Assembly: GCA_027449865.1 (NCBI GenBank)
Contig: DAIDKV010000195.1
Coordinates: 1 to 56,395, forward strand
DNA: 56,395 nt
Reading direction: 5' to 3'
From: Planctomycetales bacterium
Lineage (GTDB): Bacteria > Planctomycetota > Planctomycetia > Isosphaerales > Isosphaeraceae
The translations under genes were made by a program, and so were the position numbers. Shown here in pieces: positions 1 through 56,395 of this stretch. Every line of letters starts with the position of its first letter. Within the stretch, counting starts at the first letter, position 1. The notes below the pieces were generated by a model. The model worked only from the letters and a program-made list of their open reading frames with translations, made no database searches and was not told the origin of the DNA.

Positions 1-1
1 A

Positions 2-231
2 GTTTCAATCCACGCCCCCGTGATGGGGGCGACCATCTGCACCGGACCAGCGTCGAGGGCAGCTCTCGGTTTCAATCCACGCCCCCGTGATGGGGGCGAC
101 TGCTTCACCCCGCCAAGACGCTGCTCAAGAGGACGTTTCAATCCACGCCCCCGTGATGGGGGCGACCCGGCGCCGGTACCAGCCTCGCCGACATCCGACG
201 TTTCAATCCACGCCCCCGTGATGGGGGCGAC
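2..231 (-). CRISPR. Type I-C CRISPR array (leader-proximal end, partial)
   Basis: Four identical 32-bp repeats lie at 2-33, 69-100, 135-166 and 200-231, separated by spacers of 35, 34 and 33 bp. Read on the minus strand each repeat starts GTCGCCCCCATCACGGG and ends GGATTGAAAC, the typical type I-C form, with a GC hairpin from CGCCCCC/GGGGGCG. The cas genes are on the minus strand to the right, so the array is read right to left: 200-231 is the first repeat after the leader and the array continues off the left edge. No degenerate terminal repeat is visible, as expected if the distal end lies outside the window. Confidence 0.97.
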
Positions 232-408
232 TCCGCCATCGGAAGTGGTTGGGGCGCAACCCTTTCGATCGCGGTATTCGCGAACCCCGAGGATGCGAGC
301 GGTCGCAAGTCGGGGTCGCGAAGTCGAAATCGATCTTAGTCCTGATTGCCAAAGAAGTACAGGCGATCGCGGATCTCCTGTAGGTTTTGTGCGCGCTTCG
401 GGTCCGCG
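232..408 (-). promoter_or_regulatory. CRISPR leader region
   Basis: This 177-bp stretch lies between the cas2 stop and the first repeat. It has no convincing gene and is the position where type I-C leaders lie, carrying the array promoter and adaptation signals. The role is inferred from position; no promoter element was identified with confidence. Confidence 0.65.
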
Positions 409-699
409 TTAGAGGATCAAGGGACCCTCCACGTCGTAGCCGGGCTTGGCTCCGTGGTGCTCGACCCGGTTTTCCCAGTGCGATCCCAGGTGGTAGAACC
501 GCAGGCTGTCCACACTCGGATCGAAGATGGAGAGCAGTCGGGCGCGGCAGGTCGCCCATTGCGCCGGGTCGACCTTCAACTCAAAGACCGAGAACTGGAC
601 CCGTTGTCCGTAGTCCTCGCAGGCGCGGGCCAGTTGTCGCAGTCGGCGTTTGCCGGCCGGCGTCGAGGTCTGGACATCGTACGTGACCAGCATGTACAT
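409..699 (-). CDS. cas2: CRISPR-associated endoribonuclease-fold protein Cas2 (type I-C)
   Basis: A 96-residue protein beginning [11 protein letters not shown], the usual Cas2 first strand with its conserved aspartate, and ending [12 protein letters not shown], a tail typical of type I-C Cas2. The central [12 protein letters not shown] and LRFYHLG segments also match the family. Cas2 dimerises between two Cas1 dimers to form the spacer-integration complex. The reading frame extends 12 codons upstream to 735, but family alignment favours the start at 699 (or 693). It lies 61 bp after cas1 and directly before the leader, so it is the last gene of the operon. Confidence 0.95.
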
Positions 700-760
700 C
701 AGCCAGGCTCCTAAACACGGACCGAGATCGGTCATGGGGGGATCGATCCGGCGGGGAGGG

Positions 761-1810
761 TCATCCTTTCCAGAGGAACGGCGGGTAGGCGTCGATATCG
801 CCTCGGATCCAGCGGACCATCAGCAGCGCCTGCAAGTGCGGGAGCATTCCCACGGTCGTCGACTCATTGAGGAACGGGTGGGTCAGTGTCTCACGCTTGC
901 GCTGCTGGTAAGCCGTGAGGACCGTCTTGCGGGTGGCGTCGTCCATCGCGACGGCTCCGTTATCGAGGCGTTGGAAGCCATCGGCCGCGATTTGTCGGCG
1001 GTTGATCAGGGTGAACGCCAGGCGGTCGGCGACGTAGGCGCGGAGCTCCTCCATCAGGTCGAGCGCCAGGCTGGGCTTGCCGGGACGGTCGGCGTGCAGG
1101 AAGCCGACGCAGGCGTCGAGCCCGGCCGCCTCGCAGGCGGAACGCACGTCGTGCAGAACCAGGGTGTAGAGGAACGAGATCAGCGCGTTGATCGGGTCGA
1201 GAGGGGGCTGGCGGCTCCTTCGGGTGAATCGGAAGGCGTCGGCCGACGCCGAGGGGCTAAGCAGGGCGTCGAAAGCGCCGAAGTAGTGAGTCGCCGCCTC
1301 ACCCTCAAGACCCCGAACGCCATCAAGAGTCTCGGCGCCTCGGAGCTCGTGAACCGAGGCGCCGAGCCGGGTGCCGCCTCGCTCCAGGTCGGCGACGCGA
1401 GGGGCGTTGATGTCGCCGTCGGCGTCGCGGACGGCCCGGATCAGGACGGTCCGGGAATTGGCGACCTTCGCCAGGACGATCCGACGGGCGACATCGAGGG
1501 CGACCGCCGGGTCGTCGGCGAGCCGGTACTGCCGGCGCCGGACCAGGACATTCCCGTGCGAGAAACCCCGGACCGAGGCGAGGAAGCGGCCACGTTCGGT
1601 CAGGAACGAGATCGCGACGCCCCGCTCGGCGCAGGTACCAAGGAGGGCCGGCGAGCAGGCGACCCGGCCGAAGCAGACGATCCCGTCGAGGTTGTGCAGG
1701 GGGAGCTGTGCCCGGGTTTTCCCCTCGATACGAACGGCGACGGTCTCTCCGCGCTGGGCGAGGTAGGAGCCCTGGGTGGTGACGTAGAGGGTGTTCAGGT
1801 GGGTCTTCAT
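761..1810 (-). CDS. cas1: CRISPR integrase Cas1 (type I-C)
   Basis: A 349-residue Cas1 of normal length. The catalytic metal-binding residues are visible as E169 in the RGLEGEAA segment, H239 in GFLHADRPG and D251 in SLALDLMEE. It integrates new spacers at the leader-repeat junction together with Cas2, and in type I-C works with Cas4 for PAM selection and end trimming. Its ATG overlaps the cas4 stop in a 4-bp ATGA, indicating translational coupling. No key residue is missing, so the adaptation module looks intact. Confidence 0.97.
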
Positions 1811-2475
1811 GAAGGATCGGGCTCCACGGTCGACGTTGCCGGAACGAGATGGTTCAAAAGGTTGTCAAAGGCGTCTCGGGTGGACCCGAGCCGGCCCAGT
1901 CGGGGAAGGCAGAGGTCCCGCAACGAGCATCGCTCGCATTTGCGCCCGGGCTCGGCGGGAGGCGTGCGTCGGGAATCGATCAGGTCGCGGAGCCGGGCCA
2001 CCGCGTCGATGGTCCGCTGGCGCAGTTCGGGGGTCATCTCGACGGCGAGGCGTCGGCGGGTCTTGCCGTAGAAGATCTCGCCGCGCGGGATGACGAGGCC
2101 CGTCATCTCCTCCAGGCAGAGGGCCTGGGCGCAGAGCTGGACACGGTCGCAATCGTTCTTCTTGGGCCGACCCCGCTTGTACTCGACAGGGATGGGCGGT
2201 TCGCTCGGCTTCGTCGCGACGACATCGGCGATCCCGAAGAGGCCAAGCTCGCGGCTATGCACGGGCACTCCCCGACGGGTGCGCTCCTGGGGACGGTTGG
2301 TCGGCTTCCCACCGTGGGCCTTTTTGTGCAGAAGCTGGCCCTCGGCGGTGAAGCGATTCTCCGCCCAGAGCCGCTCCACATGGATCAGCGCACATTGCCG
2401 ATCGCAGTAGAGCAAGTGCTGCAAGGCGGAGATTGGCAGGAATTCGGATTCCGCGTAGGGCATGTTTTCCTTCAC
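1807..2475 (-). CDS. cas4: CRISPR-associated RecB-family exonuclease Cas4
   Basis: A 222-residue protein with the Cas4 layout: an N-terminal cysteine pair in CDRQC, a RecB-type nuclease core with GIADVV aspartate and VEYKRG (E-x-K), and a C-terminal iron-sulfur cysteine cluster KCERCSLRDLC. Cas4 trims prespacers and helps define PAM and orientation. It overlaps cas1 by 4 bp. The start at 2475 could instead be the in-frame ATG at 2463 (MPYAESEFLPIS), which fits family N-termini slightly better. Upstream lies a 288-bp gap holding a tandem palindromic repeat, unlike the overlapping junctions elsewhere in the operon. Confidence 0.95.
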   Translation of the reverse strand: MKENMPYAESEFLPISALQHLLYCDRQCALIHVERLWAENRFTAEGQLLHKKAHGGKPTNRPQERTRRGVPVHSRELGLFGIADVVATKPSEPPIPVEYKRGRPKKNDCDRVQLCAQALCLEEMTGLVIPRGEIFYGKTRRRLAVEMTPELRQRTIDAVARLRDLIDSRRTPPAEPGRKCERCSLRDLCLPRLGRLGSTRDAFDNLLNHLVPATSTVEPDPS

Positions 2476-2537
2476 GAGCGGGGTGCTGTTGGTTTTCCAC
2501 TGTCCGGGGACCGTCGAGTTTATATTGCAATCGAATC

Positions 2538-2716
2538 CGATCGAAGCAATTTACCACAGAGACACAGAGACACAGAGATAAGAGGTTTTTTGCATTTCTC
2601 TGTGTCGCTGTGGTGTGTTTGCGATCGAAGCAATTTACCACAGAGACACAGAGACACAGAGATAAGAGGTTTTTGCATTTCTCTGTGTCTCTGTGTCTCT
2701 GTGTCTCTGTGGTAAA
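2538..2716. repeat. Tandem CACAGAGA palindromic element inside the cas operon
   Basis: Two direct copies of a unit of about 84-95 bp start at 2538 and 2622, both opening CGATCGAAGCAATTTACCAC. Each unit has a left arm of iterated CACAGAGA and a right arm of iterated TCTCTGTG around a short AT-rich centre (ATAAGAGGTTTTTGCATT). In the second unit the arms are about 2635-2663 and 2687-2715 and pair almost perfectly. It fills most of the gap between cas7 and cas4. On cas mRNA it would form a long hairpin, so it could act as an attenuator or RNA stability element; that role is inference. Confidence 0.9.
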
Positions 2717-2763
2717 TAAACGCCTAATGCGATACAGCGCGGCCGACACCCCAGGCGAGTCCA

Positions 2764-3703
<940 letters not shown>

Positions 3704-3711
<8 letters not shown>

Positions 3712-5869
3712 TGCTGGTCTCCTGCGTCTCTGGGCTGGGGGTTTCTTCCGGATCCGCGAGATACTCGCGCAGTGCTTCGAAGACGAGGCGTTCGTCGTAT
3801 TTCTTCGGGTCGCGAAAATCGAGGACGATCAATCGCCCCTTGGGACCGCCCTCCGTCGTGATGCCGAAATGTTCGTACGCGCGAAGCTTGATGTTCCATG
3901 TCTCGTTGTACTCGGGCGTATTCATGCCGAGCACTTCAATGAAAAGATCCTTGCCAGTTCCCCGTCGCACGACGAAGTCCGGCCACCTCTCGCCTCCTTC
4001 GAGCAGGGCACGAGGCTCGTAGATGTAGTCCAGTTTGAAGCGATTGAGAGCGTCGGCGACCTTCACCTCCAGCTTGGATCGAACCCATTCACCCAGTGAG
4101 GTTCTGTACCGCTTCCTCGATTTCACCTGCGTGCCGATGAAACCCAGGTAGTGAAGTTGCTGGTAAAAGCCAAGTGCGAACAGCGTTTGCTGCCGCAAGG
4201 AAAGTTGGCTGGGTACATCGTCGCCAAGCCGGATGTTGATGGACATGATCTCGTCATGGAGGAAATCCGGGAGATCGCCCTCCAGCTTTGGGATGTGTCC
4301 TGCCTCGGCCGCTCGCTGAAGACGTCCGAGCATGAGCCCCGGCATTGCCATCACGCTGCCTAGGTTGCGACGAACGACGCCCGAGTTGACCTCGCCGAGA
4401 GCCTGCTCCTGCGCGAATGCAAGAACCGCCAGGAGCCGGCCACAGTGATAGGCCTTCTCGGGATGCTCTTTGTTCAGATAAGCGTCCACATCGGACCTCC
4501 CTTCGCGTTTGAGTATGGCCTTGAGAATCGCGGCGCGGCCCCGGGTCACCACGCCGTCGATTCGGATGCGACGAACGATCGAGCTGAGAAGCGACTCCGG
4601 GAAGGAGGGCAAGCCCTCAAGAACGGCTCGGGCGACACTGCCGGCGAGTTGTGGCGAGGGCTTATCGCCCCGACGCACGGTTTCTGCGATAATCGCCTGA
4701 ATCGAAATCAAAGGCTGGACGTCTGTTGAGCCGCCGATTTGAAGATCCTCGGCGAATCGAGCCAGCCGATCCGCGAACTGCTGCACGGTCCCCGTGAGCC
4801 AGTAACGCACATTCACCCGGGCGGCGTTGGGCGAGAGGCCGAGGATATAAAACGGGGCTTCCGGGTCCTGAATCCGATCGGCGAGGCGTCCTTGCCGGGC
4901 GGCTTCCAGGAACGATCGAACGCGATCCACCGTCGGGGCCTTTTCGGCCGATTCCGCGAGGGAAACATCCTCGAAGAAATACGCCTGGAAGGCTTCCTCG
5001 GCATCCGCCGCGCTGGCGCGATCCGACCAGAACACGACGGTGGCGTCGCCGATCTGGATGCGCCGGGAACGGTCGGCGAGCAGGCGGTTCAGCGCGGTGC
5101 CGTAGCGGAAGGCGTCGCGCGTGCCGACCGGCGCGTTGTAGCTTTGCGACTTGCCGTAGCTCTCGAATGCCTTCAAATTGAACGAGACGAGCGCGGCGCC
5201 TGAGGTATTGGCCCCGGTCACGCCGCTGAGTTGCGGGTGAAGCCGCGCCAGCTCTCCCTCGGCCCCGTCCACCAGCGAGACGCCGGTCATGGTCGGGCCG
5301 TCCTCGCCGGTTGCCGAAAGACGCCGCGACCACGCCCGTTTGACGGCCTCGCTCTCATGCACATATCCCATCCGGGAGCGAAGCCTGAAGACCAGATTGA
5401 GGCCGGCGGCCTCTTTCCAGTCTGGAAGCTCCTCGGCATGGTCCGGCTCCCAGCGCTCCAGGAACCGGCAGAGGGCCGTGAATCCCTCGTCGCCCGCCAG
5501 CTCGTCGCGGAACGACAAATGAAGCTCGCGGAAGGCGGCGAACATCTCGGCCGCGCGTCTGGGATTGTCCTTGTTGTCGCGCCCCAGCGCGTAGCCGGTG
5601 TTGTCCCAGCAGAAGAACGGCTTGAACATGGTGCCGGATCGGCCGCCGCTGTCAGGGACGAGCAAGGTTTTGGGGATCGGCTTCCCCTTATCGGTGCGCT
5701 CGCGGATGTCCTGGAACTCGAACCGATTCCCATCAGGCTCCAGGACCAGGCAAAAGTGGATCTTCTCGGCCGAGAAGCCGAAATCGGCCACCTGCTGGTC
5801 GGGGTCGTCGGCGAGCCGGTGATAGTAGCCGATCAACGCGGGCAGGAGTCCGCTGGTGGGCTGGGTCAT
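3704..5869 (-). CDS. cas8c: Type I-C large subunit Cas8c (Csd1) with C-terminal PD-(D/E)XK-like domain
   Basis: 721 residues from the ATG at 5869, chosen because it overlaps the cas5 stop (ATGA), has a GGAGGT site 6 nt upstream and gives the normal Csd1 N-terminus. The core shows family landmarks ([12 protein letters not shown] near 86-96, [14 protein letters not shown] near 105-118, [10 protein letters not shown] near 474-483, FALGFYQQ near 564-571), where Csd1 usually ends. About 140 further residues follow: [11 protein letters not shown] (E601), WPDFVV (D631), FIEVLG (E645) and a lysine at 661, the order seen in PD-(D/E)XK nuclease folds with a migrated lysine. Cas8c recognises the PAM and recruits Cas3; in I-C the gene often also yields Cas11 from an internal start. 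The nuclease reading is inference from motif order; the extension itself is plain in the sequence. Confidence 0.93.
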
Positions 5870-6522
5870 CGTCGCACCTCCTGGCTTGTCAGCGGCGGTA
5901 CGTCCATCACGCCGTCGCGAAGAATGGCGCGGAAGAAACGCGGCGTCATGCCGTCGTCGAAGTCGATCTCGTGGAGCATGTAGCCGAGGTCGCGCTCGCC
6001 CTGGAAATCGGGAGGGACTTCGGGGAGGGCCTGGCCGTCGTCGATGAGGGCGAAATCGGCGGGGAACTCGCGGCAGCCGAGATACGGGCGCTGGAAGCAC
6101 CGGCCGTCGCGGGCGCGACGTTGGAACTGGTCAAGGTGCTTCCCGGCATTGTTCTCGCCGCCCAGGATCTCGAAGCGGGCCTCGATCACGTAGGCGACGT
6201 CGCGGAGGATCGTCGCGGCGCGTTGCTGGCGGTCGTCCTCAACGTACATCCCCAGGCTACCTCGGCCCTGCTTCATCGTGGTGGCGACCGTGCCCGCCGG
6301 GATCTTGCTCGCCACCTCATTGCGCCGGATCGACGTGAAGCGAATCGGCTTCAAAACCCGGATGCGCGTGACCTCCCACCGAATCTCCGGCTTCCAGTAA
6401 ATCGCCTCGACAATCCCCCGGGCCGCCGAGGGCGTCATCACGTCGTACGAGACGCGCTCCACCTTCATCTCGGGGCGCGTGAAGCAGGCGAAATCGCCCC
6501 AAACTTCCAACTGTATGCTCAT
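5866..6522 (-). CDS. cas5: Type I-C pre-crRNA endoribonuclease Cas5 (Cas5d/Cas5c)
   Basis: 218 residues from the ATG at 6522. The N-terminus (IQLEVWGDFACFTRPEMKVE) and VSYDVMTPSAARGIVEAIYW are diagnostic of the catalytic Cas5 of type I-C, which replaces Cas6: it cuts pre-crRNA in the repeat and stays bound to the 5' handle. A later CFQRPYLGCREFPADF segment is also family-typical. The reading frame opens 22 codons upstream, but family alignment fixes the start. It overlaps cas8c by 4 bp. A 246-bp gap separates it from cas3, so the Cascade genes may have their own promoter there. Confidence 0.96.
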   Translation of the reverse strand: MSIQLEVWGDFACFTRPEMKVERVSYDVMTPSAARGIVEAIYWKPEIRWEVTRIRVLKPIRFTSIRRNEVASKIPAGTVATTMKQGRGSLGMYVEDDRQQRAATILRDVAYVIEARFEILGGENNAGKHLDQFQRRARDGRCFQRPYLGCREFPADFALIDDGQALPEVPPDFQGERDLGYMLHEIDFDDGMTPRFFRAILRDGVMDVPPLTSQEVRR

Positions 6523-6768
6523 CGATCTTGCCAACCCTCCCGTCTTTGGAGCCCACAACTTGAGGCATGCCCGGTGGGCTGATTTCACACGACCATCACT
6601 GTGAAGCGTGTACTTTTACACCAGGCTGGGTATACTGTCCATGTGTTACCACGGCCTGGTCGCATTTTGTCGTGGAAGTCGTTTCTAAAGCGACGGTACG
6701 AATGCGGCGCGCGTGCCCGCGACAAGGCTTGCGCTCATCGAGCCGCTGTCACCATGGGTCGTGAAGGC
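6523..6768 (-). promoter_or_regulatory. Intergenic gap between cas3 and cas5
   Basis: A 246-bp stretch with no convincing gene and a locally lower GC content around 6600-6700. It is the only large gap upstream of the tightly overlapping cas5-cas8c-cas7 run, so a separate Cascade promoter is plausible. A short imperfect dyad, CCAGGC at 6621-6626 and GCCTGG at 6654-6659, may be incidental. No confident -35/-10 pair was identified. Confidence 0.4.
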
Positions 6769-9054
6769 TCAGACGACGAGCCTGTCGGGATCGAGGCCGA
6801 GGACGTCGAAGATCAGGCCGAGGTTGTCGTGATAGGCGGCGGGGTTGGCGAGATAGAATCGGCCGTGGCGTTCGAACAGGTTGTTGTTCTGGCTCAGCTT
6901 GATGAGGCCCTGCTCGTAGACGCCGACGACGAAGCGCTGGGCCCGGCGGTCGAAGACGCGGAGTTGCCAGGGCTCGACGGAATCGGGGAAGCTTTCCAGC
7001 TCCTTGATGAGATCCCGTCCGCGACCGTAAGGGACGAGCAGCCGGACCTGGGCGTCGTCGATGAGGCGATACGTCGCGGCGGCCCGGCGGAACTGGGCGT
7101 GCAGGAGGTGTTTTCGATCGGAACGGAAGGCGTCCATGACGCTTTCGCCTTCGGCGCCGCGATCCCAGCCGCGTCCGCCGTCGCCGCCCTGCTGCCAGTA
7201 GTGGAGGCGGAAAAAGTCCGCAACGGCGCGGGGCGAGAGCAGGTCGTCGTGATTTCCGGCGATCTCGCGGAAGTGGCCGGCGGCCTGGGTGATCGAGGGG
7301 ACGGTCGGATACGCCTTCGTGTCATCATCGAAAACGACCACCCGGCCGAGCTGGGGTGTTCCGTCGTCGGACGACAGCCGACCCTCGCGATTGCAACGGC
7401 CGGCCGCCTGGGTGATCGAGTCGAGCCCGGCGGCTGCCCGATAGACGGCCGGGAAGTCGACGTCCACGCCCGCCTCGATCACCTGGGTGGAGATCACCCG
7501 GCAAGGGTTCTGATCGTTGAGGCGTTGGCGGATTTTTGCGACGACGTCCGAACGATGCTCGGCGCACATTGAGGCGCTCAGGTGCAGCGCGTTGTCGTCG
7601 TCCAACTCGGTGAAGAGTTCGGCGGCGTGTCGACGTGAGTTGACGACGCAAAGAACCTGTTTCTCTTCCCGGAGGGATCGGACGAGGTCCGCGTTCTCGA
7701 TCCGGCCCCGGCGCTCGACCGAGACGCGACGGAGGGCATCGTGGAGCGCGGCCGGATCGTCGACAATGGGCCGGATGTTTTCCAGGCCGATCGAGAACTC
7801 CGAACGCTTTTCCAGAGCGGGCTGAGTCGCCGTGCAGAGGACGACCGTTGAACCGTGGTTCCGCACCAGTTCCTCGAGCGCGGCGAGGGTGGGAGCCAGG
7901 AGGCGAGGGGGCAACGTTTGCACCTCGTCGAGGATGATGACGCTCCTCGCGAGGCGGTGCAACTTCCGACACCGCGACGGCTTGAAGGCAAAGAGCGACT
8001 CGAACAGTTGCACGTTGGTTGTGACGATGAGGGGCGCGTCGAAGTTCTCGGCGGCCAGCCGCAGCCGGATAGATTGACGGGCGGGATCGTCGGCGTCGAG
8101 ATTGCCGTGGTGTTCGAGCACGTGTTCACTCAGGTCGCCGAGGGCCTCGCGGAAGATGTCGGCGGTCTGCTCGATGATGCTGGTGAAGGGGATCGCGTGG
8201 ACGACGCGGCGAAGGCCGTGCTTCTCGGCGTGCGCGAGGCCGAACGCCAGCGAGGAGAGCGTCTTGCCGCCGCCGGTGGGGACGTGGAGCGAGAAGAAAC
8301 CGGGAGGCTCGGCGGCTCGATCTCGACAGAGCGCCAGGACCTCGGCGCGGCGTTGGTTGACGGGGGACTCGGCGCGGCCGTTCTGCTTGCGCTCCCGATG
8401 CTTGCCGTTCAGGTAGAGGTCGAGTCGTTCGCGCATCGAGGCGGGCGAGGGAGGGTTTGCCGGCCGGTGGCTCGCGCGGCCGGGATCCAGGAATTGCTCG
8501 GTGTCCAGGAAGTCGGCATCGACGAGGGAGGAGAAGAGCATCCGTGTCCAGAAGGCGAGCGTGAAACCGAGGCGACGCTCGGATTTCGCGTCGGGGCTGT
8601 GGAGCCGAGGGGGTTGTGGCGGGGGATACTCGCGGAGATCGGCCGGCGCGGCGTCGATGGGAGGGATCGCTTTTTGCAGGCGGGCCGAGAGGCTGGAGGC
8701 CTCGCCAACGTGGTCGGGCAGGCCGGCGTGGTGGCCCGCGATCACGTAGGCGAGAAGTCTCGCCTTGAGCCGGTCGGCGTGCTGGGCTCCGGCGGTGGAA
8801 TGGTCGACGCGGCCGGTCATCTCCGAGGAGTGGACCACGTCCTCATCGCCGCCGTTCTGGCACAGGTAGTTCTGGAAATCGTCGCTGTACTTGCCCAGGT
8901 CGTGCCAGAGTCCGGCCAGGTAGCCCCACTCGCCGGCCTGGAAGGCGGACGCGAATTCCTGGGCGCGGCGGGCCGTCTCCTCGAGATGATCGCGGAGTCG
9001 ATGCCAATCCGACCGGGGCCGCCCGGAACGACTGTGCGCATAATGGTCGGCCAT
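6769..9054 (-). CDS. cas3: CRISPR helicase-nuclease Cas3 (type I-C)
   Basis: 761 residues from the ATG at 9054. The N-terminal HD nuclease shows LWHDLGKYS (H51, D52) and a later DHSTAGAQ histidine. The superfamily 2 helicase follows, with Walker A VPTGGGKT near 258-265, Walker B as LDEVQTLP near 375-381 and motif III LCTATQ near 407-411. The C-terminal part contains the second helicase lobe (VISTQVIEAGVDVDF, AAGRCNREG). Cas3 is recruited by Cascade and unwinds and degrades target DNA. An in-frame ATG 10 codons upstream (9084) is possible but weaker. The gene starts only 55 bp after the stop of the CsrA-receiver gene on the same strand. Confidence 0.96.
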   Translation of the reverse strand: MADHYAHSRSGRPRSDWHRLRDHLEETARRAQEFASAFQAGEWGYLAGLWHDLGKYSDDFQNYLCQNGGDEDVVHSSEMTGRVDHSTAGAQHADRLKARLLAYVIAGHHAGLPDHVGEASSLSARLQKAIPPIDAAPADLREYPPPQPPRLHSPDAKSERRLGFTLAFWTRMLFSSLVDADFLDTEQFLDPGRASHRPANPPSPASMRERLDLYLNGKHRERKQNGRAESPVNQRRAEVLALCRDRAAEPPGFFSLHVPTGGGKTLSSLAFGLAHAEKHGLRRVVHAIPFTSIIEQTADIFREALGDLSEHVLEHHGNLDADDPARQSIRLRLAAENFDAPLIVTTNVQLFESLFAFKPSRCRKLHRLARSVIILDEVQTLPPRLLAPTLAALEELVRNHGSTVVLCTATQPALEKRSEFSIGLENIRPIVDDPAALHDALRRVSVERRGRIENADLVRSLREEKQVLCVVNSRRHAAELFTELDDDNALHLSASMCAEHRSDVVAKIRQRLNDQNPCRVISTQVIEAGVDVDFPAVYRAAAGLDSITQAAGRCNREGRLSSDDGTPQLGRVVVFDDDTKAYPTVPSITQAAGHFREIAGNHDDLLSPRAVADFFRLHYWQQGGDGGRGWDRGAEGESVMDAFRSDRKHLLHAQFRRAAATYRLIDDAQVRLLVPYGRGRDLIKELESFPDSVEPWQLRVFDRRAQRFVVGVYEQGLIKLSQNNNLFERHGRFYLANPAAYHDNLGLIFDVLGLDPDRLVV

Positions 9055-9109
9055 GAGTGGCGAGTTCTTCGGGACGGTTCTCAACGGGAGAGACGGGCTC
9101 GGCGCGCGC

Positions 9110-9853
9110 TCAGTTCGACGAGTTCGGACCGCAAACGCTCTCCTGCATCACTTCCCAGAGCCGTTGAGGATTCAGGGGCTTGGCGAACCAGGCGTCGAAT
9201 CCCGTCGGGCCATCGGCGATTCCCAGCTCGTGGGGAGGTGTGCTGCTGAGAGAGAAGACCTTCACCCGGGCAAAACGCTCGTCCGCACGGATCCGACGAA
9301 GCGTCGCCGGTCCGTCGCAACGCGGGAGGGCCATGTCGAGAAGGATCACATCGGGACGCCTTCCCGAGTCGAGGTAGGCCAGCGCGTCCTCTCCGTCTCC
9401 GACCTGGTCGCACTGGCATCCGTTCATGCCGAGGAGCCCGGCGAGCAGTTCACGCTGATTCACGTCGTCCTCGACGATCAGGGCGTGACACCGGCGAGGC
9501 GCCGGGGGACCATCGGGAAGCGCGGGGGGCCGGTGTGCCGCCACCAGAGCTTCCAGCGACTCCATCGCGAGATTCAGCGTGACGATCGCCGCTTCCGAGC
9601 GGCCAGCCTCGACCTGCTTTTGCGCCAGTTGAACCGCGAGCGTCGCCTTGCTCAGCGTGTTGGCCAGGTCATGGCGCGATCGGCGGGCCGTCTCTTCCAG
9701 CGTCGAGAGCAATTCGTCGCGGAGGACGGGGATCTCGGGAGGAGCCTCGATCCCGATCCGGGCCGCTCCCTTCGCCCACTTCAACAGGTGAACGGTGATG
9801 CCCAGCGAGGGAAACACGATGCGCTGGCTCGGGCGGCGAGTGACGACCAGCAT
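9110..9853 (-). CDS. CsrA domain fused to response-regulator receiver domain
   Basis: 247 residues from the ATG at 9853. Residues 1-47 are a CsrA/RsmA RNA-binding domain: MLVVTRRPSQRIVF, ARIGIEAPPE and VLRDE, keeping arginines equivalent to R6/R7 and R44 of CsrA. A helical linker (about 48-108) leads to a receiver domain at about 122-240 with acidic EDD (128-130), phospho-acceptor D173 (LLDMALP) and K225. The protein should couple phosphorylation to mRNA binding, though that is inferred from the architecture. An in-frame ATG 15 codons upstream is less likely because CsrA proteins start at MLxLTR. It lies 55 bp before cas3 and 273 bp after an ANTAR regulator, all on one strand. Confidence 0.9.
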   Translation of the reverse strand: MLVVTRRPSQRIVFPSLGITVHLLKWAKGAARIGIEAPPEIPVLRDELLSTLEETARRSRHDLANTLSKATLAVQLAQKQVEAGRSEAAIVTLNLAMESLEALVAAHRPPALPDGPPAPRRCHALIVEDDVNQRELLAGLLGMNGCQCDQVGDGEDALAYLDSGRRPDVILLDMALPRCDGPATLRRIRADERFARVKVFSLSSTPPHELGIADGPTGFDAWFAKPLNPQRLWEVMQESVCGPNSSN

Positions 9854-10126
9854 GGCTGGGTCTCCGTACCCTCGAAATCTCGATTCAGTGGGGATCATCC
9901 CCCCGGATAATATCTGCGCATGGCAAATTTAACGATTCTCCGTGGTGCCGGTCAATGACCTGCCCTCTCCAAAAACGGCGGAGTGGAGAAACCGAACTAC
10001 CGCGAAGAAAGCCCTTCCCGATTTCTGACGGTCGAGTTGGAGAATCTGTCTTTTATCTGATTTCTGTCGCATCAGGAAAAAAAGATCCGAAATCGGGAAG
10101 AGCCTGGGACGCCCGTTTGCGGGTTC

Positions 10127-10792
10127 TCAGGGCGTGGATGTTTCGGGCGCCGGGGTCACGGGCGTGGCGACCGCGACGGCGGCTGGGGCAGCGGCTCCGG
10201 CACCGGCCAGGCCCTCGGGTTCGTTGCCGGCGATCACCTGGCGGGCGATCTCGGCGAGTTTGGCGTTGCGGTCGCGAGCCGTCCGGCGGAGCCGGAGGTA
10301 GGCTTCCTCCTCGTCGAGGCCGTGCCGCTTCATCATCAGGCCCTTGGCTCGCTCGATCACCTTGCGTTCCTCCAGGGCCAGGCCACGGTCGGCCGACTCC
10401 TTTCGGAGGGCCTGGAATTGCTCGAACCGTTGCATCGCGATCGCGATGGCGGCCTCAAGATCGGCCTGCTTCGTGGGCTTGACGAGGTAAGCCAGCACGT
10501 GGTCGCCGCGGGCGCGCTCGAAAAGTTGGGGGCGGTGATAGGCCGAGACCAGGATCGTGGGGATCGGTCCCTCGCGAGAGATTTCCTCGGCGGCCTCGAT
10601 GCCGTCCATCTCGGGCATTTTGATATCGGCAATGATCAGGTCGGGACGGAGCGTCCGACAGAGTTCGACCAGTTCCTTGCCGTTGGAGGCGACGCCGATG
10701 AGCTGGTGGCCCAGCCGGGGGAGCACGCGCTGGTAGTAGTCGCGGACATCCTGTTCGTCGTCGGCCACTGCGATTCTGAGAGAGTTGTTCAT
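10127..10792 (-). CDS. Response regulator with ANTAR RNA-binding output domain
   Basis: 221 residues. The receiver domain (about 1-120) has the acidic pair D11/D12, phospho-acceptor D56 in LIIADIKMPEMDG and K105. After a coiled linker an ANTAR domain follows at about 135-190 (EERKVIERAKGLMMKRHGLDEEEAY, then NAKLAEIARQVI). ANTAR proteins bind paired RNA hairpins and prevent transcription termination when phosphorylated. The Ala/Pro-rich tail (195-221) is of unknown role. It overlaps the upstream kinase gene by 4 bp, which makes that kinase its likely partner. Confidence 0.93.
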   Translation of the reverse strand: MNNSLRIAVADDEQDVRDYYQRVLPRLGHQLIGVASNGKELVELCRTLRPDLIIADIKMPEMDGIEAAEEISREGPIPTILVSAYHRPQLFERARGDHVLAYLVKPTKQADLEAAIAIAMQRFEQFQALRKESADRGLALEERKVIERAKGLMMKRHGLDEEEAYLRLRRTARDRNAKLAEIARQVIAGNEPEGLAGAGAAAPAAVAVATPVTPAPETSTP

Positions 10793-13017
10793 AACAGGCC
10801 TCGGGGGAGAGTGACGATGATCTCGGCGCCGGGACGGGCGCCCTCGCCGACGGCGATCCGGCCGCCATGAGCCTCGACGATCCGACGTGTGATCGCCATT
10901 CCGAGCCCGGTCCCTCGGGCCTTGGTGGTGAAGAATGGCTCGAAGATACGCCGTCTTTGTTCGGGCCCGAGCCCAGGCCCGTTGTCGCGAACGGCGACGC
11001 GAATGGCCGGTTCCCCGTCAAGGGTGGCCGGCTCGCACGCGATTTCGACGCGCGCCGGATCAGGAGCGGCGTCGAGGGCGTTATCCAGAATGTTACGGAA
11101 GACCTGGCCAAGTCGGAAGGGGTCACCCGAGCATCGGGGGACGACTCCGTCGAGATCCTCGACCAGTTCGGCGGCCCGGCTGGTGCGTCCGGCGGCGATT
11201 TGGGCCCAGACGGTCCGCCAGACCTCGGGGAGGTCGCAGGCGCGCGGTTCCAGAATGATGGGAGCGGCGTAGGTGCGAACGTCCTCGAAGACGTGGTAGA
11301 GGGTGTCCTGGGCCGCCTGGATTCGGTCGATGAGCTGGAGAGCCGGCGGCTGGTCCTCGACCTCGATGGCGAGCATTTCCAGGCAGACCTGGCAGCGATG
11401 GAGGGCGTTCCGGCTTTCGTGACTGATCCCGGCGACCATCTCGCCGATGGCGGCCAGTCGTTCGGCGTGGAGGGCTCGCTGTTGCGCTTCCTCCAGCGCG
11501 GAGATGTCGTGGCCGATCGCCAGAACGCAGGTTTCGCCGCCTGGGCCAAGAACGGCCCGGTTGGCCCATTCCAGGCGGCGGAACCGGCCTTCGGGGCCGG
11601 TGACCGGGTAGATCGTGGGCTCGCCGGCCTCGCCCGAGAGGGCCCGCATCGTGGCCTCGCGGGCGCGGTCGCGATGTTCCGGAGGGACGGCCGAGGCAAA
11701 CCAGTCGCGTCCTTTCAGGTCGACGGCCGACCGCCCGGTGACGTGTTCGACGAATGGATTGACCAGGACCACCCGTCCACTGCCGTCGATCACCAGGACG
11801 ATCGCCCGGGCGGTGGCGATCAGTCCCTCGGCGAAGTCGCGCTCGCGCCTCAGCTCGATCTCGGCTTGCCGCCGTTCGGTGACGTCCTCGACGGTTCCGA
11901 CGTGTCCGACCATTTCTCCTTCATCGGAGAGCAGCGGAACCGTTCGGTCGTTCACCCATCGGATCGTTCCGCCGGGCGCCATCGCACGATATTCCATGGC
12001 GAAGTTGGTTCCGGAAGTGGCCAGCTTCCGCCATTGCTCGACCACGGCCGGCCGATCCTGGGGGTGGACGTAGCGGAACCACCCCTCGCCCAGCGCCTCG
12101 GGCTCCGTGAATCCGTAGATCCACTCGCAACGGGGGTTGGTGTAGGTCATCTGGCCGTCGGCATCGGTGAGGAAGATGCCGATCGGCGCGTGCTGACAGA
12201 GGGTTCGGAACCGCCGTTCGCTGGCCCGGAGCGCCTGCTCGGCCCGGGTGCGCGCGGTGATGTCGGTGGCGATACCGCCGACGGCGTAGACCGTTCCGTC
12301 CTCGTTTTTCAGCGGAAACTTCACGGTCAGGTAGGTGTGGGTTCCGTCTTGCTCGACAATGTGGTCTTCCACCTCGATGACCTTTCCGCTCCAGGCGACG
12401 GCGCTGTCGCTGGCGCGGAACCGCTCGGCCTGATCGGCCGGGAAGAGGTTCTCGTCGAGCTGGCCTTCCACGGGACCGGGCGGGGTGTTCGGCCCGGCGA
12501 AGACGTTGATCCGGCGGTTGGCCAGTAGATATCGGCCGTCGAGGTCTTTCAAGAAGATCGCCGAGGGAGAATTGTCGAGGATCGCCCGGAGACGCGCTTC
12601 ACTCCGCGCGAGTTCTTCCTGAAACTCTCGTGCCTGAAATTCGCTGGCCTCGGCCCGGCGGCGGGCCGCGTGCAGCATCGCCATCGTTCCGCTGAGCAAG
12701 ATGCCCTCGGCCAGAAAGACCACCAACCGCGCCCGGTCGTGCGGATTGGTGAGCGAGAACGATGGGTCTGGCGAGTGGTGGGTCAACAGGCAGGCTCCGG
12801 CCGCCAGCGTCGTCGCCAGTAAACCAGGTCCCAGCCCCCCCAACCATGCGGCGAACGTCACCGAGGGCAAGTAGAGCAAGAGCGGCGGACCCGGTCCGAC
12901 CGTCCGCTCCAGCACGAACTCAATCGCGCCCGTCAGGGCCACCGCCAGCGCGGCCGTCGGATAAGGCCGGATTGATGGCCAGGATTTCATGTTCGATTCA
13001 TCACGACGGAACATCAT
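10789..13017 (-). CDS. Membrane PAS-domain sensor histidine kinase
   Basis: 742 residues. The N-terminus (about 18-120) has hydrophobic spans resembling a DUF4118/KdpD-type four-helix sensor. Three PAS domains follow (about 140-257, 265-383, 390-508), each ending in a typical PAC-like IATDIT, VEDVT or GHDIS segment. The dimerisation box contains H533 in GISHESRNALH, and a HATPase domain (about 630-740) has DNGPGLG and GTGLGMAI glycine boxes. It should autophosphorylate and pass phosphate to the ANTAR regulator encoded 4 bp inside its end. Starts at 13014 or 12990 are possible alternatives. Confidence 0.93.
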   Translation of the reverse strand: MMFRRDESNMKSWPSIRPYPTAALAVALTGAIEFVLERTVGPGPPLLLYLPSVTFAAWLGGLGPGLLATTLAAGACLLTHHSPDPSFSLTNPHDRARLVVFLAEGILLSGTMAMLHAARRRAEASEFQAREFQEELARSEARLRAILDNSPSAIFLKDLDGRYLLANRRINVFAGPNTPPGPVEGQLDENLFPADQAERFRASDSAVAWSGKVIEVEDHIVEQDGTHTYLTVKFPLKNEDGTVYAVGGIATDITARTRAEQALRASERRFRTLCQHAPIGIFLTDADGQMTYTNPRCEWIYGFTEPEALGEGWFRYVHPQDRPAVVEQWRKLATSGTNFAMEYRAMAPGGTIRWVNDRTVPLLSDEGEMVGHVGTVEDVTERRQAEIELRRERDFAEGLIATARAIVLVIDGSGRVVLVNPFVEHVTGRSAVDLKGRDWFASAVPPEHRDRAREATMRALSGEAGEPTIYPVTGPEGRFRRLEWANRAVLGPGGETCVLAIGHDISALEEAQQRALHAERLAAIGEMVAGISHESRNALHRCQVCLEMLAIEVEDQPPALQLIDRIQAAQDTLYHVFEDVRTYAAPIILEPRACDLPEVWRTVWAQIAAGRTSRAAELVEDLDGVVPRCSGDPFRLGQVFRNILDNALDAAPDPARVEIACEPATLDGEPAIRVAVRDNGPGLGPEQRRRIFEPFFTTKARGTGLGMAITRRIVEAHGGRIAVGEGARPGAEIIVTLPRGLL

Positions 13018-13524
13018 GGAAAAATCGCATCGACGCGAGCCACCATCGTAGCGCTCAAAGCCCCTGGCTGAAAAGGGGAAACTGTTCGGTCCATGCGAAT
13101 CCGCTTGACTGGACGCGTCCTTCTACGATATCTTTCAAAGGTCGCCCGTGACGCCCATGATGGCCGATTGGGCCACTCCGCCCGGTGCCCCGCGTTCCTG
13201 TCTAACTGGGCGCCGAGATAGGCGACGAAAACGACCCGGTCGGATTTCTGCCGATCCGGCCGACCTTCTGGTTCCCGCGTCGTTCACTATCCGCGGGGTG
13301 GGGATGTGAGATCCCCAGGCAAGCCGTCGAAGTCCGAAGTGGTCCGACGGAGAGGCTGGACCACACGGTCTGGCGAAATCCGAGGGCCGGGATCTTGCGT
13401 GCGTGACGAGCGGCGTGGCTGTTCGTGACGAGAGGGTTCGCTCCGCGCCGATCGGGGGTGTGGCTTCGCATGGGCGCGTCGTGCGGGGTGAGGCGTTCTC
13501 GTGCGCGAGAAGGGGAGACGGGCC
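13018..13524. other. Intergenic region, no gene supported
   Basis: This 507-bp stretch lies between the divergent sensor kinase and the unknown ORF at 13525. Open frames exist on the minus strand, but their translations are Arg/Pro/Ser-rich and resemble nothing; they look like GC-driven noise. It probably carries promoters for both neighbours. Confidence 0.6.
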
Positions 13525-14112
13525 ATGGCGAGGGAGACGATCGACCTTCGAGTCTCGATGTTTGCCGGTTCGGTGGCGAGCATTGGCGAACTCATGATGT
13601 TCGTGCAGGTGCGAGGCGGGGTGACCGGTGGTGGGGAATACCTGGTGGTCTGTCCGAATGGGCCGGAGGGGGGTCCGGCCTGGCGTGGGGCGTCGAGACT
13701 TGCGGCGGCGGATGTGGAGCGGCTGGTGGAACGGCTGGGACTGGCGGGGGTTCCTCGGCGCGTTCCCCGGGTGGTGGCCAACGAGAGTCTGCTGGCCGAC
13801 GGGCCGCTGCTGGCGGTCGCTGTGCGGGCGGGCCGTTTGACCTGCTCGTTCGACCTGTTGCTCCGGGGGGCGGGGTTTTCGGGAGCGGACGCCTCGCCGC
13901 TCCGCGAGGTTCTGATTTCGCTGGTCGAGCTGGCGCCGGTGGGCCAACGGGGCCTGGTTCGCGAGGCGATGGGCCGAGCCCTCGGCGAGCGTCGGGCCGG
14001 GCGGTTGGCGCCGGTGGCTCAGGCGATCGTTCCGCTGGGTGCCGGGTCGTCGCCGAACCTGCGTGGATGGGATCTTCCCAGGCCGGGCGCGTGGGAGCCC
14101 GAGTCGTTTTAG
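13525..14112 (+). CDS. Hypothetical protein
   Basis: 195 residues from the ATG at 13525, which has AAGGGGAG about 8 nt upstream; the frame opens earlier at a GTG (13501). No family is recognised. The protein is predicted soluble, with an N-terminal segment of alternating hydrophobics (GGEYLVVCPNGP) and a central leucine/valine-rich helical stretch (REVLISLVELAPVG). It stands alone on the plus strand, convergent with the S24-type regulator, with 27 bp between the stops. Consistent third-position GC and a good ribosome site favour a real gene. Confidence 0.6.
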   Translation: MARETIDLRVSMFAGSVASIGELMMFVQVRGGVTGGGEYLVVCPNGPEGGPAWRGASRLAAADVERLVERLGLAGVPRRVPRVVANESLLADGPLLAVAVRAGRLTCSFDLLLRGAGFSGADASPLREVLISLVELAPVGQRGLVREAMGRALGERRAGRLAPVAQAIVPLGAGSSPNLRGWDLPRPGAWEPESF

Positions 14113-14139
14113 GTTCGGGAGGGAGGGATCGGTTTTCGA

Positions 14140-14943
14140 TTAGCCCTGGCCGAACCGGCTCCACGACCAGACCACCTGGCCGAGGATCACGGGGGCCTGT
14201 TCGTCGAGTTCGATCGGGATCAGGGGATGGTCGCGACCGACGTTATGGTTGGGGCGAAGAATAATATGGCGGCCGTGAACATCGAGCCATCGGATCATCG
14301 GTCGGCCGTCGGGACATGCCGCCACGATTTGCCCGTGGAGCCGGGTTGGGTCGATCACGGAACGGTCGATCGCCACGATCGAGCCGGGGGGCAGGATCGG
14401 GACCATCGCGTCGTCGCTCAGCCGCAGCGCGATTGTCTGGGAGGGGTGGGGGAGCCAGTGCCGATACGCGAGGACGTGCCCTTCCAGCCGCGCTGGGTCG
14501 AGGGTTCGGCCGGCGAACGCCTCGGTCGGATACAGGCCGATGGCGACGAATTCCGAGGCTTCCTCGCCTGGCAAGTTTTCGGGAGCGACGACCACGGCCT
14601 CGCCGCTGGACCTTTCGAGCTGTTCCAGACCTCGGCGGATCAGTTCCACCGGCGACAGTTCGGAGAGGAGCCGGTCCTCGTGCAGGGCCCGGTACTTCGC
14701 CCCTTCCCCGTTGAGCAGCCAGGTGGGGCTGGCCCCGGTCTGGTCGATGAACGCCAGCAGAACTTCCGCGGGAACGGTGACCCCGGTTTCATAGTTATAC
14801 CAGGTTCGCGCGGGCAATCCTAAGCGACGAGCCAGCTCCGGGCCGCCATGTTCTCCAAACAGTTCCTGGCGGATCTCGCGCAGGCGTCTCGACAACGAGG
14901 CCTTGACGGTAACACGGACATTCGGCGTCTTCTTGCGAGCCAC
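14140..14943 (-). CDS. CI/LexA-like transcriptional regulator with degenerate S24 domain
   Basis: 267 residues from a GTG at 14943, chosen because the helix-turn-helix follows soon after; the frame extends upstream to 15072. Residues about 17-80 form an XRE-type DNA-binding domain (LREIRQELFG, ARRLGLPARTWYNYETG). Residues about 155-260 match the S24/LexA C-terminal fold (IALRLSDDAMVPILPPGSIVAID). The usual catalytic serine of the D-S-M motif is alanine (A179), and the usual lysine appears to be arginine (R218 in MIRWL). It is therefore probably not self-cleaving and may bind a ligand or only dimerise. Target genes are unknown. Confidence 0.8.
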   Translation of the reverse strand: MARKKTPNVRVTVKASLSRRLREIRQELFGEHGGPELARRLGLPARTWYNYETGVTVPAEVLLAFIDQTGASPTWLLNGEGAKYRALHEDRLLSELSPVELIRRGLEQLERSSGEAVVVAPENLPGEEASEFVAIGLYPTEAFAGRTLDPARLEGHVLAYRHWLPHPSQTIALRLSDDAMVPILPPGSIVAIDRSVIDPTRLHGQIVAACPDGRPMIRWLDVHGRHIILRPNHNVGRDHPLIPIELDEQAPVILGQVVWSWSRFGQG

Positions 14944-15726
14944 AGTGCTCGATCCCGCAGACCGGGACCCCCCAAGCTCCCACGGAACTCGACCTCGCCA
15001 CGGACCCGACCGACCATAACCCCTGGATCCGGGCGACAAGCGTTTCCTTGTCAGGATCCCCGCCTGGTCCACCTCGGAGGCATCCTGACGTGGCGCGGTT
15101 TCCCGCGGCCATGTTGACGATCACGCCGCGACCTCGCGGCTTGCGACGCCTCGGTCTCAGGATCGCCCCGTCCCAGCAGGACGGCTCGGAGGAGGGCTCG
15201 GGCTATGGTTGTCCGCAAATCCTCACCAATGAGGGTCTACTTTAGCTGAAATCTCACGTCAAAGCTACTCGGCCGCCGCACATTTTCGCGACCACCCCTC
15301 CGCGCGGCCTCGCCTCCCCGAGAATCATCCTCGCGATGGCCATCGTTCACGTAAATCGTTGAATTTGGGAAAGATGTGACGAAAGGGCATTTCGGGAGGA
15401 TGGTCTGGCCTCGTTCGGCCGCCGACCCGGTGATGGGTCGTAAGTCTCTGCTCTGTATGAGATTCGGATCAGCGGAGCGCCGGCTTGTCGTTGTCGTGAG
15501 CAATGGTGCTTTAAAACAACAGCATCGGTGAAAAAAGTGCCTCTGGTGAGGCGAAGTGTCAACACCGATGTCGGTGGGCGTCGTGGAATCGAGGTGGAGG
15601 GTTTGCGACCGGGGCGTGGGGAGGGCAATGAAGTGGGGGATGGGATGCTGGTGGTGTCGCGATTTTTGGGGATCCCGGGCGGGTGTGAGCTTCGGGGCGT
15701 TCGCCCGGGATCGGTTTGTTGCTGTG
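14944..15726. other. Intergenic region, no gene supported
   Basis: A 783-bp stretch between the S24-type regulator and the end of the suf cluster. No frame with a plausible protein was found; small open frames are Arg/Ser/Pro-rich. The right half (about 15200-15540) is less GC-rich than its surroundings. No RNA gene was recognised. Confidence 0.6.
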
Positions 15727-16026
15727 TCAGAAGTAGCCCAGTTCGTCGCGAGCGGCCTCGCTCATGCGGTCGGGGGACCATGGGGGCGACATGACGAGCC
15801 GGACGTTGGCCCGGGCGACTCCGGGCACGGCCTCAAGGGCGGCCACGGCGTTTCGCAGAATCTCGGGGCCGGCGGGACAGGCGGGAGTGGTCAGCGTCAT
15901 GTCGACGTCGACCTGATCCTCGCGCGCCTGGACCGAGTAGACCAGCCCCAGGTCGATCACGTTGACGTTCAGCTCGGGATCCTTGACGGTCCGCAAGGCG
16001 TTCACAAGGGTATCCTGGTCGAGCAT
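15727..16026 (-). CDS. sufT: DUF59 / SufT-like iron-sulfur assembly protein
   Basis: 99 residues from the ATG at 16026, the normal length for a single MIP18/DUF59 domain. Key features are LRTVKDPELNVNVIDLGLVY near the N-terminus and the conserved cysteine C50 in TTPACPAGPEI. Such proteins (SufT, PaaD-like, CIA2) help mature Fe-S proteins. It is the last gene of the leftward suf run, 34 bp after the Rieske gene. The symbol rests on context; the exact subfamily cannot be fixed by eye. Confidence 0.85.
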   Translation of the reverse strand: MLDQDTLVNALRTVKDPELNVNVIDLGLVYSVQAREDQVDVDMTLTTPACPAGPEILRNAVAALEAVPGVARANVRLVMSPPWSPDRMSEAARDELGYF

Positions 16027-16060
16027 CGCGGGGGTCCTCGCCTCGGGTTGGGGGGGGTGT

Positions 16061-16381
16061 TCAGTCGTCGAGGGCCACGTAGATCTCGTCGCCCCGGACC
16101 TCGACGGAATGAGTCGCGACCGGTTCAAAAGCGGGCATCGAGAGCGCCTTGCCGGTTCGAACGTCGAACCGGGCACCATGCCTCGGGCATCGAATCTCGC
16201 AGCCGATCAGGTCTCCCTCGGCCAGCGGACCGCCGTCGTGCGTGCAGATATCATCGATCGCGTGGAACTCGCCCTCGCAGTGGAACACCGCGATCGCTCG
16301 CCCCTCCACCTCGATCAGCTTCTTCCAGCCCGGCGGCAGTTCCGCCCGAGTGGCCACCCTGGTGAATCTGTCTTTTGTCAT
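16061..16381 (-). CDS. Rieske [2Fe-2S] ferredoxin
   Basis: 106 residues from the ATG at 16381. The cluster ligands are C46-T-H48 and C65-P-R-H68, separated by 16 residues as in Rieske-type ferredoxins of the bphF/nirD-like class; RCPRHGARFDVRTGKAL is the second loop. It probably carries electrons to an oxygenase or reductase, or in this setting supports Fe-S assembly; the partner is unknown. The frame extends upstream through the planctomycete inverted repeat at 16441-16512, but that part is not protein-coding by family alignment. Confidence 0.9.
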   Translation of the reverse strand: MTKDRFTRVATRAELPPGWKKLIEVEGRAIAVFHCEGEFHAIDDICTHDGGPLAEGDLIGCEIRCPRHGARFDVRTGKALSMPAFEPVATHSVEVRGDEIYVALDD

Positions 16382-16440
16382 GACCGTTTGCCTGTTCTGA
16401 AGATAGTGGCTAGAGCGCGTGACCGTTGGATGGCCGATGT

Positions 16441-16512
16441 CTCCTACCAACCCGACGCGCCAGCGAGGGTCTTCGTGTTGGAACCCTCGCTGGCGCGTCG
16501 GGTTGGTAGGAG
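16441..16512. repeat. Planctomycete intergenic inverted repeat (PDAPAREG type)
   Basis: A perfect 30-bp inverted repeat: left arm 16441-16470 (begins CTCCTACCAACCCGACGCGC), loop 16471-16482, right arm 16483-16512. The arms can be read as the peptides PDAPAREG or PTRQRG, which recur as mis-annotated peptides in planctomycete genomes. It lies between sufE and the Rieske gene and would form a very stable hairpin in the transcript. Confidence 0.92.
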
Positions 16513-16555
16513 GAGTCCGCTCCCACCGGCATCGTCCATGCAACCGTTAAGCGAT

Positions 16556-16984
16556 CTAATGGGCCCGATCGATGGCCGCGCGGGTGACCTCGGATTTGAT
16601 CCGGCGCAGGACGCCGCCAAGGCCACGGACGCGGAGCATGCCGAGGGTTTCGGTCAGCCCGCATCGGGCGACGAGGTCGTTTGGCACGCTCAGGACATCC
16701 TCGACCGTGGCGCCTTCCAGGCCCTCAAGGAGCAGGGAAACAAAACCGCGGACGGTGGGGGCCTCGATCGGGGCGTCGGCGAACAGTTCGACCCGGTCGC
16801 CCTTCAGCTCGACGAAGAGAAAGACCGGCGACTGGCATTCCTCGACGCGATGCGAGGCGTCCTTGTGGGCTTCCAGCCGCTCCGGGAGCGACGGAAGATT
16901 TCGGGCGTAGTCGAGCAACAGGTCGATCCGCTCCTGGCGATCGCAATCGGCTATCTCGGCGATGATGTCGTTCAGCTTGGGCAT
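16556..16984 (-). CDS. sufE: Cysteine desulfuration protein SufE
   Basis: 142 residues from the ATG at 16984, the usual SufE length. It starts PKLNDIIAEIADCDRQE and contains the active-site cysteine C50 in HRVEECQSPV, which accepts persulfide sulfur from SufS and passes it to SufB. The C-terminal VPNDLVARCGLTETLG segment is also family-typical. It lies in the same leftward run as sufC, sufB and sufD. No sufS is present in the window, so the sulfur donor must be encoded elsewhere or be another enzyme. Confidence 0.93.
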   Translation of the reverse strand: MPKLNDIIAEIADCDRQERIDLLLDYARNLPSLPERLEAHKDASHRVEECQSPVFLFVELKGDRVELFADAPIEAPTVRGFVSLLLEGLEGATVEDVLSVPNDLVARCGLTETLGMLRVRGLGGVLRRIKSEVTRAAIDRAH

Positions 16985-17168
16985 GGCGTCGTGTGGCTCG
17001 GGTTGTCGGATATGGTGGACAAGGTCGCGAGGAGGCCGGGTCGATATCGAGGGCGCCCGCCCGGCCACCCGAGGATTCGGGAGGGCTCTTCAAGCCAGGG
17101 AATCGTGGGTTGACCGGTTCCCTGGCCAGAAAGCCAGAACCCGAGCCGGAGCCGGATACCGAAAACGT

Positions 17169-18026
17169 TCAGGCTCCCCGGGCGATCGGGGCGCGGACGA
17201 GGTTACCCCACTCGGTCCAGGAACCGTCGTAGTTCTTGACGTTGGGATAGCCGAGGAGGTAGGTGAGGACGAACCAGGTGAGGCTCGACCGCTCGCCGAT
17301 CCGGCAGTAGGCGACGATCGAATCGCTGGACTTCAGTCCGCATTCCTGCTCGAAGATGGCGCGGAGTTCCTCCGGCGACTTGAACGTGCCGTCCTCGTTG
17401 ACCGCCCGGCCCCACGGGACATTCTTCGCGCCTGGGATGTGACCGCCGCGGAGAGCACCTTCCTGGGGGTAATCCTCCATGTGGAGGGTCTCGCCGGTGA
17501 ACTCCTTCGGGCTGCGGACGTCGAGCAAGGGAAGGCCGGCCTTCGCGTGGGCCTCGACGGCGTCGCGGAAGATCCGGATCTGGTTCTCGTCGCCGCCCCG
17601 CGCCTTGTAGTGGGTCGGAGGGTAGCTGGGGATCTCGGTCGAGGTCGGCCGCTTCTGGTCCATCCAGAGCTTGCGGCTGCCGTTGAGGATTCGGCAATCC
17701 TTGTGACCGAAGAGCTTGAACGCCCAGAAGGCGTAGCACGCCCACCAGTTCATCTTGTCGCCGTAGAAGACAACCGTCGTGTCGTTGGCGATCCCCGACC
17801 GCGCGCAGAGCGCCTCGAACTTCTCCGCGTCGATGTAGTCGCGGCGCAACTGGTCCTGGAGGTCCCCCTGCCAGTCGATCCGGACGGCTCCCGGAACGTG
17901 TCCCAGGTCGTAGAGCAAGATATCCTCGTCGCTCTCGACGATGCGGACCTTCGAATCGTTCAGGTGGGCCTCGACCCAGTCGGCCGAGACGAGCACTTCG
18001 GGGTGAGCATATTCGGTTTCAGTCAT
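17169..18026 (-). CDS. Two-domain rhodanese sulfurtransferase
   Basis: 285 residues with tandem rhodanese domains (about 10-130 and 155-280). The C-terminal domain holds catalytic C241 in [14 protein letters not shown], the thiosulfate-sulfurtransferase-type loop. The N-terminal domain has YGDKMNWWA where a cysteine loop would be, so it is the inactive regulatory half, as is normal for SseA/TST proteins. It moves sulfane sulfur from thiosulfate or mercaptopyruvate to an acceptor. Placement between sufD and sufE, with no SufS nearby, makes a role in sulfur supply for Fe-S assembly plausible, but this is inference. Confidence 0.92.
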
Positions 18027-18131
18027 GGGGTATCTCCGGATGATTGACTGGTCATTTGTGTTCGGGACTCATGTGATCGCCGTTGAACCGATGAGCCGCC
18101 GCCCCGATCCCGACCGAGGACCGGGGACCGA

Positions 18132-19466
18132 TCAGTTGAGTTTACGGGCGACGGCTTCTCGGAGGGTTTCGCGGACGGGATCGAGGGTGATCCGGTCGTA
18201 GACGTCGGCGAAGAAGCCCTCGACGATCAGGCGGACGGCGGTCTCGCGGGGGATGCCGCGGGCCGCGGCGTAGAAGATCATGTCGTCGTCAACGCGTCCG
18301 GCGGTGGCGCCGTGGGTGCATCGGACGTCGTTGGCCTCGATTTCCAGGCCCGGGATGGAGTCGGCGCGGGCGGATTCGGAGAGGACGAGGTTGTCGTTCT
18401 TCTGGTAGGCGTCGGTGCGCTGGGCGTCTTTTTCGACGCGGATCATGCCCTTCCAGACGATGCGTGACCGACCTTGCAGGCCGCCCTTGTAGAGGAGGTC
18501 GCTGGTGGTGTGCGGGGCGGCGTGGTCCTGGCGGGTGAAATAGGCGAGGTGTTGTTTCCCGCCGGTGAACATCACGCCGTTGACCTGTGCGTCGGCGCCG
18601 GTGCCGGCCAGGACGACTTCCTGGTTGACCTTGGCGAGCCGGGAGCCCAGGCCGCCGACGGTCCACTGGATTGCGGCGTCCCGGCCGACGATCGCGCGTT
18701 CGCGGCTGAAGTGCCAGGTGGATTCGTCCCAGTTCTGGATGTTCACCAGTCGGAGTTTCGCGCCCTGGCCGAGGAAGACCTCGAGGGCGCCGGCGTGGAG
18801 GGCGGGGCCGGCGTCGTCGGGGCGTCGCGAGGCGGTTTCTCGGACGAGGGTGGCCTCGGCGCCGTCCTCGAGGACGACGAGCGTGTGGTTCATGTCGACG
18901 CCGACGGGCTGGGTGAGTCCGACGAGGTTGAACAGGGGCGCTTCGAGTCGGACGCCTTTCGGGACGTAGAGGAGGGTTCCGCCGGCCCAGAATGCGGCGT
19001 GGAGGGCGGCGAAGATGTCGTCGCCGGGGGTGACGGCCTGGGTGAGCAGGTATCGGTCGAGGATTTCGGGATGATCCTTCGCGGCGCGGGCGAGGTCGAC
19101 GAGGACGGCGCCTCCGAGTTTGGAGGAGTCGGCCTCGCGGGCGGGGGTGCCGTCGACGTGGAGGAGGCCGGTGGCGTAATGCGTGCCGAGGGCGTTCCAG
19201 AGGTCATCGAACGCGGCGGCGGCCGATGCGTCGGGTTGTTCGAGGGCGGCCGGTGGGGCGAAGGCGTCGAGCTTGAGCCCGCGGATATCGGTCCGCCGCC
19301 ACTCCTCGTCGCGGGCGTTTGGCCAGGCGAAGGCGCGGAAGCGTTCGAACGCCTCACGACGCCGGTCGACGAGCCAGCCGGGCTCGTCGCGCCCTTTCAA
19401 GAAGCGGTCGAAGGCGTCCTCGGTGAAGCCGCCGGTCTGGTGGTTCGTCGGTGATAAAGCTGTCAT
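18132..19466 (-). CDS. sufD: Fe-S cluster assembly scaffold subunit SufD
   Basis: 444 residues from the ATG at 19466 (an earlier in-frame start at 19484 is possible). It shows the SufBD beta-helix core: FYVPKG-like LLYVPKGVRLEAPLFNL, LVVLEDGAEATLV, TWHFSRERAIVGRDA and the C-terminal IEANDVRCTHGATAG followed by AARGIPRETAVRLIVEGFFADV. SufD pairs with SufB to form the SufBC2D complex. In this cluster it is separated from sufB by about 1.5 kb containing three unrelated small genes. Confidence 0.94.
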   Translation of the reverse strand: MTALSPTNHQTGGFTEDAFDRFLKGRDEPGWLVDRRREAFERFRAFAWPNARDEEWRRTDIRGLKLDAFAPPAALEQPDASAAAAFDDLWNALGTHYATGLLHVDGTPAREADSSKLGGAVLVDLARAAKDHPEILDRYLLTQAVTPGDDIFAALHAAFWAGGTLLYVPKGVRLEAPLFNLVGLTQPVGVDMNHTLVVLEDGAEATLVRETASRRPDDAGPALHAGALEVFLGQGAKLRLVNIQNWDESTWHFSRERAIVGRDAAIQWTVGGLGSRLAKVNQEVVLAGTGADAQVNGVMFTGGKQHLAYFTRQDHAAPHTTSDLLYKGGLQGRSRIVWKGMIRVEKDAQRTDAYQKNDNLVLSESARADSIPGLEIEANDVRCTHGATAGRVDDDMIFYAAARGIPRETAVRLIVEGFFADVYDRITLDPVRETLREAVARKLN

Positions 19467-19491
19467 ATTTTCGGTGACCCGCATTTGCTAA

Positions 19492-19878
19492 TCACTTAAG
19501 TTTGTCGAGCCATTGGTAGAGTACGTTGAGCAGGAAGAAGATTCCGGCACCAAGAAAACTGAAGAATGCAGCGAGAACCACCTTCCCGACTTCAAAACGA
19601 TTCGAGCGGAGCTTATCAAGCTCCTTGACGACATTCTTCAGACCCTCCTCGACTCGAATGAGCCGCTCCGTCGGGTCGGATCTGTCGAATTTCTCCGTGT
19701 AGTGTCTCAAGGATTCTTCGATGCGCGCGATCCGAGTACCCAACTCGTGGACCTGACTCTTAGCTTCATGCACGCTCTTCCTGAGGCCGTCCAAATCCCG
19801 ATAGACCGCCTTCAGGCTCTCCTCGAAGGCGTATGTTGTTTTGAGGAGCGTATCAATTTTTTCGGTGTTTGTCGGCAC
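19492..19878 (-). CDS. Coiled-coil protein with C-terminal membrane anchor
   Basis: 128 residues, no family recognised. Residues about 5-95 are almost entirely charged heptad-like helix (EESLKAVYRDLDGLRKSVHEA, ARIEESLRHYTEK, RLIRVEEGLKNVV), followed by a hydrophobic span at about 99-123 (VVLAAFFSFLGAGIFFLLNVL) and a short KLK tail. It looks like a tail-anchored coiled-coil protein. The DNA here is visibly less GC-rich than the neighbouring suf genes, suggesting later insertion. It sits 25 bp upstream of sufD on the same strand. Confidence 0.75.
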   Translation of the reverse strand: MPTNTEKIDTLLKTTYAFEESLKAVYRDLDGLRKSVHEAKSQVHELGTRIARIEESLRHYTEKFDRSDPTERLIRVEEGLKNVVKELDKLRSNRFEVGKVVLAAFFSFLGAGIFFLLNVLYQWLDKLK

Positions 19879-19886
19879 GGCGACTC

Positions 19887-20465
19887 TCAGTCCTTTCCGG
19901 CGCCGACATTCATCCGAAGCAATTTCATCACCAGGCTCCGGGACCGAAATTCGAGCAATTCTCGGTACAATCGCCCGATCCGGTCTTTCATCAAGGCTTC
20001 GTTCCTGAGCTCTTGCAGGGTAAAGCCTTCGCCGAAAGTCCCCATGTCATCGGAAAGCTTGAGGTAGGCCGCGACATCCTCCCCGGCGACATCGCATGCC
20101 TGCCAGAACCACGTGACCCGTATCGGATGGAGGGCCTCCCCGATCTCACGCTTCGCCATCTTGATGGCACTGGCCATGTAAACGTTCACGCCAGGATCAT
20201 GGTGCAACAATTCTTCCGGGCCGATCTCGCGAGGCTCCGAGACAGTGATGATGGCACCGGGTTCCGCCGCGAATCCCCTGGGGAGGGTGGACAATCTCTC
20301 CTGGATCTCATGGACGACACCTTCATATGCCGGACTGATCCAGGAATCGTCCTCGGTGTAACCGTACTCGGGACCATTCAATCCTTCCACATTCGCGTAG
20401 AAGTACAGCCGGCGAGCCTTCGGCCCCTCGCGGACCTCGGCGACGTAATATCGGTCGGGCAACAT
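19887..20465 (-). CDS. Hypothetical protein
   Basis: 192 residues with no recognised family. The N-terminus is beta-rich with aromatic residues (DRYYVAEVREGPKARRLYFYANV), the middle has a PREIGPEELLHHDPG stretch, and the C-terminus is helical and basic. No signal peptide or membrane span. It lies 8 bp before the coiled-coil gene and 28 bp after the aspartic-protease-like gene, so the three form a unit inserted between sufB and sufD. Lower GC than the suf genes suggests a separate origin. Confidence 0.7.
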   Translation of the reverse strand: MLPDRYYVAEVREGPKARRLYFYANVEGLNGPEYGYTEDDSWISPAYEGVVHEIQERLSTLPRGFAAEPGAIITVSEPREIGPEELLHHDPGVNVYMASAIKMAKREIGEALHPIRVTWFWQACDVAGEDVAAYLKLSDDMGTFGEGFTLQELRNEALMKDRIGRLYRELLEFRSRSLVMKLLRMNVGAGKD

Positions 20466-20493
20466 GAGTCGTGCCTCTCCCCGACGGTTCGGA

Positions 20494-20880
20494 TCACTTC
20501 AAATCCATCCGCTTCACGTGAATGAGCCGATGCGCGGCCATGTCGACGGCGGCCTGCGACTGCTCCAGCGCGATGTAGCCGATGAGCGGCTCGTAGTGCC
20601 CGTCCACGGGATCCATCTCCACCAAGAGGACCTCGCCGGAGATCGGCGGGAAGCCCTCGATCTCGATCCGGACCGGGCCGCAAATCTCGCTCCCGACCAC
20701 CTCCTGCGTCGCCGTCAGCAACTCAACCGCCCTGGTCTGCGGCAGATCACCGAGCCGGTCGCGCCAGGCCATCGGCAGCGTGAGATGCGAGGCGCCCGTA
20801 TCCACCAGCGCCTCGCATGGCAGGACCTTCGACGGGTCTGAAAAGCTGGCGACCGTCACCGAGGCCGTGATCCGTCCCAT
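20494..20880 (-). CDS. Retropepsin-like aspartic protease (clan AA family)
   Basis: 128 residues from the ATG at 20880, preceded by a strong GGGGAGGGGAG site. It contains the single-domain clan AA signature ALVDTGASHLTLP, where DTGAS carries the catalytic aspartate, and a later PLIGYIALEQ segment typical of the second half of the fold. Such small bacterial proteins dimerise to form the active site; substrates are mostly unknown. A longer form from 20952 would overlap the sufB stop by 4 bp, so coupling to sufB is an alternative. Confidence 0.8.
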   Translation of the reverse strand: MGRITASVTVASFSDPSKVLPCEALVDTGASHLTLPMAWRDRLGDLPQTRAVELLTATQEVVGSEICGPVRIEIEGFPPISGEVLLVEMDPVDGHYEPLIGYIALEQSQAAVDMAAHRLIHVKRMDLK

Positions 20881-20948
20881 GCTCCCCTCCCCGACGGCCC
20901 CACTCGCCGATTGTTCGGCCTCGGCCGTTCGAGTGCGGACGATCGGCC

Positions 20949-22364
20949 TCATCCCACCGAGCCTTCCATCTGGAGCTGGATCAGCTTGTTCATCTCGACG
21001 GCGTACTCCATCGGCAGCTCCTTCACGAGCGGCTCGATGAACCCGCTGACGATCAGCGTCGACGCCTCAGCTTCGGAGAGTCCGCGGCTCATCAGGTAGA
21101 AGAGCTGCTCCTCGCCGATCTTCGAGACGCTCGCCTCGTGGCCGATCTTCACGTCGTCCTCGTCGATCTCGATGTACGGGTACGTGTCGGACCGGCTGAA
21201 CGGGTCGAGGATCAGCGCGTCGCAGACGACGTTCGACTTCGAGCCCTTCGCTCCGTCGGCCACCTTCAGCAAACCGCGGTAGCTGGCCCGGCCGCCATTT
21301 TTGCTGATGCTCTTGGAGATGATCCGCGAGCTGGTGTAAGGCGCTCCGTGGACCACCTTGCCGCCGGCGTCCTGATGCTGCCCCTTGCCCGCGAACGCGA
21401 TCGAAAGGATCTCGCCCCGCGCCCCCTTGCCCATCATGTAGACCGCCGGATATTTCATCGTCAGCTTGCTGCCGAGGTTGCCGTCGACCCATTCCATCAG
21501 CGCGTCCTCGTGAGCCACGGCCCGCTTGGTCACGAGGTTGTAGATGTTATTGGCCCAGTTCTGGATCGTCGTGTACCGGCACCGGCCGTGCTTCTTCACC
21601 ACGATCTCGACCACCGCCGAGTGCAGGCTCTCGCTCGTGTAGATCGGCGCCGTGCATCCCTCGACGTAGTGGACCTGTGCCCCTTCCTCGACGACGATCA
21701 GGGTTCGCTCGAACTGCCCCATGTTCTCGGCGTTGATCCGGAAGTACGCCTGCAAGGGGATATCGACCTTGACCCCGGCCGGGACGTAGACGAACGAGCC
21801 GCCGCTCCAGACCGCCGAGTTCAGCGCGGCGAACTTGTTGTCGTGGATCGGGATGACCGTTCCGAAGTATTCGCGGACGAGGTCGGGATACTCGCGGATC
21901 GCCGTGTCGGTGTCGACGAAGAGCACGCCCTTCTTCTGAAGATCCTCGCGAAGGCTGTGATAAACGACCTCGGATTCGTACTGGGCTCCGACTCCGGCGA
22001 GGAACTTGCGTTCGGCCTCGGGGATGCCCAGTTTCTCGAAGGTGTTCTTGATCTCGGCGGGTACGTCGTCCCAGCTTCGGCCCTGGCGGTCGGTTGCCTT
22101 CATGTAGTAATGAATATCGTCGAAATTCAGCTCGGCGAGGTCGCCGCCCCAGGTCGGCATCGGCTTTTGCTGGAAGACATCGAGTGCCTTGAGGCGGAAC
22201 TCGCGCATCCAGGCCGGCTCGTTCTTCATTTCGGAGATCTGGCAGACGACCTCGCGCGTGAGCCCCTTGCCGCTCTTGTAGGCGTAGTTGACGTCGGAAT
22301 CGCGGAAGCCGTACTTGTACTCCTCCTTGATGCCCGCCACCTGGAGGTTCAGATCGGTTGCCAT
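20949..22364 (-). CDS. sufB: Fe-S cluster assembly scaffold subunit SufB
   Basis: 471 residues, full length. It begins with the usual [20 protein letters not shown] and has the diagnostic [39 protein letters not shown] and [17 protein letters not shown] segments, with the C-terminal [21 protein letters not shown]. SufB receives sulfur from SufE and, with SufC and SufD, builds the nascent cluster. It is 91 bp downstream of sufC. It is one of the most strongly conserved proteins in the window, so the assignment is secure. Confidence 0.97.
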
Positions 22365-22455
22365 CGGGATTATCCTTCCGTTCGGAGCCGGTGGGTCACT
22401 TGTCTGCTCACGGTCGTTCTGTGTCGAGGGTTGGTCGGTTGGTCGTGGCTGGGAG

Positions 22456-23298
22456 TCATCTCGCGGGCTGAAGCGAGGCGTCAGCCTTGGGGACGGCCTC
22501 GATTTCGTCCTCGAGGCGGGCGGCGTCGGGATACCGGGCCCGGATCCAGTCGTAGCCCTGGCTTTCGAGTGTCTTGACCAGCTCGGGTCCGCCGTCCTCG
22601 ACGATCCGGCCGCCGAAGAGGATGTGGACGAACTGCGGCTTGATGTAGGTGAGAATTCGCTCGTAGTGGGTGATCACCAGGATGCCGGTCGCGTGCCGTT
22701 CGGCGACGCGGTTGACTCCTTCGGAGACGATTCGGACGGCGTCGATGTCGAGGCCGCTGTCGGTCTCATCGAGGATGGCGAAGGCCGGGCGAAGCATCGC
22801 CATTTGAAGGATCTCGGCCCGCTTCTTTTCGCCGCCGGAGAACCCCTCGTTCAGATAGCGCCTGGCGAATTCCTGGTCGACGCCCAGCTCGTCCATCTGC
22901 TCGCGCATTTCCTTGCGGAATTCGCGCATGGGGACCAGCTCCTGCCCCTCCTTGCGGTCGGGGTTGCGCACGTTGGTCACGGCGTGCCGCAGGAAGTTGG
23001 CGACCGAGACGCCGGGGATCGACGTCGGGTACTGAAAGGCCAGGAAGATTCCGGCCTTGGCCCGTTCGTCGGCCTCCATTCCCAGGATGTCCTGGCCGTC
23101 GATCTCGGCGGTTCCCTCGGTCACCTCGTACCGGGGATGGCCGGCGAGCGCGTAGCTCAGGGTGCTCTTCCCCGAGCCGTTCGGGCCCATCAGCGCGTGG
23201 ACCTCGCCCTGGCGGATTGTCAGATCGACGCCCCGGAGAATCTCCTTGCCGTCGATCGCCACGTGAAGGTTGCGGATGGTCAGGACCTTGCTGCTCAT
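22456..23298 (-). CDS. sufC: Fe-S cluster assembly ATPase SufC
   Basis: 280 residues from the ATG at 23298, chosen because SufC proteins start near [16 protein letters not shown]; a GGAAAG lies just upstream. ABC ATPase motifs are all present: Walker [10 protein letters not shown], signature [11 protein letters not shown], Walker [13 protein letters not shown] and the H-loop in [10 protein letters not shown]. The C-terminal extension ([16 protein letters not shown]) is slightly longer than usual. SufC dimer ATP hydrolysis drives conformational change in SufB-SufD. It is the first structural suf gene after the regulator. Confidence 0.96.
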
Positions 23299-23524
23299 TG
23301 TCTTTCCAGTTTTCAGGACGTCGGAGTCAGGAGCCAGTTTCGAGCGATTGGGTCGTCGCGGCCGGTTTGCTCCGCGGGACTTTACCAACGACGGACCACT
23401 TGCCATTCCTCGAAGTCGTCCGCGGGTCTCAAGGCCGGTTGCCAGTCTGGGATCATCGGCGAACCGTGGTCGGTCTGGCGGTGCTCGCCAGCGACCACGC
23501 ACGCTCGATCGATCCCGCGATCCC

Positions 23525-24160
23525 TCATGCCGAGACTTCCCGGGGCCGGAAGTCGCACGAATGATCGCCGTCGAGGCGGCACTGGCTGAGCCGGAGGGCA
23601 AGGCCAAGCACCTTCTCGAACATCTTGCGCTCAAGGGCGCAAATATTTCGATCAGACTCGGCCAGCTCGTAATACGGGCACGAGTGCTGGCGGAGGATGG
23701 GCGAGGCGCCGGCCGGGTCGCGGGCGACCTCGGCCTCGACCCCACGATCGTGCAGCAGGGTGGTCAACTGGACGAGGCGTCCTTCCCACCCCGGGCTGCT
23801 CACGTCTCGCCGGTAGAGTTCGGCGAGCCGTTCGGTGATCCGGGCGAAGAGGTGCCGGCGAAGCTTCCGGTCCTCGACGGTGGTCATCAACTCGCCCCAG
23901 AGGGCGACCGCCAGATCGGCGTAGTTCTGTCCCAGCCGCTTCTGGGCCTCGACGCTCGCCTGGTAGGCGTGTCTCGGGCGCCCGCGACCCCGGGCTTCGG
24001 CCTCGGCCCGGCGCTCGACCAGACCCGACTCCAGGAGCCGTCCCAGCCGATTGCGGACCGCCGTTCCGGTGACGCCCAGTTGTTCGGACATCTCAGCGAC
24101 GGTCATTGGCCCGCGCCGACGGAGAAGATCCAGCAGCGCTCGATCCGAGGATTCCGACAT
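23525..24160 (-). CDS. sufR: SufR-like iron-sulfur transcriptional regulator
   Basis: 211 residues from the ATG at 24160. The N-terminus is a winged helix (ALLDLLRRRGPMTVAEMSEQLGVTGTAVRNRLGRLLESGLVERR, about 8-50) followed by the basic wing RGRGRPRHAY. The C-terminus holds cysteines at 161, 174, 194 and 202; C161 and C174 are 12 residues apart, as in SufR Fe-S binding. SufR-type regulators repress suf genes when their cluster is intact. The gene is the first of the leftward suf run, 226 bp before sufC, and probably controls it and itself. Spacing of the last two cysteines differs from what I recall for cyanobacterial SufR. Confidence 0.85.
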   Translation of the reverse strand: MSESSDRALLDLLRRRGPMTVAEMSEQLGVTGTAVRNRLGRLLESGLVERRAEAEARGRGRPRHAYQASVEAQKRLGQNYADLAVALWGELMTTVEDRKLRRHLFARITERLAELYRRDVSSPGWEGRLVQLTTLLHDRGVEAEVARDPAGASPILRQHSCPYYELAESDRNICALERKMFEKVLGLALRLSQCRLDGDHSCDFRPREVSA

Positions 24161-24490
24161 CGCCGCCACACCCCCTGGCCCTTCGGCACTCCGGCCGATC
24201 TTCTCAGGCGACACGACGACCGAAAGCCGATCGCTCGCCACTCTCCACATCCTAGGGATCCGCCCCCCGATCGTCCATCCGGTACTCCCGTTTTTTCGCA
24301 AAGAATCCTGTGAAAAATCTTCCGGGGGGGAATTGGGGGAGAGGATTTCGGGGGTGATCGTCGGCGGTGGGATGCTGGCGCCTTTTCGTCTGGCCTGTTG
24401 GACCACTATAAAAGAGCAGACCATCGATCGAGGACCGAAACCCGGCCGTGACGCCCGTCCTGGAACTGTCGATGATCCGCGGAGACTTTC
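24161..24490. promoter_or_regulatory. Divergent promoter region between sufR and the CheBR-kinase gene
   Basis: 330 bp with no supported gene, between divergent starts at 24160 and 24491. It is locally AT-richer and contains TATAAA at 24407-24412, a candidate -10 for the plus-strand gene. A SufR operator would be expected here, but none was recognised with confidence. Confidence 0.5.
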
Positions 24491-27400
24491 ATGACAAGTG
24501 ATGGAGAGTCGGTCGATCCCGCGCCGATGGCGGCGGACCTCGATCTGGATGAGGTTGCGCCTCGGTTGGTGGTCGGTGTGGGGGCCTCGGCCGGCGGGCT
24601 GGAGGCGTTGGAGCGGCTCTTCGAGGAGATGCCGACGGATACGGGCATGGCCTTCGTGGTGGTCCAGCACCTCTCGCCGAATTACAAGAGCATGACCGAT
24701 GAGATCCTGGCGCGTCGGACGGGACTTCCGATCCGGCTGGCTGAGGATGGGATCAAGGTCCAGCGAGACACGATCTACCTGATCCCGCCCCGGAAGGACA
24801 TGATTCTCCGGGAAGGGCGATTGTTGCTGACGGACAAGGATCCCGACCAGCTTGTGACCCTGCCGATCGACGTGTTTCTCCGCTCACTGGCGCAGGAGGC
24901 GGGTGATCGGGGGGTTGCGATCATCCTCTCGGGCACGGGGAGTGACGGTTCGCGCGGGGTTCGCGATGTTCACGAGGCGGGCGGGCTGGTGATCGCCCAC
25001 GATCCGCAGGCCGCCAAGTTCGACGGGATGCCTCGAAGCGCCATTGATACCGGGACGACCGACCTGACCCTGGCGCCGGAGTTGATGCCCGAGGCGTTGC
25101 TTCGGCACCTGAAGAGTCCGCATGTCGGGCCTCATCCGCCGACGGCGGAGCCGACGGGCGTGGACGCGATTTTTCGGTTGCTTCGCGATGGATACGCGAT
25201 CGACTTCTCGCATTACAAGCCGGACACCGTGGCTCGCCGGCTGGAGCGGCGGCTTTCGCTGGGCGAGGTTCCTGGGCTGGACGAGTACGCGCGTCGGCTT
25301 TCGGACGATCCGGCCGAGCTGAACCTGCTGTACAAGGATCTGCTGATCGGCGTCACCCGGTTTTTCCGCGACGAGGAAGCCTTTGCCCGGATCGGGCGGG
25401 ATGTGCTTCCCGAGCTTCTCGGACGCCTGGCGCCTGGCGAGGAGTTTCGGGCCTGGGTTGCTGGTTGTGCGACGGGTGAGGAGGCGTATTCGCTCGCGAT
25501 CCTGGTTCGGGAGGGGATGGAGGCGCTCGGCCGCACCGGCCCGTTGAAGATTTTCGCGACCGACGCGCACCGCGCCTCGCTCGACACCGCCGGCGCCGGC
25601 ATCTATTCCGAAGCGGTCTGCGCCGATGTCGGCGCCGATCGGCTGAACCGGTTTTTCACCCGGGTTGCCGGAGGCTTTCAGGTCTCGGCCGACCTCCGAA
25701 GGTCGATTGTTTTCGCGCAGCACAATGTCCTGAAGGATGCCCCGTTCACCAAGCTGGATCTGGTCTCCTGCCGGAACATGCTGATTTATCTTCGTCCGGC
25801 CGCGCAGAAACGGGTGCTTTCGCTCTTCCATTTCGCGCTGAAGACGGGGGGTGTTCTTTTTCTGGGTCCGAGCGAGACTCCTGGCGAGGTGAACGACGAG
25901 TTCGATCCGCTGGACCCTCGTTGGAAGTTTTACCGGAAGCGTCGGGATGTTCGGCTCGTCGCCGATCTTCGGCTGACGGAGGTCACGCCACAGGTTCGGT
26001 CTCCGGCTGGTGGCGTGCCTCCGCCGGCCGAGGCGCATCTGATCGGGACCTACGACGCTCTTCTCGATGAATTCATGCCGCCTGGTCTGCTGGTGAACGA
26101 GCGGGGTACGGTGATTCAGTCGTTTGGCGGGGCGAGCAAGTATCTGAAGTTTCGGGAGGGGCGCGTCACCACCGATCTGCTCGAGCTGGTCGAGCCCGAG
26201 GTACGAACGGCGCTCACCGGGGCCCTTCCGCGGGCCTTCAAGGAGCTAACCCGGGTCGCTTACAAGGGGCTTCGGGTCTCGGCCGCGGGGGTCGATCGGT
26301 TGATCAACCTCACGGTTCGGCCGATCCGCGATCGACGCGCGGGGGTTAGCCACGCTCTGATCCAGTTTGAGGATCTCGGAGAGGCGCCCTCCGTTCGCGA
26401 GACCGTCCACGAGATCGACCTCGGCCAGGCGTCTCGCGAGCAGATCCTCGCCCTGGAGGGGGAGCTACGATACACCAAGGAAAATCTCCAGGCGGTCATC
26501 GAGGAGATGGAGACCAGCAACGAGGAACTTCAGTCGACCAACCAGGAACTGACCGCCGCCAACGAGGAATTGCAGAGCACCAACGAGGAACTGCACTCAG
26601 TCAACGAAGAACTGTACACAGTGAACACCGAGTATCAGAAGAAGATCTCCGAGCTGACCGAGCTGACGGCCGACATGGACAACCTTCTGATCAGCACCGA
26701 GGTGCACACCATTTTCCTCGACCGCGACTTCCGCATTCGCAAGTTTACCCCGAAGATTGCCGAGACGTTCAACCTGATGCCCCAGGATCTCGGCCGAAAG
26801 ATCGACAATTTTACCTACACGATTGATCGTCCGGAGTTGATGGACGATCTTCGATCGGTGCTTGAGCGATCAGCGCCCCTGGAGCGCCAGGTGCGTGACC
26901 GCCGGGGGAACTGGTTCTTGCTTCGGATTCTTCCGTACCGCGCTGGTCTGGCGACCAACGGGGTAGTGCTCACGCTGGTGGACCTCTCGGGCGTGAAGCG
27001 GGCCGAGGCCGAGGCCCGGCGGAAGGACGAGCAATTGAATGGCATCCTTCGTAATTCCCCGAACTGGATGTTCATTCGAGACACAACAGGTCGATATGTG
27101 CTCTCGGATGAATCGTTCCGTCGGGCGGTCGGTCGCGACCCCCTGGGCAAGACGCCCGCCGAGCTATTCCCTCCGGATGTCGCCGAACGGATGACAAGCC
27201 GCGATGAGCAGGTCATCAACGAGGGCATGGAGATTCAGGACGAGGTGGTGATTCCGCTGAGCGATGGCCCGCATACGTTTCTTTCCGTGAAGTTTCCCCT
27301 GCGTGACGAGGCGGGGCGGATCACGGGTGTCGGCGGGATCAAGACCGACGTCACGCCGATTCGAGAGGCCGAGCGCACGGCGAACGAGGCCGTGGCGCAA

Positions 27401-28528
27401 CGTGATCGGTTTCTGGCGATGCTCTCGCACGAGCTGCGCAACCCGCTGGCGGCGGTCGTCAACGCGGCCGAGATGGCCGCGCGATCGGCGCCCGAGGAGA
27501 CCGAGGCTGGGCGGTGGGTCGGAGTGATTGGGCGTCGGGCGCGTCACATGGCCCGGCTGGTGGATGACCTTCTCGAAGTGGCGCGGTTTACCCGGGATAA
27601 GATTGAGCTTCACCGCTTGATTTTCGATCTGGCCACGACCATCCCCGATGTCCTGGAGGAGGTTCGCCAGTGGTTTCTCGATGCCGGTGTCACTCTCGTT
27701 CACGAGGTGTCCACGGGGCCGGTCGCGGTCGATGGCGACGCCGACCGACTCCAGCAGGTTCAGGTCAATCTGCTTCGGAACGCGGCCAAGTACACGCCGG
27801 CTGGTGGCACGGTCTGGTACAGCGTCAGGCAGGAGAACGATCGGGCCGTGATCCGGGTCCGGGATAATGGCGTCGGCCTGGCACCTGAGATGATCGCGCA
27901 TGTGTTTGAGCCGTTCGTCCAGGCCGATACCTCGCTGGCGCGGGCGGGCGGCGGACTCGGGGTCGGCCTGACGCTCGTTCGCTCGATCGTGGATCTGCAT
28001 GACGGGACGGTCGAGCCCCTGAGCGAGGGCACGGGGCAGGGAAGCGAGTTCATTGTGCGCCTTCCGCTGGCCGACCCGGCCCAGATACCCGCCCCCGTTG
28101 ATCCGCGGGCGGAGAGACCCTTATCCCCGACCATAGCGTCGAAGGCCGGTGGCCCGGCGCCCCGGTTGATTGTCGTCGAGGACGATCCGGATATCCGGAC
28201 GTTTCTGGTTGAGCTTCTGGAGCTGGACGGGCACGACGTTCGATCGTTCGCTGACAGCGAGGCCGCGCTCCGGTCGCTGGAGACCGAGGGCGTGGACGTC
28301 GCCCTGCTCGACATCGGACTGCCGGGGATCGACGGGTGCGAGCTTGCCCGTCGGATACGGAGCCGGCCGGGTCGGCAACCTTACCTGATCGCCCTGACCG
28401 GCTACGGGCGGCAGGAAGACCTCGCGGCGACCTCCTCGGCCGGGTTCGATGCGCACCTGACCAAGCCGTTTCGATCGCAGGATCTCGGCCGGCTCCTGGA
28501 AACCGCGGCGGCGGGTCGACCGGAGTGA
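24491..28528 (+). CDS. CheB-CheR-PAS hybrid histidine kinase
   Basis: 1345 residues. A CheB methylesterase domain (about 25-205) keeps S33 (GASAGG), H60 (VVQHLSP) and D152 (GTGSDG). A CheR methyltransferase follows (about 215-480; [22 protein letters not shown]). Then a PAS-like region, a long coiled coil (about 645-735) of repeated NEELQSTN heptads, two PAS domains, a HisKA box with H near 980 ([10 protein letters not shown]), a HATPase domain ([17 protein letters not shown]) and a C-terminal receiver (about 1217-1335; [11 protein letters not shown]). It probably senses a signal and phosphorylates itself and a partner. GGAGAC precedes the ATG. No chemotaxis genes lie nearby, so a non-flagellar role is likely. 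Confidence 0.94.
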
Positions 28529-28573
28529 GTGAGGAAGCATCTCGGGGGTTTATCGACGACCACGAAAACGAGG

Positions 28574-28608
28574 CGACCGCCCGAACCCGCGGAGGGGCCG
28601 GGCGGTCG
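28574..28608. terminator. GC-rich hairpin between convergent genes
   Basis: A perfect 10-bp inverted repeat, CGACCGCCCG at 28574-28583 and CGGGCGGTCG at 28599-28608, with a 15-nt loop. It lies between the stop of the hybrid kinase and that of the convergent repeat protein, so it could end transcription from either side. No clear T tract follows. Confidence 0.5.
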
Positions 28609-28676
28609 CGGTTGCGATCACCTCGCACAGAAATTATGAAAGCGTCTTGATGACGCGGTTCGGCCATTGTTCGAAG

Positions 28677-30050
28677 TCAGGCGATCCCGAAGCCGGTCGC
28701 TCCGGTGCCGCTCAGAGTTCCGGTGCCGCCCGTTCCGCCAGAGAACCCCGTGACGCCCGTGGTTCCGGTGGTGCCAATTTCGGTGGTTCCGATCCCGGTT
28801 CCGGTGGTGCCAATTCCAGTCGTGCCGGTTCCGGAGCCATAAGCGGTGCCGATCCCTGTAGTGCCGGTGGTTCCGGTGCCGATCCCCGTGGTTCCAGTGC
28901 CGGTCCCAACGGTCCCTGTTGTGCCCGAGCCATAGCCGGTGCCTATGGTGCCGGTGCTACCCGAGCCGTATCCGGTGCCGGTGCCCGTCGTGCCCGTTCC
29001 TGTTGTGCCCGAGCCATAGCCGGTGCCCGTCGTGCCGGTGGTTCCGGTTCCTGTTGTGCCCGAGCCGTAACCAGTGCCCGTTCCGGTGCTACCCGAACCG
29101 TAGCCAGTGCCCGTGCTCCCCGAACCGTAACCAGAGCCCGAGCCGTATCCAGTGCCGATCGAGCCCGAACCAGCGCCTGTGCCGGTGCTACCCGAGCCGT
29201 ATCCGGTGCCAAGGCCGGATGAGCCCGAGCCGTAGCCGGTTCCGGTTCCGGTCGAGCCCGAGCCGGTCCCGATGCCCGTCGTGGTCGTGCCCTGTCCGCC
29301 GAGCGAGTTGAGAGCACGGTCGAACTGGCCGAGCAGCCCGCTGACGACGGATCGGTCGCTGGCGGCCATCGCGGTGGCCTGAGTCGTCAGACTGTGGCCG
29401 GTGGTCCGCGCCTGGGTTGGCGACGTGCCGGTCGCGGAGACCATTGCCTGGGCCGAGGTCCGCGCCGCGGCGGCCTCGTTCCGAAGAGTCTGGCCGATGG
29501 CGCCGGCGATCCCTCGAAGGTTGTTGGCGGTCGTCGAGGCCGCGGCGGTCGAGGTCGAGGTCGAGGTCTGGCCCAGGTCTTGATTGAACATCGCGTCGGC
29601 CTGGCGGACCTGGCGCGTCACGTTATTCACCAGGTTGTTGTAATCGCGGTTGACCTGGGCCACCGACGCATTCCCCGCTCCGCTCAAGGCCGCCGCATAG
29701 CCGATGTCGAACTGCTGCGTCCGGTGCTGGATCCGGGCGCTGATCTGGTCCACCTTCGACTGGTATTGCGTCTTGAGGCCCGCGACCCCGCCGTTGGAAG
29801 CAGAGGACGATGCTCCCCCGCGCGAGGCCACGCCCGGAGATTGCGAGGCGTTGAGGTGCCCGTGATCCACGCTCGTTCCGTAGAAGACGAGCGGCGAGCT
29901 GTTGCCCTCGGCGCCGAAGTGGTGACGGACGTAAAGCGCGGGGATCAAGGTCGTCCCCACGGTTGAGAGGACGACCCGCTCCTCAAGCGGGTTAAGGTTC
30001 AGACGTGTCTTCATCCGGTTCTTCCGCGAGATCCTCGACGTGCGCGGCAT
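28677..30050 (-). CDS. Planctomycete surface-type protein with Gly/Thr/Ser/Tyr repeats
   Basis: 457 residues from the ATG at 30050, preceded by GGAGGCAGGAGC; the frame extends further upstream. Residues 22-29 read LEERVVLS, the N-terminal motif common to exported planctomycete proteins. Residues about 80-270 are helical and Ala/Gln/Thr-rich, with periodic TQYQSKVDQIS and NNLVNNVTRQVRQAD segments. The C-terminal third (about 275-457) is low complexity, iterating TGTGYGSGSTG-like units. It is probably a cell-surface or secreted structural protein; no enzyme domain is visible. It is paralogous in layout to the next two upstream genes. Confidence 0.8.
   Translation of the reverse strand: MPRTSRISRKNRMKTRLNLNPLEERVVLSTVGTTLIPALYVRHHFGAEGNSSPLVFYGTSVDHGHLNASQSPGVASRGGASSSASNGGVAGLKTQYQSKVDQISARIQHRTQQFDIGYAAALSGAGNASVAQVNRDYNNLVNNVTRQVRQADAMFNQDLGQTSTSTSTAAASTTANNLRGIAGAIGQTLRNEAAAARTSAQAMVSATGTSPTQARTTGHSLTTQATAMAASDRSVVSGLLGQFDRALNSLGGQGTTTTGIGTGSGSTGTGTGYGSGSSGLGTGYGSGSTGTGAGSGSIGTGYGSGSGYGSGSTGTGYGSGSTGTGTGYGSGTTGTGTTGTTGTGYGSGTTGTGTTGTGTGYGSGSTGTIGTGYGSGTTGTVGTGTGTTGIGTGTTGTTGIGTAYGSGTGTTGIGTTGTGIGTTEIGTTGTTGVTGFSGGTGGTGTLSGTGATGFGIA
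28690..29290. repeat. Low-complexity tandem repeat encoding Gly/Ser/Thr tract
   Basis: The C-terminal coding part of the preceding gene is a DNA tandem repeat of degenerate units around CCGGTGCC(G)GTGCCCG and CCCGAGCCGTA(T/G)CCGGT. The register varies from copy to copy, so copy number is likely unstable through slippage. It could also be a site of assembly error. Confidence 0.8.
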
Positions 30051-30399
30051 GCTCCTGCCTCCCTGGTTATGGGTCAAATCGGGCGATGTGCCCCCGCTGC
30101 TCTGAAATCGCTTTGAGGAGCCGGTCCGCGCCCGGGACGAGATGTCGGCGGGCGGGCCAGGCCAGCCGCGGTGGGCGTCTCGATGACGCCGGCGGCCAGA
30201 CCCCAACGGCCCCTTCAGGCCCGCGAGTGCGGGCTGGCTGGTCAGTGAACTACCTAGCACGACCCATGCCGGGGTATACCCAAATTTTCAGGAACGTGGA
30301 TATGAAGTTTCAATCGCACGAACATTTGAACTGTTCATGATAAACTGTAGAGATCCTCATGCGGATGTCGAAATGGGGGGGAAGCCTGGGCGCGCGAGC
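30051..30399. other. Intergenic region upstream of the Gly-rich surface protein
   Basis: No gene is supported in this part of the 438-bp gap. Positions about 30260-30360 are markedly AT-rich and probably hold the promoter of the leftward surface-protein gene. A short dyad, GAACA at 30320-30324 and TGTTC at 30332-30336, could be an operator half-site pair. Confidence 0.45.
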
Positions 30400-30436
30400 G
30401 GGCCCGCCGGCGACCGTGGGGGTCGTCGGCGGGCCC
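30400..30436 (-). terminator. Strong hairpin downstream of the second LExR protein gene
   Basis: A 16-bp inverted repeat: GGGCCCGCCGGCGACC at 30400-30415 and GGTCGTCGGCGGGCCC at 30421-30436, 5-nt loop, one G-U position. It lies 52 bp past the stop of the minus-strand gene ending at 30489 and fits a transcription terminator, although no T run is obvious. Confidence 0.6.
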
Positions 30437-30488
30437 TGAGGTTTCGGCGAGGAGTGGTCGGGCGGAGGCGCCGGTGGGCGAAGGGAGG

Positions 30489-31328
30489 TTACACGCCGGC
30501 GCCCGGGCCGAAGGCGCCCGAGGTTGCGTGGCCGACTCCGAAGGCGGTTCCGAAGCCGTAGGTTCCTTCCTCGGCGTAGGCGATGCCGGTGTCGAACGAG
30601 CTGTGCCCGCCGCCATAGACGTGGGCTCGTTCGGTGATAACGACGGTGGGGCCCGTCGAGCCGGAGTCCTCGATCGCGGCGGCGGCGAGGTTGTTGAGCA
30701 GCGCGGTGGTTTCTTGCTGGAGCGAGGCGAGGAAGCCCTGGATGTCGGCGTTGTCGCTCGCGGCCTCGCCCTGGGCGGTTTGCGTGAGGACTGAGCGAGC
30801 CCGCGCCGTGATGGCGGGAGTGGCCTGACCCGGAGCGGCGATCGCATGCGCCGCGACTCGGGCCGATCGAACCTGGCCGACGAGCGCCGCGCCGACCGAG
30901 GCCATCGTCTGATCGATCCGCCCGACCGAGGCCGGGTCGGCCGCGCGGATGGTTGCGTCGACAGGTGACGACCCGTGTGCGACCCTCGCGGCCTGGGCCT
31001 GGATCTCGGCGACGCCCCGGCCGACGTTTCGTTCGAGGGCGAGGTAGAAGTCGTCGATCCGGCCAAACGCGGCGGGGCCCTGTCCACCGGCCGAGTTGGC
31101 CAGCGCGGCCTGGTACGCGGCGTCGAACCGGACCGTTCGCGCCTCGACCTGGGCGGCAAGTTGTTCGATCTGGACCTCAGCGCGATTCGAGAGCCGATTG
31201 ACCACATATTCGGCATGGGCGACGACGGTATTGCCGCCGCCCGAGAGCTGGACCCTCGACTCGAGGGCTTCCGGCCGAAACCGAGCGGCCTGCGACGGAG
31301 GGAATCGTCGTCGGTGGTTCATGATCAT
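30489..31328 (-). CDS. Planctomycete surface-type protein with LExRxxLS motif
   Basis: 279 residues from the ATG at 31328 (31322 is possible). Residues 22-29 read LESRVQLS, followed by an Ala-rich helical region with heptad character (NRLSNRAEVQIEQLAAQVEA, RIDQTMASVGAAL). The C-terminus from about 225 is Gly/Tyr/Phe-rich (YGFGTAFGVGHATSGAFGPG) but not a strict repeat. The layout matches the two flanking genes: short basic N-terminus, LExR motif, helical middle, glycine-rich end. No enzyme domain is seen; a surface or matrix role is inferred. Confidence 0.75.
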   Translation of the reverse strand: MIMNHRRRFPPSQAARFRPEALESRVQLSGGGNTVVAHAEYVVNRLSNRAEVQIEQLAAQVEARTVRFDAAYQAALANSAGGQGPAAFGRIDDFYLALERNVGRGVAEIQAQAARVAHGSSPVDATIRAADPASVGRIDQTMASVGAALVGQVRSARVAAHAIAAPGQATPAITARARSVLTQTAQGEAASDNADIQGFLASLQQETTALLNNLAAAAIEDSGSTGPTVVITERAHVYGGGHSSFDTGIAYAEEGTYGFGTAFGVGHATSGAFGPGAGV

Positions 31329-31481
31329 CCCCAGGAATTCGGCGGCCTCAATGGGTGGGAACGCGCGGAAGAGGGCGCGGGCTGGTGAGTCGATCGCAAG
31401 AACCATCGTGGCAAATCCGATGCCTCGCGCCCATGAGGTGGCGGGGTTGAGCCGGGGGTTCGGGCTGTGGCGCAAACAGGT

Positions 31482-31509
31482 GGGGTCGAGCGTGTGACCG
31501 CTCGACCCC
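31482..31509. terminator. 11-bp stem hairpin between LExR protein genes
   Basis: GGGGTCGAGCG at 31482-31492 and CGCTCGACCCC at 31499-31509 pair perfectly around a 6-nt loop. It lies 38 bp past the stop of the minus-strand gene at 31548. A TTGCCTTTTT tract follows on the plus strand only, so it would look like an intrinsic terminator in the plus direction. Confidence 0.5.
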
Positions 31510-31547
31510 TTGCCTTTTTGGCTTGTGTCGCGGGAGTGAGGTTCGAT

Positions 31548-32642
31548 TCAGGGCATCGTACCGCTGAGACCGCCGGTGGTTCCGACGGCCCCACCGGTGG
31601 AGCCGATGCCGTTACCGTTGGCGCCGTTGCCGGCGGTGATGGTCGATCCGACGCCGGTGGTGTCTCCGCCGCCGGCGCCGCTGATGGTGGTGGTGCCGCT
31701 CCCGGTGGCGTTGCCCGCGCTACCGGTGCCGTTGACGCCGGAGGCGATCCCAAAGCCCGAGCCGGTGGTGGCGTCGCCGCCGGGAAGGCCGGTGAAGGTA
31801 ACCGTGCCGGTTCCGGTGCCGTTGATGCCGATCTTGCCGCCGCTGTGGCCCAGCGGACCGGTGATCCGGCCGGGTCGGAGATGGACGGGCGGAAGCTGTT
31901 CGGAGGCGATCGCGGCGAGTTCGGCGCGGAGTGGGTTGAAGCTTGCGTAATACTCGGCCCAGAACCGCGAGACGACCGCCTCTTCGGAGGCAAGCTGGGA
32001 TCCGGCGGACGCGGCGAGCTGTCCGGCGGCGGCCTCGGCACGCGTCCCCGCCGAGGAGTCGGGGGTCGCGGCTTCGGCCGCCGCCTGGGCTCCGCCGGCC
32101 GCGGCCTGCACGGTTTCCTGGGCCTGGCGGCCCTCGGCGGGAACACCGGTGTTGATGGCCGTCAGGGCGTTATGAAAGTTGGCGTTGAAATCAGGGATCG
32201 CGGTCCGGAGCAGCGCGCCTTGATGGCCGAACCGGGCCGAGACGCTGGAAATCTGGGCGTGGAACGTCGAGGCGAACCGGCCCATCTGTCGGTCGGCCTG
32301 CGAGGCCGCGCTGTCCACCTGCTCGCTGGCCTGGGCGGACGCCCGCGCCAACCGCACCTGCGCCTGGGCCACCTGTGGACCACCGGTCTCCAGCCGTGGA
32401 GCCGTTCGATCGAGCACCGCGACAAAACGCGCGTCGGCCCGTCCGACGCGCCGGGTCAGCATGTTCTGGATCTGTGCGACCCGTCGCTGGAGAATCTCGT
32501 TGAGGTGGGTCACGGCCCGGAGATAATCGATCTCGGGACGTGCCGCGGCCAGCCCAGCGGTCAGCACGACCCGGCTCTCCAGCGGCTCGACCGCAATCGT
32601 GGCTGTTTTCCGCGCCTTTCTCTCGCCCTGGCCGCGAAACAT
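31548..32642 (-). CDS. Planctomycete surface-type protein with LExRxxLT motif
   Basis: 364 residues. A basic N-terminus is followed by LESRVVLT at residues 21-28. Residues about 35-230 are helical and Ala/Gln/Arg-rich (RAVTHLNEILQRRVAQIQNML, ASAQASEQVDSAASQADRQM), and residues about 270-364 are Gly/Thr/Asn/Ser-rich with GTGTGTV and GAGGGDTTG units. Same layout as the two genes downstream, so the three are likely old tandem duplicates. No catalytic motif is visible. It starts divergently from purB with 321 bp between the two start codons. Confidence 0.78.
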   Translation of the reverse strand: MFRGQGERKARKTATIAVEPLESRVVLTAGLAAARPEIDYLRAVTHLNEILQRRVAQIQNMLTRRVGRADARFVAVLDRTAPRLETGGPQVAQAQVRLARASAQASEQVDSAASQADRQMGRFASTFHAQISSVSARFGHQGALLRTAIPDFNANFHNALTAINTGVPAEGRQAQETVQAAAGGAQAAAEAATPDSSAGTRAEAAAGQLAASAGSQLASEEAVVSRFWAEYYASFNPLRAELAAIASEQLPPVHLRPGRITGPLGHSGGKIGINGTGTGTVTFTGLPGGDATTGSGFGIASGVNGTGSAGNATGSGTTTISGAGGGDTTGVGSTITAGNGANGNGIGSTGGAVGTTGGLSGTMP

Positions 32643-32963
32643 GATGACTCCTTCCGACGGGTGCGTCGGATCTCGTGCGAGGATCGGGCCCGCGGGTTCG
32701 CCGCGTGAGACGCGGTCGGGCGGTGCCGATCGGGAGGGATATCGGGCCGTCTCGCTTCCAGGCGGGCGGCCAATCGGGGCTCCTGGTCGGGCCCCGGAGA
32801 CTGGTATGTCGATTCTTCCACTTGCATAGACGATGCCAAATCCTGCGTGAAGCGGACGGGCTGGGATTGTGGTAGCATATTCTTCCCAATGCCGGGGGCC
32901 TGCCGATCCGCTGCGACGGCGAGGCGGCCCGGCGTCTCACGCCCGCCGCCCGGAGCCTGCTCG
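32643..32963. promoter_or_regulatory. Divergent intergenic region between LExR protein and purB
   Basis: 321 bp with no supported gene. It must hold the promoters of two divergent genes. An AT-richer patch around 32830-32900 precedes purB. No riboswitch or operator was recognised. Confidence 0.45.
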
Positions 32964-34400
32964 ATGGATGATCGCGACGTTTACGACAACCCCCTCATTG
33001 GCCGATATGCCGGTCGTCGGATGGCCCGGCTCTGGTCGCCCCGGGTGAAGTTCTCGACCTGGCGGCGGCTCTGGATCGCCCTGGCCGAGGCTGAGAAATC
33101 GCTCGGTCTGCCCATCTCCGACGAGCAGATCGGCGCGATGCGGGACGCGGTCGAGGCGATCGACTTTGACGCCGCGGCCCGGTACGAGCGCCGGTTCCGT
33201 CACGACGTGATGGCGCACGTTCACGCCTTCGGCGATGCCGCGCCCTCCGCCCGGCCGATCATTCACCTGGGCGCCACAAGCTGCTACGTCACCGATAACG
33301 CCGATTTGATCCTGATCCGATCGGGCCTGGAAATCGTCCGCGACAAGATCGCCGCGACGATCGACGCCCTCGGCCGGTTCGCCGAGTCTCAGAAGGCGGT
33401 GGCTTGCCTCGGCTACACGCATTTTCAGCCGGCGCAGCTTGTGACGGTCGGCAAGCGCGCGACGCTCTGGTGTTATGAGCTGATCCTGGACCTCCGCGAG
33501 ATCGAGCACCGGCTCTCCGAGTTGAAGTTCCTGGGCGTGAAGGGGACGACCGGAACGCAGGCGAGCTTCCTGGAGCTTTTCGGCGGCGACCACGCGAAGG
33601 TCGAGGAGCTGGATCGGCGCGTGGCCGAGGCGTTCGGCTTCGGGGCGTCGTACCCGGTCTCGGGGCAGACGTATTGCCGGAAGATCGACACGCAGGCGCT
33701 GGCCGCGCTGGCCGGACTGGCCGAGTCGGCCCACCGGTTTGGAACCGACCTTCGCCTGCTCGCCCACGAGCGCGAGCTGGAGGAGCCGTTTGAGTCGGAG
33801 CAGATCGGGTCGTCGGCGATGGCGTACAAGCGGAACCCGATGCGAGCCGAGCGGATGTGCTCGCTCGCCCGGTTCGTTCTGGCGATGCCGGCCGCCGCCG
33901 CGCAGACCGCCGCGACCCAGTGGCTGGAGCGCACCCTGGATGACAGCGCCGTCCGCCGCCTCACGCTTCCGCAGGCGTTCCTCGCCGTGGATGCGATCCT
34001 GAACCTCTATCTCGACGTGGTGCCGGGGCTGGTGGTCCGTCCCTCGGTGATCGCCCGGCATGTCGCCGAGCACCTGCCGTTCATGGCCACCGAGAATTTG
34101 CTGATGGCCGGCGTGCAGGCAGGCGGCGACCGCCAGGCGCTTCATGAGCGAATCCGAATCCACTCGATCGCCGCCGCCGACCGCCTGAAGGAAGGCGCTG
34201 CCGACAACGACCTGCTCGATCGGATCCGGTCCGACGCCGCCTTCCCAAAGCTGGACCTTGCCGAGGTTCTCGATCCCTCTCGGTACACCGGGCGATCGGC
34301 CCGGCAGGTCGAGGAGTTCCTCGCGGCCGAGGTTGAGCCGATCCGCCGGCGCTATCCCGGTCCGTATGTGGAGGATCCCGATGATCGGGTACGCGTCTGA
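32964..34400 (+). CDS. purB: Adenylosuccinate lyase
   Basis: 478 residues from the ATG at 32964, with GGAG about 10 nt upstream. The fumarase/aspartase superfamily signature is present as [15 protein letters not shown], containing the catalytic serine of the mobile loop; [14 protein letters not shown] and [16 protein letters not shown] hold the other active-site regions. It catalyses two steps of purine synthesis, cleaving SAICAR and adenylosuccinate with release of fumarate. The sequence is of the longer SSAMxYKRNP type. It is the first gene of a rightward run; the following esterase gene starts 20 bp inside its end, unusual for purB. Confidence 0.96.
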
Positions 34401-35988
34401 TCGAGCGTCGAGCGCGATCGTTTTCCTCCTCATCGCCGGCCTCGGTCCCCCCATGAACCTGACGCACGCTGGCGAAGGAACGTCGCCCTCCTCGATCCGG
34501 TTCGAGGTTCGCCTGGGCGCGGGCCTGCCGCGGTCGACCGGCCGGTTGATGGTCGTCGTGGCTCGCGCGGAGACGCCCGAGCCCCGGCTCGCGATCGGCC
34601 AGACCGGCCTCGACGCACCCCCCCTGCTCGGCCGAGACGTCAACGACCTCAACCCCGGCGAGACCGCGACGCTCGACGGCCGATCGGCGATCTTCCCAAT
34701 CGATCGACTGGCCAGCCTTCCGGCCGGCAACTACGCCGTCCAGGCCGTTTTGCATCGCAATCGCGATCTCCATTTTCCCAACGCACCCGGCGATCTCCTC
34801 GGCCCCTCGCGAAACGTTCGGATCGATCCGGCCGCCGCCAGCGTTGTCGCGCTCGAGCTGGATCGCGCCCTGCCTGACGAATCGCTCCCGCCCGATAGCG
34901 AGCTGGTCCGGCATATCAGGATCCGGTCGCGGGTGCTTTCCGAGTTCCACGGCCGCCCAATCGACCTTCGCGCCGGGGTGATCCTTCCGCGCGGGTTTGC
35001 CGAGCATCCCGACCGCCGGTATCCGGTTCGGGTTCACATCGGCGGGTACGGAGCGCGCTACGACGAGGTCGACGCGATGATGGCCGAGGGAACCCGGTTT
35101 CGCCGCGCCTGGATGGCCGACGACGCCCCACCCATGATGATGATCCACCTCGACGGAGCCGGCCCGCTCGGCGACCCGTATCAGGTCGATTCGGCCAATC
35201 ACGGACCGTATGGCGCCGCGGTCACCGGCGAGCTGATCCCCGAGATCGAGCGAAGATTCCGGGGAATCGGCCGGGGCGAGGCACGCGTGCTCGACGGCGG
35301 TTCGACCGGCGGCTGGGTCGCGCTGGCGCTCCAGATTTTCTACCCGGATTTCTTCAACGGCGCCTGGTCGTCGTGCCCCGACAGCGTCGATTTTCGGAGC
35401 TTCCAGCTTGTGAACCTCGACGAGGATACCAACGCCTACGTCAATCGACACGGGTTCGAGCGGCCCTCGGCGCGTGAGGTCTCGGGCGACGTTCGATTCA
35501 CGATGCGGCACGAGTGTCGGCTGGAAAACGTGATCGGTCGCGGCGACTCTTACACGCTCTCGGGCAGCCAGTGGGGTGCCTGGAACGCGACCTATGGTCC
35601 GAAAGGCGCCGACGGCCGGCCGGTTCCACTCTGGGATCCAACCACCGGCCGGATCGACCGGGCCGCGGCCGAGCACTGGAAGAAGTATGACCTCCGCCGA
35701 ATCCTGGAAGAGCGATGGGTCGAGTTGGGCCCAAAGCTTCGGGGAAAAATCCACATTTCGGTCGGCGAGGCGGATGATTATTTTCTCAATAACGCCGTGC
35801 ACCGGCTCGACGCCTTCCTTTCGCGAGCGAGGCCGGCGTATGAGGGGTCGATTGCGTACGGTCCTGGGCAGGGCCACTGCTGGCGGGCGATCTCGGAGCG
35901 CGAGATGATGAGGCGGATGGCCCGTCGGATGGCGGGCGGCCTGGGATCGACACCCCCTTCATCGGCTCGGGAGACGGACGTACCATGA
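34381..35988 (+). CDS. Secreted alpha/beta-hydrolase, putative esterase
   Basis: 535 residues from the ATG at 34381, which has GTGGAGG upstream inside purB. Residues about 10-30 form a signal peptide. A beta-rich N-terminal domain (about 35-200) precedes an esterase-D-like hydrolase domain with nucleophile S308 in DGGSTGGW and a catalytic histidine in GPGQGHCW near the C-terminus. The substrate is unknown; the presence of a CE15-like esterase next door suggests plant-polysaccharide esters. Its stop overlaps the next ATG by 4 bp. Confidence 0.85.
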
Positions 35989-37310
35989 AAGCGAATCCGA
36001 GAATCCGCGTGGCCGCGATGGCCCTGGCGATGATCGCCCTGGCCGCCGCGACGGCCAGCGCCCAGTCGGATCAGGCGAACTACGACGAGGCGAAGGTCGG
36101 GAACTTCCCGCCGCGTGACCCGCTCACCACCGCCGACGGCCAGAAGGTCACCACTCCCGAATCCTGGGTGAAGGTGCGCCGGCCGGAGTTGCTCCGGCTC
36201 TTCGAGACCGAAATGTACGGCCGGATTCCCGAGGCGGCCCGGTCGATCCGGCCGACATATCAGGTCCGGTCGGAAGACTCGAACGCCCTCGGCGGCAAGG
36301 CGATCCGCCGCGAGGTCACGATCCGGTTCACCAGCGACCCCGAAGGTCCGCGGATGGACCTGCTCGTTTATCTTCCCAAACGAGCCTCGGCGGCGACCCC
36401 GGCGCCGGCGTTCGTGGGCCTGAACTTCGGCGGGAACCAGACGGTCGATCCCGACCCCGGCATCGCGCTCGGGCGGTCGTGGACGAGGTCCGGCAAGGGT
36501 CTTTCTCGCGAGCGGCACATTGCGGCCGAAAAAACGCGAGGGTCCGCCGCCTCGCGGTGGTCGGTCGAGCGGATCATCGATCGCGGCTACGCCCTGGCGA
36601 CCGCCCATTATGAGGACATCGAGCCCGACTTCGACGGCGGATACCGGTACAGCGTGCGAGCGATCCTCGACCGCGAGGGCAAGGCTCGCCCCGCGGCCGA
36701 CGAGTGGGGCGCCATCGGAGCCTGGGCCTGGGGACTCTCCCGGGCGCTCGATTACCTGGAGACCGTTCCGGAGGTCGACGCCAGGAAGGTCGCCGTGATG
36801 GGCCATTCACGCCTGGGCAAGACGGCCCTCTGGGCGGGCGCGATCGAGCCGCGATTCGCCCTCGTGATCTCGAACAACTCCGGATGCGGAGGCGCTGCCC
36901 TCTCGCGCCGGATCTTCGGCGAGACGGTCGGCCGGATGAACCGGTCGTTCCCTCACTGGCTCTGTGCCAACTTCCAGAAATACAGCGACCGCGAGGCCGA
37001 CCTGCCGTTCGACCAGAACGAGCTGATCGCCCTGATCGCTCCGCGGCCCGTCCTGGTCTGCTCGGCCGACGAGGATCTCTGGGCCGACCCCAGGGGCGAA
37101 TTCCTGGGAGCCCTCGGCGCCGACCCGGTCTATCGCCTGCTCGGCACCGATGGCCTGGCCGTCCACCAGATGCCAGGTCCGTCGCGAGAGAGCCTCGTGA
37201 ACAGCACGATCGGTTATCGCATCCGACCTGGCAAGCACGACGTCACGCCCGACGACTGGGAAGCTTACCTGAACTTCGCCGATCGCCATTTCCACCACGG
37301 CTCACAATGA
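35985..37310 (+). CDS. Secreted CE15-like (glucuronoyl esterase) hydrolase
   Basis: 441 residues with a signal peptide cleaved after about residue 26 (ATASA-QS). The nucleophile lies in GHSRLGKTALWAGA (S275), followed by SNNSGCGGAALSRR, which carries the acidic region of bacterial CE15 enzymes, and a C-terminal PGKHDVTPDDW with the catalytic histidine. Bacterial CE15 esterases cleave ester bonds between lignin alcohols and glucuronic acid of xylan. It overlaps the preceding esterase by 4 bp, so the two are coupled. An acetyl-xylan esterase-like activity is an alternative. Confidence 0.88.
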   Translation: MKANPRIRVAAMALAMIALAAATASAQSDQANYDEAKVGNFPPRDPLTTADGQKVTTPESWVKVRRPELLRLFETEMYGRIPEAARSIRPTYQVRSEDSNALGGKAIRREVTIRFTSDPEGPRMDLLVYLPKRASAATPAPAFVGLNFGGNQTVDPDPGIALGRSWTRSGKGLSRERHIAAEKTRGSAASRWSVERIIDRGYALATAHYEDIEPDFDGGYRYSVRAILDREGKARPAADEWGAIGAWAWGLSRALDYLETVPEVDARKVAVMGHSRLGKTALWAGAIEPRFALVISNNSGCGGAALSRRIFGETVGRMNRSFPHWLCANFQKYSDREADLPFDQNELIALIAPRPVLVCSADEDLWADPRGEFLGALGADPVYRLLGTDGLAVHQMPGPSRESLVNSTIGYRIRPGKHDVTPDDWEAYLNFADRHFHHGSQ

Positions 37311-37750
37311 GGACGTGGTGACCGACGATAGAAATGGCGTCGTCCACGCTCGAATTCCCGATAGCCGATCGCCCCGACCACGCCGCCGAGAAATCCCGCC
37401 AGAACGATCGGCCACCCGAGTCGGGGCGTCGGTCGAACCCTGGGGAAGACCGGGCGGAGCAACGGGGCGGGCTTCGGGTCGATCGGTTCGGGCGGCTCAG
37501 CGATCGCCGCGGACGCATCAACGACCTCCCGCGCCGGATGGGACGAGTCGATCGTCCAGGGTGTGCCCAGCGGTCTCAGCACGGATCCACCGGCGGCTGC
37601 CGTTTCGAGCCGGATCGTCGCGAACGGGTGCCGCATCCACTCCGACTGCTCGACGACCTCCGCGACGATCGCCGGGTCGGATGTCGCCACGACCAGAGAA
37701 TCGGTCGGCCGTCGGGCCTGGCTCCCGCGTTCTTCTGAAGAAATGTCCAC
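37265..37750 (-). CDS. Small hypothetical membrane protein
   Basis: 161 residues from a GTG at 37750 with GGGAG upstream (start uncertain). The first half has DSLVVATSDPAIVAEVVEQSEW, which reads like a folded domain, followed by a Pro-rich linker and a single membrane span near the C-terminus (LGWPIVLAGFLGGVVGAIGY), then a basic tail. No family recognised. Its 3' end overlaps the end of the CE15 gene by 46 bp on the opposite strand. Confidence 0.45.
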   Translation of the reverse strand: MDISSEERGSQARRPTDSLVVATSDPAIVAEVVEQSEWMRHPFATIRLETAAAGGSVLRPLGTPWTIDSSHPAREVVDASAAIAEPPEPIDPKPAPLLRPVFPRVRPTPRLGWPIVLAGFLGGVVGAIGYREFERGRRHFYRRSPRPHCEPWWKWRSAKFR

Positions 37751-38010
37751 TGGGCAATCTCCCGCGTTGGGCGAGCGAGCGAATCCGGCGTGATTCTCGG
37801 CGCTTGCATCTTGGATGCCTGCCGGGAAGCCGGTTGCGGTTTCGTGCCTGAGCCTGGGGTAAAGCTGGGTATGGCCGCGATCTTTCCTGGTTTGATCGTG
37901 CGTCCTGTAGGGATTGGTCTCGTTCTGCCGATAGTCTCGATGGAGCGATGGAGCCGTCGCGTGAGAACGGCCGACGCGCCCCGGTCGCCGGGACCCGGGA
38001 GGAGAGACGG

Positions 38011-39843
38011 ATGGCGCGGAAGAGGGAAGGGCTAAGGCGAACCGGGCTGGTTCTCGCGATGGGCGGGGCCGTTTCGCTCGGGTCCGGGGCCTGGGCTCAG
38101 GATTCCGGCAACCGCCCGGGGTGGTCGCCACCGACATGGTCGCGGTCCTCGGTTCGGTACGATCGATCGCTTCGGCCGGTCTCATCGAGCTGGGCGCAAC
38201 CGGCCTCCGCCACGCGGACGCCCCAGGCGCCCTCCGCATCGCCGCTCGGATCGCCACCGTCGCCCGCCACGCCGGCGCCCGCCACGCCGGCGCCGTTGCC
38301 TTCCGAGGCGGCTCCAGCCTCGGATCGTCCGCCGGTTCTCGGCTCGATTCCGCCGCCTGGGGCGGTCCGGTCGCGGACGGTCCTTCGCGACGAGATCAGT
38401 CCGATCGATCTTGCCACGGCGCTCCGGCTGGCGGATGTCCAGAACCCGGATGTCCTGATCGCCCGACAGCGGGTGGTCGAGGCGGTCGCGGTTCGGCAGC
38501 TTACCGTGGCGCAGCTTCTGCCGAGTCTGAACGGCGGAGCCAGCTACAACACCCACGCCGGTGTTTTGCAGCAGTCGGATGGGAACATGCTCTCGGTGAA
38601 CCGTAGCTCGGTTTACGTTGGGGCTGGTTCGCTCGCGGTCGCGGCCGGAACGGTGGCGATCCCCGGCGTCTTTCTCACCGGGAACACGGCCGAGGCCCTC
38701 TTCCGAATCCTGATCTCGAAGCAGGTGGTCCGGCAGACGCAGTTCGCCAGCATCGCGGCGCGGAACCAGGCGTTTCTACGCACCTGCGTGGCCTATTGCG
38801 ACCTCCTTCAGGCCGAGGGCCGGCGCGCCATCGGCGAGCAGATCGCCTCCGACGCCGAGCAGGTCGCCAACATCACGGCCCAGTACGCCAGGACCGGCGC
38901 CGGCCGCCCCGCGGACGCCAACCGGGCCGCGACCGAATGGGCCCGCCGACGCGCCGAGGTCCGACAGTTCGAGGGCGAAATGCTGATGGCCTCGGCCCGG
39001 CTTTGCCGGACCCTGAACCTCGACCCCTCGATCCGCCTTCATCCGACCGACGCCTGGGTCGTCCCCAGCCCGATCGTTCCCGATCCGATCCCGCTTCCCG
39101 AGCTGATCGCCCTGGCGTTGCTTCAGCGTCCGGAGATGGGGGAGCGCAAGACGGTGGTTCGCGAGGCCCTGCTGGCACTCCACGGCGCCCGGGCGCTGCC
39201 ATTTTCGCCGACACTCTGGCTCGGCTACAGCGCGGGCGGCTACGGCGGCGGCAGTAACCTCGTCCGGCCGATTTTTGGCGGATTCGGCGGCCGGCAGGAT
39301 TTCGACGCCGTCGCTTACTGGACCCTGATGAACATGGGCGTCGGCAACGTGGCGCTGATCAACGTTGCCAGGGCACGGCTCGGTGTGACGAAATATGAGG
39401 AACTGGCGATGCTCGACCACATCCGCGACGAGGTCGCCGAGTCCTACGCTCGAACCCACGCCAGATACCAGCAGATCCTGGAGAATGAAGAGGCCGTCCG
39501 CGCGGGGATGCAGGGCTTTGCCGAGGACCTTGAACGGATCAAGCAGGCGGCCGGATTACCGATCGAGGTTCTGAATAACCTTCATCTCAAAGCGCAGGCC
39601 GAATTCGACTATCTGGCCTCGATTGTGGATTACAACAAGGCCCAGTTTGAGCTGTATGTGGCGCTGGGGCAGCCGCCGGCGCAGTACCTTTCGCGGCCGG
39701 TTCCGGTCGAGGGCTTTCCGGCCGCCGATGCCACTCCGTTCCGCGCTGGCGACGCTCCCCGCGCGTCGGGCGCGGCGCCCGATGGGGTGATCCGTCCCGA
39801 GGGCACGCGTGCGGGTCTCTCCGCGCCGGTGCCGGGCCGATGA
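38011..39843 (+). CDS. TolC-family outer-membrane efflux protein
   Basis: 610 residues from the ATG at 38011, preceded by GGGAGGAGAG. A signal peptide ends near GSGAWA-QD (about residue 29). A Pro/Ala/Ser-rich linker (about 60-125) precedes the outer-membrane efflux fold, with two helical repeats: ISPIDLATALRLADVQNPDVLIARQRV and, later, LEDLERIKQAAGLPIEVLNNLHL; DYNKAQFELYVALGQPP closes the second repeat. It probably forms the outer-membrane channel for the RND pump and HlyD adaptor encoded 4-9 kb away. The next gene is a paralog. Confidence 0.9.
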   Translation: MARKREGLRRTGLVLAMGGAVSLGSGAWAQDSGNRPGWSPPTWSRSSVRYDRSLRPVSSSWAQPASATRTPQAPSASPLGSPPSPATPAPATPAPLPSEAAPASDRPPVLGSIPPPGAVRSRTVLRDEISPIDLATALRLADVQNPDVLIARQRVVEAVAVRQLTVAQLLPSLNGGASYNTHAGVLQQSDGNMLSVNRSSVYVGAGSLAVAAGTVAIPGVFLTGNTAEALFRILISKQVVRQTQFASIAARNQAFLRTCVAYCDLLQAEGRRAIGEQIASDAEQVANITAQYARTGAGRPADANRAATEWARRRAEVRQFEGEMLMASARLCRTLNLDPSIRLHPTDAWVVPSPIVPDPIPLPELIALALLQRPEMGERKTVVREALLALHGARALPFSPTLWLGYSAGGYGGGSNLVRPIFGGFGGRQDFDAVAYWTLMNMGVGNVALINVARARLGVTKYEELAMLDHIRDEVAESYARTHARYQQILENEEAVRAGMQGFAEDLERIKQAAGLPIEVLNNLHLKAQAEFDYLASIVDYNKAQFELYVALGQPPAQYLSRPVPVEGFPAADATPFRAGDAPRASGAAPDGVIRPEGTRAGLSAPVPGR

Positions 39844-39907
39844 GCCGCGGCTCGCGGCCCGCCGTGGATCGTCAGGTGCCCGATCGATCGAGGAGGAGAC
39901 CGACGGT

Positions 39908-42220
39908 ATGACCCGCGAACGCCCAGGCCGACGGACCGGCCGCGCCCGATCCCGACCCGCGCTCGCCCTGCCCGCGGCGACGGTGCTGGCCCTCTCGGCG
40001 ATCTCCGCGGGATGCATGGTCCTGCCGACCTCGTCGGGGATCGCCGGCTGGCCGACACCCGAGCCCGGATCGCCGGCCCCGGCTCCCGCCCGGGCCTCCG
40101 CTTCGGCCGGAACTCCCGCGTACGAGGCGCCGGTCGCGCCGTCGACCGGTCGTCGGACCCGGATCACATCGGCCGCTAGCCCTGGCTCATTTCCATCGGA
40201 TGCCTCGGTTTCCCGGGTTTCGATGGCGCAGCCGGCGCCCGCGGCGCCTCCCTCGGTTCCCGCGCTGCCGGGAGCCGCGGCGGACTCCTCGGGAGTTCGA
40301 CCGATCGGCGCTGCGCCTGGCGAGGCGACCACCGCGCCGGCCGTCGATATTCGGACGCCCTCCGTGCCGCCGACGCAAGAGTATCCGATTGATCTCGCCA
40401 CCGCCTTGCGACTCGCCGAACGCGACAATCCCGTGATTGGGGCCGTGCGAGCCCGGATCGGCGAGGCCCTGGCGAACCAGCTTCGCGCCCGAACGGAACT
40501 GCTCCCGAATCTCAACGCCGGTGTCGATTACGACGGGCACACCGGAAATTTGCAGCAGTCGAGTGGAAATATTCTCAATCTCTCGCGACAGAGTGTCTAC
40601 TTCGGCGGCGGTACCTATGCGGTGGGGCCTGGTTCGCCGTTGATTCCGGCCGTCTTCATCAACGAGCCGATCGCCAACGCGCTGTTCGACCCGCTCGCGG
40701 CTCATCAGCAGGTTGACGCGGCCGAGGCGAACGCCGTCGCGACGACCAATGCCGTGCTTCTGGAGGTCACTCAGTATTACCTCGACCTTCTCGGCGCCGG
40801 TGCCCGGCTGGAGGCCGACCGCCGGGGGGTGGTCGAGGCCGAGGAGCTGATGAAGATCGCCGAGCAGTACGCGCGGACCGGCGAGGGGCGCACCTCCGAC
40901 TTCCACCGAATCCAGGCCGAATGGCGGATCCGACGTGCCGATGTTCGCCGCGACGAGGAGGAAGTGGCCGTCGCCTCGGCACGGCTCTGCCGTCGGCTGC
41001 ACCTCGATCCCTCGGTCCGGATTCGACCGATCTCCGAGGCGTTGGAGGTCCTGGCGCTGGTCGATCTGGAGACGCCCACCGAGGAGCTGATCCGGGTGGG
41101 GATCGAGCGCCGGCCCGAGGTCCGCTCGTCGTCGGCGGACGTCTCGGCGAGCGACATCCGGTTGAAGCAGGAGGTGGCGAGACCCTTCCTGCCGACCTTC
41201 TTCCTTGGCTTCAGCGGCGCGGGGTTTGGCGGCGGGAGCAACCTGAACACCCCGCTGGTGGGCAACTTCGCCGGTCGGACCGATTTCGACGTCGCCGCTT
41301 ACTGGACGCTGCTCAACGGCGGTCTGGGGAATCTTCTGCTCCAGAAGCAGAATCGGGCGCGGGTGGGCGAGGCGGTCGCCCAGCGTGCCCGAACGATCGC
41401 GCTGGTGAGGCAGGAGGTGGCCTCGGCGCTGGGCGATGCTCGGGCCCGTCTCGAGCAGGTCGAGGTGGCCCGAGAGCGGTACGAGGTCGCCGCCCAGGGC
41501 TTTCGCCGCGACATCGAGCGCGCCCTTCAGGCCGACCCCAACAAGCCCGGCAACACCCCACGTCCGATCGAGACGATCAACAGCTTGAAGCTGCTGGTGG
41601 TGGCGCGTCGGATGCTTGTGCGAACGGTCATCGACTACGACCAGGCCCAGTTCCGGCTCTTCGTGGCGATGGGCTCGCCGCCGCCGCTGGAGCATCCGGT
41701 CGACCCCAGCCACGCGCCGGTGACGATCGAGGCGCTGGCCGCGCCAGTGACCGGGATGCCGCCGGCGCTCCGGCCGCCCGGAATGCAGGGCGAAGGCCCC
41801 AGCGCCGGGAGGAATCCGGCCGACGGCCGGGCGCTCGTCGAGGCCGAGACCGATCTGTCGCGAACGCTCGAACGAATGGCCCGCGAGGGTGCCGGCGCGG
41901 CGGCAGGTGGTCCGTTCGCGGCGCTGGCCGAGGCGCATCGACAGTCGATGACCGCGCTGCTCGAATACGACCGGCTTCAGGCCGACCTCTTCCGATCGAT
42001 GACGCCCGGTACCGGGGCCTCGAATCCCTCGGACCAGGTTGACCGCCTGCTGAAGCTGGCCGAGGCGCATCGAAAGCTGATGCGGTCGAAGGTCGACTAC
42101 GACGAAACGCTCTGGGGCCTGGTCCGCAAGCTTGGCGCGGGGACGGCCGGCTCGCCTTCCCAGACGATCGAGGCCAGCAGAGCCAGTATGGCATCGGGGT
42201 CGACCGGCTTGGCGAAGTGA
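39908..42220 (+). CDS. TolC-family outer-membrane lipoprotein (paralog)
   Basis: 770 residues from the ATG at 39908, with GAGGAGGAG upstream. The N-terminus has a lipoprotein-like signal ending SAISAGC (C36), a Pro/Ala-rich linker, then the same efflux fold as the upstream gene (YPIDLATALRLAERDNPVIG; DYDQAQFRLFVAMGSPP). A further 130-residue C-terminal part contains two similar segments (LAEAHRQSMTALLEYDRLQADLF and LAEAHRKLMRSKVDYDETLW), not usual for TolC proteins. Two tandem paralogs suggest alternative channels. Its end overlaps the opposite-strand receiver gene by 124 bp. Confidence 0.9.
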   Translation: MTRERPGRRTGRARSRPALALPAATVLALSAISAGCMVLPTSSGIAGWPTPEPGSPAPAPARASASAGTPAYEAPVAPSTGRRTRITSAASPGSFPSDASVSRVSMAQPAPAAPPSVPALPGAAADSSGVRPIGAAPGEATTAPAVDIRTPSVPPTQEYPIDLATALRLAERDNPVIGAVRARIGEALANQLRARTELLPNLNAGVDYDGHTGNLQQSSGNILNLSRQSVYFGGGTYAVGPGSPLIPAVFINEPIANALFDPLAAHQQVDAAEANAVATTNAVLLEVTQYYLDLLGAGARLEADRRGVVEAEELMKIAEQYARTGEGRTSDFHRIQAEWRIRRADVRRDEEEVAVASARLCRRLHLDPSVRIRPISEALEVLALVDLETPTEELIRVGIERRPEVRSSSADVSASDIRLKQEVARPFLPTFFLGFSGAGFGGGSNLNTPLVGNFAGRTDFDVAAYWTLLNGGLGNLLLQKQNRARVGEAVAQRARTIALVRQEVASALGDARARLEQVEVARERYEVAAQGFRRDIERALQADPNKPGNTPRPIETINSLKLLVVARRMLVRTVIDYDQAQFRLFVAMGSPPPLEHPVDPSHAPVTIEALAAPVTGMPPALRPPGMQGEGPSAGRNPADGRALVEAETDLSRTLERMAREGAGAAAGGPFAALAEAHRQSMTALLEYDRLQADLFRSMTPGTGASNPSDQVDRLLKLAEAHRKLMRSKVDYDETLWGLVRKLGAGTAGSPSQTIEASRASMASGSTGLAK

Positions 42221-42570
42221 CGGTCGAAGCCGGCCTCGCGCGAGCGTTGACGGACATCGGCCTCCGACTGGCCCGAGACGGCGACGAGGATCCGGAGTCG
42301 CGATCCGATCGCCGGATGGCGGCACACCTGGCGTGCCAGTTCGTGGCCGTTGATCCCGGGCAGGTCGAGGTCGGAGAGGATCGCGTCGGGCTCGAAGGCC
42401 GCCGCGATCACCAGGGCCGATTCGCCATCGGCCGCGGTCTGGACCTCGTAGCCCTCATGCCTGAGAATCAGCGCCAGTCCCTGGGCGGAGAACGGGTCAT
42501 CGTCGACGACCAGAACCCGACGGACCGCCAGGCAAGCGGGATCGGGCCGGTCGAGGGAGGGTTGATCCAC
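42097..42570 (-). CDS. Single-domain response regulator
   Basis: 157 residues from a GTG at 42570, with a GGAGGT site 6 nt upstream. The receiver domain (about 18-140) has VVDDD (acidic cluster), phospho-acceptor D67 in LSDLDLPGING and lysine in FAKPVD. There is no output domain, so it works through protein contacts or phosphorelay. The last 124 bp are antisense to the 3' end of the TolC-like gene. No kinase is adjacent; the hybrid kinases elsewhere in the window are possible but unproven partners. Confidence 0.9.
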   Translation of the reverse strand: MDQPSLDRPDPACLAVRRVLVVDDDPFSAQGLALILRHEGYEVQTAADGESALVIAAAFEPDAILSDLDLPGINGHELARQVCRHPAIGSRLRILVAVSGQSEADVRQRSREAGFDRHFAKPVDPDAILALLASIVWEGEPAVPAPSLRTRPQSVSS

Positions 42571-42741
42571 AGGTCACCTCCGTGCGTTTTCCGCGACGCC
42601 CCACGATCAACGGGGAGCCATTCCCTGCCGATGTGCCGCGGCCCTGAACCAGGCCAGCGGTATCGATATCTCCTTATACGCGAAATCACAGCCCGGCCGC
42701 AAGGGCGCGGTGGGAGAATCGCCGAACCCGCCCGCGCGCGG

Positions 42742-43134
42742 CTATCGGGAGAGGAACAGATCGATCACGATCGCGAGGCCCAGCGCGACCATCCCCGCGC
42801 CGATGAAGAGGTCGGGGGTCCACTCGCCGTGTCGGTAGGGCTCGCCGCGATCGGCGCGTCGCATCAGGCGGAAGTGGTGGATTGTGGCGATCACGTTGAT
42901 CGCCACGCCGAACACGGCGAGCGCCAGGCCGATCCACATCGGAAGCCGGGGCGCCGAGTCGGGAAGGCCCTTGCCCAGATCGTTTTTCCACAAAAAGACG
43001 TGGAATCGGGCGATCACGAACCCGAGGCTCATCGTCCCCAGGCCGGTTCGGATGTAGGCGACGAACGTGCGCTGGGCCGCCATCCGCATCTGGGCGTCAA
43101 ACGGCTCGGAGGGCCAGGGAGTTTCGTCGGCCAT
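42742..43134 (-). CDS. DUF202/YidH-like membrane protein
   Basis: 130 residues with three hydrophobic spans at about 28-48, 66-88 and 108-127. The N-terminal AAQRTFVAYIRTGLGTMSLGFVIARF matches the DUF202 (YidH) pattern, in which an acidic or polar residue near the N-terminus precedes a first span with an arginine. Function is not established in the family. It follows a small coiled-coil gene by 20 bp and probably shares its transcript. Confidence 0.85.
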   Translation of the reverse strand: MADETPWPSEPFDAQMRMAAQRTFVAYIRTGLGTMSLGFVIARFHVFLWKNDLGKGLPDSAPRLPMWIGLALAVFGVAINVIATIHHFRLMRRADRGEPYRHGEWTPDLFIGAGMVALGLAIVIDLFLSR

Positions 43135-43154
43135 CGAGTGCGCTCCCGTGAAGG

Positions 43155-43412
43155 CTACTTCTCGCCTCGGGCGGTCGAGAGGCCCCGATCTTTCCGGTAA
43201 TCCCGGAGCGATTCCCGCTCGGCCTGAACGTCGGCGCGTCGGGAAAACAACTCGCCGAGGGCCTCGTGAATCCGGTGCTGGTCGCCGTTGGCGACGGAGT
43301 TCGCCAGCACGTTGTCGATCTCGGTTTCGATCTGGGTGAGCTTCGCGTCGTACGCCTTCTCCATCCCGTCGAGGTATCGGGCGGCAAGCTGTTCGCGATT
43401 CGGGAGCTTCAT
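43155..43412 (-). CDS. Small helical hypothetical protein
   Basis: 85 residues from the ATG at 43412 (the frame extends to 43478). Almost entirely charged helix (REQLAARYLDGMEKAYDAKL, HEALGELFSRRADVQAERESL), with no membrane span and no recognised family. It is 20 bp upstream of the DUF202-like gene on the same strand and 87 bp downstream of the RND pump gene, so it may belong to the pump transcript. Confidence 0.6.
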   Translation of the reverse strand: MKLPNREQLAARYLDGMEKAYDAKLTQIETEIDNVLANSVANGDQHRIHEALGELFSRRADVQAERESLRDYRKDRGLSTARGEK

Positions 43413-43499
43413 GGGCGAGGTCTCATGAATGGCTGAACAAAAATAAGGATCGGTGGGATCGCCCTGACTCACCGGCAATTCCGGCGCCGTTGCGGGGGA

Positions 43500-46400
43500 T
43501 CATCCGCCCCGGCCGCGGTCTTGCTGGTCTGGATCGCGGTCGTCGTCGGGGCCCTGCTCATCATCGGGGCCGCCCTCGCCGCCGCCCTGTTCGTCGAGCT
43601 GGCGCTCGGCCTCCTCGGGATCGCGTGGCTCCGACGGGTTGCCTCGGATCATCAGCGCGTAGAGTGCGGGCACGACGAAGAGGGTGGCCGGTTCGCCGGC
43701 AATCAGGCCGCCGAGGATTGCCCGGCCGAGCGGGGCATTGGCCTCGCTCCCCTTTTCGAGGGCCAGCGCGGTTGGGATCATCGCGAAGAAGGCGGCCAGG
43801 GCGGTCATCGTCACGGGCCGAACCCGCATTTCCGCGGCCTTCCGAATCGCCTGCAAGGGCGAGAGGCCCTCACTTTTGCGCAGTTCCTGGGCCACATCCG
43901 TCATCAAGACGGTGTTGGCCACCTTGATCCCGACGCTGAAGATGATCCCCAGCAACGACTGGACGTTGAGCGAGGTCCCCGTCAGCCAGAGCGCCGGCCA
44001 GACGCCGATGAGGATCAGCGGGACCGCGATCAGGACGCAGAGCGGCACCATGAAGGATCTATCGAGCGCCACCATCATGAAGTAGATGATGACCACGGCG
44101 AGTGTCAATCCGATCCCGAGGTTGCGGAACATCTGGTTCATCCGGGCGTACTCGCCGGAGAGTTCGATGGTGGTTCCTTCGAGGGTCTTCTTGTCGCTCG
44201 AGTCGAGGTCGTAGGCGGCCCAGATGGTTCCCTGGCTGCTGGAGTTGGACTTCTCGCGGCGGCGGCCGAAGTGACCGTCGATGATCTTGTAGATGTCGGA
44301 GGCGACGTGGCCGAGGTCGCGCCCCTTGAGCGTCACGCCGACGTTGAGGTCCATCGTCGGCAGGATATCCTGGTGGGTGATCTCCGTCGGGATGCTGCTC
44401 CGGCTGACCTGCACCAGGCTGCTCAGAAGGACGGGCGCCGGGTTCTGGTTGTCCTCATTGCGCTCCAGGCCGCGAACAACGGCCGCCTGCTGGGGGGCCT
44501 CGATCCGGCGGTCGACCCGGTGTTGATTGATCCCGGTGACCGGGACGTCGAGCAGGGTCTGGAGCGACTCGACCTTGTCCTGCGGGAACTGGACGCCGAC
44601 GAAGTACTGGTTGCCGTTGCTTTCATCGATCCAGAAGTTGGTCTTGTTGTACTGGATGCTCGAATTGAACGCCGCGATGACGGCGCGCATCACCTCGGAC
44701 TGAGTCAGCCCAAGATCGGCGGCCTTGGCCCGGTCGACGGCGATCGTGTATTGCGGGTAGTCGAGCCGCTGGATGATGCGGCAGTCGACCACGCCATCCA
44801 CGTTGGCGACCTTCCGGCGGATGGCGTCGGCGATCCGGTGGGCGGTCTCCTGCTGTTTCCCCTTCACGCGAATGTTGATCGGTGTGGTCTTCCCCTCGTT
44901 GAGGGCGCCGTGGATCATTCCACCGGCGTTGAAGGCGAACTCCAGGTCGTCGAACTTTTTCTCGGCGGCAAACGCCTGGCGAAGCTCGTCGGCGTACTCG
45001 TACGAGCCCTTCGATCGTTCCTCGGTAAGCTGCACGCGGACGATGCTGTCCATCTTCCCGGCGTTCTGGGTGTAGGCGCTCGACCAGTCGGGGGTCACGC
45101 CGATCTCGGAGACGATCAGCTTGAGATCCTTCTCGGGGATGCGCTCCTTGAGGAAGGCCTCGACCTCGGCGATTCGGTCGTTGCTCACGCGGAGGCGCGT
45201 TCCGCTGGGCGCCCGGACGTACATTTCAAACGATCCCGCGTCGGCCATCGGAAAGAACTCGCGCCGCATGGGCATCGTGAAGACGACCAGAACAAGCGCG
45301 AGCAGGGCATAGGCGACGATCACGGTCGGCCATCGGTGGGCGAGAACGCGGTCGAGCAGCTTCCCGTATTCTCGAATCCAGAGATCGATGAAGCCTTGCC
45401 AGTGATCGAAGGCCCGGCCGATGAACCCTCGACGCGGTTTTCGGTCGCTGTGCTTCTCCTCTTGTGCCTTTGGTTTGAGCCAGGCGGCGGCGCAGGTGGG
45501 GATCAAGGTTCGCGAGAGGATGTAGGCGGTCGTCATCGCGAAGGCGACCGAAAGCGTCATCGGGGAGAAGAGGAACGAGGTCATACCCGGCATCACCGCC
45601 AGCGGGGTGAGGACCAGAAGCGTGCTGAGGCTGGAGACCAGTTCCGGTAGTGCGACCTCGCTCGCTCCCTTCAGCGCGGAGACGTCGGGCGGCAGGCCCT
45701 GTTCGAGGTGCCGGTCGGTGTTCTCCAGGCAGATGATCGCGCTATCCACCATCGGCCCGATGGCCAGGGCGAGGCCCGAAAGCGTCATCACGTTGATGGT
45801 CTGGCCCGACAGGTTCAAGAAGATCATCGCCGAGAGGACGGAGAGCGGGATCGTCATGACGGCGATGGCGGTCATCCGCCACTGGCCGAGGAACAGGAGG
45901 ATCGTCAGCGAGCAGAGCCCGGCGCCGAGCATTCCCTCGGTCGCCAGGCTCCGAATCGACTGGCGGACGAAGACCGACTGGTCCATGATCAGGTCGAGCT
46001 TGACCGGCCGGCTCAGCTCTCCCTCGATCTCCGGGAGCCGGTCGCGAAGCTGGTCGATGACGCGGAGCGTGCTGGCTCCCTTTTGCCGCATGACCGGAAT
46101 GTACACCTGCTTGCGGCCGTCGACGCGGACGATGGTGGTCTGAATCATCGCGTCGTCGGTCGGCTCGGCGACGTCGCTGAGGAAGGCGCGGTTGCCGTGC
46201 TCGGTCCTGAGCGGGATCTCGCCCATTTTGGGAACCTCCTTGAACAGCGCGTTGCTGTTGAGGAAGTAGTCTCGGTCGCCGACAATCAGCTCGCCGGTCG
46301 GCAGGAAGATGTTCCCCAGCTCCACGGCCCGCATCACATCGACCGGCGAAAGATTTCGCGCCTGCATCTTGTGCCGATCCAGATACATCTGGATGGCGCG

Positions 46401-46949
46401 GATCTTGCCGCCGAAGACGACCGGCGAGACGGCGCCCCGGATGGTCATGATCCGGTTGCGGACCTCGTACCGGCCGATGTCGTAGAGGGTTTTCTCGTCG
46501 GCGTCCTGACTATTGAGCGCCACGAGGCAGGCGGGGGTGGTGCTGGTGGGGTCGAAGGCCATGGTGACCGGCGGCAGAGTGCCGGGCGGCATGTACTGCA
46601 AGACCGACTGGGCCCAGGAGAGGACCGAGGCGAGCGCCTCGCCCTCGGAGACCTCGGGCTGGAAGTAGTTCCGGACGACGCTGGCCCCGAGGATCGACCG
46701 CGATTCCTGCCGGGCGAGCCCTTCGGCCATGTCGGTCCATCGCTCGATTCGATTGGTGATGTCCATCTCGACGTCGCGCGGCGGCATCCCGCTGTAGAAC
46801 GTCAGCACCTGCACGGCCGGGCTTTTGAAGGTCGGCAGGATGTCGATTGGGATCATGAACGTCGAGATCACGCCGATGAGCAGGATCGTCAGGGCGAAGA
46901 CGGTCACCGCCCACGGGTTCATCATCGAGGCCCGAATCAGCCCTCTCAT
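43500..46949 (-). CDS. RND-family efflux transporter permease
   Basis: 1149 residues from the ATG at 46949. It has the RND layout: an N-terminal span (NPWAVTVFALTILLIGVIS), two large periplasmic porter loops (about 40-330 and 560-890), and two blocks of membrane spans, including GLALAIGPMVDSAIICLEN (the TM4 region, where the usual two aspartates are D-S) and GIIFSVGIKVANTVLMTD (TM10 with the conserved lysine). The C-terminal tail is Gly/Asp/Gln-rich. It should export a small molecule using the proton gradient, working with the divergent HlyD protein and the TolC paralogs. The substrate is unknown. Confidence 0.94.
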   Translation of the reverse strand: MRGLIRASMMNPWAVTVFALTILLIGVISTFMIPIDILPTFKSPAVQVLTFYSGMPPRDVEMDITNRIERWTDMAEGLARQESRSILGASVVRNYFQPEVSEGEALASVLSWAQSVLQYMPPGTLPPVTMAFDPTSTTPACLVALNSQDADEKTLYDIGRYEVRNRIMTIRGAVSPVVFGGKIRAIQMYLDRHKMQARNLSPVDVMRAVELGNIFLPTGELIVGDRDYFLNSNALFKEVPKMGEIPLRTEHGNRAFLSDVAEPTDDAMIQTTIVRVDGRKQVYIPVMRQKGASTLRVIDQLRDRLPEIEGELSRPVKLDLIMDQSVFVRQSIRSLATEGMLGAGLCSLTILLFLGQWRMTAIAVMTIPLSVLSAMIFLNLSGQTINVMTLSGLALAIGPMVDSAIICLENTDRHLEQGLPPDVSALKGASEVALPELVSSLSTLLVLTPLAVMPGMTSFLFSPMTLSVAFAMTTAYILSRTLIPTCAAAWLKPKAQEEKHSDRKPRRGFIGRAFDHWQGFIDLWIREYGKLLDRVLAHRWPTVIVAYALLALVLVVFTMPMRREFFPMADAGSFEMYVRAPSGTRLRVSNDRIAEVEAFLKERIPEKDLKLIVSEIGVTPDWSSAYTQNAGKMDSIVRVQLTEERSKGSYEYADELRQAFAAEKKFDDLEFAFNAGGMIHGALNEGKTTPINIRVKGKQQETAHRIADAIRRKVANVDGVVDCRIIQRLDYPQYTIAVDRAKAADLGLTQSEVMRAVIAAFNSSIQYNKTNFWIDESNGNQYFVGVQFPQDKVESLQTLLDVPVTGINQHRVDRRIEAPQQAAVVRGLERNEDNQNPAPVLLSSLVQVSRSSIPTEITHQDILPTMDLNVGVTLKGRDLGHVASDIYKIIDGHFGRRREKSNSSSQGTIWAAYDLDSSDKKTLEGTTIELSGEYARMNQMFRNLGIGLTLAVVIIYFMMVALDRSFMVPLCVLIAVPLILIGVWPALWLTGTSLNVQSLLGIIFSVGIKVANTVLMTDVAQELRKSEGLSPLQAIRKAAEMRVRPVTMTALAAFFAMIPTALALEKGSEANAPLGRAILGGLIAGEPATLFVVPALYALMIRGNPSEPRDPEEAERQLDEQGGGEGGPDDEQGPDDDRDPDQQDRGRGG

Positions 46950-47216
46950 GGTCCACCCCTTGGCCGTCGGTCGATCGAGACAACGATCGGGCCCCCGATC
47001 CGAAGCGAGACCGAGGGCACGGCCGTGGTGAGAGCAAATCACGGGCCGGATGGCGAGGCGATCGCCGATGGAGAAGACACCGTCCCGGTATGGCGGGCAC
47101 GCCAGTTGCTACATTCTGGGAGCCGGTCGAACTCGCGCCCCCCGCGAGGTTGGTGCGGGGCGGAGCTCGGCTCGCGCCGTCGGTGCCCGACGTTTCCGTC
47201 CGCGGAGGCCCCAGAC
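46950..47216. promoter_or_regulatory. Divergent intergenic region between RND pump and HlyD adaptor
   Basis: 267 bp between divergent starts at 46949 and 47217 with no supported gene. It is the likely shared control region of an efflux pump and its adaptor. No operator was recognised, and no repressor gene lies next to it. Confidence 0.5.
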
Positions 47217-48758
47217 GTGTCCACTTCCACGACGAAATCGAGCCGGCGAGCTTCCGGCGACGAGCGGTACGAACCCGAGACCGAGACCTCCGGCGGGTCG
47301 TCGTGGAGCTGGTCCACCATCGCCCTGGTGGTCGCCGGCGGCGCCATTTTGGTCCTGGGCGCGCTCTGGTGGGCCGACCGCGACCGGAGCACCGTCTCCG
47401 ACCAGGGCAAGGGCCGAGGCGCCGCGGGCAAGTCGCAAGAGGATGAGTCGCAGAACAAGGCCGCGCTCCGGGTCAAGGTGGTCCACCCGAAGCGCGGGGG
47501 AATGACACGAACCACCACCATGCCCGGAACGCTTCACGCCTTTCAGTACGCCGACCTCTTCGCCAAGGCGTCGGGATATCTCCGGGCGCAGGTCGTCGAC
47601 ATCGGCGACACGGTCGAGAAGGGGCAGGTGCTCGCCGAGATCTACGACCCCGAGCGGCAGCAGCAGGTTCAGCTTGTCGCGGCCGAGGTGGAACGGTCGA
47701 AGGCCGCGATCGCTCAGGCCGAGGCCCGCAAAACGGCCGCCGAGGCCGCCGTCTCCGCCGCCGAGGCCCAGATCGCCGTGAACCAGGCCGAGGTCAGCCG
47801 GACCGAGGCCCTCCGCCGATTCCGCGAGAAGGAGTACCTCCGCTACATCGAACTTGCCCGCCACCAGGCCGTCGATCAGCGCGTGGCCGACGAACGCGAG
47901 GAGGAATTCGAGTCGACCAAGGCCGCCGAGGAGCGCGCCCATGCCGCGGTCAAGGCCGCCAAGGCCGACCTCGCGAAGTCCGTCGCCCAGGTGATCTCCG
48001 CCGAGGCCGACATCCGCGCCGCACGCGCCGAGCTTCGCGTCGCCCAGGAGCGGCTGACTCAGACCCAGATCCTCGCCAGTTATACCCGGATTATCTCCCC
48101 ATATACCGGTGTGATCACACAACGCAACTTCCACGACGGCGACTTCATCCGCGAGGCGACTCGCGGCGATGTCCTGCCCATCCTCCAGGTCGCGCGCACC
48201 GATCTGATCCGCTGTATTGTCTACATCCCCGACCGCGACACCCCCCTGCTCGACCGCGGCGACCCGGCCGTCGTTCGAATCGATGCGCTCGGCGGCGAGG
48301 AGTTCAAGGGGCACGTCACCCGTTTCTCCGGGTTCGAACTGCCGACCAACCGGACGATGCGAACGGAGGTCGATCTTCCCAACCCCACCGGCCGGCTCCG
48401 AATCGGAATGTATGGCCCGGTCTCGATCCTGCTCGAACCCCCCTCGAGCTTCCTCACCATTCCCTCGAAGGCGCTCAAGGAATTGCAGGGGAGCAGCGGG
48501 AGCGTCTACGTGGTCGAGGACCAGCACGCTCGACTCCGTCCCATCCAGATCGGCCGCGACGACGGAATCCGGTGCGAGGTGCAATCCGGGCTCTCCACCG
48601 ACGACCAGGTGATCGTCCAGTACACCGGTTCGATGGAGGACGGCGAACCCGTGGTCGCCGAGCCAACCGACGACGTCGACGGTCACGGGCCCGGAAGCCG
48701 GGCCAGCGGCGGCGGGCGCGGAGCCCAGCGCGAGGAATCGAGCGGGCAGAAATCCTGA
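47217..48758 (+). CDS. HlyD/RND membrane fusion protein
   Basis: 513 residues from a GTG at 47217 with GGAGG upstream; the frame stays open far upstream but without similarity. A membrane anchor lies at about 33-53. The barrel-sandwich/lipoyl half GTLHAFQYADLFAKASGYL and VEKGQVLAEIYDPE, a long helical hairpin (about 140-280) rich in Ala/Glu/Arg with repeated AEA units, and the returning half TRIISPYTGVITQRNFHDGDF follow in the usual order, then the beta-barrel (VVRIDALGGEEFKGHVTRFS). It links the RND pump to a TolC-type channel. The C-terminus (from about 490) is Gly/Ser-rich and disordered. Confidence 0.94.
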   Translation: MSTSTTKSSRRASGDERYEPETETSGGSSWSWSTIALVVAGGAILVLGALWWADRDRSTVSDQGKGRGAAGKSQEDESQNKAALRVKVVHPKRGGMTRTTTMPGTLHAFQYADLFAKASGYLRAQVVDIGDTVEKGQVLAEIYDPERQQQVQLVAAEVERSKAAIAQAEARKTAAEAAVSAAEAQIAVNQAEVSRTEALRRFREKEYLRYIELARHQAVDQRVADEREEEFESTKAAEERAHAAVKAAKADLAKSVAQVISAEADIRAARAELRVAQERLTQTQILASYTRIISPYTGVITQRNFHDGDFIREATRGDVLPILQVARTDLIRCIVYIPDRDTPLLDRGDPAVVRIDALGGEEFKGHVTRFSGFELPTNRTMRTEVDLPNPTGRLRIGMYGPVSILLEPPSSFLTIPSKALKELQGSSGSVYVVEDQHARLRPIQIGRDDGIRCEVQSGLSTDDQVIVQYTGSMEDGEPVVAEPTDDVDGHGPGSRASGGGRGAQREESSGQKS

Positions 48759-48777
48759 CCCGCCGGGAGGCGTCGCG

Positions 48778-49293
48778 ATGCACGATCCGAGGCCGACCGA
48801 GGAGCCGCCCGACTTCGGCCAGGATCTCGCCTTCCAGCGCGGGGAGTGGCGGGCCGAGCGAATCGGATGGATCACCATCGCCGGACTGATCCTCGCGGCA
48901 ATGCTCGGCCTGCTCGGCGACGGCCCGCTCAGCTCGACCTCGGTCGACTCGCCCGATGGCTCACTCCACCTGATTCACCAGCGATTTGGCCGGGTCACGG
49001 CGACACAGGCCCTGCGCCTCCGGTTCCATCCGGTCGCGGATGCCGACCGGCGCTATCGCGTCTGGATCTCGGGCGCCTATCGCGACGCCAACCGGGTTCG
49101 CGAGGTCAGCCCAGCCCCCGAGCACGTTGAGGACGACCGCGGCCGGGTCGTTTATGTCTTTCGGGCGCTCCAGATCGAGCGATCCACCGAGGTGACCTTC
49201 TACGTCCAGCCGAGGGCCGCCGGTCGCTCTCCGGGACGGATCGGGCTGGTTGGCGGCGATTCGGTCGCGTTCCAGCAGTTCATCTACCCGTGA
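48778..49293 (+). CDS. Single-span membrane protein
   Basis: 171 residues from the ATG at 48778, with GGGAGG upstream. A single span lies at about 30-47 (IGWITIAGLILAAMLGLLG), followed by a beta-rich outer domain (about 60-170) with regular alternation (LRLRFHPVADADRRYRVWISG, STEVTFYVQPRA). No family is named with confidence. It lies 19 bp after the HlyD gene and 15 bp before the DUF421 gene; such a small protein often travels with DUF421 genes in planctomycetes, but that is from general impression. Confidence 0.8.
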   Translation: MHDPRPTEEPPDFGQDLAFQRGEWRAERIGWITIAGLILAAMLGLLGDGPLSSTSVDSPDGSLHLIHQRFGRVTATQALRLRFHPVADADRRYRVWISGAYRDANRVREVSPAPEHVEDDRGRVVYVFRALQIERSTEVTFYVQPRAAGRSPGRIGLVGGDSVAFQQFIYP

Positions 49294-49308
49294 GGCGAGG
49301 GCCGGCCG

Positions 49309-49806
49309 ATGTCCTCGGTGATCCACGCCGCCGCCGTTTATCTGCTGTTCTGGGTCTCGCTGCGCATCGCCGGGCGCAGGACCCTCTCGCAGATGACGAA
49401 CCTCGACCTCATCCTGCTCCTCTTCATCAGCGAGTCGGCCCAGACGAGCATGATGGGAAGCGACAACTCGCTGACGAACACGCTGCTCGTGATCGCGACG
49501 CTGATCGGGATCAACGTGTCAACATCCTTGATCCAGCGGCGATGGCCGGGGCTGGGGCGGTATTTCGACGGGCTCCCGCTGGTGATCGTCGCCGATGGCC
49601 GACCGTTTTCCGAGCGGATGCAAATGGCCCGCGTCGACGAGGCGGCCGTCCTGGCCGCCGCCCGAAATGGTCTGGGTTTGGAGCGATTGGACCAGATCCA
49701 GTACGCTGTCCTCGAGCGCAACGGTGTGATTAGCGTCATCCCGAAAAAAAATTCCGAACGCTCGAATCCATCGGGACCGTCCTCGATCGAATATCCTGGA
49801 TCGTGA
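49309..49806 (+). CDS. DUF421/YetF-like membrane protein
   Basis: 165 residues. The N-terminus has two to three hydrophobic spans (HAAAVYLLFWVSLRIAGRRT, LDLILLLFISES, TLLVIATLIGINV), followed by the cytoplasmic DUF421 domain with LVIVADGRPFSERMQMARVDE and RLDQIQYAVLERNGVISVIP. YetF-type proteins are of unclear function, with suggested roles in envelope stress. It follows the single-span gene by 15 bp and probably shares the hlyD transcript. Confidence 0.88.
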   Translation: MSSVIHAAAVYLLFWVSLRIAGRRTLSQMTNLDLILLLFISESAQTSMMGSDNSLTNTLLVIATLIGINVSTSLIQRRWPGLGRYFDGLPLVIVADGRPFSERMQMARVDEAAVLAAARNGLGLERLDQIQYAVLERNGVISVIPKKNSERSNPSGPSSIEYPGS

Positions 49807-49932
49807 TCGATCCGGGGACAGCCAGGAGATCGGGCCGTCGGGTCGAGGTTGCGGTTCGGCTTGCGTCCAGGGACACGAGCGGAAGACTCGGTGTTTTCTA
49901 CCCGAATTTCCGCTCTCCGAGAGGAGATCGTC

Positions 49933-51288
49933 ATGCGAAGGTTTCGATTCTCGATCGCGGGACTGATGGGGATCGTACTGATCGCGGCGGTCGGGTTGGC
50001 GGGGCTGCGGAACGCCTCGGCGCTCTGGGCTGGGACCCTGTTGATGCTGACCTGCGCGACGCTCGCCCTGGCGGTCGTGGGGGCGATCTACTGCCGAGGT
50101 CCTCGGCAGGCGTGGTGGCTTGGCTTCGCGATCTTCGGCTGGGGCTATCTGGCGCTCTTGAAATGTTGCTCCGATCCGTCGGTGGCGCTCCACCCGCTGA
50201 GCGTCCTGCTGGAGATCTTCGGCGTCCGGGTGATCCTGCCGCCTCCGCGAGGCATTATGGGCGGAAGCGTCGGGGGACCCGGCTTCGGTGGCGCCTTCGG
50301 CGGCCCGAGCGGCCCGCCTCCGCTCGTCGATCGATCGTTCGCGATCGTCGCGCAATGTCTCTGGACCCTCGCGATCGCAACGGCCGGCAGCATCCTCGCG
50401 CGGATCGTCTTCGCCTCGGCGCGAACCGATCGCGCGGAGGAAACACCCCAGCCGCCGCCGCCGAGGATCCCCTGGGCCCGCCCGATCGCGATCGGCCTGA
50501 CGGCGACGATCGTGATCGTCGGAATCGCCGCGATCCGGTCGGACGACTACGCCCCGGAGCTGGCCGGGATGACGTTCTCGCTGACGTGCCTGCTCGTCGG
50601 TCTGGCGGTCCTCGGCGCGGTCGTTGGACGGGGGCGACGTGCCGCCTGGACGGGCGCCGCACTCTTCGGGGTGGTCTACCTGGCGATCGTCTTCACCCGG
50701 CCGGCCGACCGCGCTCCGCGCCCGTACCTCGCCACCGACGCGATCCTCAATGCCCTCCGCCCGAGGCTCTCGCCGGCCGCCGGCCGGCTCCGGGCGAACA
50801 CCCTGCGCATCCGCGAGGAGTTGGAGAAGCCCCTCCCGATGCGGTTCGAAGAACCGACGCCGATGGAAGACATTTTGAAATACATCCAGCAATCGATCAC
50901 CTTTGAGGGCCGGCCCTCCATCCCCATTTATGTGGACCCGTTCGGGTTGCAGCAGGCCGAGCAATCGATGGCCATGGCCGTGCAGATCAACCTGGAGGGC
51001 GTTCCACTGCGCGAGACCCTGCGGCTGGCCCTGAAGCAGCTCAGGCTCAAGTACGAGGTCCGGGACGGCTATCTTCGGATCACCTGGGAGGACGAGCGAC
51101 CGCCGTCGGCCCCAGACGACATCACCTGGGAGGGCGAGCCGCCGTCGTCGCCTCTCGCCGATCCGAACCAGGTCGACGACCCCTTCGTGATCGTCGGCCA
51201 CTGCCTGGCGGCGGTGCTGGCGGCCGGTCTGGGAGCGGTCGCGGGGCCGATTGTCGCGGGGCGTCGACAGGGATCAACGGCCGCTTGA
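49933..51288 (+). CDS. Multi-span membrane protein with STN-like C-terminal domain (paralog 1)
   Basis: 451 residues from the ATG at 49933 with GAGGAG upstream. The N-terminus (MRRFRFSIAGLMGIVLIAAVG) is the basic-plus-hydrophobic start shared by all four paralogs; about nine hydrophobic spans fill residues 8-290. The C-terminal domain (about 320-410) has PTPMEDILKYIQQ, IPIYVDPFGL and VPLRETLRLALKQLRLKYEV followed by DGYLRIT, the pattern of a secretin/TonB short N-terminal (STN) domain, then a last span at 420-440 (VGHCLAAVLAAGLGAV). Function unknown. A Gly/Pro-rich loop at about 105-120 is unique to this copy. Confidence 0.85.
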   Translation: MRRFRFSIAGLMGIVLIAAVGLAGLRNASALWAGTLLMLTCATLALAVVGAIYCRGPRQAWWLGFAIFGWGYLALLKCCSDPSVALHPLSVLLEIFGVRVILPPPRGIMGGSVGGPGFGGAFGGPSGPPPLVDRSFAIVAQCLWTLAIATAGSILARIVFASARTDRAEETPQPPPPRIPWARPIAIGLTATIVIVGIAAIRSDDYAPELAGMTFSLTCLLVGLAVLGAVVGRGRRAAWTGAALFGVVYLAIVFTRPADRAPRPYLATDAILNALRPRLSPAAGRLRANTLRIREELEKPLPMRFEEPTPMEDILKYIQQSITFEGRPSIPIYVDPFGLQQAEQSMAMAVQINLEGVPLRETLRLALKQLRLKYEVRDGYLRITWEDERPPSAPDDITWEGEPPSSPLADPNQVDDPFVIVGHCLAAVLAAGLGAVAGPIVAGRRQGSTAA

Positions 51289-51305
51289 ATGCGAGAGAGT
51301 AAAAC

Positions 51306-52682
51306 ATGCGATGCCTGCGATTCACGATCGCCAGGACGATGGGTATGGTCCTGATCGCGTCGGTCGGAGCCGCGCTCTACCGGGCGCCGACGTCGTTCCA
51401 GGCGGGCCCGATCTTCCTGGCGACGATCGCCGGATTGTCGCTGGCGGTCGTCGCGGCGATCGAGAGAGGAGGGGCGCGCCGGGCCTGGTGGCTGGGGTTC
51501 GCCGTCTTCGGATGGGGCCACCTGGCCTCGGCGATCCTGGCGATCCGGCCGATGCCGGGTCCCTGGACGGCGACGGCGCGACGGCTCTTCCAACTTCGGC
51601 TTTACCTCGTCCCCTTGACGTTCACCCGCCCGTCAGTTTCCTGGGCCGACAATGCTCATGTGTCTATTCAGATCGCCCATTCGCTCTGGACGCTCGCAGC
51701 CGCCTGCGCGGGCGGGGCGATCGCCTGGCTGGTCTTCGCGAGGCGGCCCGATCCCTCCGACGATCCCGGCCCGACGCCGACCGGCCTTCTCCGGATTCGC
51801 ATCTCGGATTTGATCCTGCCGGCACTAATCCTGACCTGCGGCGTCGCGGCGATCCGATCGGGTCCGGACGGCGACGCCTGGGCCGGCGCGACGTTCTGGC
51901 TCACGGCCATCCTGGTCGGGCTGGCCGGGCTCCGGGCGATCCTCGGAGACGGTCCGAGGCGACGGGCCGGGTTCGCGGCGGCGCTGTTTGGGGTCGTGTA
52001 TCTGCTGCTCGTCTTCGGCCGTGGACCGTATCAGGCGAGCAACTTGTCCGTGAGGCCCGTCCTATCGTACTATCAACCGATGCCGACCAGTTACCTGCTG
52101 AACGACCTTCGGCCGTGGGCCGTCGGGCTGGTCGGGAGGCGAGGCGGACCGGATACCCTCGCCACTCGGGCGCTTGATCGGCCGATGGGAAGTGAGATCC
52201 CTCCTTCCGGGCTGCTCGTGGACATTTTGAAGGCGATCCACGAATCGACCGCGACCCCCGACTATCCCGGCCTCCCGATCTACCTCGACCCAATCGCGCT
52301 GATGGATGTCGAGAAGACGCCGCAATGGGAGGTCCGGTTCGAGAGCGAAGGCCTTTCGCTCCGCGAGGCGCTCCGCCGGATGCTCGAACCGCTCAAGCTG
52401 AAATTCCTCGTCGTGGACGGCTGCGTCCACATCATCGCGGATCCGGATCTGGTTCGCTCCGGCGATCCCGAGGTGGTCCCGGCCTACACCCGATGGGACG
52501 ATCCCGCCTCCGCCCGGATCGAGACGGACGCGGAGGACCCGTACCTGGTCGCCGGCCATTGTCTGCTGGCGATGCTCACGATGGGCCTGGTCGCGGTCGC
52601 GGCGTCGAGAGTTGCGGGAGCTGTTGAAGTCCGACCCGACCGGTCGAGCGAAGTTTTGGAACACGAAAGTGCAAAGACATAA
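51306..52682 (+). CDS. Multi-span membrane protein with STN-like C-terminal domain (paralog 2)
   Basis: 458 residues, starting MRCLRFTIARTMGMVLIAS 17 bp after paralog 1, so co-transcribed. Same plan: hydrophobic spans to about residue 245, then the STN-like part (LLVDILKAIHE, LPIYLDPIALMDVEKTPQ, LSLREALRRMLEPLKLKFLVVDG) and a last span in VAGHCLLAMLTMGLVAV. The final residues (EHESAKT) are encoded by DNA that already shows the CGAAAG-type repeat character, so the natural end may have been altered by the following repeat element. The most diverged of the four in the STN part. Confidence 0.84.
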   Translation: MRCLRFTIARTMGMVLIASVGAALYRAPTSFQAGPIFLATIAGLSLAVVAAIERGGARRAWWLGFAVFGWGHLASAILAIRPMPGPWTATARRLFQLRLYLVPLTFTRPSVSWADNAHVSIQIAHSLWTLAAACAGGAIAWLVFARRPDPSDDPGPTPTGLLRIRISDLILPALILTCGVAAIRSGPDGDAWAGATFWLTAILVGLAGLRAILGDGPRRRAGFAAALFGVVYLLLVFGRGPYQASNLSVRPVLSYYQPMPTSYLLNDLRPWAVGLVGRRGGPDTLATRALDRPMGSEIPPSGLLVDILKAIHESTATPDYPGLPIYLDPIALMDVEKTPQWEVRFESEGLSLREALRRMLEPLKLKFLVVDGCVHIIADPDLVRSGDPEVVPAYTRWDDPASARIETDAEDPYLVAGHCLLAMLTMGLVAVAASRVAGAVEVRPDRSSEVLEHESAKT

Positions 52683-53146
52683 GAAAAGACCGGAGTTTCA
52701 CGCAGAGACGCAGAGAAGACCGGGAGACCCGGGAAGAGTTTCACGCAGAGACGCAGAGACGCAGAGTTCCGCAGAGACGCAGAGAAGAGAGAGACCAAAA
52801 AGAGTTAAACCAAATGGTGTTTTACCCGAACCAAGACCGCCTGGGCTTCTCTGCACTACTTACTTTGAGAATCTTGTACGCCGTGCACAATCTCATCATT
52901 GCAAATCACGCAACCAGTTCTTCTCGCAATCTAATCTAAAATGTTTCTTCTCTGTGCCCCTCTGTGCTCTCTGTGACTCTGTGGTGAATCGATTCCGATC
53001 GGTTGCGGCTCGGCCGCGCTGTGTCTCTGCGAATCTCTGCGTCTCTGCGTGAAACCCGGTTGCCGATCCATGATTGCCAGGATTTCTCTGCGTCTCTGCG
53101 TGAAACGGATTGGAGACGACCGCCCTTGCTTTCCTGAGGCCACGCC
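52683..53146. repeat. CGCAGAGA palindromic repeat cluster between paralogs 2 and 3
   Basis: No gene. TTTCACGCAGAGACGCAGAG occurs at 52696-52715 and in longer form at 52739-52766, and its reverse complement CTCTGCGTCTCTGCGTGAAA at 53035-53054 and 53086-53105. A related CTCTGTG tract lies at about 52948-52985. The halves would pair over about 300 bp or act as two separate tandem arrays. The centre (52800-52940) is AT-richer with no recognised content. Confidence 0.9.
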
Positions 53147-54523
53147 ATGAAGAAACTCCGCTCCTCGATTGCCGACCTGATGCTCATCGTCGCGGCCTCG
53201 GCCGTGGCCCTGGCGGCGCTTCACGACCCGTCGTACATCTGGGCCGGGATCACCCTGCTAACGACCTATACGATACTCGGGCTGGGAATCGTCGGGGCGA
53301 TTTATCGACGCGGTGAGCGCCGGGCCTGGTGGCTCGGCTTTTGTGTCTTCGCCTGGGGCTACCTGGCGCTCTCGGCGTATACGAGCGGTTCGCCGTATGG
53401 TGGGCCGCAATTGCCCACGATCCAGCTCCTTCTCCAGCTCAAGCCGGCGCTCCTGGACGCGGCGAAGAATCCGCGTTGGCCCATGATGGCCAATGGACCG
53501 CTGGATCGCTACATTCAGATCGGCCATGCGCTCTGGTCGATGCTGGCGGGCCTGGCGGGCGGTCTGCTGGCTCGCCTGGCGTTCGGCTCGCCGGCCGATC
53601 AACCCGCGGAGCCGGCCGTTCCACCACCGAGCCCGCCTTCGTCCGGGCGATCGCTGGTTTTGATGGTCGTCACGTTATCGATCGGCATCCTGGCCTGCGT
53701 CGTCCTGGCGGTCCGACCGGGGACGTTGAGCGACGCCTGCGCGGGCGCGGCGTTCTTCCTCACCGGCGGTCTGCTGGGCCTGGCGGCGCTGGCGGCGATC
53801 TTCGGCCGGGGGCGACGTCGGCAAGCCGCGATCGGGGCGGTCGTGTTCGGGGCCGGGTATTTGTTCCTGGTGTTTGCCCGGGCGCCTTACCAGATCCTGC
53901 CGCCGGGCCAGGCGGTGACGCTCCGGTCGGTCTATCAGCCGATTCCGACCAGTTCGATGCTGGAAGCCGCCCGGGGCTGGACCGTGGGGCCCGACGGAGC
54001 TCGATTACCGGCCGACGCCCGGATCCTCCGTGCGCTCGAACTTCCGGTCACAATGACCTTCCCCGAGCCCACGGCGCTCGAGGATGTCCTCCGATACGTC
54101 ACGCTGGCGACCGCGACCCCCGACGGACCCGGCATCCCGATTTACCTCGACCCGATCGGGCTCCAGGAGGTCGAGCGGACGCCACAATCCACGATCGAGA
54201 TGGACCTGATGGGTGTCCCGCTCCGAACGACACTCCGGCTGGCGCTCGCACAGCTCGGCCTGCGATACTACGTCTCGGGCGGATGCCTCCGGGTGACTTC
54301 CGGCGATACCGATATCGATCCCTTTATCCAGCAGGACCCAGAGCGCGATGTGGTCGTCTATTCCGAGCGATGGAACAGCCCCGGCGGAGGCCACATCGAG
54401 GCCGACGCCGAGGACGCCTTCCTGATCGCCGGCCATTGCCTGCTGGCCGTGCTGGCGATGGGCTTCGGCGCGATCGCGGCGCCGAGGGTCGCGGGGGCTG
54501 CTGGAGGTCGGATCAGTAGATAG
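53147..54523 (+). CDS. Multi-span membrane protein with STN-like C-terminal domain (paralog 3)
   Basis: 458 residues starting MKKLRSSIADLMLIVAASA. It carries the family's early RRAWWLGFCVFAWGYLALS motif, which is also near residue 60 in the other copies, spans to about residue 250, the STN-like domain (TALEDVLRYVTL, IPIYLDPIGLQEVERTPQ, VPLRTTLRLALAQLGLRYYV, GGCLRVT) and the last span in IAGHCLLAVLAMGFGAI. It stands after the CGCAGAGA cluster, so it may have its own promoter. Function unknown; a membrane-bound sensor or envelope assembly protein is possible. Confidence 0.85.
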   Translation: MKKLRSSIADLMLIVAASAVALAALHDPSYIWAGITLLTTYTILGLGIVGAIYRRGERRAWWLGFCVFAWGYLALSAYTSGSPYGGPQLPTIQLLLQLKPALLDAAKNPRWPMMANGPLDRYIQIGHALWSMLAGLAGGLLARLAFGSPADQPAEPAVPPPSPPSSGRSLVLMVVTLSIGILACVVLAVRPGTLSDACAGAAFFLTGGLLGLAALAAIFGRGRRRQAAIGAVVFGAGYLFLVFARAPYQILPPGQAVTLRSVYQPIPTSSMLEAARGWTVGPDGARLPADARILRALELPVTMTFPEPTALEDVLRYVTLATATPDGPGIPIYLDPIGLQEVERTPQSTIEMDLMGVPLRTTLRLALAQLGLRYYVSGGCLRVTSGDTDIDPFIQQDPERDVVVYSERWNSPGGGHIEADAEDAFLIAGHCLLAVLAMGFGAIAAPRVAGAAGGRISR

Positions 54524-54740
54524 AATGAAGAGAAGGAACACGAAAGACACGAAAAACACGAAAGAGGAAAGAGCCCATGGCAGGCCGACTCTCGGTGATT
54601 CGGACCGATGAATGCCATCCGGAGTTTGGAGCATCCCCCGCCCTCCCTGTCTTTTTCGTGTATTTCGTGAATTTCGTGTTCATAATCTTCTGTCCACCCG
54701 GTCGTCTCGCCATCGATCGGCTCCTGGATGAGGAAAGGCC
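54524..54740. repeat. CACGAAA palindromic element after paralog 3
   Basis: The left arm GAACACGAAAGACACGAAAAACACGAAAG spans 54536-54564 and the right arm, built of TTTCGTG units, spans 54651-54681. The element is bounded by TAGAATGAAG and TAATCTTCTGTCCACCCGGTCG, nearly the same bounds as the element after paralog 4. Confidence 0.9.
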
Positions 54741-56072
54741 ATGCGAAGGTTTCGAGTCTCGATCTCGGGGATGATGTGGGTGGTGGTGGCCTCGGCGGTG
54801 GGGATCGCGGCGCTCCGGGATGCCTCGCGATTCTCGTTTGGGGCAATCCACCTGCTCTCGCGATTGATCCTCGGCCTGGCAATCCTGCTGGCGATCTACC
54901 GGCGGGGATCGGCCCGCGCCTGGTGGCTGGGCTTCGCGCTCTTCGGCTGGGGCTACCTCGACACGATCCCGCCCAACTCGACCTACGACGCTCCGCACCT
55001 TCCGGTGACGTCGGTCCTGCTCGCGCTCAGGCCGGTCTTCGGGCATCCTCCGCAGGACGGTCGTCGGGGCGGCGGCGAGTCGCTGAGCGAATTCATGTAC
55101 CTGGCGATCGGCGACGACCTCGCGGCGATGATGTTCGCTCTGCTGGGGGGCGTGCTGGGCAGGATGATCTTCGCGCGACTTTCGGAAACGGCAACGACGG
55201 AGCCCGAGCCAACGCCCGAAACGCCATCACGGCCGCAATGGATCGGGCCCGTCCTCGCCGGCTGGTCGGCCCTGGCGGTGCTGGCGTGCCTCGCGGCGAT
55301 CCGGGCGACGTGGACGGCCGGGTTCTGGGCTGGCGTCGCCTTTCTGCTGACGTTCGGCCTGCTGGGGATCCTCGGGCTGGGGGCGATCGTTGGCCGGGGA
55401 CGCTGGGGGCGATCGTGCCTGGGCGCCTCGGTGCTCGGCGGTGGATACCTGGTTTTGGTCTTCTCGCACAGCCCGTATCTGCCGCTGCCCTCGGGGCAGT
55501 TTCTGCACGCGCTCCGGGTCTGGTTCCCGGTGCTATCGGGCTCGACCGGCCCGGCCAGCGCCCGGATTATCCAGGAGCTGGACCGGCCGATCCCGATGGA
55601 GTTCCCCTCGCCGACGCCCCTCTCGGAAGTGCTCGAATACGTGAAGAAATCCCTGTCCGAACCAGGGCGGCCCGAGGTCCCGATCTACGTCGATCCGCTC
55701 GGACTGAAATTCGCCGAGCGGTCGCTGGACTCGAAGATCACCATCGTTCTCCGCGGTGTCCCGCTACGGGTCTCGCTCCGGGCCGCGCTGAGGCAGATCG
55801 AGATGGATTTCGTCGTCACGGACGGGCTGTTATGGATCACGTCGAGAGATTTCTACGATATGGATTCTGAAGAGGATCCTTTCTTCGGCAACTACGAACC
55901 CCATTACCACGCGGAATTCCAGCACCGGCAGGCGCATCTCTGGCTCTCGGCCGACCTCGCCGATCCCTACCTGATCGCCGGCCATTGCCTGCTGGCGATG
56001 ATTGGGGCGGGCCTCGGCGCGATCGTGGGGCCAAGGGTGGCGGGGGCTGCTGAAAGTCGGGCTAATGGTTAG
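54741..56072 (+). CDS. Multi-span membrane protein with STN-like C-terminal domain (paralog 4)
   Basis: 443 residues from the ATG at 54741, preceded by GAGGAAAGG. Starts MRRFRVSISGMMWVVVASA and has the shared RAWWLGFALFGWGYL motif near residue 60, hydrophobic spans to about 250, the STN-like domain (TPLSEVLEYVKKSL, VPIYVDPLGLKFAERS, VPLRVSLRAALRQIEMDFVV, DGLLWIT), then an inserted acidic/aromatic stretch (DMDSEEDPFFGNYEPHYH) and the closing span IAGHCLLAMIGAGLGAIV. Most similar in start and end to paralog 1 and 3. Followed directly by a CACGAAA element. Confidence 0.85.
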   Translation: MRRFRVSISGMMWVVVASAVGIAALRDASRFSFGAIHLLSRLILGLAILLAIYRRGSARAWWLGFALFGWGYLDTIPPNSTYDAPHLPVTSVLLALRPVFGHPPQDGRRGGGESLSEFMYLAIGDDLAAMMFALLGGVLGRMIFARLSETATTEPEPTPETPSRPQWIGPVLAGWSALAVLACLAAIRATWTAGFWAGVAFLLTFGLLGILGLGAIVGRGRWGRSCLGASVLGGGYLVLVFSHSPYLPLPSGQFLHALRVWFPVLSGSTGPASARIIQELDRPIPMEFPSPTPLSEVLEYVKKSLSEPGRPEVPIYVDPLGLKFAERSLDSKITIVLRGVPLRVSLRAALRQIEMDFVVTDGLLWITSRDFYDMDSEEDPFFGNYEPHYHAEFQHRQAHLWLSADLADPYLIAGHCLLAMIGAGLGAIVGPRVAGAAESRANG

Positions 56073-56250
56073 AACGAAGAATGGAACACGAAAGACACGA
56101 AAAACACGAAAGAAGAAGACGCAAATGGGAGGCCGGTCTTTCGGTCATTCGCGTCGATTGGTGTCATCCCGGGTTTCGAGGATTGTCCGTCTTCTTCTGT
56201 ATTTTTCGTGTATTTCGTGTTCCTAATCTTCTGTCTACCCGGTCGCCATT
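56073..56250. repeat. CACGAAA palindromic element after paralog 4
   Basis: The left arm of GAACACGAAAGACACG plus AAAAACACGAAAG spans 56084-56112 and the right arm, TTTTTCGTGTATTTCGTGTTC, is at 56202-56222. The centre differs from that of the copy at 54524-54740, while both flanks match closely, pointing to a duplicated mobile or REP-like unit. The following 56251-56358 holds no supported gene. Confidence 0.88.
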
Positions 56251-56358
56251 CCGACGTTAGATACTATGCCCGGAGCGAGCCGGGCTGAAGAGGTGAGCCG
56301 CTGACGGTAAGCTCCTCATAGGGATCGTAGCCACACGTTCCTTTAGCGGAGTTCCACC

Positions 56359-56395
56359 ATGTCAGCGACCCACGACCACGATCGTACCACGTCCT
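56359..56395 (+). CDS. Possible start of a gene cut by the window edge
   Basis: An ATG at 56359 opens MSATHDHDRTTS up to the edge, with AGCGGAG about 6-12 nt upstream. Twelve codons are too few to identify a product; the His/Asp-rich start suggests nothing specific. Listed only because position and ribosome site make a start plausible. Confidence 0.25.
   Translation, partial: MSATHDHDRTTS

Follow-up and report, generated by a model that had tools for sequence, protein, structure and literature searches.

Architecture of the csrA-receiver locus

The window, that is, the whole 56,395-nt stretch of DNA that we analyzed, carries on its minus strand a gene for a 247-aa fusion protein, defined by its open reading frame, by Pfam matches and by full-length relatives in Planctomycetia. 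The gene runs from an ATG at 9853 to a TGA stop codon at 9112-9110, and its product combines a CsrA domain, a HisKA-like phosphoacceptor hairpin (with an HxxxN motif and no ATPase domain) and an intact receiver. A preliminary description had placed a CsrA-receiver fusion on the same strand as cas3 and 55 nt before the cas3 ATG, within an interval (9055-9853) that covers the gene plus the gap, and this is confirmed by open reading frames, Pfam and coordinates. Its choice of start codon, 9853, is also supported. An alternative ATG at 9898 was rejected because it is not present in congeners, and because the leader motif lies just ahead of 9853. The features around the gene are as follows.

6769..9054, minus strand: cas3, heading a type I-C cas operon; a neighbor through rearrangement, outside the conserved system
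9055..9109, minus strand: 55-nt gap between the csrA-receiver stop codon and the cas3 ATG; rearrangement breakpoint
9110..9853, minus strand: csrA-DHp-REC gene (the csrA-receiver gene)
9859..9870, minus strand: leader motif GGTACGGAGACC, an A(N)GGA(X) CsrA-type site on the Shine-Dalgarno sequence, 5 nt upstream of the ATG
9890..9904, minus strand: second GGA-bearing palindrome, GGGGGGATGATCCCC, upstream of the leader motif and loosely kept in congeners
9926..9955, minus strand: promoter-like TTGACC-18-TAAATT upstream of the csrA-receiver gene, mostly conserved across the genus
10127..10792, minus strand: REC-ANTAR response regulator gene just upstream of the csrA-receiver gene, retained in congeners
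10789..13017, minus strand: PAS histidine kinase gene, sharing 4 nt with the REC-ANTAR gene, retained in congeners

Between 8700 and 10300, one promoter-like site was found before the csrA-receiver gene, and no terminator-like site. The REC-ANTAR protein and the CsrA fusion make a side-by-side pair of response regulators of RNA-binding type.

The fusion protein has three modules

The three modules map to the gene as follows.

9701..9853, minus strand: CsrA domain, residues 1-51 (Pfam CsrA, 3.0e-11)
9536..9685, minus strand: HisKA-like (DHp) helical hairpin, residues about 57-106, without ATPase domain
9134..9487, minus strand: receiver domain (residues about 123-240) carrying D129, the phosphoacceptor D173 and K225

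The N-terminal module of the window protein scores 43.5 bits against the Pfam CsrA profile (cut-off 27), which all 25 members of a family set also match. With TIGR00202, the equivalog-level CsrA model, it reaches 30.8 bits and stays below the cut-off of 70.1; judged by these profiles, it is a divergent CsrA-domain protein and not a CsrA orthologue. In an alignment of 35 full-length proteins of the class Planctomycetia (from 34 relatives' loci, two of which, L042 and L043, are also those on the two congener contigs recovered by a separate scan of public contigs, and from the window), R6 is present in 35/35 members and R45 in 34/35. The latter corresponds to R44 of Escherichia coli CsrA, a key RNA-binding residue there (PMC7652899). 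The window genome contains 11 CsrA genes including the fusion; the ten others lie on L001-L008 and on contigs C15 and C56, and the eight on L001-L008 encode short, receiver-less proteins (about 63-91 aa). As the fusion has the lowest CsrA score of the 11 (46.7 bits vs 63-94), its CsrA domain might have lost RNA binding and serve only as a dimerization handle, the receiver then acting through protein-protein contacts. We consider this very unlikely in view of the conservation of R6 and R45 and of the CsrA-type site in the leader.

The middle module was not identified by a single-protein Pfam scan of the window protein, and HisKA matches in such scans are weak (5/25 members, best E 0.013). When the middle segment of the family was compared, using hhalign, with the HisKA segments of neighboring kinases, the match was 96.5% (E 1e-9), against 0.3% for a reversed control, and the putative phosphoacceptor motif is well kept in the alignment, with H61 in 34/35 members and N65 in 35/35. 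Since Pfam finds no HATPase match, the protein is, by its domain content, not a kinase. As for the receiver, it is clearly recognized by Pfam (Response_reg, residues 125-235, 1.6e-16, 60.9 bits, above cut-off), and D129, D173 and K225 are invariant across the 35 members. A structure model of the protein was poor (pLDDT 52; three near-identical sequences), with the middle modeled as two helices.

Strong relatives were found in 32 of 118 related genomes by whole-genome search. In a 392-genome sample of the phylum there were 20 matches, all in one class, Planctomycetia, and a scan of public contigs yielded nothing beyond the two close congeners and a single receiver that is unrelated. Within the organism's own family the gene is patchy, with carriers among 6/45 genomes.

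The junction with cas3 results from a rearrangement

The gene downstream is a genuine cas3 by its matches to TIGR01587 (116 bits) and TIGR01596 (101 bits), both above cut-off. From its ATG at 9054 the type I-C operon follows in the order cas3-cas5c-cas8c-cas7-cas4-cas1-array, the CRISPR array lying at the start of the window. Between cas4 and cas7 (2538-2711) there is an exact 53-nt direct duplication with 84-nt spacing, together with simple repeats of the CACAGAGA type.

Comparison with congeners reveals how csrA-receiver and cas3 genes came to be adjacent. Homology ceases about 22 nt beyond the csrA-receiver stop codon. The csrA-receiver gene of congener G003 and a REC-GGDEF gene face each other; cas3, whose orthologues in G003 and G001 are 84-85% identical, sits about 58 nt behind a co-directional phosphoesterase-like gene. 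The counterpart is found on another contig of the window genome, C79, where a phosphoesterase-like gene faces REC-GGDEF.

L084 (contig C79 of the window genome, G000), 6121-9749: reciprocal gene-order exchange, compared with L097 and L043

The csrA-receiver/cas3 junction is thus one side of a reciprocal rearrangement within the genus, and the pattern, as read from gene order, is as left by an inversion or translocation. Misassembly is an unlikely source of the junction because the reciprocal junction exists on C79.

The preliminary description had suggested that read-through or post-transcriptional control could link signaling to CRISPR immunity. Read-through into cas3 is possible: the two genes are on the same strand, and neither a promoter-like nor a terminator-like site was found in the 55-nt gap. 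The rearrangement may accordingly have created an accidental operon, placing the cas genes under read-through from the csrA-receiver promoter with no evolved regulation of CRISPR; we regard this as a reasonable conjecture that falls somewhat short of being probable. In congeners, too, cas3 trails a co-directional gene, and it may depend on upstream transcription in both gene orders, but the promoter of the I-C operon could also sit inside the upstream gene. Such an operon is compatible with the main explanation developed below and not opposed to it.

An evolved role of the fusion as a post-transcriptional regulator of CRISPR-Cas is, on the other hand, highly improbable. Apart from the adjacency in the window genome, it could draw on the control of cas genes by the CsrA family in Serratia and other genera (in Serratia, stand-alone RsmA binds cas mRNAs; PMC8450108), and on plain GGA motifs near the starts of cas8, cas7 and cas1, through which an ordinary trans effect would be possible, although none of our results indicates one. 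Against it, congeners do not have the csrA-receiver/cas3 junction, and no cas3, cas5 or cas8 was found near the other relatives' csrA-receiver loci, some of which (as in G001) are cut by contig ends. Nor does the phylogenetic co-occurrence proposed as a check point to a link, cas3 being present in 12/32 csrA-receiver genomes vs 32/86 others (p=1). The gap has no GGA on the coding strand, as had been remarked, and none occurs within 60 nt upstream of cas3; likewise, no CsrA-type ANGGAN hairpin was found near any cas start of the operon. The suggested link between signaling and CRISPR is therefore not borne out: the neighborhood is not conserved, and this result corrects a tempting but wrong connection.

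A CheB-CheR hybrid kinase is the likely partner

The commonest neighbor of the csrA-receiver gene is not cas3 but a giant CheB-CheR kinase gene. In 20 of the 34 loci from relatives, a CheB-CheR-HK-REC gene is no more than 10 kb away, in many cases no more than 0.6 kb, and its placement varies between directly upstream, convergent and divergent. The window has an orthologue 14.6 kb from the csrA-receiver gene.

24491..28528, plus strand: likely cognate kinase, CheB-CheR-PAS-HisKA-HATPase-REC, 1345 aa

The CheB, CheR, PAS, HisKA, HATPase and REC domains were all found in the four kinase relatives that we examined. The window kinase holds the sole CheB domain in reading frames longer than 400 aa of its genome, and CheB domains are few in the 15 genomes checked, at 1-7 each. 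Kinase orthologues, defined by a threshold of at least 500 bits that was set after the scores were seen, occur in 26/32 genomes with the csrA-receiver gene vs 2/86 without it (Fisher p=3e-18); p stays below 1e-7 at every threshold from 350 to 560 bits, and these p-values overstate independence because the genomes are related and the counts ignore phylogeny. Within the organism's own family, orthologues are found in 6/6 carriers of the csrA-receiver gene vs 0/39 non-carriers. This pattern suggests that the CheB-CheR-PAS-HK-REC protein is likely to be the cognate kinase of the csrA-receiver protein. Against a dedicated pairing stand the distance between the two genes in the window and six genomes that have the csrA-receiver gene without a kinase orthologue, some with another PAS-HK-REC gene adjacent; at loci without a CheB-CheR kinase, a smaller PAS-HK-REC gene often adjoins the csrA-receiver gene. 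At L061 and L063, and also at L056, several CheB-CheR genes stand in tandem beside the CsrA fusion.

A CsrA-type motif covers the Shine-Dalgarno sequence

The leader of the csrA-receiver gene includes GGUACGGAGACC, and the core motif GGUANGGAGACC covers the Shine-Dalgarno sequence. It conforms to A(N)GGAX, the recognition core of CsrA/RsmE (PMC4005645), and the flanks of GGTACGGAGACC could pair over 3-4 bp. GGTANGGAGACC or close variants of it are kept even in relatives with as little as about 33% identity at the protein level. A strict ANGGAN loop whose flanks can pair over at least 3 bp was found in 17/35 family leaders, but in only 1/134 control leaders that were taken from these loci and contain GGA; several of the 17 come from close relatives, and L062, L064 and L069 position the GGA unlike the window. 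A leader RNA hairpin is not supported by thermodynamics or covariation, as folding programs do not predict the short hairpin as the minimum-energy fold, and covariation is not above shuffles. Only the sequence motif, with flanks that can pair, is therefore secure. The GGGGGGATGATCCCC palindrome, whose GGA precedes that of the leader motif by 35 nt, could be a second CsrA site.

The pattern GGTANGGAGACC-N2-8-ATG occurs exactly once per genome in 12/15 genomes of about 5.5-11 Mb and has no match in the other three, and in 11 of the 12 the single match is the csrA-receiver gene. The exception is G111, with a match at another gene and a csrA-receiver relative that starts with GTG. A reversed control pattern gave one match in total. 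Because all 15 genomes were chosen among csrA-receiver carriers, these counts show that the motif is rare elsewhere in carriers, not that it is universal.

The leader motif could alternatively be a target of canonical CsrA paralogues, and not of the fusion itself. We view such cross-regulation as rather unlikely, even though the A(N)GGAX core is common to the CsrA family (PMC4005645) and the ten further CsrA genes of the window genome, all scoring above the fusion in the CsrA domain, could supply the leader binder, a point that also counts against self-repression. If it were a general CsrA site, the motif should recur at many genes, but together with a start codon it occurs only at the csrA-receiver gene in 11/12 genomes, a count of strict sites.

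A proposed CsrA-output response regulator

On balance we favor the view that the csrA-receiver protein is a response regulator with a CsrA output, set by the CheB-CheR hybrid kinase and repressing its own translation. The partner kinase would control how far D173 in the receiver is phosphorylated, the phosphate arriving either directly or via H61 in the HisKA-like module, and the HxxxN motif there could also remove it. Phosphorylation would alter the geometry of the dimer and, in turn, RNA binding by the CsrA dimer, which would bind GGUANGGAGACC on its own Shine-Dalgarno sequence and repress its own translation. Our observations establish the domain architecture, the conserved residues, the linkage and co-occurrence with the kinase, and a leader motif that is both conserved and rare; the transfer of phosphate, the switch, the binding of RNA and self-repression are steps that we infer. 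The fuller scheme is one to which we give about equal weight for and against: a two-component system with the receiver on CsrA itself, a hairpin for phosphotransfer or phosphatase action and a dedicated CheB-CheR kinase, in which mRNA binding would be gated without sponge RNAs and self-repression would act via a leader element that is unique among start codons in most genomes searched.

CsrA is a global translation regulator, usually controlled by sponge RNAs or FliW. In the Gac/Rsm system (BarA-UvrY-CsrB-CsrA), a hybrid kinase likewise passes a signal to a CsrA-type output; in contrast, the system proposed here would need no transcription factor or sponge RNA, as the receiver is on CsrA itself, and its kinase bears CheB-CheR domains. 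The fusion resembles CsrA/RsmA/RsmE proteins in its CsrA domain, in R6 and the R44-equivalent, and in an A(N)GGAX motif placed over the Shine-Dalgarno sequence as for hcnA/RsmE (PMC4005645, PMC7652899), and autoregulation of CsrA is known (PMC7652899). It differs from ordinary CsrA, which stands alone, by its fusion to the HisKA-like hairpin and receiver. With response regulators that have an RNA-binding output it shares the combination of a receiver and such an output, and receivers with a CsrA output are already a listed class in the domain census as quoted by PMC2222644. Compared with that class, the CsrA domain here is N-terminal, with the HisKA-like hairpin in between, and the system further comprises a likely dedicated kinase as well as the leader motif. 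The likeness to Rsm control of CRISPR in Serratia goes no further than a CsrA family member and cas genes, for here there is only a non-conserved adjacency.

In the literature searched, we found no description of the planctomycete CsrA-receiver protein, its kinase or the leader motif. The proposed mechanism, if true, would wire CsrA straight to a sensor kinase and shorten the path by which a signal reaches translation, and with its leader element and kinase partner the csrA-receiver system can be tested by small experiments. Csr control has hardly been studied in this phylum, as far as the literature searched goes; in the window genome there are already 11 CsrA genes, and the ten besides the fusion are a large set for one genome.
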